Source: Deinococci bacterium | GTDB taxonomy: Bacteria > Deinococcota > Deinococci > Deinococcales > Trueperaceae | Direction: 5' to 3' | Assembly: GCA_030149325.1 (NCBI GenBank) | Contig: JASBRS010000074.1 | Coordinates: 1 to 35,250, forward strand | DNA: 35,250 bases | Shown: positions 1 through 35,250 of the stretch, piece after piece | Layout: each line of letters begins with the position of its first letter | How positions within the stretch are numbered: position 1 is the first letter of the stretch | Notes under the pieces: model-generated | The model's input: only the letters and a program-made list of their open reading frames with translations | What the model was told of the DNA's origin: nothing | Databases searched by the model: none | Program-made: the position numbers and the translations under genes

Positions 1-753
1 GCAGACGTTGGGCTCCTCGGCGATGGCGTCGATGATATCGGAGGTGAAGTTCATGGTATGGCTGGTCGTGAACTTCACCCGCGGGATGCCGATGGCGGCC
101 ACCTGCCGGAGCAGCTCGGCGAACGACGGCAGCTCGGGGCGGCCGAGCCCGTAGGAGTTGACGTTCTGCCCGAGCAGCGTCACCTCCTGGACGCCGGCCT
201 CGCGCATGGCGCGGGCCTCGGCGAGGACCAGCTCGGCCGGCCGCGATACCTCGGGGCCGCGCGTGGTGGGCACGATGCAGTAGGTGCAGTGGTGGTCGCA
301 TCCCCGCATGATGGTCAGGAAGCCCGTCAGCGCGTCGGGGGCGGGTGGGACCACGGTGTCGAGGTCGTCGCGGAAGCGCAGGCTACGGCTGGGTCCCTCG
401 CCGCGTTCCAGCGCGTCGATGGCGGGCAGCACGTCGGAGATGGCTCCCGGCCCGACCAGCAGGTCCACCTCGAAGCGGTCGCCGATCGCTTGCCCCTCCG
501 CGAGCTGGGCGAGGCACCCCATCAGCCCCACGGCCAGGCGCCGGCCGCGCTGCTTCTCCTTGCGCAGCTCGCCGAGTAGCGACACCACCTTCTCCACCGG
601 CTTGCCGCGCACGGCGCAGGTGTTGAGCAGGATCAGGTCGGCGTCGCCGGGGTGGTCCACGAGCTGGTGACCGCCCGCGACCAGCTCGGACTGGATCACG
701 TGGGTGTCGTACTCGTTCATCTGACACCCGTAGGTGATGACGTGGGCTCGGAT
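1..753 (-). CDS. miaB: tRNA-2-methylthio-N6-dimethylallyladenosine synthase MiaB, N-terminal part (runs off the window)
   Basis: Radical-SAM methylthiotransferase that adds a methylthio group to i6A37 of tRNAs reading UNN codons. Only the first 251 codons are present. The UPF0004 domain has its three cluster cysteines, C10 in ITYGCQMN, C46 in NTCAVRG and C80 in MGCLAQL. The radical-SAM cluster is C152-x3-C156-x2-C159 ([10 protein letters not shown]), followed by the family motif [12 protein letters not shown]. The frame is continuous from the N-terminus to base 1. No ATG, GTG or TTG lies in frame upstream of the conserved N-terminus as far as the preceding gene. The best start is ATC at 753-751, seven bases after GGGAGG (766-761). 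The next in-frame ATG (720-718) would delete C10. The N-terminal wording resembles Deinococcus MiaB as I remember it. Family call is certain; the start codon is not. Confidence 0.95.
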
Positions 754-803
754 GCGGAGACCTCCCTGCCTCGCCGAACGTCCGGTCGGCGCTCGCGGGC
801 GCC

Positions 804-809
804 ATTCTA
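804..809 (-). promoter_or_regulatory. Probable -10 box of miaB (TAGAAT)
   Basis: TAGAAT read on the minus strand, about 50 bases before the proposed ATC start of miaB. This would give a leader of roughly 40 bases that includes the GGGAGG ribosome-binding site. No clear -35 is visible. Confidence 0.45.
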
Positions 810-848
810 GCAGGCGTCCGCGGCACGGCGCTTCCCCGGCCGACCTGC

Positions 849-1034
849 TCAGTGCAGGGTCAGCGCGCCCACCAGGACGAGGAAGATGCTGAGCCCCGCC
901 AGCGCGAAGCCGGCCAGGTAGAGCCTCGGGAAACGTCGGGCCAGCGCCGGGACGGGGGACAGCACCACCATCAGGATGCCGGCCAGGAACAGGTAGGCGG
1001 CGACGCGGACGGTGATGGTGAGGGCGGTAGGCAC
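849..1034 (-). CDS. Small two-helix membrane protein of unknown function
   Basis: A 61-residue protein starting with GTG. Two hydrophobic segments (about residues 6-27 and 39-59) are separated by a short basic, proline-containing loop ([11 protein letters not shown]), which predicts a hairpin in the membrane. A TATCCT box sits exactly seven bases before the GTG, as expected for a leaderless transcript, which supports both the gene and its start. It lies upstream of miaB on the same strand and ends about 95 bases before the miaB start, with a separate -10 box for miaB in between. I do not recognise the family. The composition resembles small DUF1634-type membrane proteins, but that is only a loose resemblance. 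Confidence 0.65.
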
Positions 1035-1041
1035 TCCGGCG

Positions 1042-1047
1042 AGGATA
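1042..1047 (-). promoter_or_regulatory. Leaderless -10 box (TATCCT) of the 61-residue membrane protein
   Basis: TATCCT, then seven bases, then the GTG start at 1034. The spacing places transcription start at or next to the start codon. Confidence 0.55.
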
Positions 1048-1126
1048 CCGGATGCTCCGCGGCGGCGCGGTCGACCCGGCCCGCCAACAGCGGACGGCGC
1101 CCGGGATCATGGGTCCGCGCCCGCGA

Positions 1127-2254
1127 TCAGGGGGCCGCGCCCGCGAGCAAGCGCGGGTCGCGAGCGCCGGGGTCGAGGTGGAAGCTGTGAAGGAGGGTGA
1201 CGCTGCGGCCGGCGCCGTTGACGCCCACCGAGACGGTGGCGACCCCCAAGGTATCGGGCAGGAACAGCACGAAGCTGCCGGGCGCGGTGCGTGCCTGCGG
1301 CTGGTAGCTGCCCTGCAGGAACAGCGCCAGCGTGCCCGTGGCCGGAGGTGCGTAGTGCAGGGTGAGACGGGCGCCCTGGTCGGTCCTCGAGCGGACCCGC
1401 GCAGCCGTCAGGCGCAGGACCTGGCGCGGTTGCGTCGGATCCTCCAGGAGGCGCCCGGTCGTCAGGTCGAGGCTGCCGCCGTCGTCCTCGAGGTAGGCGC
1501 CTCCCCCCTGGGGGATCCCGGCCACGACCGTCACGCTGCCCTCGAGATCGGTGGCGAGCACCACGGTGGAGGTCCCGGCGGCGACGTGCTGGATCTGCGG
1601 GGCATCGCTCCCGACGCGCAGGTACACATCGGTGGCCCTGGACGCCTGCAGCTCCAGGTCGATCTCGCTCACCCGTCGGGTGGCCGACGCCAGCGCGTAG
1701 TCGAGCAGTCGGACCGGGTCGGAGGCGAAGTCCTGCACGACGAACAGGCGGCCGTCGGCGTCGCGGGCGGCGCCGAAGCCGACGCGGTCGTAGCTTCCCA
1801 ACAGGTTCTTGCGGTGCGGCAGCGAGTTGAGCCAGTCGTTGACGGCCTGCTGGGCGGCGGCGTGGGTGTCGCCGGGCTGGCCGAGCATCACGATGTTCTC
1901 GGCGATGTCCACCAGGGGGCTGCCGGCCAACGCCAGGCGCTGCACCAGGGTGGCGTGGGCGGCGACGGGGGAGCCGTGCGAGAAGTAGTCGAGCCGCGCC
2001 ATCTCGGCGGCGTGCTCGCGGGCGGCGCGGGCCAATCCCTCGTCCTGGGTCAGCGGCGCCAGGCCGTGGTCGGCTCGCGCGCCGTTGGTGGCTACCAGGA
2101 GGGCGGCCTCGAGGGTGGGGTCGGCCGGGACCAAGGCCTCCAGGGCGGGGAGGGGCAGGGCGTCGGCACGGGCGGGCGCGCCGGACGCCAGCAGCGTCAG
2201 GGCCAGCGCGACGGACACGGCCGCGCGCCGGAGGAGGGGGCTAGCATGGGGCAT
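1127..2254 (-). CDS. Secreted CAP-domain (SCP/PR-1) protein
   Basis: A 375-residue exported protein. The N-terminus ([20 protein letters not shown]) is a signal peptide with an RR pair, a hydrophobic stretch and an APARA cleavage region. A CAP domain of about 130 residues follows: the N-terminal helix with [17 protein letters not shown], then [16 protein letters not shown], the AENI motif and a V[14 protein letters not shown] segment, which is the usual bacterial YkwD-like arrangement with its histidines. The remaining 190 residues are beta-rich and resemble the pre-peptidase domains attached to secreted enzymes. The biochemical role of bacterial CAP proteins is mostly unknown. The ATG at 2254 has GGAAGG five bases upstream and lies inside the CATG that also starts the divergent atl gene. 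Confidence 0.85.
2242..2247 (+). promoter_or_regulatory. Possible leaderless -10 box (TAGCAT) of atl
   Basis: TAGCAT lies five bases before the ATG at 2253. It fits the TANNNT-then-start pattern seen at other genes here, but the spacing is shorter and it lies inside the divergent CAP-protein gene. Confidence 0.35.
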
Positions 2255-2618
2255 GGATGCCTTCCGGACCGCGGTGCTGCGGGTGGTCAGGGCCGTCCCC
2301 GAGGGACGGGTGGTGACGTACGGCCAGGTGGCGCTGCTGGCGGGCAGTCCCGGCGCCGCGAGGGGCGTCGGAGCGGTGTTGCGCGGCCTGCAGGAGGCCG
2401 ACGGGGAGGTGCCGTGGCAGCGCGTGGTGAACGCCAGCGGCGGCATCTCGACGTACAAGGTCGGGCACGGCGAGCTGCAGACGGCGCTGCTTCGGGCCGA
2501 GGGGGTGCCGGTCGAGAACGGCCGGGTGCCGCTGCGCACCTACCAGTGGTGGCCCGACGACGAGTTGGAGGCGACGGGCGCTCGTCATCCGACGAAGAGG
2601 TCCGCCCCGACGAAGTAG
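2253..2618 (+). CDS. atl: Alkyltransferase-like protein (ATL), DNA damage recognition
   Basis: A 121-residue protein corresponding to the DNA-binding domain of O6-alkylguanine-DNA alkyltransferase. It has the helix-turn-helix region VVTYGQVALLAG (Tyr23), the arginine-finger segment AARGVGAVLRG (Arg37) and the active-site loop PWQRVVNASGGIS. The methyl-accepting cysteine of PCHRV is replaced by tryptophan (Trp55), the signature of ATL proteins. ATLs cannot repair alkylated guanine; they bind and bend it and pass it to nucleotide excision repair. The protein begins directly with the family N-terminus (DAFRTAVLRVVRAVPEG), which supports the ATG at 2253. Its 3' end overlaps the convergent gene at 2585 by 34 bases. 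Confidence 0.92.
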   Translation: MDAFRTAVLRVVRAVPEGRVVTYGQVALLAGSPGAARGVGAVLRGLQEADGEVPWQRVVNASGGISTYKVGHGELQTALLRAEGVPVENGRVPLRTYQWWPDDELEATGARHPTKRSAPTK

Positions 2619-3379
2619 GCGATCACTCGACGCTTGTAGGTGCGGCGCAGCCACCCCACGCGGACGGTGGCGCTCACGAAGTAGCCGCCGTGCTGACGCA
2701 GGTTCCGGGCCGTGAAGGTCAGACCCGGCACCAGCCAGCCGAAGGCCGCGAGGAGCGAGGCCATGACCTCGGCCACGATGTCGGTGTGCTTCGTTGCCGG
2801 GAACGGGGCGAGGAAACCGGCGTGCAGCACGTGGGCGCGGCGCCCGGTCAGGGGCTCGCCCACCAGCGCGAGCACGCGACCCAGGCTGCGGCTGCGGGTC
2901 TCGACGCCGCCGCCGGACGCGTCGTGCTGATAGAAGTTGTCGACCAGACGGAACTCCGCGTGCACGTTCCGCAGCGGCCGGTACGGCACCAGCGTCAGCA
3001 CCGCCTCGAAGTCCTCGCCGCTCTTGACGGTGTCGGGGACCTCCAGCCGCGCCTCGTTGAAGCTGAGGCGCCAGAACGCCTCGCTCCACGACGTCCAGGC
3101 CGCCCCCAGCGCCGAGGCCGCCTCCAGGGCGAGGAAGGCCGGCCCGAGGCCGAGGGCCGTACGCCACGCCGGTTCGGCGAGCAGCACCAGACCCAGCAGG
3201 GTCGCGAGGCTCCACAGCAGCGCCAGGTAGAACGCGGGCAACTCCGTCAGGTGGGGCGGGTAGGGGAGATCGAGCGGCGGGTCGTCCAGGTAGCGCTTCG
3301 CGACGCCGCAGGCGTCGCACACCGCCCCGGCGTCGTTGTGGTGGCCGCAGGCGGCGCAGTCCCAGGCGAGCGCGCTCAT
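2585..3379 (-). CDS. Zinc-finger membrane protein of unknown function
   Basis: A 264-residue protein. Residues 6-24 form a RanBP2-type zinc ribbon (WDCAACGHHNDAGAVCDACG), a C-x2-C-x10-C-x2-C pattern preceded by tryptophan. Two hydrophobic segments follow at about 45-65 and 70-90 (LALLWSLATLLGLVLL and LGLGPAFLALEAASALGAAW). The C-terminal 165 residues look beta-rich (SFNEARLEVPDTVKSGEDFE, then FRLVDNFYQ) and may be an immunoglobulin-like or arrestin-like domain. The ATG at 3379 is six bases after a TATCCT box, so the message is probably leaderless and divergent from the M20 hydrolase. I know no function for this combination. Confidence 0.7.
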   Translation of the reverse strand: MSALAWDCAACGHHNDAGAVCDACGVAKRYLDDPPLDLPYPPHLTELPAFYLALLWSLATLLGLVLLAEPAWRTALGLGPAFLALEAASALGAAWTSWSEAFWRLSFNEARLEVPDTVKSGEDFEAVLTLVPYRPLRNVHAEFRLVDNFYQHDASGGGVETRSRSLGRVLALVGEPLTGRRAHVLHAGFLAPFPATKHTDIVAEVMASLLAAFGWLVPGLTFTARNLRQHGGYFVSATVRVGWLRRTYKRRVIAYFVGADLFVG

Positions 3380-3385
3380 GCCGTG

Positions 3386-3391
3386 AGGATA
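3386..3391 (-). promoter_or_regulatory. Leaderless -10 box (TATCCT) of the zinc-finger protein
   Basis: TATCCT followed by six bases and the ATG at 3379. It is the same hexamer as at 1042-1047. Confidence 0.5.
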
Positions 3392-3426
3392 GCCAAAGCG
3401 CCACGGGCACGGGATGCGAAAGTTCG

Positions 3427-3432
3427 TATGAT
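3427..3432 (+). promoter_or_regulatory. Leaderless -10 box (TATGAT) of the M20 hydrolase
   Basis: TATGAT followed by seven bases and the ATG at 3440. The box overlaps two earlier in-frame ATGs (3428 and 3431), which argues that 3440 is the true start. Confidence 0.55.
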
Positions 3433-3439
3433 GCCAGCC

Positions 3440-4600
3440 ATGAGTTCCGACGCGCTGGTGACCCTGGCCGCCGACCTGATCCGTGCTCCCAGCCCGTCCG
3501 GCCACGAGTCGCCGGCGGCGGCGGTGCTGCTGGAGGCGTTCCGCGAGCTGGGGTTCGACGAGGCCCGCCTGGACGAGGCCGGCAACGCGCTGGGCGTGCT
3601 GCGGCGCGGTGACGGCCCGGTGGTGATGTTCAACGGCCATCTCGACACCGTGCCGGTGGGCGACCCCGCCCTGTGGCCGCAGCCGCCGTTGTCGGGGGCC
3701 GTGGTCGACGGCCGCTTGTGGGGCCGGGGCGCGGTCGACATGAAGAGCGCGCTGGCCTGCATGACGTTGGCGGCCGCCGACGCCGCGGCCGACGGTTTCC
3801 GCGGCACGTTGGTGGTCGCCGGGGTGGTGCAGGAGGAGGTCGGCGGCCTCGGCGCGCGGGTGCTGGGCGAGCGACTCCCCGTCGACGTGGTCGTGCTCGG
3901 CGAGCCCAGCGGGCTCGACCTGATGCTGGGGCACCGCGGCCGGATCGAGCTGGAGGTGCGCTTCCCCGGGCGCATCGCCCACGCGGCCAAGGCGGAGCTC
4001 GGCGACAACGCGCTGTACCACGTGATGCGCTTCTTGCAGGGGCTCGAGCGCGTGGCGTTGCCGAGCGGCGGCCCGCTGGTGGGCTCGAGCGCCACCCCCA
4101 CCGGGCTCGTGACCTACCCCGAGGGGGGTGCCAACGTGGTCCCGGGCTCGGCGGTGCTGACCGTCGACTACCGCACCATCCCGGGCGACGACGAGGCGGC
4201 CGTGCTCCGGCGTCTCGCCGACCTCGCCGACGAGGCGGGGGTCGAGGTGTCGATCCCCACCGAGCGCGCGATCAGCGAGGACGGCACGCTCCAGCGCTCG
4301 TTCCCGCGCACGGTGGGCCCGTACCTGGCGCCCGGCGAGAGCCCGCGCATCGATGCGGCGCGCGGGGCGCTGCGCGAGGCGTTGGGGCGGGCGGGTCGCA
4401 CGCCGGCCGAGCGGACCTGGTGGTTCGCCACCGACGCGCCCCACCTGGCCCGATCGGGTGCCGTGGTCGTGGGCTTCGGCCCGGGCGACGCGGAGCTCGC
4501 GCACACCACCGACGAGAGCGTCGAGGTCGCCGAGCTGGAGCTGGCGCGGCAGGGCTACCGCGCGCTGGCGCACGCCTACCTGCGAGAGGCGGTGGACTGA
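3440..4600 (+). CDS. M20-family metallohydrolase (YgeY/ArgE/DapE-like)
   Basis: A 386-residue zinc-dependent amidohydrolase or peptidase. Visible metal ligands and catalytic residues are H67 and D69 (NGHLDTVPVGD), D100 (GRGAVDMKSA) and E132/E133 (VVQEEVGG), followed by VLGEPSGL and a C-terminal ATDAPHLARSG...GFGPGDAELAHTTDE segment carrying the last histidine ligand. The central insert with the GHRGRIELEV and HAAKAELGDNA motifs is the dimerisation (M20_dimer) domain. The start of the protein and the GFGPGD-x3-AHT ending recall YgeY-type hydrolases more than the LysW-dependent LysK. No arginine or lysine biosynthesis genes lie nearby, so the substrate is left open. It begins a plus-strand run with the next two genes. 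Confidence 0.88.
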   Translation: MSSDALVTLAADLIRAPSPSGHESPAAAVLLEAFRELGFDEARLDEAGNALGVLRRGDGPVVMFNGHLDTVPVGDPALWPQPPLSGAVVDGRLWGRGAVDMKSALACMTLAAADAAADGFRGTLVVAGVVQEEVGGLGARVLGERLPVDVVVLGEPSGLDLMLGHRGRIELEVRFPGRIAHAAKAELGDNALYHVMRFLQGLERVALPSGGPLVGSSATPTGLVTYPEGGANVVPGSAVLTVDYRTIPGDDEAAVLRRLADLADEAGVEVSIPTERAISEDGTLQRSFPRTVGPYLAPGESPRIDAARGALREALGRAGRTPAERTWWFATDAPHLARSGAVVVGFGPGDAELAHTTDESVEVAELELARQGYRALAHAYLREAVD

Positions 4601-4601
4601 G

Positions 4602-4961
4602 GTGAAGGGCGAGACCGTGGTCATCAACGGAGACGAATGGACGGTGGTGGACGAGGCCCCGGCCCAGCCGCTGGCCGAGATGGTGGCGGCGCTGCTGGAG
4701 GACGAGGGGATCCTCGCCATGGTGCGGGGCGACGACCTGCTCAGCGATGCCTTCTCCAACCTGGGCGCGGCCGGGACCGGCGGCGCCGTGGTGCTGGTAC
4801 CGTCGGCGGAGGCGGAACGCGCCTTGGCGCTGATCCAGGAGACCGTCACCGACTACGAGGGCGAGGAGCTCGAGGCCATCATGCGTGCCATCGCGGCCGG
4901 CGAGGACCCTGAGGCCCTGCTCGGTGGCGGCCTCGGTGAGGTGGAGGACGGCGAGGAGTGA
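4602..4961 (+). CDS. DUF2007-like small cytoplasmic protein
   Basis: A 119-residue acidic protein starting with GTG one base after the stop of the M20 hydrolase, with GAGG over that stop as a ribosome-binding site. Residues 20-80 have the pattern of DUF2007, a ferredoxin-like fold related to GlnB-type proteins: a helix (LAEMVAALLEDEGILAMVRGDD), a variable loop, then GGAVVLVPSAEAERALALIQE. The C-terminus is very acidic and glycine-rich. The function of the family is unknown. The GTG at 4958 of the downstream transporter overlaps its TGA stop, so the two are translationally coupled. Confidence 0.7.
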   Translation: MKGETVVINGDEWTVVDEAPAQPLAEMVAALLEDEGILAMVRGDDLLSDAFSNLGAAGTGGAVVLVPSAEAERALALIQETVTDYEGEELEAIMRAIAAGEDPEALLGGGLGEVEDGEE

Positions 4962-5890
4962 GCTCGGTGCTGCCCCACGATGGCGCCGCTCGCAGGCGCG
5001 CGGCCTGGGTGAGCCTGATCGGCGCGATCGTCATCCTGGTGCTGAAGTTCGGCGCCTACTTCCTGACCGGGTCGATCGGCTTCCTCTCCGACGCGGCGGA
5101 GTCGTTGGTCAACCTGGTGGCGGCGGTGGTGCTGATCGCCGCCACCACCGTCGCCGGGGCGCCGCCGGACTACCGTCATCCCTACGGTCACGCCAAGGCC
5201 GAGTACCTCTCGAGCGTGCTGGAGGCCATCCTCATCGTGGTGGCCGCCATCGCCATCGTGGTGACGGCGGTCGAGCGCCTGCTCCACCCCCAGGCGCTGG
5301 AGCACATCGTCCTCGGCAGCGTGCTGGCGGCGGTGGCGGCGATCGTGAACGGCGTTCTGGCCGCCTTCCTGTTCCGCACCGGGCGCCGGGAGCGCTCGGC
5401 GGCGCTGGAGGCGAACGCGCGGCACCTCTTGACCGACGTGTGGACGTCGGTGGGGGTGCTGGTGGCGGTGGTGCTGGTGGGGCTCACGGGACTGCGCCCG
5501 CTCGACCCGATCATCGCCATCCTGGTGGCGGTCAACATCGTGGCGGTCGGGGTGCGCGTGCTGAGGCGTTCGATCTCGGGGCTGCTCGACGAGCGCCTGC
5601 CCGACGCCGAGGAGCGACTCATCCTGGCGGTGCTCGATGCGGCGCCGGAGGTGCGGGGCTACCACCGGCTGCGGACGCGCCGGGCCGGTCACTCCCGCTT
5701 CGCCGAGGTCGACGTCTTCGTGGATCCCGGCATGACCGTGGTGGACGCGCACCGCCTCGTGGGGCGGCTCGAGGACCGCATGCACGCCGAGCTCGACGAT
5801 CTGGTGACGACGGTGCACGTCGAGCCCTTCGAGGAGGGCGTTCGCGACACCACCCTCACGCCGCGCCAGGAGTTCCCCGACGAGGGCTAG
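4958..5890 (+). CDS. Cation diffusion facilitator (zinc/iron/manganese efflux)
   Basis: A 310-residue inner-membrane metal/proton antiporter. It has six hydrophobic segments between residues 15 and 205, with the metal site expected at SDAAESLVN in helix 2 and HLLTDVWTS in helix 5. The HPYGHAKAEYLSS motif follows helix 2. A C-terminal cytoplasmic domain of about 90 residues (from about 215) has the ferredoxin-like CDF fold: HRLRTRRAGHSRFAEVDVFV, then HAELDDLVTTVHVEP. Metal specificity cannot be read safely from the sequence. It is the last gene of a three-gene run and its TAG stop shares a CTAG palindrome with the stop of the convergent glycosylase gene. Confidence 0.9.
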   Translation: MSSVLPHDGAARRRAAWVSLIGAIVILVLKFGAYFLTGSIGFLSDAAESLVNLVAAVVLIAATTVAGAPPDYRHPYGHAKAEYLSSVLEAILIVVAAIAIVVTAVERLLHPQALEHIVLGSVLAAVAAIVNGVLAAFLFRTGRRERSAALEANARHLLTDVWTSVGVLVAVVLVGLTGLRPLDPIIAILVAVNIVAVGVRVLRRSISGLLDERLPDAEERLILAVLDAAPEVRGYHRLRTRRAGHSRFAEVDVFVDPGMTVVDAHRLVGRLEDRMHAELDDLVTTVHVEPFEEGVRDTTLTPRQEFPDEG

Positions 5891-6483
5891 CGCCGACCGC
5901 GGGCGGGCGGGCGTGAGAGGTGCCGACTGGTGGGGTCGAAGAAGCGCAACGGCGCGTCGCGCCAGGCGCCGGCGTAGTCGACGCCGATGCGGCGATCCGT
6001 GGCCACCCGGGCCGCCGCTCGCCCGGGGAGCAGCGTGATCGGCGGTCGGGTGAGGTCGTGGCCGTCGTGCGAGCGATCGATCCCCAGCGCCCGCGTCAGC
6101 CGGCCGGGGCCGTCGGTGCGGGGGAGGTCGGCCTCCAGCGGCTCGACGGCACGCACCAGGACGGCGTGGGGGACCTCGGGCGCCAGCGCGACGACGTTGA
6201 ACAGGTGGTACATGCCGTAGATCAGGTAGACGTAGGCGGTCCCGGGGGGCCCGTAAAGCGTCTCGGTCCGGCGTGTGCGCCCCTTCGAGGCGTGGCAGGC
6301 GAGGTCGTCCTCACCCAGGTAGGCCTCGGTCTCGACGATGCGCGTGACGTGTCGTCCGCCCGGCGACTCGACCGCCAGCAACCGGCCGATCAGGTCCCGT
6401 GCGACGACGTCGGCCGGGCGGGCGTAGAAGGAGGCCGGCAGGGGCGCGCTGGCGCGCACCGCCTCGGGCGGGGGTGGCTTCAT
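5887..6483 (-). CDS. mpg: 3-methyladenine DNA glycosylase (AAG/MPG family)
   Basis: A 198-residue base-excision repair enzyme that removes alkylated purines. The family core is present: ASFYARPADVVARDLIGRLLA, the catalytic region RIVETEAYLGEDDLACHASKG, TLYGPPGTAYVYLIYGMYHLFNVV, VLVRAVEP, and DGPGRLTRALGI. Length is normal for bacterial members. The ATG overlaps the TGA stop of moeA by four bases, so it is co-expressed with molybdopterin synthesis. With atl it is one of two alkylation-damage genes in the first 7 kb. Confidence 0.93.
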   Translation of the reverse strand: MKPPPPEAVRASAPLPASFYARPADVVARDLIGRLLAVESPGGRHVTRIVETEAYLGEDDLACHASKGRTRRTETLYGPPGTAYVYLIYGMYHLFNVVALAPEVPHAVLVRAVEPLEADLPRTDGPGRLTRALGIDRSHDGHDLTRPPITLLPGRAAARVATDRRIGVDYAGAWRDAPLRFFDPTSRHLSRPPARGRR

Positions 6484-7718
6484 CGCAGGTGGGGCGCGAG
6501 CTCCATCATCTCGACCTCGTCGCCCGGGGCGATGGGGCGGCCCGGGGGCACCAGCACCAGGGCCCCCGCCTCGGTCATGGACCGCAGCACGCCCGAGGAT
6601 TGGTTGGCGAGGGCGCGGACCTCGGATCCTTCGGGTCCCCGGAGCAACCGCGCTCGGGCGAGCGTCTCCTTGTTCTCGGCCGCGGCGAAGGCGCTGCCCG
6701 CCCGGGCGCGGCGCCGGTCGAGGTAGGGCAGGGGGTCGCTCCGCCCCAGGGCGGTATCGAGGAAGGCCCTTCCGAGCACCAGGAACACCACCATGCTCGA
6801 GACCGGGTTGCCGGGCAGGCCCAGCACCGGTAGACCCTCCAGGCGCCCGAACAGGGCGGGGCCGCCGGGCTTCATCGCCACCTTCCAGAACAGCACCGTG
6901 CCGCGGCCGAAGAGCAGGTCGCGGACGTGGTCGTAGCGGCCCATCGAGACGCCGCCGGAGGTGAGCAGCAGGTCGACCTCCCCAGCCCCCTCGAGCGCGC
7001 GCTCCAGGGCGGCGGGGTCGTCGGCGACGCGGGGCAGCCGCACCACCTCGGCGCCGGCAGCGCGCAGGAGGCCGGCGAGCGAGGCGCCGTTGCTGTCGTA
7101 GACCTGTCCGCGCTGAAGGGGCGTGCCGCTGTCGACGACCTCGTCGCCGGTGGTGAGCAGCGCCACGCGCGGGCGGCGGCGCACGTCCAGGCGGGCGTGG
7201 CCCATCCCGGTGGCCAACCCCAGCGCGGCGGCGTCGAGGCGGCGGCCGGACGCAAGGTAGACCTGTCCATCTACCAGATCCTGGCCGCGCCGCCGGATGT
7301 CCTCGCCCCGCGCGGGGCGCTCCACCTCCACCGTTCCCGGCTCGTGCCCGGGCTCACGGCTGGCCTCGACGGGGACGATGCCGTCGGCCCCGGCCGGGAC
7401 CGCCGCCCCCGTGAAGATCCGGACCGCCTCGCCGGTCTCGACGCGGCCCGCGAAGGGCCGGCCGGCGGGCGCTTCGCCCACCACCCGGAGCCGGACGGGG
7501 GACCGCGGCGCGGCCCCCGCGGTGTCCGCGACCCGGCAGGCGTAGCCGTCCAGCGCCGAGTTGTCGACGCTGGGGTGGTCGCACAGGCTGGCGACGTCGC
7601 GGGCCAGGATCCGGCCCAGGGCGTCGTCGACGGCGACCGTCTCGGACGGCAGCGTGGGGGCCTCGGCGGCCACCCTGGCGACGGCCTCGGAGGGCGGGAT
7701 CGGGGTGTGCGCCTGCAT
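6480..7718 (-). CDS. moeA: Molybdopterin molybdotransferase MoeA
   Basis: A 412-residue enzyme that inserts molybdate into adenylated molybdopterin, the last common step of molybdenum cofactor synthesis. Domains in order: the N-terminal region with HPSVDNSALDGYA, a beta-rich domain with GEAVRIFTGAAVPAGAD, the MoCF-binding domain with LLTTGDEVV, VYDSNG, LLTSGGVSMG and MKPGGPALFG, the GLPGNPVSS loop, and a C-terminal beta-barrel. All signature motifs are intact. The ATG at 7718 is six bases after a TAGCAT box. No other molybdenum cofactor gene lies in the window. Confidence 0.96.
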   Translation of the reverse strand: MQAHTPIPPSEAVARVAAEAPTLPSETVAVDDALGRILARDVASLCDHPSVDNSALDGYACRVADTAGAAPRSPVRLRVVGEAPAGRPFAGRVETGEAVRIFTGAAVPAGADGIVPVEASREPGHEPGTVEVERPARGEDIRRRGQDLVDGQVYLASGRRLDAAALGLATGMGHARLDVRRRPRVALLTTGDEVVDSGTPLQRGQVYDSNGASLAGLLRAAGAEVVRLPRVADDPAALERALEGAGEVDLLLTSGGVSMGRYDHVRDLLFGRGTVLFWKVAMKPGGPALFGRLEGLPVLGLPGNPVSSMVVFLVLGRAFLDTALGRSDPLPYLDRRRARAGSAFAAAENKETLARARLLRGPEGSEVRALANQSSGVLRSMTEAGALVLVPPGRPIAPGDEVEMMELAPHLR

Positions 7719-7724
7719 GTCGCG

Positions 7725-7730
7725 ATGCTA
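7725..7730 (-). promoter_or_regulatory. Leaderless -10 box (TAGCAT) of moeA-mpg
   Basis: TAGCAT followed by six bases and the moeA ATG. It would drive the moeA-mpg pair. Confidence 0.5.
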
Positions 7731-7753
7731 CCAGGGGCGGTGCCGCGGCCCGT

Positions 7754-8213
7754 CTAGACCGGCTGCATGCCGCGCCCGTCCCAGCCGGCGTAGGAGTAGA
7801 AGGCGCCGGGCGGCCGACCGCGCAGGTAGTTGACCAGCGGGTCGCGCAGCGGCGGGATGGGGATGGTGCTCTCGACGTCCTCGGCGGGGAAGAAGCGCGC
7901 CTCCACGATGAAGCCGTCGGGATCGCGCGGGTTCAGCAGGCCGTCGTAGCGCGCGTGGAAGGCGAAGGACACGGCGCGGTCGTTGCGGCGCCGGTCCTCC
8001 ACGTGCACCGCGTAGGCCAGGTGGGTGACCTCGGTGATGACGAGCCCCGTCTCCTCCTTGACCTCGCGGCGGAGCGCGTCCAGCGTGGACTCGCCGCGCT
8101 CCACCACCCCGCCCGGGAGGGTGTAGCGCACGTTGCCGTACCCTTGCCAGTCGTTGCCTACGAGCAGGACCCGCCCCTGCGAGTCGAGCAGGATCGCCGC
8201 GGCAACGACGAAC

Positions 8214-8227
<14 letters not shown>
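7754..8227 (-). CDS. Nudix hydrolase
   Basis: A 157-residue protein starting with GTG inside the last codons of prfA (14-base overlap). It carries a full Nudix box from GGVVERGES to REVKEETGL, matching G-x5-E-x7-REUxEExGU, so it should bind magnesium and hydrolyse a nucleoside diphosphate derivative. Upstream of the box, LLVGNDWQGYGNVRYTLPGG is the usual lead-in. The substrate cannot be told; ADP-ribose or damaged nucleotides are both possible. Co-translation with release factor 1 is seen from the overlap, but any functional link is unknown. Confidence 0.9.
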
Positions 8228-9332
<1,105 letters not shown>

Positions 9333-9339
9333 TGCGGCC

Positions 9340-9345
9340 AGTGTA
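9340..9345 (-). promoter_or_regulatory. Leaderless -10 box (TACACT) of prfA
   Basis: TACACT followed by seven bases and the prfA ATG at 9332. Confidence 0.55.
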
Positions 9346-9418
9346 CCGCGCGGTCCTGCCGTCCCCGGTCGCCGACCCGTGCCCCGCGCGCCCGTCGCGC
9401 TCGCCTCGGCGAGGCCGG

Positions 9419-10573
9419 TCAGGGAGCGGCGATCAGGCCGTCGCCGCTCACCTCGGCGATGGCCAGGCCCCGTGGCAGCAGCGCCTCGCGCTGGCCCTCG
9501 CGCAGGTCGTACAGGCCCGCCGCGCCGCACGTCGGCGGCAACCCCACGAGCGAGTCGCGCAAGGCCTGCCGGTGGCCGGCGAGGTCGGTGGGCGCCAGCC
9601 GCAGCGCGGCGACCTGCTCGAGCCCCTGCCGGATGAGGTCGAGGGCGTCGACGACCGGCGCCGCCGGCGCCAGGTCGACGACCCCGCCGTACACCTGGCG
9701 GAGCCACGCGGCCGCCGTGCGCGCCGACGGTGCGCACGTCGCGTTGGCGCCCAGCCCGTCGGCGACCGCGATGGGCGCCACCGCGAAGCGCACCCCCTGC
9801 AGGCGCTGGAGATCGAGCCCTCCCGCTACGGCCTCCAGCAGGGCGCTGCGGGCGTAGATGGGGCCGCGATAGCCCCGCCGCCGGAGCCCGTCGACGGCGG
9901 CCACGAGGTCGTCCTTGAGCCCCCACACCACCACCGCTCCGGGCTGGCGACTGGCGATCCACAGCCCTTCGGGGGTGAGGTCGGCGGCGCCGGGGCGGTA
10001 GCGGGCCCGGCCCGCCAGCGTCAGCCCCGCGAGCTTCGCCAGCCCCTCGAGCTGCTTCAGGGCCGCGTCGCCGAAGGGGTTGTCGAGGGTCATGACCGCG
10101 AAGCTCCCCAGACCGCGGGCGCTCACGTCGGCGATGTCGGCCGCCATCGAGTCCTGGTCGCGCGGCGCCAGCGAGAAGCTCCAGTAGGCGGGAGCGTCCA
10201 CGCCCTCCAGCGGCGTCGGTGCCAGCAGCACCACCCCGGAGCGCTCGGCGAGCCGGGCCACCTCGCTGGAGGCGGCCGAGGTGGTGCAGCACACCAGCGC
10301 CAGCGCGCCGTCGTCGATGAGGCTGCGGGCGGCGGCCACCGCCTGCTGCGGGTCGCCGGCGTCGTCCTCGAGGCGCAGCTCGAGCGGCTGTCCGAAGATC
10401 CCGCCCTGGGCCCGCAGGCGCGAGACGTAGGCCACGGCGGCCAGCGACTCGGCGGCCCCGCTGCTGCGGGCGGTTCCCGCCTTGGAGACGATCACGCCCA
10501 CCGTCAGCGGGGCCGCGGCGAGACTCGGTGCCGTCGTTGCGAGCAGGGCCAGGACGGCCAGGAGGCGGCGCAT
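9419..10573 (-). CDS. Periplasmic binding protein, LivJ/amino-acid ABC type (orphan)
   Basis: A 384-residue exported protein. A signal peptide (MRRLLAVLALLATTAPSLAAA) is followed by a type-1 periplasmic-binding fold: LTVGVIVSKAGTA, then LRLEDDAGDPQQAVAAARSLID, an ALVCCTTSAASSEVARLAE segment and VMTLDNPFGDAALKQL. These are the usual features of branched-chain amino-acid or urea binding proteins. No permease or ATPase genes adjoin it, so it may serve a transporter encoded elsewhere or a sensory role. It is divergent from the hydrogenase operon; the 150-base gap between them belongs mainly to the hydrogenase promoter. A purine-rich GAAGGGAG precedes the ATG. Confidence 0.85.
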   Translation of the reverse strand: MRRLLAVLALLATTAPSLAAAPLTVGVIVSKAGTARSSGAAESLAAVAYVSRLRAQGGIFGQPLELRLEDDAGDPQQAVAAARSLIDDGALALVCCTTSAASSEVARLAERSGVVLLAPTPLEGVDAPAYWSFSLAPRDQDSMAADIADVSARGLGSFAVMTLDNPFGDAALKQLEGLAKLAGLTLAGRARYRPGAADLTPEGLWIASRQPGAVVVWGLKDDLVAAVDGLRRRGYRGPIYARSALLEAVAGGLDLQRLQGVRFAVAPIAVADGLGANATCAPSARTAAAWLRQVYGGVVDLAPAAPVVDALDLIRQGLEQVAALRLAPTDLAGHRQALRDSLVGLPPTCGAAGLYDLREGQREALLPRGLAIAEVSGDGLIAAP

Positions 10574-10640
10574 GGCTCCCTTCTACCAGGGCCCGGCAGG
10601 CCGTCGGTGAGAGGACGACGAAGGGGCGTGAAGGGTCGGA

Positions 10641-10654
10641 GAAAGTCCGACAGC
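10641..10654 (+). promoter_or_regulatory. Conserved motif GAAAGTCCGACAGC upstream of the hydrogenase operon
   Basis: The same 14 bases occur upstream of the CBS-domain gene (16825-16838, minus strand) at nearly the same distance from a -10 box. Here the motif starts 56 bases before TAGCGT. It is also the right half of an inverted repeat, GTCGGA-GAAAG-TCCGAC (10635-10651). The location, near -60, fits an activator site. The AAAGTCC half-site recalls the mycobacterial DosR box, but the left arm does not match it. Confidence 0.6.
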
Positions 10655-10665
10655 GCGTGTGGGCT

Positions 10666-10676
10666 GAACGCCGTTC
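10666..10676 (+). promoter_or_regulatory. Palindrome GAACGCCGTTC in the hydrogenase promoter
   Basis: A perfect palindrome with a single central base, lying around the expected -35 region of the TAGCGT promoter. It could be an operator or part of an activator site; nothing in the sequence names the protein. Confidence 0.35.
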
Positions 10677-10681
10677 CCGGA

Positions 10682-10696
10682 GGCACGGGGCGTGCC
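10682..10696 (+). promoter_or_regulatory. Inverted repeat GGCACG-GGG-CGTGCC abutting the -10 box
   Basis: A perfect six-base inverted repeat with a three-base centre occupies the spacer directly before TAGCGT. A protein bound here would block or remodel the promoter. Confidence 0.35.
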
Positions 10697-10702
10697 TAGC
10701 GT
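10697..10702 (+). promoter_or_regulatory. Probable -10 box (TAGCGT) of the hydrogenase operon
   Basis: TAGCGT matches the TANNNT pattern used across the window. Start of transcription would be near 10709, giving a short leader with the GAGGAGGG ribosome-binding site before the small ORF at 10727. Confidence 0.5.
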
Positions 10703-10726
10703 GGACTCAGTGAAGAGGAGGGCACC

Positions 10727-10780
10727 ATGACGGCGGATGGCATCCTGCGCGCCCACGGGCGGCGCAGCGGCGAGCCGTGA
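10727..10780 (+). CDS. 17-codon leader ORF coupled to the hydrogenase operon
   Basis: A short ORF, MTADGILRAHGRRSGEP, starting with ATG four bases after a very strong ribosome-binding site (GAGGAGGG at 10715-10722). Its TGA stop overlaps the GTG start of the FeS subunit gene (GTGA at 10777-10780). That GTG has no good ribosome-binding site of its own. The arrangement suggests that translation of the leader delivers ribosomes to the operon. It has no run of one amino acid that would suggest classical attenuation. It could also be the remnant of a longer gene. Confidence 0.5.
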   Translation: MTADGILRAHGRRSGEP

Positions 10781-11964
10781 ACGGCTCGGCGATCTGGCTC
10801 GGCCCCGACGCGCCCGAGCGCGTCATCGCGCACCTCGGGGGGCAGGGCTTCCGGGTGGTGGGTCCCCGCGTCGAAGACGGCGTCCTGGTGCTGGAGGAGC
10901 TGACGGCAGGGGACAGCTTGCCCACCGGCTGGCACGACCGCGCGGCCCCCGGGAGCTACCGCCTGGAACGCCGGGAGGGCAACGGCCCGCGCGCCCGCGA
11001 GCGCTTCGGGTACCGCGTCGGAGCGCAGGCCTGGAAGCGCTACCTCCATCCGCCGGAGCTCCGCCTGTTCACGGCGGAGCGTGCGGCGGGGGGAGGGTTG
11101 GACCTGCACCCCGAGAAGGGGCCCGAGGCGCCGCTGGCGCTGATCGGGGTCCGCCCCTGCGACCTCACCGCCATCGCCGTCCAGGACCGCGTGCTGATGG
11201 GCGGTCGCCACGTCGACGAGGCGTACGCCGCGCGGCGGCACGGGGCCTTCCTGGTGGTGGTGGAGTGCACCACCCCGGGGGCCACCTGCTTCTGCGCCTC
11301 GTTCGGCAGCGGACCCGGCGCGGAAGGCGGCTTCGACCTCGCGCTCACCGAGCTGATCGACGACGAGCGTCACGGTTTCGTGGCGCGCGCCGGGAGCGCC
11401 CGCGGCGAGGCGCTGCTGGAGGCGTTGGGAGGCAGGCCGGCGAGCGCTCCGGAGACCGACGGACGACGGCGTGCCGTCGACGAGGCGGCGCACGCCATGG
11501 GCCGTCGCTTGGACGTCGACGGCGCGCGCTCGGCCCTGGCCGAGGGCGCCGGGCTGCCGCTCTGGAACGACGTCGCGGAGCGCTGCCTGAACTGCGCCAA
11601 CTGCACGCTGGTGTGTCCGACGTGCTTCTGCGTCACGATCGAGGACGTCACCGACCTGTCGGGCGATGTGGCCGAGCGGCGGCGGCGCTGGGACTCCTGC
11701 TTCAGCCTCGACTTCAGCTACCTGCACGGGGGCAGCGTGCGCCGTAGCGGGGCAGCGCGCTACCGGCAGTGGCTGACGCACAAGCTCAGCAGCTGGTTCG
11801 AGCAGTTCGGCGAGGCCGGCTGCGTCGGGTGCGGGCGCTGCATCGCTTGGTGCCCGGTGGGCATCGACCTCACCCAGGAGGCCGCCATCGCCATCGAGCA
11901 GCGTCGGCAGGCCGACGCGATGCCACGGGGCCGGGGTCCGGCCGGAAGGGGTGCACGACGATGA
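10777..11964 (+). CDS. [NiFe]-hydrogenase, iron-sulfur (beta-type) subunit
   Basis: A 395-residue electron-transfer subunit like HydB of group 3b sulfhydrogenases. The C-terminal third carries two [4Fe-4S] ferredoxin motifs: C270-x2-C273-x2-C276-x3-C280 (CLNCANCTLVCP) and C349-x2-C352-x2-C355-x3-C359 (CVGCGRCIAWCPVGID). Other cysteine-rich spots, RPCDL (C128) and CTTPGATCFC (164-173), are typical of the family's central domain, as is WKRYLHPPE. It would relay electrons between the flavin subunit and the small subunit in the cytoplasm. No signal peptide is present. The GTG start overlaps the leader ORF stop and the TGA overlaps the next gene's ATG. Confidence 0.9.
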   Translation: MNGSAIWLGPDAPERVIAHLGGQGFRVVGPRVEDGVLVLEELTAGDSLPTGWHDRAAPGSYRLERREGNGPRARERFGYRVGAQAWKRYLHPPELRLFTAERAAGGGLDLHPEKGPEAPLALIGVRPCDLTAIAVQDRVLMGGRHVDEAYAARRHGAFLVVVECTTPGATCFCASFGSGPGAEGGFDLALTELIDDERHGFVARAGSARGEALLEALGGRPASAPETDGRRRAVDEAAHAMGRRLDVDGARSALAEGAGLPLWNDVAERCLNCANCTLVCPTCFCVTIEDVTDLSGDVAERRRRWDSCFSLDFSYLHGGSVRRSGAARYRQWLTHKLSSWFEQFGEAGCVGCGRCIAWCPVGIDLTQEAAIAIEQRRQADAMPRGRGPAGRGARR

Positions 11965-12425
11965 TGCGCGACATGACGGCGCTGCTGCGCGCCAGTCCCG
12001 TCTTCGCGGGGCTCGAGGAGGGGGAGCTGGCGTTCATCTCCGGTTGCGGCTGGAACGTGCACTTCCGGGAAGGGGACACCATCTTCAAGTTCGGCGAGCC
12101 GGCCGACCGCTTCTTCGTGCTGCGCGGCGGCACGGTGGGGATCGAGATCCGCGCCCCCGGCCGCCCGGCGCGTCGCCTCGAGACGCTGGGCGAGGGCGAG
12201 GTGCTCGGTTGGTCGTGGTTGTTCCCGCCCTACACCTGGCAGTTCGACGCCCGGGCGCTCACCGACGTGCGCGCGACCGCCTTCGACGGCACCTGTCTGC
12301 GCGACAAGTGCGACGCCGATCCCCGCCTGGGCTACGAGCTCATGAAGCGCTTCGCCGGCATCGTCACCGCCCGCCTGCAGTCGGCTCGCATGCAGCTCCT
12401 GGACCTGTATGGACACCCCCTCTGA
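11961..12425 (+). CDS. Stand-alone cyclic-nucleotide-binding domain protein
   Basis: A 154-residue protein with one cNMP-binding domain at about residues 10-125: LLRASPVFAGLEEGELAFISG, FREGDTIFKFGEPADRFFVLRGGTVGIE and LGEGEVLGWSWLFPP. The phosphate-binding cassette seems atypical: where CRP has GE-x6-ARAAT, the matching stretch here (WQFDARALTDVRATAFDG) keeps an arginine and alanines. There is no C-terminal helix-turn-helix, so it is not a complete CRP/FNR regulator. It overlaps the genes on both sides and sits in the middle of the hydrogenase operon. A role as a sensor bound to the enzyme is inference. Similar genes are, as I recall, found in some other group 3b operons. Confidence 0.8.
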   Translation: MMRDMTALLRASPVFAGLEEGELAFISGCGWNVHFREGDTIFKFGEPADRFFVLRGGTVGIEIRAPGRPARRLETLGEGEVLGWSWLFPPYTWQFDARALTDVRATAFDGTCLRDKCDADPRLGYELMKRFAGIVTARLQSARMQLLDLYGHPL

Positions 12426-13281
12426 GGTCGCCGTCCCGCGCCCCGGCGGCGGCACCCTGTTGCCCAGGCCGTACCGCGTCCGGCGACGCTGGGACGAGAC
12501 GCAGGACACCTTCACGATGGAGCTCGAGCCCATCGGCGACGCCGTCGAGCCCGGCGCCGACGCCTTCAGGCCGGGGCAGTTCAACATGCTCTACGCCTTC
12601 GGGGTCGGCGAGGTGCCGATCTCGATCAGCGGCGATCCGGCCGACGCCGGCCGCCTGGTGCACACGATCCGCGCGGTGGGGCCGGCCACCGAGGCGCTGC
12701 GCCGGGCGAAGGCGGGGGACGCCGTAGGCGTGCGCGGGCCGTTCGGGAGCTGGTGGCCGGTGGAGGAGGCCGAGGGGCGCGACCTGGTGTTCATCGCCGG
12801 GGGCATCGGCCTGCCGCCGCTGAGGCCGGCGCTCTACCAGGTGCTGGCCCAGCGCGAGCGCTTCGGCCGCGTGGCGCTGCTCTACGGCGCCCGCCGCCCG
12901 GAGGAGATGGTGTTCGTCCCGGAGCTGAGGCGCTGGCGCTCCGAGCTCCACCTCGACGTCCTGGTCACCGTCGACCGCGCCACCGAGAGCTGGAAGGGGG
13001 ACGTCGGGTTCGTGACGCAGCTCATCCGGCGGGCGCCCGTGGACGGCACCGGCGCGTTGGCGATGATCTGCGGGCCGGAGCTGATGATGCGCTTCGCCGC
13101 GCAGGAGCTGACGAAGATCGGGTTCTCCGACGACCGCATCCACGTGTCGCTGGAGCGGAACATGAAGTGCGGGGTGGGCCTGTGCGGCCACTGCCAGTTC
13201 GGTCCGAGCTTCGTCTGCCTCGACGGCCCGGTCTACCGGTTCGGCGAGGTCCGTGCCGCGCTCACGGTGGAGGAGCTGTGA
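12409..13281 (+). CDS. [NiFe]-hydrogenase, FAD/NAD(P)-binding (gamma-type) subunit
   Basis: A 290-residue diaphorase subunit like HydG of sulfhydrogenases, related to the dihydroorotate dehydrogenase PyrK subunit and ferredoxin-NADP reductase. The FAD site is [21 protein letters not shown] (54-74), the NAD(P) site is [13 protein letters not shown] (130-142), and a C-terminal [2Fe-2S] site is C254-x4-C259-x2-C262-x7-C270 ([17 protein letters not shown]). It passes electrons between NAD(P)H and the FeS subunits. Its ATG lies 17 bases before the end of the preceding gene, so translation is coupled. NADP preference is usual for the group but not proven by the sequence. Confidence 0.92.
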
Positions 13282-14126
13282 AGCGCCCGGCGGACGCGTC
13301 CGGGCCCGTCGCGCGCGCGGCGCAGCGGCGTCGACCGCGCCTGGCGGTGTGGAAGTTCTCGTCGTGCGACGGCTGTCAACTGACGCTGCTCGACTGCGAA
13401 GACGAGCTCCTGGCGCTGGCCGATCGGCTCGAGGTGGCCTACTTCCTCGAGGCCTCGCGCGCGGTCGTGGAGGGGCCCTACGACCTGTCGTTGGTGGAGG
13501 GCTCGATCACCACCCCCGACGAGTTGGAGCGCATCCAGGAGGTGCGGCGGCAGTCGCGTACGGTGATCGCGATCGGGGCCTGCGCCACGGCGGGCGGCAT
13601 CCAGTCGCTGCGCAACGTCTTGGACGTCGACGAGCTGGCGCGTACCGTCTACGCCGAACCCTCCTACCTCGACGTGCTGGCGACGGCGACGCCGATCGCC
13701 GAGCACGTGAAGGTCGACTTCGAGTTGCGGGGGTGCCCCATCACGAAGGAACAGCTGCTGGAGGCGATCGGCGCCTTCCTGCACGGCCGCAGGCCGGCGT
13801 TCGGCACCGTCAGCGTGTGCCAGGAGTGCAAGCGTCGCGGCACCGTGTGCGTGATGGTGTCCGGCGGCGTGCCGTGCCTGGGGCCGGTCACGCAGGCGGG
13901 ATGCGGCGCGTTGTGCCCGGCCTACGGACGCGGCTGCTACGGCTGCTTCGGGCCCGCCGAGTCCCCCAACGTGGCCTCGCTGATGCGTTGGTGGCAGGAC
14001 GAGCTGGGGGTGGAGCCGGCCGCGACCGTACGCGCCCTGCGCACCTTCAACGCCGCGGCGCCCGCCTTCGCCGATGCCGCCGCAGCCGCCGACGAGAGCG
14101 GGCGACCGGGAGGTGAAGGGGCATGA
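13278..14126 (+). CDS. [NiFe]-hydrogenase small subunit (delta-type)
   Basis: A 282-residue subunit with the proximal [4Fe-4S] ligands C30 and C33 (SSCDGCQ), C102 (GACATAGG) and C153 (RGCPI). Further cysteines at 181, 184, 191, 200, 209, 213, 220 and 223 would hold two more clusters, giving three in all. No twin-arginine signal peptide is present, so the enzyme is cytoplasmic. The first 20 residues are basic and not conserved, and the last 25 are alanine-rich. It starts with GTG overlapping the previous stop and overlaps the large-subunit ATG by four bases. Confidence 0.94.
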
Positions 14127-15436
14127 CCGACGACGGCCGTGAGCTCCGCCGCTTGAGCGTGGGGGCCCTGGCCCGGGTGGAGGGTGAGGGGGCGATGCGC
14201 GTGCGGGTTCGGGGCACCACCGTGGAGGAGGTGGGCCTCGACATCTACGAACCCCCGCGCTTCTTCGAGGCGCTGCTGAGGGGGCGTGCCTTCACGGAGC
14301 CTCCCGATATCACCGCGCGCATCTGCGGGATCTGCCCGGTCGCCTACCAGACCAGCTCGGTGCAGGCCATCGAGGACGCCCTCGGGGTCACGGTGACCGA
14401 CGACGTGCGCGAGCTGCGGCGCCTGCTCTACTGCGGCGAGTGGATCCAGAGCCACGCCCTGCACATCTACCTGCTTCACGCGCCCGACTTCCTCGGAGCC
14501 GAGAGCGCCCTGGAGCTCGCCCGGTCCGCACCCGAGGTGGTGCAGCGCGGGCTGGCCCTCAAGAAGGTCGGCAACGACGTGATGGCGGTGGTGGGGGGGC
14601 GCGCCGTGCACCCGGTGAACGTGCGCGTGGGAGGCTTCTACCGCGCGCCCTCGCGCTCGGAGGTGGCGGCGCTGGAGGGGCCGCTCACGCGTGCGCTCGA
14701 GGTCGCCGAGGAGACGGTGCGCTGGGTGGGCGGCTTCACCTTCCCGTCGTTCGAGCACGACCACGAGTACGTGGCCCTGCGGCACGAGCGCGACTACCCG
14801 ATGGAGCGCGGACGCATGGTCTCCGACCGCGGGCTCGACCTGGGTCCGCACGAGTTCGAGGACGTCGTCGAGGAGCGCCACGTCGAACACTCCAACGCGC
14901 TGCACGCGGTGATCCGCGGGCGCGAGGACGGCGCCTACCTGACAGGACCGCTGGCGCGCTACAGCCTCAACTTCGACAGGCTGTCGCCGCGCGCCCGACA
15001 GGCCGCGCGGGACGCGGGGTTGGGCGAGCGCTGCCGCAACCCGTTCCAGAGCATCGTGGTGCGCGCCGTGGAGACGCTGTACGCGGTGGAGGAGGCGCTC
15101 GCCATCGTCCGCCGCTACCGGCCGCCCGCATCTCCCGGCAGCGAGGTCGTCCCGCGGGCGGGGCGGGGTTGCGGCTGGAGCGAAGCGCCGCGCGGCCTGC
15201 TCTACCACCGCTACAGCCTGGCGGCCGACGGCAGCATCCTGGAGGCGGTCATCACGCCACCGACGTCGCAGAACCAACGCGCCATCGAGAGCGACCTGGC
15301 CCGCTTCGTGGAGGCCCGCCTCGACCTCGACGACCAGGCCCTGACCTGGCAGTGCGAGCAGGCGATCCGCAACTACGACCCCTGCATCTCCTGCGCCACC
15401 CACTTCCTGACCGCCGACGTCCAGCGCCTCCCGTGA
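14123..15436 (+). CDS. [NiFe]-hydrogenase large (catalytic) subunit, group 3b-like
   Basis: A 437-residue catalytic subunit. The NiFe(CN)2CO site is held by C68 and C71 ([12 protein letters not shown]) and C421 and C424 (DPCISCATH). After H427 ten residues remain ([10 protein letters not shown]), the expected size and place of a tail removed by a maturation protease, and the next gene encodes such a protease. The residue four after C71, often His in other groups, is Tyr75 here; I believe this occurs in bacterial group 3b enzymes. Gene order (FeS, flavin, small, large) matches HydBGDA sulfhydrogenases. Hyp maturation genes are not in the window. The enzyme would oxidise or produce H2 coupled to NAD(P)H. 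Confidence 0.94.
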
Positions 15437-15912
15437 GCCGGGTGCTGGTGGCGGGGCTGGGCAACGAGCTCCGGGGCGACGACGGGGTGGGGCCCGCGGT
15501 GGCGAGGCGGGTGGCGTCGGTCGGCCATCCCGGGCTCGAAGTGATCGTCGACGTCGGCGAGCCCGCCGACCTCATCGAGGCGTGGCGCGGCGCCGAGCTG
15601 GCGATCGTCGTCGACGCCATGGACGCCGGGGTCGCGCCGGGGACGACGCGCCGCATCGACGCCGGGACGGGCGGCGGCTCCGTGCCCATGGGCATCTCCG
15701 GCCACGCCCTGCCGCTGCCCAACGTCGTCGAGCTGGCGCGCGCCCTCGACGCGCTGCCCGGTCGGCTGCTGGTGTTCGCGGTGCAGGGAGCCGACTTCCG
15801 CACCGGGACGGGCCTCAGTGCGGCGGTGGCCGCGGTGGTGGACGGTGTCGCGGACGCGATCCTGGCGGAGGTCGTGGGCGTGGCTGCCGGGTTCGGGGGC
15901 ACGCGGGGCTGA
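15433..15912 (+). CDS. Hydrogenase maturation protease (HycI/HyaD family)
   Basis: A 159-residue nickel-dependent endopeptidase that trims the large subunit C-terminus after nickel insertion. The family motif GLGNELRGDDGVGP (res. 8-21) contains the ligand E12; the other expected ligands fit D61 or D64 (VVDAMDAG) and H91 (SGHALPLPN). The GTG start overlaps the large-subunit TGA. From residue 135 the coding sequence is the first copy of a 93-bp repeat that continues past the stop for three more copies, each ending in the same in-frame TGA. The protein itself appears complete. Confidence 0.9.
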   Translation: MSRVLVAGLGNELRGDDGVGPAVARRVASVGHPGLEVIVDVGEPADLIEAWRGAELAIVVDAMDAGVAPGTTRRIDAGTGGGSVPMGISGHALPLPNVVELARALDALPGRLLVFAVQGADFRTGTGLSAAVAAVVDGVADAILAEVVGVAAGFGGTRG

Positions 15913-16206
15913 ACAGGCCTGTCCGCGGTGCTGGACGGTGTCGTGGACGCGATCCTGGCGGAGGTCGTGGGCGTGGCTGCCGGGTTCGGGGGTACGCGCG
16001 GCTGAGAAGGCCTGTCCGCGGTGCTGGACGGTGTCGTGGACGCGATCCTGGCGGAGGTCGTGGGCGTGGCTGCCGGGTTCTGGGGCACGCGGGGCTGAAA
16101 GGGCCTGTCCGCGGTGCTGGACGGTGTCGTGGACGCGATCCTGGCGGAGGTCGTGGGCGTGGCTGCCGGGTTCTGGGGCACGCGGGGCTGAAAAGGCCTG
16201 TCCGCG
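15835..16206 (+). repeat. 93-bp tandem repeat, four copies, copying the 3' end of the protease gene
   Basis: Units begin at 15835, 15928, 16021 and 16114, each exactly 93 bases (31 codons). The first encodes the last 25 residues of the protease plus its stop and a GGCCTGTCCGCG tail; the others are near-identical, with a few single-base changes. Units 3 and 4 are the closest pair. Every unit keeps the TGA in the protease frame, so nothing is added to the protein. The GGCCTGTCCGCG tail of each unit is half of the terminator stem found after the last unit. This also accounts for the gene-free stretch after 15912. Confidence 0.95.
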
Positions 16207-16225
16207 GCCGGAGGCCGCGGACAGG
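16197..16225 (-). terminator. Hairpin terminator between the hydrogenase operon and the CBS gene
   Basis: A perfect 13-bp stem (CCTGTCCGCGGCC / GGCCGCGGACAGG) with a three-base loop. On the minus strand it is followed by CCTTTT, so it best suits termination of the CBS-domain gene. On the plus strand it has no T-run but may still stop or protect the hydrogenase transcript. Confidence 0.7.
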
Positions 16226-16280
16226 GTGCGCTAGGAGGTAGAAGGAAGGTCGAGATCGGGTGGGGCGAGGGGCCCCGGCG

Positions 16281-16721
16281 TCAGACGCCCGCGGCGACGC
16301 GGCCGCCCTCGCGCAGGTCGAGCATCGAGACGAAGGCCTGGAGGAGGTCGGTGATGGTGAGGATGCCGACCACGGCGTCGCCGTCGAGGACGGGGAGGCC
16401 GGAGATCTTGTGCTCGCTCATGAGCAAGGCGGCGCGTTCGATGGGATCGTCCGGCGACACCGTCAGGACGGCCGTCTTCATGACGTCCTTGACCGTCAGC
16501 CGGCTGAGCAGGTAGTTCAGTTCGAACACCGACAGGCTGGTGGCCTTGGAGGGCGCGGCCTCGCGCAGGTCGCGATCGGTCACGATGCCGACCAGGCGCC
16601 CCTGGGCCACCACCGGAAGGCGACGGAACCCCCCGTCGCGCATGGTCTTCTGGGCCTCGAAGAGCTTGGTGTCGGGCGTCACCGTGACGGGATCCGTGAC
16701 CATCCAATCGCTGACCAGCAT
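16281..16721 (-). CDS. Paired CBS-domain protein
   Basis: A 146-residue protein made of two CBS domains (about 7-55 and 80-131): MVTDPVTVTPDTKLFEAQKT with GGFRRLPVV and LVGIVTDRDL, then VMKTAVLTVSPDDPIERAAL with ISGLPVL and VVGILTITDL. The linker ATSLSVFELNYLLSRLTV is shared by AcuB-like proteins of Deinococcus and Thermus as I know them. Such Bateman modules bind adenine nucleotides and sense energy state. The ATG at 16721 has GGAGGGAG at the right distance; a second in-frame ATG at 16742 lacks one. It shares an upstream motif with the hydrogenase operon, so it may be induced under the same conditions. Confidence 0.88.
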   Translation of the reverse strand: MLVSDWMVTDPVTVTPDTKLFEAQKTMRDGGFRRLPVVAQGRLVGIVTDRDLREAAPSKATSLSVFELNYLLSRLTVKDVMKTAVLTVSPDDPIERAALLMSEHKISGLPVLDGDAVVGILTITDLLQAFVSMLDLREGGRVAAGV

Positions 16722-16777
16722 GTCGGCTCCCTCCGCGAGCACGCCAAGGCTCGGCGCACGTCGCCGGCTCCGACGCC

Positions 16778-16783
16778 AGCCTA
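16778..16783 (-). promoter_or_regulatory. Probable -10 box (TAGGCT) of the CBS-domain gene
   Basis: TAGGCT lies about 57 bases before the ATG. The shared motif at 16825-16838 begins 55 bases upstream, closely matching the hydrogenase promoter. Confidence 0.45.
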
Positions 16784-16824
16784 GGTCGGCGGCCGGCGGC
16801 CCGAATCCCCGGGAATCCGACGCT

Positions 16825-16838
16825 GCTGTCGGACTTTC
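16825..16838 (-). promoter_or_regulatory. Conserved motif GAAAGTCCGACAGC upstream of the CBS-domain gene
   Basis: Identical over 14 bases to 10641-10654. It lies next to an inverted repeat, TCCGAC-AGCAGC-GTCGGA (16833-16816 on the minus strand). Preceding bases are GGG, so the core reads GGGGAAAGTCCGAC. Confidence 0.6.
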
Positions 16839-16860
16839 CCCTACAGGTCCTGGCTGGGGG

Positions 16861-17031
16861 TCAACCGCCCTGCATCCACTCGCGCACGCGCCGCCCGGCG
16901 ACGACGCCGGCGACCTCGCAGGGGACGCTGATCACCAGCGAGGGGACCAGGCCCATGGCGTGGCCCGCGACGAGGCGGAACAGCCCGAGAACGATGCCGA
17001 AGATGACGAAGGCGAGCAGGTGTCCGATCAC
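16861..17031 (-). CDS. Small (56-residue) membrane protein of unknown function
   Basis: Starts with GTG five bases after a TACACT box. The first 20 residues (VIGHLLAFVIFGIVLGLFRL) are a strong membrane segment. A second hydrophobic stretch (MGLVPSLVISVPCEVAGVVA) follows, and the protein ends in RRVREWMQGG. It is too short to place in a family, but the predicted leaderless promoter, start and clean stop support it as a real gene. Confidence 0.5.
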   Translation of the reverse strand: MIGHLLAFVIFGIVLGLFRLVAGHAMGLVPSLVISVPCEVAGVVAGRRVREWMQGG

Positions 17032-17036
17032 GGCAC

Positions 17037-17042
17037 AGTGTA
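17037..17042 (-). promoter_or_regulatory. Leaderless -10 box (TACACT) of the 56-residue protein
   Basis: TACACT followed by five bases and the GTG at 17031. Confidence 0.4.
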
Positions 17043-17066
17043 GATAAGAAGGTACGGGGCCGTTGT

Positions 17067-17094
17067 GGCCGACCCCGCACGGCGGGTCTCGGCC
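17067..17094 (-). terminator. Possible hairpin downstream of tRNA-Arg
   Basis: GGCCGA pairs with TCGGCC and CCCGC with GCGGG around a short loop, with a small bulge. No T-run follows, so termination is only a possibility. Confidence 0.3.
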
Positions 17095-17112
17095 GGGGAT
17101 CGCGCAAGCGTC

Positions 17113-17189
17113 TGGTGCGCCCGGCAGGATTCGAACCTGCGACCTTGGGCTTAGGAGTCCCCTGCTCTATCCAGCTGAGCTACGGGCGC
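17113..17189 (-). tRNA. tRNA-Arg(CCU)
   Basis: A 77-nt gene with encoded CCA. The acceptor stem GCGCCCG pairs with CGGGCGC, the D arm is GCTCAGCTGGATAGAGC, and the T arm is GCAGGTTCGAATCCTGC. The anticodon loop CTCCTAA has CCU at 17155-17153, so it reads AGG arginine codons. The anticodon stem is odd: GGGGA faces GCCCA, giving three G-C pairs with a mismatch at each end (27-43 G/A and 31-39 A/G). Confidence 0.95.
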
Positions 17190-17227
17190 GCGCCACGTCG
17201 GGTCGCCCGATGGCGACCGCGTCCGGC

Positions 17228-17257
17228 ATTGTACGACTTCGCGCCCTGGCCGGGCAA
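17228..17257 (-). promoter_or_regulatory. Promoter of tRNA-Arg
   Basis: TTGCCC (17257-17252), an 18-base spacer and TACAAT (17233-17228), ending 38 bases before the tRNA 5' end. Confidence 0.5.
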
Positions 17258-17279
17258 CGCGGACCCGGGAGGGCGGCGG

Positions 17280-17735
17280 CTACAGGGCGGGGATGAGCGC
17301 GGCCAGATCGCCGCGCAGCTCGCCGGTGAGGGTCCGGATCTCGTCGAGCGAGGCGCGTCGCTCGACCGCCTGCACCAGGGCCTCGAAGTCGCTGCGGGCG
17401 GTGCGCGCGCGATCGGGGTAGAGGCGCGCCAGGTCGACGGCCTGATCGAGGTCGGCGAGGCCCTGCCTGGCGGCCGCGGTCGCCGCCGCCAGGCTGCTCC
17501 CGGAGACGGGGACGTCACCGGGCTGGCCGGCGGCGGCGCGGGCGTACTCCAGGTCGACGACGTCGAGCGTGCCCTGCGCGTGTTGCACGGCGTAGATGGC
17601 GGGCGTCAGCTCGCTGGCGAGGTCGGGGTTCGGGGCCGTGCCGCGGCCCACGAAGTAGCCGAGGGGGAAGACCACCACGGCCGTGACGATGACGGCGAGG
17701 GCGGTCGGGAAACGGCGCTGGCGACGGTACAGCAT
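17280..17735 (-). CDS. Membrane-anchored helical protein of unknown function, last gene of the iron operon
   Basis: A 151-residue protein with one N-terminal membrane segment (about 11-30, ALAVIVTAVVVFPLGYFVG) preceded by RRQRR. This orients the rest outside the cytoplasm. The remaining 120 residues are predicted to be helical, with alanine-rich amphipathic stretches (YAVQHAQGTLDVVDLEYARAA and ARQGLADLDQAVDLARLY). There are no cysteines and few histidines. The ATG has GAGGAGGAG just upstream and lies 10 bases after the stop of the HyuA-like gene. The helical make-up recalls the extracytoplasmic parts of the other two proteins in the operon, but no motif is shared. Function unknown. Confidence 0.65.
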   Translation of the reverse strand: MLYRRQRRFPTALAVIVTAVVVFPLGYFVGRGTAPNPDLASELTPAIYAVQHAQGTLDVVDLEYARAAAGQPGDVPVSGSSLAAATAAARQGLADLDQAVDLARLYPDRARTARSDFEALVQAVERRASLDEIRTLTGELRGDLAALIPAL

Positions 17736-17745
17736 GCTCTCCTCC

Positions 17746-19851
17746 TCAGCTCGCCTTCAGCACCAGGGCCACCTCGGACTCGAGGCGGAACAGGTCCCGG
17801 AGGAAGCTCCTCAGGGCGTTGGGGTCGTTCAGGTGGCTGCAGTCGATGAGCCGGCGCGGCGTGAGGGCGTAGGCCTGGGGGGCCGTGCCGGAACCGAGCT
17901 GCTCGTCGAGGCGGAGCAGGACCTCGTTCGGGGCCCCCACCGTGACCTGGGCGTCGTCGAGCTCGAGCATCCGCCCGCCGCGTCGGTCCATGGCCAGCAC
18001 CGGATGCCGGGTGACGCGGCCCAGCAAGCGACGTTGCTGGCGCTCGCCGGCGATCAGCACGAGCACCGGGCTGCGGTAGTGCAGGTGGCACGTCCCGCCG
18101 AGCTGCTGGCGCGCGAGGCGCAGCAACACCTCGTCGTCGAGCTCGCTCTGGTGCCCATCGACGGGATGGGCGCCGAAGGCCACGGCCCGCAGCAGGCGCT
18201 CCTCGGGGAGGTAGCGCACCTCGGCCTGGAGACGCGCCGGGTCGGCCCCCAACCTCACCGCCTCGCCCTCGACCTCGCGCAGCAGCAGATCGCCGACGGT
18301 GGGGTCGTCGATGCGGGCGTTGCGCTCGCGCTCCACCCGGATCAGCGTCAGGGCCGCCCCGACGCTCGAGATCACGTCGGGTTCGGGGACGCACTCGAAG
18401 GGGACCCCGAGGCGCCGGGCCACCACCGGCCCCAGCACCCGGGCGGCGCCGCCCCCGCCGTAAAGCGGGGTGCCCCTCAGCTCGTAGGCGTCGGCCAGCG
18501 CCCGAACGGTGTCGGTGAGCTTCTCGGCGGCCGCCTCCAGCACCGCCCGGGCGGCGGCCTCGACGTCGGCGTTCAGCTCACGCGCCAGGGCCGCCATGGC
18601 GATGCGGGCGGCCTCCGGCGGGCGCCGGGCGGGGTCGTCGTCGGGCAGGAGCTCGAGCGCGTTGGCCGCACAGGTCGGGGTGAGGGCGAAGCGTCCGCCG
18701 GCGGCCTCGAGGACGGCGTAGTCCGCCGGGTCGCCGGGTCGCGGGGCCGTGCGCACCAGGCGCGCGTCGGCGAGCTCGGCGGGATCGGCCAGCGAGGCGT
18801 AGCCCAACCCCGCGATGTGGGCGCTGCGGGGCCCGACCTCCTCGATGCGGCGGCCGCCGAGGCGCACCAGGCTGCCGCCGGCCACCCCAGCGATGCGGAT
18901 GTCGGCGGCCCGGAGGGCGGTGGGGAAGTCCATCACCGTCATGTGCTTCATCACCGGGCGGCCGGCGCGTACGGCGCCGATGTTGGTACTGGTTCCTCCG
19001 ACCTCGAACAGCACGCCGTCGCGGACCCCGTGGTGGAGGATGGCGCCCGCGAGCGACGCGGCCGGGCCGCTGACCACGGTGTGGATGGGGGCCTCGCGCA
19101 GGCCCTGCAGGTCGACGGCGCCGCCGTCGCCGCGCACGACCAGCAGCGGGACGTCGGGCAGGCGGCGCTCGAGGGCGCGCTCGACGTGCCCGGCGGTGCG
19201 CAGCATGATGGGCAGGATGGAGGCGTTGATGGCGGCGGTGCTCGAGCGCATCTCCAGGCCGTAGACGCCCGTCAGCTCGGCGCCGCCGGTGGCGGGCAGG
19301 CCGGCGTCGCGCACCAGTGCGCAGGCGCGGCGCTCGAGGCTGGGGTCGTCCACCGCGAACGCCTGACTGACGGCGACCGCCTCGACGCCCTCGGCGCGCC
19401 AGCGCTCGGCGACACCACGGACCCGCGCCTCGAAGTCGGTGGCGTCGCTGGGGACGAAGGCCCAGCGCAGCTCGAGCCTGCGGCCGCCGCCCGGCCTCAG
19501 CTCGGCCAGGCGCGTGCGGCGCGCGATCAAACGCTCGTCGGAGGCGGGCCCCAGCGCCAGCAGGCCTACGGTGGCCATGTCGCCCTCCAGCAGGGCGTTG
19601 GTCGCTTGGGTGGTGGCGTGGGCCACCAGGGCTACCGGCTGGCCCTCCGGGAGCTCGGCGAGCAGCGCGTCGAGGACCTCCACCACGCCGCTCACCACCC
19701 CCTCCTCGGCGCGGTGCGTGGTGGGGACGCGCGCTCGCGCGAACACCTCGCGGGTCACGGCGTCGAGGGCGACGCCCTTGGTGAAGGTGCCGCCGACGTC
19801 GATGCCGATGCGAACGGCGTTCCGGGGGGTCGTGGGAATCGTGGGGTTCAT
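17746..19851 (-). CDS. Hydantoinase A/oxoprolinase-like protein with an unfamiliar C-terminal region
   Basis: A 701-residue protein of the HyuA/OplA ATPase superfamily. Residues 13-190 hold the Hydant_A_N fold, starting VRIGIDVGGTFTKGVALD (the phosphate loop; GGTFTD is more usual) and including HATTQATNALLEGDMATVGLL. Residues 210-500 match Hydantoinase_A: GLEMRSSTAAINASILPIM, VVRGDGGAVDL, HTVVSGPAASLAGAI, VLFEVGGTSTNIG and YGGGGAARVLGP. The last 190 residues (for example PQAYALTPRRLIDCSHLND) are not the usual HyuA C-terminus and I do not recognise them. No HyuB-type partner gene is present. It sits 34 bases after FTR1 and 10 before the next gene, so it seems part of the iron operon. No clear ribosome-binding site precedes the ATG. 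Confidence 0.82.
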   Translation of the reverse strand: MNPTIPTTPRNAVRIGIDVGGTFTKGVALDAVTREVFARARVPTTHRAEEGVVSGVVEVLDALLAELPEGQPVALVAHATTQATNALLEGDMATVGLLALGPASDERLIARRTRLAELRPGGGRRLELRWAFVPSDATDFEARVRGVAERWRAEGVEAVAVSQAFAVDDPSLERRACALVRDAGLPATGGAELTGVYGLEMRSSTAAINASILPIMLRTAGHVERALERRLPDVPLLVVRGDGGAVDLQGLREAPIHTVVSGPAASLAGAILHHGVRDGVLFEVGGTSTNIGAVRAGRPVMKHMTVMDFPTALRAADIRIAGVAGGSLVRLGGRRIEEVGPRSAHIAGLGYASLADPAELADARLVRTAPRPGDPADYAVLEAAGGRFALTPTCAANALELLPDDDPARRPPEAARIAMAALARELNADVEAAARAVLEAAAEKLTDTVRALADAYELRGTPLYGGGGAARVLGPVVARRLGVPFECVPEPDVISSVGAALTLIRVERERNARIDDPTVGDLLLREVEGEAVRLGADPARLQAEVRYLPEERLLRAVAFGAHPVDGHQSELDDEVLLRLARQQLGGTCHLHYRSPVLVLIAGERQQRRLLGRVTRHPVLAMDRRGGRMLELDDAQVTVGAPNEVLLRLDEQLGSGTAPQAYALTPRRLIDCSHLNDPNALRSFLRDLFRLESEVALVLKAS

Positions 19852-19885
19852 GGCGGCCGGCGCCGATCCGCGGACCGGCGGCCGG

Positions 19886-21160
19886 TCAGCTCGTGGGAGC
19901 GTCGCCGGCAGCGGTGCCTGCGCTCCGACGGCGGAGGCTGGCGCGGCGCAGCAGGAATGCTACCATCCCGGCGGCGTAGACCGTGATCAGGCCGGCCTGC
20001 GCCAGGACGGTCTCGAGCGTGGGGTGGAAGCCCGTCAGGGCAGCCAGACTCGGGTTGAGGCGGGGCAGCGTCCCCAGCAGGTTGGTGATCGGCAGCCAAC
20101 CGGCACCTTGCAGCGCGCGCACGGCGTTGCCGGCGAAGGCCACGGCCAGCAGGGCGGTGACGGTGACGGCGATGCGGAAGAAGATCTGCAGCGGGAGGCG
20201 ACGTTGCAGCCGGAGGATGGCGAACGCCACGAGCCCCAGCGCCACCACGGCGGCGCCGAGCCCGAGCCACAGGAACCCCATGACCGGGCCGCTCACGCCC
20301 ACCAGCGCCTGGTAGAGCAGCACCGTCTCGAACCCCTCGCGGTAGACGCTGGCGAAGGCGGCGCCGCCGACCGCCAGCAGGCTCCCGCGCTGCACCGCCT
20401 GCCCCAGCCGCGCCCGCATGTACTCCATGTGCCGCCTGCGATCGCTCTGCTGGAGCATCCAGAAGCTCAGGTAGAAGAGGATGCCCACCGCCACCACGCT
20501 GGTGATCCCGGAGAGCAGCTCACGCGAGGCGGGCGCCACGCGCAGCACGCTCGAGGCCGCCACGTAGGTCAGGACGGTGGCTGCCAGCGCCGCCGCCAGA
20601 CCGTACCAGACGCCCGGAGCCAGCCGGCTGTTGCGGGTGCTGCGCAGGTACGCCAGGATCGAGCCCAGCAGGAGCACCACCTCGAGCCCCTCCCGGAACA
20701 GGATGAAGAAGCTGCTCCCGGCCGCCAGCGTGGGCGCCAGCGCCCCGGTGCCGCTGACCACCGTTTCGGCGCGCGTCAGGTTGCCGTAGATGCGGCTGGC
20801 CGTCGCCTCCAGCTCGCTCATGGGGACGCCCGCGCGCATGCCGTTGCGGAGGTTGGCGAACAGGAACTCGGTGTCGAGGATCAGGTCGGGGTCGAGCACG
20901 CGCAGGGTGGGCTCGGCGTACTCGAAGTGGTCGAGGTAGGCCGACCGGGAGAGCTGGAAGGCCTGGTCGACGTGGCCCTCGCGGTAGGCGCGGAGGCTCG
21001 ACGCGACCAGATCGTGGGCGACGTGCAGCTCGGACGCCACGTCGACCTTCTGGGCGTGGGCGAACGGCGTCAGGGCCGCCCATAGAGCGGCGATCGTCGC
21101 CAGCGCGAGCAGCTGGCCGAGGCGCCTCCGCGGCGCCGGGGCCGCGACCGCCCCCTTCAC
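19886..21160 (-). CDS. FTR1-family iron permease with an N-terminal extracytoplasmic domain
   Basis: A 424-residue high-affinity iron transporter like EfeU/FTR1. A signal-like N-terminus (about 14-36) is followed by a helical domain of about 100 residues containing AYLDHFEYAEP (74-84). The permease core has seven or so membrane segments from about 148 on. Both iron-binding REGxE motifs are present: R156-E157-G158-L159-E160 (FREGLEVVLLL) and R274-E275-G276-F277-E278 (YREGFETVLLY). The N-terminal domain is repeated in the upstream secreted protein. The ATG overlaps the upstream stop by four bases. The operator upstream of the operon suggests control by iron or Fe-S status. Confidence 0.92.
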   Translation of the reverse strand: MKGAVAAPAPRRRLGQLLALATIAALWAALTPFAHAQKVDVASELHVAHDLVASSLRAYREGHVDQAFQLSRSAYLDHFEYAEPTLRVLDPDLILDTEFLFANLRNGMRAGVPMSELEATASRIYGNLTRAETVVSGTGALAPTLAAGSSFFILFREGLEVVLLLGSILAYLRSTRNSRLAPGVWYGLAAALAATVLTYVAASSVLRVAPASRELLSGITSVVAVGILFYLSFWMLQQSDRRRHMEYMRARLGQAVQRGSLLAVGGAAFASVYREGFETVLLYQALVGVSGPVMGFLWLGLGAAVVALGLVAFAILRLQRRLPLQIFFRIAVTVTALLAVAFAGNAVRALQGAGWLPITNLLGTLPRLNPSLAALTGFHPTLETVLAQAGLITVYAAGMVAFLLRRASLRRRSAGTAAGDAPTS

Positions 21161-22104
21161 GGCAGGGCCTGCCGGGCCTGGGCCAGGTCGGCGCGGGTGG
21201 CATCGAGGGCCCGGTCGAAGGCGTCCACCGTCGCGCCCTGGCGGATCATGCCGCGCAGCTCGTCGCGCAGGGCGTGCTCGAGGCGGTCCTTCAGCGCCGG
21301 GCTCACGGCCTCGAGCGGCGGCTCGAGGTCCTCGAAGTGCTCGAGGTAGGCGTCGATGAGGGCCTCCTCGGCGCCGGCGGCATCGCCAGCGGCGTAGCGC
21401 GTCTGCGCGCTCGCCAGGTCATCGGCGATCGCCTGGAAGGCGCGCGCTCGGTCGACCCGTGCGGGCGCGGCCCCCAGCGCGGACAGGGCGGTGTCGGCGG
21501 TGGAGGCGACGAGCTCGGCGTCGGTCGGCGCGCGCAGGCTCCCGGCCAGGGTCTCCAGCGCTCCGATCGCCGTCGCCTGGAGGCGATGGGCGCGTGCGAC
21601 GTCGAGGGCGACGGCCGCCAGTGCGCGGCCGTAGGCGGCGGGCTCGCTCCCGCCGCCGCGGGCGGCCTCGCGCCCCTCGGTGCCGGCATCCCGGACCAGC
21701 TCGGCGACCACCGAGCGGACCGCGTCGGTGGCGGCGGTCGGGCTCAGCGCCGCGCGGGCGGCGTCGTCGATGCGCCGGACCGCGTCGGCGGCGGCTGCGG
21801 CGTCGCCCGTCTCGACCGCCTTGCGCAGGTCGGCCAGGTGCGCACCCACGGCGGCACCCTCGGGGAGGGCCGCCAGGGGACCCGACACGGCGCGGTCGAG
21901 CTGGACGGCGGCGTCGTCGCGCTGGCCTTCGGCGGCGAGCGCGGCGGCGGCGCGGGCACGGGCGTCGAGCCGGAACAGGTTCACGGCGTCCGAGGCGGGA
22001 GCTTCGGCGTGAGCCGAGGGCCACGCCAGGGCGGCAACGAGCAGGAGGGCGATGGGGACCAGCGTCGAGCGCGGCGCGGCGGCGCCGGGGGAGAGCCAGG
22101 GCAT
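21157..22104 (-). CDS. Secreted helical protein with an FTR1-like periplasmic domain
   Basis: A 315-residue exported protein. The signal peptide is MPWLSPGAAAPRSTLVPIAL and following (hydrophobic to about 27, AHA cleavage region). The rest is alanine-rich and helical. The C-terminal 95 residues align with the extracytoplasmic domain of the adjacent FTR1: AYLEHFEDLEP (252-262) matches AYLDHFEYAEP, followed by alignable segments at similar spacing. The glutamates and histidine of this motif are likely metal ligands. It is the first gene of the operon, preceded by about 107 bases of untranslated leader. A role as iron-binding partner of FTR1, like EfeO, is inference. Confidence 0.8.
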   Translation of the reverse strand: MPWLSPGAAAPRSTLVPIALLLVAALAWPSAHAEAPASDAVNLFRLDARARAAAALAAEGQRDDAAVQLDRAVSGPLAALPEGAAVGAHLADLRKAVETGDAAAAADAVRRIDDAARAALSPTAATDAVRSVVAELVRDAGTEGREAARGGGSEPAAYGRALAAVALDVARAHRLQATAIGALETLAGSLRAPTDAELVASTADTALSALGAAPARVDRARAFQAIADDLASAQTRYAAGDAAGAEEALIDAYLEHFEDLEPPLEAVSPALKDRLEHALRDELRGMIRQGATVDAFDRALDATRADLAQARQALP

Positions 22105-22182
22105 CCGGAGCGATCCTTTCGCGGCGCGCGAGGCCGCGCCGCCTTCACGGGTCCGGGCCGGGGCGCCAGGGCGCTCCGACCG

Positions 22183-22211
22183 TGATACCCGAGTGAACGA
22201 CTCAGGTATCA
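22183..22211 (-). promoter_or_regulatory. 29-bp inverted repeat, Rrf2/IscR type-1-like operator at the iron operon start
   Basis: Minus-strand arms TGATACCTGAGT and ACTCGGGTATCA, complementary at 11 of 12 positions, around a five-base centre (CGTTC). The layout ATA-S-YY-GAnT-N5-AnTC-RR-S-TAT matches the E. coli IscR type-1 site (GACT/AGTC) except that the inner bases are GAGT/ACTC. It begins just after the -10 box, covering the expected transcription start, so a bound protein would repress. The regulator gene is not in the window. Confidence 0.65.
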
Positions 22212-22217
22212 AGGTCG

Positions 22218-22247
22218 AGTGTATCGACGGGCGTTTCGGGGTGTCAA
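22218..22247 (-). promoter_or_regulatory. Strong sigma-70-like promoter of the iron operon
   Basis: TTGACA (22247-22242), an 18-base spacer and TACACT (22223-22218). This is the only perfect -35 hexamer I see in the window. It lies just after the stop of the protease gene. Confidence 0.8.
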
Positions 22248-22269
22248 GCCGACCGCGGCGCACCCCGCG

Positions 22270-24177
22270 CTACTGGGGCGTGAGCGTCACCGTGGCTGCC
22301 GGGGGAGGCGCGTCGAAGGCGACCGCCACCTGGGCGCTGCCCAGGAGCTCGCCCGGGGCGTCTCCCAGGGTGCCGTTGCCGCCGTCGTCGGTGCCCGCGA
22401 CCAGGATCACGGTCCCGGCGGCAACGTTGGGCACCGTGAAGGGCACGTCGCGGACCACGGCGAAGCTGCGGCCGTCGCCGATCTTCAGGATCAGCGGCGT
22501 GCCCGACGCGAGGGCGGACTTCGAGGCGAGGGCGTCGACGCGGCCGTAGCCGAAGAGGTCGTCGCGGCCCGGCGTGCCGAGGTCGACGGCGCCGTCCGCC
22601 AGCGCGCCGGCGACCTGATCGACGCTGGCCCCCGGGCGGAGGGTCAGGAGCTGGGCCGCCAGACCCGCCACCGCCGGACTCGCCATGCTGGTCCCGAGGT
22701 CGTAGGCGTAGACGTGGGTCGGCGGGGTCTGGTTGAGATCGAGCCAGGTGCTGAGCACCCAGTCGGTGGCGAAGCTGCCGGCGTCGACGGCGGTTCCGCC
22801 ACCGGGCGCGGAGACGAACACCTCGGGACCGCGATCGCTGTAGTAGGCGATGTCGTCGGTCCGGGTGGTCGCGCCCACGGCCAGCACCTCGGGGTAGGCG
22901 GCGGGGTAGACGACGGGGGTGGGCTGGGTGGTGGTGTCGTTGCCGGAGGCGGCCACCAGCACGATGCCGGCAGCCTGGGCCGCGGCCAAGGCGTCCTCGA
23001 CGCCCTGCCCCAGCGGTCCGGAGGTCCCGAGGCTCATGTTGACGACGCGGGCGAGCGACGCACCGCCGTGGGTCACGTGTCCGAGGCCGGCGATCAGGGC
23101 AGGCGTCTTCATCGCGCAGGCGGCATCGGCGGGATCGCCCAGGTTGACCAGCAGCAGGCCCGCGCCCGGCGCCACGCCGGCGACCCCCAGGGCGTTGCCG
23201 GCGGTCGCCGCCACGATGCCGGCGACGTGGGTGCCGTGCGACCCGCAGGCGGTGTTGGTGACGGTCACGTCGCTGCCGCCGGAGACGGCGTCGTAGGTGC
23301 CGACGATGGCGCTCGAGAGGTCGGGGTGCGCGGGATCGAAGCCTCGGTCGAGCACCGCCACGGTGGCTCCGGTGCCGTCGCCGCTCGGCCACGACGGCTC
23401 GGCCCCGATGACGTCGAGGTTCCACTGCTGGCTGCGGTAGGTGTCGTTGGACAGGGCGTCGAGGGGAAGGGCGGCCTCGACGTAGCGTACGCCGGGAAGC
23501 CGGGCCAGGCGATCGGCCGCCGCCGTCGCATCGCGGACGTGGACCGTGACGACGCCGGCAGCGGCGAAGGCGCTGCGCACCTCCACCCCCGCGATCTGGC
23601 GCAGGGCCGCGAGCGGCAGCTCCGCGGCCTGGCTCGGGACCTTGCCGACGCCGACGATCAGATCGGCGGGCCCGGCGGGGAAGGTGTGCAGCCTGGGGTC
23701 GACGGCGCGGGCCGTCGACGCCTGGGAGGCCAGCGCCTGGGACGACAGGGTGTCGCCTCGCGTCACCGTCACGGTGACGTCGGGGAAGCTGAAGGGCAGG
23801 CTGGCGCTGACGCTGCCACCGGAATCCGTCAGCGTCAGCCCGATGGCGTAGCTGGCGGGCGCGAGCCCGCTGGGGTCGACCGCGAGGTCGACCGTGGCGT
23901 TGCCGCGGCCGGAGGCCGGCTGCAGCGAGACCCAAGCGGGGCGGTCCGTCGTCAGGCTCCATGCGCCGTCGGCGGTGACCTGCACGACGGCCGTCGTGAC
24001 GCCGTTCATGACCCCCGGGGTCACCGCGATCGCGGCGGTGGGGGAGGGGACGGGGGCCGGCGGCTGCACCACCTGGCAGGCGGGAAGCGCGCAGGTCACG
24101 ACCAGGACGAAGGCAGCGAGGGCGGCCGTGCGGCGCCCGCGGCGGGGCGGTGCGTTCCTTGGCTCGGTCGTTCGCAT
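22270..24177 (-). CDS. S8 (subtilisin-like) serine protease, lipoprotein with BACON-like domain
   Basis: A 635-residue secreted protease. The N-terminus has a lipobox (ALPAC, C34), so it is likely anchored to a membrane. Residues about 48-135 resemble a BACON/Ig-like domain (WSLTTDRPAWVSLQPASG). Residues 170-235 look like an I9 propeptide (LARLPGVRYVEA). The peptidase domain has D277 (VAVLDRGFD), H314 (SHGTHVAGI), N413 (ASGN) and S497 (GTSMASPAVAG), a full catalytic set. A C-terminal beta-rich domain of about 75 residues follows. The ATG at 24177 has GAGGAGGG upstream and a TATGCT box before that. No substrate or partner is evident. Confidence 0.9.
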   Translation of the reverse strand: MRTTEPRNAPPRRGRRTAALAAFVLVVTCALPACQVVQPPAPVPSPTAAIAVTPGVMNGVTTAVVQVTADGAWSLTTDRPAWVSLQPASGRGNATVDLAVDPSGLAPASYAIGLTLTDSGGSVSASLPFSFPDVTVTVTRGDTLSSQALASQASTARAVDPRLHTFPAGPADLIVGVGKVPSQAAELPLAALRQIAGVEVRSAFAAAGVVTVHVRDATAAADRLARLPGVRYVEAALPLDALSNDTYRSQQWNLDVIGAEPSWPSGDGTGATVAVLDRGFDPAHPDLSSAIVGTYDAVSGGSDVTVTNTACGSHGTHVAGIVAATAGNALGVAGVAPGAGLLLVNLGDPADAACAMKTPALIAGLGHVTHGGASLARVVNMSLGTSGPLGQGVEDALAAAQAAGIVLVAASGNDTTTQPTPVVYPAAYPEVLAVGATTRTDDIAYYSDRGPEVFVSAPGGGTAVDAGSFATDWVLSTWLDLNQTPPTHVYAYDLGTSMASPAVAGLAAQLLTLRPGASVDQVAGALADGAVDLGTPGRDDLFGYGRVDALASKSALASGTPLILKIGDGRSFAVVRDVPFTVPNVAAGTVILVAGTDDGGNGTLGDAPGELLGSAQVAVAFDAPPPAATVTLTPQ

Positions 24178-24197
24178 CCGTGGCCCTCCTCGCCCCG

Positions 24198-24203
24198 AGC
24201 ATA
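24198..24203 (-). promoter_or_regulatory. Probable -10 box (TATGCT) of the S8 protease gene
   Basis: TATGCT lies 20 bases before the ATG, leaving room for the GAGGAGGG ribosome-binding site in a short leader. Confidence 0.45.
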
Positions 24204-24292
24204 GGAGGCCCACGGCGCCCGCGCGACCCCGCAGGCGCCCGCGGGGGCCCTGGCTCAACGAACGATGAAGCGGCTCGCCTGGAGGCTCGCGG

Positions 24293-27616
<3,324 letters not shown>

Positions 27617-27625
27617 ACCGGAAGC

Positions 27626-27631
27626 ATTCTA
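27626..27631 (-). promoter_or_regulatory. Probable -10 box (TAGAAT) of the BTAD regulator
   Basis: TAGAAT followed by nine bases and the GTG at 27616; the transcript would be leaderless or nearly so. Confidence 0.45.
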
Positions 27632-27701
27632 CGGGATGCCTGTGCCGCGGTCACCCGGCCGCCGCCACCGAGGGCACCGGAGGCAGGCTCGCGGCCCCGG
27701 C

Positions 27702-28628
27702 TCAGGGGATCAGTGCCGCCAGCAGGTCCAGGACGGCGACCGCGGCGAGGTTGGAGGTCGCTCCCTGGACGTCGACCAGGGGGTTGACCTCGACCACGTC
27801 GAGCGCCACCAGCTCGGTCCGGGCCGCCGCCTGGGCCAGGAGCTCCTTGACCGTGCGGTAGTCGAAGCCGTCCGGCTCGGGAGCCGACACGCCGGGCGCG
27901 ATGGCGGGGTCGAAGGCGTCCATGTCGAGGGTGACGTAGCAGCGCTCCATGCCGTCCAGCGCGGCTAGCACCTCGGCGCGGGCGTCGGCCCGGCGGAAGG
28001 CGTCGCGGGTCACCACCAGGTGCCCGCGCTCGCGCGCGAAGGCGTAGGCGTCGCCGGAGGTGCGCGGACCACGGATGCCGACCTGCACGATGCGCTCCAC
28101 CGACGCGACCTCCGCGGCCCGGCGCATCGGGCTGCTGCTGGTCGCGCGACTGCCGGCCACACGGTCCTCGAGATCGAGGTGGGCGTCGATCTGCAGGACG
28201 CCGAAGGGAGCGCCGCCGGCCAGACCGCGTACCGCTGCCCCGGTGAGGGAGTGATCGCCGCCGATGAGGACGGGCAGCGCGCCGGCCTCGGCCAGCGCGG
28301 CCACCGCCGCCTCGACGGCGTCGAGGCTGGCCTCGGGCTGGCTGCGCAACGCCGCGACGTCCCCGGCGTCCACCACGCGCCGCCCGGTCAGACGCAAGCG
28401 TCCCGTCTCGACGTCGAAGACGCCGGCATCCAACGGCCCGAGGCGCATCGACGCCTCGCGCACGGCACGCGGGCCGAGGCGGGCGCCCGGCCGCGACCCC
28501 ACGCCGAGGTCGTGCGGCACCCCCACCACGGCCACCGCCCCGCGCATCGCCGACGGATCGCTGACGGCGGGCGCACGGTAGAAGGTGATGGCGCCGGCGA
28601 GCAGCGGAGGAGGCGTGGACGAGCTCAT
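27702..28628 (-). CDS. hutG: Ureohydrolase-family enzyme, probably formimidoylglutamase (HutG)
   Basis: A 308-residue member of the arginase/agmatinase family. Manganese ligands are visible in GGDHSLTG, DAHLDLED and TLDMDAFDPAIAPG, and VVEVNP closes the fold as usual. The family also includes arginase and agmatinase; the assignment rests on its place after hutU and hutI, where formiminoglutamate is the substrate to be cleaved to glutamate and formamide. The ATG at 28628 overlaps the hutI stop by four bases, which favours it over an ATG 21 bases further upstream. Confidence 0.82.
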   Translation of the reverse strand: MSSSTPPPLLAGAITFYRAPAVSDPSAMRGAVAVVGVPHDLGVGSRPGARLGPRAVREASMRLGPLDAGVFDVETGRLRLTGRRVVDAGDVAALRSQPEASLDAVEAAVAALAEAGALPVLIGGDHSLTGAAVRGLAGGAPFGVLQIDAHLDLEDRVAGSRATSSSPMRRAAEVASVERIVQVGIRGPRTSGDAYAFARERGHLVVTRDAFRRADARAEVLAALDGMERCYVTLDMDAFDPAIAPGVSAPEPDGFDYRTVKELLAQAAARTELVALDVVEVNPLVDVQGATSNLAAVAVLDLLAALIP

Positions 28629-29917
28629 GCCGCCCCCGTCCGGGTCCACGCCGTGCGCCCCCCCGCCACCACCCGGCGCGCCAGGTTGGTGCCGTAGTGG
28701 TAGGCCAGGTAGTCGAGGTCGGGAGCGTCGTAGATCACCAGGTCGGCCCGCTTGCCGACCTCGAGGGAGCCCACCGTATCGGCCATGCCGACCGCGTGGG
28801 CGGCGTTGAGGGTGGCGGCCACGACGGCCTCGGCGGGGGAGAGCCTCAGCTGCAGGCAGGCCAGGTTGAGGATGATCTGCATCGATTCGGTGGGGCTCGA
28901 GCCGGGATTGGCGTCGGTGGCCAGCGCCACCGGCAGCCCAGCCTCGACCATGCGCCGCGCGGGGGCGTAGTCGCGGCCCATCAGGGCGAAGGTGGTGCCG
29001 GGCAGCAGCACCGCCAGCACGCCCTCCGCCGCCATGGCGGCGATGCCGGCCTCGGAGGCGTGGACCAGGTGGTCGGCCGACACCGCCCGCAGCTCGGCGG
29101 CCAGCTCGGCGCCTCCGCCCCCGGCGAGCTCGTCGGCGTGCAGCTTCGGCCGCAGCCCGGCGGCGACGCCGGCCTGGAGCACCCGGCGCGACTGCTCCAC
29201 GCTGAACACGCCGTGCTCGCAGAACACGTCGCAGAACCTCGCCAGCCGCTCCGCCGCCACCGCCGGGATCATCTCCTCGATCACCAGCTCGACGTAGGCG
29301 TCGGCGTCGCGACCGGCGGTGGCCGGCACCGCGTGGGCGCCCATGAACGTGGGCACCACGTCGATGGCGTGGCCGGAGGCCGCCCGCCGGACGGCGCGCA
29401 ACTGCTTGAGCTCGCTCGTGGTGTCCAGCCCGTAGCCGCTCTTGATCTCCATCGTGGTGGTGCCGTGGGCCAGCGCGACGTCGAGGCGGCTTCGCGTCAG
29501 CTCGGCCAGCGTCGCCTCGTCGGCCCGGCGGGTCGCCTCGACGGTGGCGAGGATGCCGCCACCCGCCGCCAGGATGTCGAGGTAGCTCTCGCCCCGGAGC
29601 CGCCGTGGGAACTCGTGCTGACGCTCACCGGCGTACACCAGGTGGGTATGGGGATCGACGAAGCCCGGAAGCACCAGGGCGCCGCGCGCGTCGATGACCT
29701 CGGCGTCGGGCGCCACCTCGACGGAGCGGAGGACCTCGGCGCTGGTGCCCACCGCCACGATGCGCTCGCCCGCCGCCGCCACGGCTCCGTCGGGCACGAT
29801 GCCGACCGCACCCTGGCGCGCGCCGCCCGCCGGGGAGCCGTGCGAGCCCGCCACCGTGACCAACGGACCGGCGTTGTGGACGAGCAGCGTCACGGGAGCG
29901 CCGGCGGGCGAGCTCAT
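28625..29917 (-). CDS. hutI: Imidazolonepropionase
   Basis: A 430-residue metal-dependent amidohydrolase that opens imidazolonepropionate to formiminoglutamate, step three of histidine degradation. Motifs: [18 protein letters not shown] (metal ligands), [15 protein letters not shown]-like region [29 protein letters not shown] and [15 protein letters not shown]. An insert rich in glycine and alanine near residue 25-40 makes it slightly longer than usual. The ATG overlaps the hutU stop by four bases. Confidence 0.95.
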
Positions 29918-31584
29918 CGGCGGTCGCGGTCCAGCATCGGCAGGTCGATGCCGCGCTCGCGAGCGGTCGCGATCGCCTCGGGGTAGCCGGCGTCGGCGTG
30001 GCGCATCACGCCGCTGCCGGGGTCGGTGGTGAGCACCCGCTGTAGACGCTCCGCAGCCTCGGGGGTACCGTCGGCGACCACCACCATGCCGGCGTGGATG
30101 GCGTAGCCGATGCCTACGCCGCCGCCGTGGTGCACCGACACCCAGCTCGCCCCGGCGGCGGTGTTGAGCAGCGCGTTGAGGATGGGCCAATCGGCGATGG
30201 CGTCGCTGCCGTCGCGCATCGCCTCGGTCTCCCGGTTGGGCGACGCCACCGAGCCGCTGTCGAGGTGGTCGCGTCCGATCACGATGGGCGCGCTCACCTC
30301 GCCCGAGGCCACCAGCTCGTTCATGATCCGCCCGAGCCTGGCGCGCTCGCCGTAGCCGAGCCAGCAGATGCGCGCCGGAAGCCCCTGGAACGCCACGCGT
30401 TCGGCGGCCATACGGATCCACCGCGTCAGCCGCGCGTCGTCGGGGAAGGCCTCGAGGATGGCCGCGTCGATGCGCGCGATGTCGGCAGGGTCGCCCGACA
30501 GCGCGGCCCAACGGAAGGGCCCCTTGCCCTCGCAGAACAGCGGCCGCACGAACGCCGGTACGAAGCCGGGGAAGTCGAAGGCGTCCTCGACGCCGGCGTC
30601 CTTGGCCTGCTGGCGCAGGTTGTTGCCGTAGTCGAAGACCACCGAGCCGCGGCGCTGGAGCTCGAGCATGGCGCGCACGTGCTCGGCCATGCTGGAGCGC
30701 GCCCGCGCGATGTAGGCCTGCGGGTCGCGCCGCCTGAGCTCCGCGGCCTCGTCGAGCCCCAGACCCGCCGGCACGTAGCCGTTCAGCGCGTCGTGGGCCG
30801 AGGTCTGATCGGTGGTCAGGTCGGGATCGTGGCCGCGGCGCGCCAGCTCGGGGAACACCTCGGCGGCGTTGCCGACCAGGCCGATCGAACGCGCCTGGCG
30901 TGCCCCCACGTAGCGCTCGACCCGCGCCAGCGCATCGTCGAGGTCGTCGGCGACCTCGTCGAGGTAGCGCTTGTCGAGGCGCCTTTGCAGCCTCTCGGGG
31001 TCGACGTCGACGATCAGGCACACGCCGCCGTTCATCGTGACCGCCAGCGGCTGGGCGCCGCCCATGCCGCCGCACCCCGCCGTCAGCGTCCAGCGCCCGG
31101 CCAGATCGCCGCTGAAGTGCTGGGTGGCGGCCTCCGCGAAGGTCTCGTAGGTGCCCTGCAGGATGCCCTGGGTTCCGATGTAGATCCAGGAGCCGGCGGT
31201 CATCTGTCCGAACATGGTCAGGCCGGCGGCCTCCAGCCGGCGGAACTCCTCCCAGGTGGCCCAGGCCGGCACCAGCATGGCGTTGGAGATCAGCACCCTG
31301 GGGGCCATCGCGTGCGTGCGGAACACGCCGACCGGCTTGCCCGACTGGATCAGCAGCGTCTCGTCGTCCTCCAGGCGACGCAGCGTCGCGACGATGGCGT
31401 CGAACGCCTCCCAACTGCGGGCGGCGCGGCCGCTGCCGCCGTAGACGATCAGCTCCTCGGGGCGCTCGGCGACCTCGGGGTCGAGGTTGTTCATCAACAT
31501 CCGCAGGGCGGCCTCCTGCTGCCACCCCTTGCAACTGAGCTCCGTCCCGCGCGGCGCTCGGATCTCGCGATGCGCGTCTGCCAT
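29914..31584 (-). CDS. hutU: Urocanate hydratase
   Basis: A 556-residue NAD-dependent enzyme that hydrates urocanate to imidazolonepropionate. Full length and highly conserved: [92 protein letters not shown] and the C-terminal [16 protein letters not shown] and [16 protein letters not shown] lies upstream of the ATG. hutH (histidine ammonia-lyase) is not in the window. The upstream gap is only 58 bases and has no -10 box that I can see, so hutUIG may be read through from the gene before. Confidence 0.97.
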
Positions 31585-31642
31585 GCAGTCGATCTCCTCT
31601 CGGGGGCCCGCCGGCCTCCGGCTCGTCGGCGACGTGGCCCGG

Positions 31643-31936
31643 TTAGCGGCGGCGACGCGAGCCGGCGAAGATGCCGCCCGAGAAGCCGCCGATGCCGAGC
31701 ATGAAGCCGAGGTCGTACCAGCGCCCGGCGTTGGGGAAGGCGTAGATGCGCACGTGCTCGTTGAAGAGACTGATCACGAAGGTGATCGGAGCGATGAAGC
31801 CCTGCCACAGCCCCAGCCAGAAGCCGGGATCGCCGCCGCCGGGAACGACGGCGGGCTGCGATGCCGCGCAGGCCGTGAGCGACCCCACCAACGCCGCGAC
31901 CCCCAAGGTGATGCCCAGGAACCTCCGTCGTCGCAT
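31643..31936 (-). CDS. Small lipoprotein with a membrane segment, unknown function
   Basis: A 97-residue protein with a basic start (MRRRRF), a hydrophobic stretch and a lipobox LTAC (C23). The mature part has a conserved-looking core, [43 protein letters not shown] in shape, with one or two membrane-seeking segments and a basic tail (GSRRRR). Small proteins with the W-x-GFIAP-x-TF-x-ISLF pattern occur in many bacteria, but I know no function. It lies 54 bases after idh on the same strand. Confidence 0.7.
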
Positions 31937-31990
31937 GCCGTCACCTGCCCCTCCGATGCCTGGCGGGTCGTCGCCCGCTCGGGCTCGCCC

Positions 31991-34240
<2,250 letters not shown>

Positions 34241-34617
34241 ACGCGTCTACGCTCCTCGCTGCCGCGCACGCCAGGACCACGCAGGGCGCGCGCGATCGGT
34301 CCGTTCGATTCGGGCCCTGGGGCCCTCTGAGCCTTCTCAGCGTACGCCACGTCGCCGCGGCGAAGGGCGACGCCGGCGATCGCCGGAACACGGGCGGGCG
34401 CCGTCCTGTCGGCTGCCGGTCGGGAGGTACCGCCGTGGTAGGGTGCTCGCAGACGCGATGGCGGAGGCGTCCGCCCCGACACGCTCCAGCACCAGACGAG
34501 GACGCCTACGCCCCGGAACGGGAGTCGCGATCTCGTGGTCGATCCCCTGCGTAGCTCGAGCCGAGCCCTCCGCCCCTGCCGCCGTGGGGCGGCGTCGACG
34601 GTGGGGGGACGAGCCCC
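34241..34617 (+). other. Intergenic region between divergent genes
   Basis: No convincing gene here. It holds the likely promoter of the isocitrate dehydrogenase gene on the minus strand and a TAGGGT box (34439-34444) on the plus strand. An ATG at 34458 opens a frame that has no recognisable protein and runs out of frame into the next gene. I see no repeats apart from two GGGCCC-type palindromes near 34315. Confidence 0.5.
34339..34344 (-). promoter_or_regulatory. Possible -10 box (TACGCT) of the isocitrate dehydrogenase gene
   Basis: TACGCT about 100 bases before the ATG is the only TANNNT box I see upstream. It is supported by position alone. Confidence 0.25.
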
Positions 34618-35232
34618 GTGAGGTCGCTGTTCCGAGCCGTCGCGCGAGGGCGTCCCCACAGCACCGAGCACGAGCTCCTGGAGGCCCTCGACGCACCCGT
34701 GTGCGCCGTGTGCGCGTGCACGCACCGCGCCTCGACCCACTACCTGAACGGCGTCGTCCGCGAAGGCGTCAACGACGTGGCGCTGCGCCGCGAGTGGCGG
34801 CGGCGCGGCGGCATCTGCGGCCGTCACTGGCGCGTCTTCCGGCAGCTGGAATCGCCGCCGCTGCCCGCCGCCATCCTGACCGAGGACCTGCTCGGATCGC
34901 GCCTGGCCGGGGGCGTCCGCGAGGCGATCGACTGCCCGGCCTGCGAGATCGAGCGTACGGCCGAGCGGCGCTACCTGCGGGCGCTCGGCGGGCTCGAGCC
35001 CGAGGCGGTCCGGAGCGCCCTGGCCTCGGGTCGCGGCTTCCTGTGCCTGCGCCACGTCGAAGGCACGGCCGCGGGCGAGGTGCGCGAGGCCTTCGAGGAC
35101 CGCTTGCGCCAGATCCTCGACGAGCTGGCCGAGTTCCGTCGCCGGCAGGACTACCGGTTCGCCGACGAGCCCGCCGGTCCGGAGCGCGACAGCTGGCTGC
35201 GGGCCATCCGAGCGCTCGGCGGCGAGGTGTGA
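34618..35232 (+). CDS. DUF6062-like cysteine-motif protein
   Basis: A 204-residue soluble protein starting with GTG after a GGGGGGA stretch. Three cysteine motifs are spread along it: CAVCAC (29-34), GGICGRHW (about 64-71) and CPACEIE (about 107-113), followed by GFLCLRHVEG (about 138-147). The repeated C-x2-C and C-x2-H pairs suggest metal binding, as in the DUF6062 family, which I recognise only by this pattern. A helical C-terminus (EAFEDRLRQILDELAEFRR) follows. Function unknown. It ends 18 bases before the window edge. Confidence 0.7.
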   Translation: MRSLFRAVARGRPHSTEHELLEALDAPVCAVCACTHRASTHYLNGVVREGVNDVALRREWRRRGGICGRHWRVFRQLESPPLPAAILTEDLLGSRLAGGVREAIDCPACEIERTAERRYLRALGGLEPEAVRSALASGRGFLCLRHVEGTAAGEVREAFEDRLRQILDELAEFRRRQDYRFADEPAGPERDSWLRAIRALGGEV

Positions 35233-35250
35233 CGGCGCGACCCGGCCCGG

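Follow-up and report, generated by a model that had tools for sequence, protein, structure and literature searches.

Iron control through Rrf2-family regulators, known and proposed

Outside the Alphaproteobacteria, iron uptake is usually ascribed to Fur or DtxR. In rhizobia, the Rrf2-family Fe-S sensor RirA represses iron-uptake genes when iron is sufficient (PMC5863699). The type-1 sites of Escherichia coli IscR follow the 25-bp dyad consensus ATASYYGACTRWWWYAGTCRRSTAT (PMC3899308); footprinted IscR type-1 sites of Pseudomonas aeruginosa carry GAGT, GAGG, CTCGG and ACTCGG, and the footprinted tpx site reads AAACCCGAGGTTTTCGCTCGGGTAA (PMC6599224). The regulon of the IscR-type protein in Caulobacter overlaps iron homeostasis, as proposed here for Trueperaceae; there, however, Fur shares control, and the type-I motif is A-rich, unlike the Trueperaceae motif (PMC11475020). 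RisR of Myxococcus xanthus is likewise a three-cysteine Rrf2 repressor outside the IscR clade, but it binds Tt/gGAC-N7-GTCCt/a at isc and suf promoters and not at iron-uptake genes (PMC9973013).

The window analyzed here, a stretch of 35,250 nucleotides taken as a whole, belongs to a 3.04-Mb genome bin (G000), and its relatives are Trueperaceae, a family of the phylum Deinococcota with kinship to Deinococcus and Thermus. Like the IscR type-1 sites known from E. coli isc and from P. aeruginosa iscR/tpx, the candidate operator in this window and its counterparts in the family have a layout of 25 bp with AT-rich ends and YYGA-S-T inner arms; they, too, overlap promoter elements and occur in tandem. 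Few positions separate the Trueperaceae consensus from the P. aeruginosa tpx site (PMC6599224). In contrast to IscR type-1 sites, the Trueperaceae motif marks iron uptake and not Fe-S biogenesis, GAGT/ACTC outnumbers GACT/AGTC, and the rrf2-nifS and suf promoters of the window genome are without a type-1-like motif. The predicted sites outline a regulon of iron-uptake genes, as in RirA; yet the operator is IscR type-1-like and not the shorter IRO box, and the bacteria are Deinococcota instead of Alphaproteobacteria. Searches of the open-licence literature for the motif, Deinococcus-Thermus IscR, Thermus Rrf2 and Trueperaceae iron regulation found no description of this regulon.

The FTR1 promoter and its inverted repeat

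The 29-bp inverted repeat TGATACCCGAGTGAACGACTCAGGTATCA was read at positions 22183–22211 (no strand assigned), exactly as first described; sequence, shuffles and comparison with relatives mark it as a predicted IscR type-1-like operator. Its TGATACC/GGTATCA arms and inner GAGT/ACTC pair perfectly, with one mismatched pair (C/A) and a 5-nt centre, and its 25-bp core ATACCCGAGTGAACGACTCAGGTAT occupies 22185–22209. The predicted TTGACA-N18-TACACT promoter was also recovered on the minus strand, with the −35 element at 22242–22247 and, 18 bp from it, the −10 element at 22218–22223; the predicted start at about 22211 coincides with the edge of the repeat, and the operator spans +1 to about +27, over the predicted start site.

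This promoter and TGATACCCGAGTGAACGACTCAGGTATCA precede a two-gene FTR1 iron-permease operon on the minus strand. The first gene (21157–22104) encodes an exported protein of 315 aa with a signal peptide and without Pfam or NCBIfam match, one part of which is similar to the N-terminal part of the FTR1 protein; it shares a 4 bp overlap with the gene for the FTR1/EfeU-type iron permease itself (19886–21160; 424 aa; PF03239, E 2.4e-17), which contains the two REGxE motifs FREGLE and YREGFE. Beyond FTR1, after a gap of 34 bp, the minus strand continues with a gene for a hydantoinase/oxoprolinase A-type protein (17746–19851) that is possibly co-transcribed with it. Upstream of the operon, a subtilase (Peptidase_S8) gene on the minus strand (22270–24177) has its stop at 22270, 22 bp before the −35 element, so that the operator lies outside the subtilase coding sequence. 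A large BTAD-AAA-TPR regulator is encoded upstream of the subtilase at 24293–27616; no relation to the operator was seen.

The IscR type-1 layout that had been proposed for the repeat is borne out by its match to the E. coli consensus at 21 of 25 positions, compared to 18 for the next best place in the window; by the same count, footprinted P. aeruginosa sites match at 17 and 20 positions. The inner GAGT/ACTC in place of GACT/AGTC is indeed present, but it is no departure from IscR sites, as the footprinted P. aeruginosa sites show. A matrix derived from the Trueperaceae sites assigned scores of 16.1, 17.6 and 21.3 to the footprinted P. aeruginosa iscR A/B and tpx sites, each above all 5000 shuffles, whereas the nfuA site of the same species failed (−18.3). 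The boxes of Fur, DtxR, Zur, PerR, NsrR, MntR, NikR, RisR and RirA scored at background with this matrix.

Distribution of the motif in Trueperaceae

Across 39 Trueperaceae genomes, the 25-bp element has the consensus AWWCCCGAGTnnnnnACTCGGGWWT. Many of the genomes compared are drafts, and gene starts were taken from the sequence. The family matrix was built from 20 sites and scored against a GC-rich background; a sequence-only model was applied as well. The motif scored at least 14 within 200 bp upstream of 27 of the 30 fbpA-type ferric-iron-binding-protein genes that were fetched by protein similarity (eight of these 30 promoters had served in building the matrix), compared to 0 of 600 shuffled promoters (maximum 12.9). 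One of these FbpA-type proteins matches solved FbpA structures with E values down to 1.7e-91. The sequence-only model returned 12 family sites outside its building set; ten of them are located at genes for iron-binding proteins, an iron-transporter ATPase, imelysin or rrf2. The refuting outcome named at the outset, a repeat that mainly accompanies unrelated genes, did not occur: in the relatives it accompanies mainly iron genes. The two other model sites, strong copies at non-iron genes, stand at an amidase gene (L241:1873, G013) and at a gene without Pfam match (L243:2062, G012).

A pattern search of the relatives also found the dyad, within the family, before ferric-iron ABC transporters and a siderophore-type binding protein, as well as before FeoB and a Fur-like gene. 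In G005 and G019 the motif occurs at FecB-type proteins (Peripla_BP_2) that bind siderophores or heme; further targets are FeoB (G022), imelysin (G017) and imelysin-FTR1 (G042, with a weaker match in G054). In a neighboring family of the order (f3), the motif stands a few bases before the start of a SufT-like Fe-S assembly gene (PF01883) in at least eight genomes (L012–L016, L018, L019, L233, L235, L237, L240). These comparisons identify the predicted site at 22183–22211 as one member of a family-wide regulon, not peculiar to the FTR1 operon. With up to three mismatches, the operator pattern occurs at this single place in the 3.04-Mb window genome. A search of this genome found no close FbpA; most of its iron may therefore enter through FTR1, and this would account for the single operator site.

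Two promoter arrangements recur. In the arrangement found in the window (G000) and, in a like layout before fbpA, in six relatives (G014, G016, G022, G023, G037, G038), TTGAC-N17/18-TAnnnT is followed 7–12 bp on by the operator, at the start site. In seven other promoters (G003, G006, G010, G012, G017, G018, G035), an operator ending in GGGTAT runs straight into TGAC and overlaps the −35 element (GGGTATTGAC); these promoters carry a second operator copy 57–68 bp downstream. Overlap with promoter elements of a kind that would block RNA polymerase, as at IscR type-1 sites, is found in the family at the start site or at the −35 element, and these predicted positions fit a repressor.

Candidate regulators and the proposed circuit

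The window genome contains exactly one Rrf2-family gene above the Pfam cutoff; it encodes the three cysteines that the original prediction had called for and is followed by a cysteine desulfurase gene (rrf2-nifS). The 154-aa protein (G000:C28:35796-36257) belongs to the Rrf2 superfamily by PF02082 (127.2, cutoff 30) and TIGR00738 (132.5, cutoff 73.3); its scores fall below the curated cutoffs for IscR (TIGR02010, 102.7 vs. 207.55; PRK10857, 84.4 vs. 275), RirA (PRK11920, 73.6 vs. 193), CymR and NsrR, with the consequence that it is classed, by sequence, only as an Rrf2-superfamily, IscR-like regulator. Relatives of this protein occur in 109 of the 111 genomes of the order. The cysteines are arranged as C-x6-C-x5-C (CIDDEGTCERVGHC) in the loop before the dimer helix and are conserved, with spacings of x5 to x7, in group-A orthologues; the fourth E. 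coli position is Glu, not His. The closest solved relative is PDB 4CIC (E 2.7e-29), the IscR of Thermincola potens, a protein known for the control of Fe-S biogenesis; it is not known to have a role in iron uptake. The DNA contacts Tyr41, Glu43, Gln44 and Arg59 of E. coli IscR (PMC11475020) are kept in the window-genome protein, and Ser40 is replaced by Gln.

The window genome has, besides its one Rrf2 protein, two Fur-family proteins and one DtxR protein, and all three types are present in nearly all Trueperaceae genomes; co-occurrence within the family therefore cannot single out the regulator. The search for the motif at suf/isc genes, as first suggested, failed in the window genome. In relatives it precedes rrf2-nifS in G004 (17.7), G028 (17.5) and, weakly, G012 (14.9), against a chance level of about one match above 15 per 500 kb, and the G028 site was returned by the sequence-only model although it was absent from the building set of that model. 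The rrf2-nifS promoter of the window genome carries a Fur-type palindrome instead, and none of 30 sufB upstream regions scored above 14, except that L266 has a match of 16.9 at the distal end of its locus. In G042, an order-mate, a tight operon joins imelysin and FTR1 to a gene for a three-cysteine Rrf2 protein (L279:4-3773), the rrf2 start directly following the FTR1 stop, under a promoter with a motif score of 28.2 located 18 bp before the first start codon; this rrf2 is a second paralogue, and the FTR1-rrf2 operon is found in one of 111 genomes.

The Fur-type palindrome is a separate element with 7-1-7 symmetry, TCGGAAnnnTTCCGA. Of the rrf2-nifS promoters of Trueperaceae that were read, roughly one in three carries it in this form or as a close variant; the window-genome version is CCTCGGAATCATTCCGAGG (L001:1455-1469, G000:C28). 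It also precedes the PerR/Irr-like fur gene, as AATCGGAAGCGTTCCGATT in the window genome (L281 near 1587, G000:C10) and in G004 and G023, and in G024 it stands before a gene for a dps-like ferritin; coordinates recorded for the palindrome also include L229:46, L130:1367 and L132:1995. Since 7-1-7 symmetry is that of Fur-family boxes, TCGGAAnnnTTCCGA is probably the box of a Fur-family protein. The second Fur-family gene of the window genome adjoins znuA and is probably Zur.

The element at 22183–22211 is almost certainly, on comparative grounds, an operator for an iron-uptake repressor, and it is likely read by the three-cysteine Rrf2 protein rather than by Fur or DtxR. Another iron sensor acting at a genuine iron-uptake operator is improbable; the most plausible one would be the single DtxR-family protein, since iron or manganese uptake is commonly under DtxR proteins, and these occur in 38 of 39 Trueperaceae genomes, the window genome included. 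However, DtxR/IdeR boxes are about 19 bp long and of other sequence, an IdeR-type box scored at background with the family matrix, and the motif was found neither upstream of the window-genome DtxR gene nor at the DtxR loci fetched in relatives; the links between operator and regulator gene that were seen lead to rrf2 (G004, G028, G042) and none to dtxR. Recognition by a Fur-family protein (Fur, PerR, Irr or Zur) is very unlikely, even though two such genes exist in the window genome and, in G013, the motif stands before a divergent Fur-like gene. The 10-5-10 layout is unlike Fur, the G013 gene is apparently part of an iron operon and the arrangement is not universal, and the 7-1-7 palindrome at the PerR/Irr-like fur gene, rrf2-nifS and dps suits a Fur-family protein; the distinct palindrome at the fur-like gene itself led us to reject Fur as the reader of the operator.

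Two further explanations dispense with a DNA-binding protein, and each retains a negligible probability. The repeat could act as RNA, either as a 5′ stem-loop that stabilizes or attenuates the FTR1 mRNA or as a subtilase terminator: on the transcribed strand the mismatched pair becomes U-G, so that 12 bp pair without a break around a loop of 5 nt, and the 111-nt leader folds with z = −3.65. Yet in the seven relatives' promoters where one copy runs into the −35 element, this copy lies upstream of the transcript, which excludes an RNA hairpin as the common function, even if the window copy would form one; moreover, conservation covers the sequence and not pairing alone, a U-run after the repeat is absent, and the subtilase stop at 22270 lies upstream of a good promoter. 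A functionless chance palindrome would agree with the shuffles: a shuffled copy of the GC-rich window contains about one 12-5-12 inverted repeat with at least 11 pairs, like this one in length and number of mismatches, and the real window contains two. Taken by itself, the palindrome is therefore not significant. The specific operator pattern, for its part, had zero occurrences in shuffled windows, and most of the family keeps its sequence, spacing and promoter position at iron genes. The case for a predicted function comes from this comparison with relatives, which already refutes the chance reading, and not from the bare palindrome.

Overall, we favor, with good confidence, control of iron uptake by an Fe-S-sensing Rrf2 repressor that acts at an IscR type-1-like site and resembles RirA in its working. 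By analogy to RirA and IscR (PMC5863699, PMC6599224), cluster-dependent repression that is relieved by iron shortage appears quite probable. Binding of the site by the Rrf2 protein, a cluster on this protein and repression that gives way when iron is short are all inferred. In this model, a dimeric Rrf2 repressor with a three-cysteine Fe-S-cluster site would bind the 25-bp site as long as iron and Fe-S clusters suffice and, by covering +1 to about +27, would block the FTR1 promoter; upon iron shortage, the cluster would be lost or not built, the protein would leave, and FTR1 would be made. The palindromes at rrf2-nifS suggest that a Fur-type protein likely controls rrf2-nifS while Rrf2 controls iron uptake. 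With moderate confidence, this scheme may be extended to the Trueperaceae and probably the wider order: whole iron uptake would be under an Fe-S-sensing Rrf2 protein via IscR type-1-like operators, and the PerR/Irr-like Fur would control rrf2-nifS and dps. If true, a RirA-like regulator would have taken over iron control independently in Deinococcota, within a circuit of two tiers that leads from Fur to Rrf2; if Rrf2 reads the Trueperaceae operator, iron control by Fe-S status would have arisen more than once. The operator would also provide annotators with a concrete handle on iron genes in the mostly uncultured Trueperaceae.

Matches in bacteria outside the order were rejected as apparent chance matches, as a reversed-pattern control gave counts similar to the real ones. 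Within the order, matrix and model searches returned no strong sites in Thermaceae, despite close Rrf2 orthologues. A related promoter element with a consensus of about WAATCCGACYGGAATACTTGACTTT is shared by short FTR1 genes in Thermaceae and in other members of the order (L053:1296, L055:1295, L056:2503, L037:2417, L054:2377). In two Meiothermus-like genomes (L227:1501, G090; L236:1497, G089), the type-1-like palindrome is located where cas2 ends and the CRISPR leader starts, and not at iron genes.
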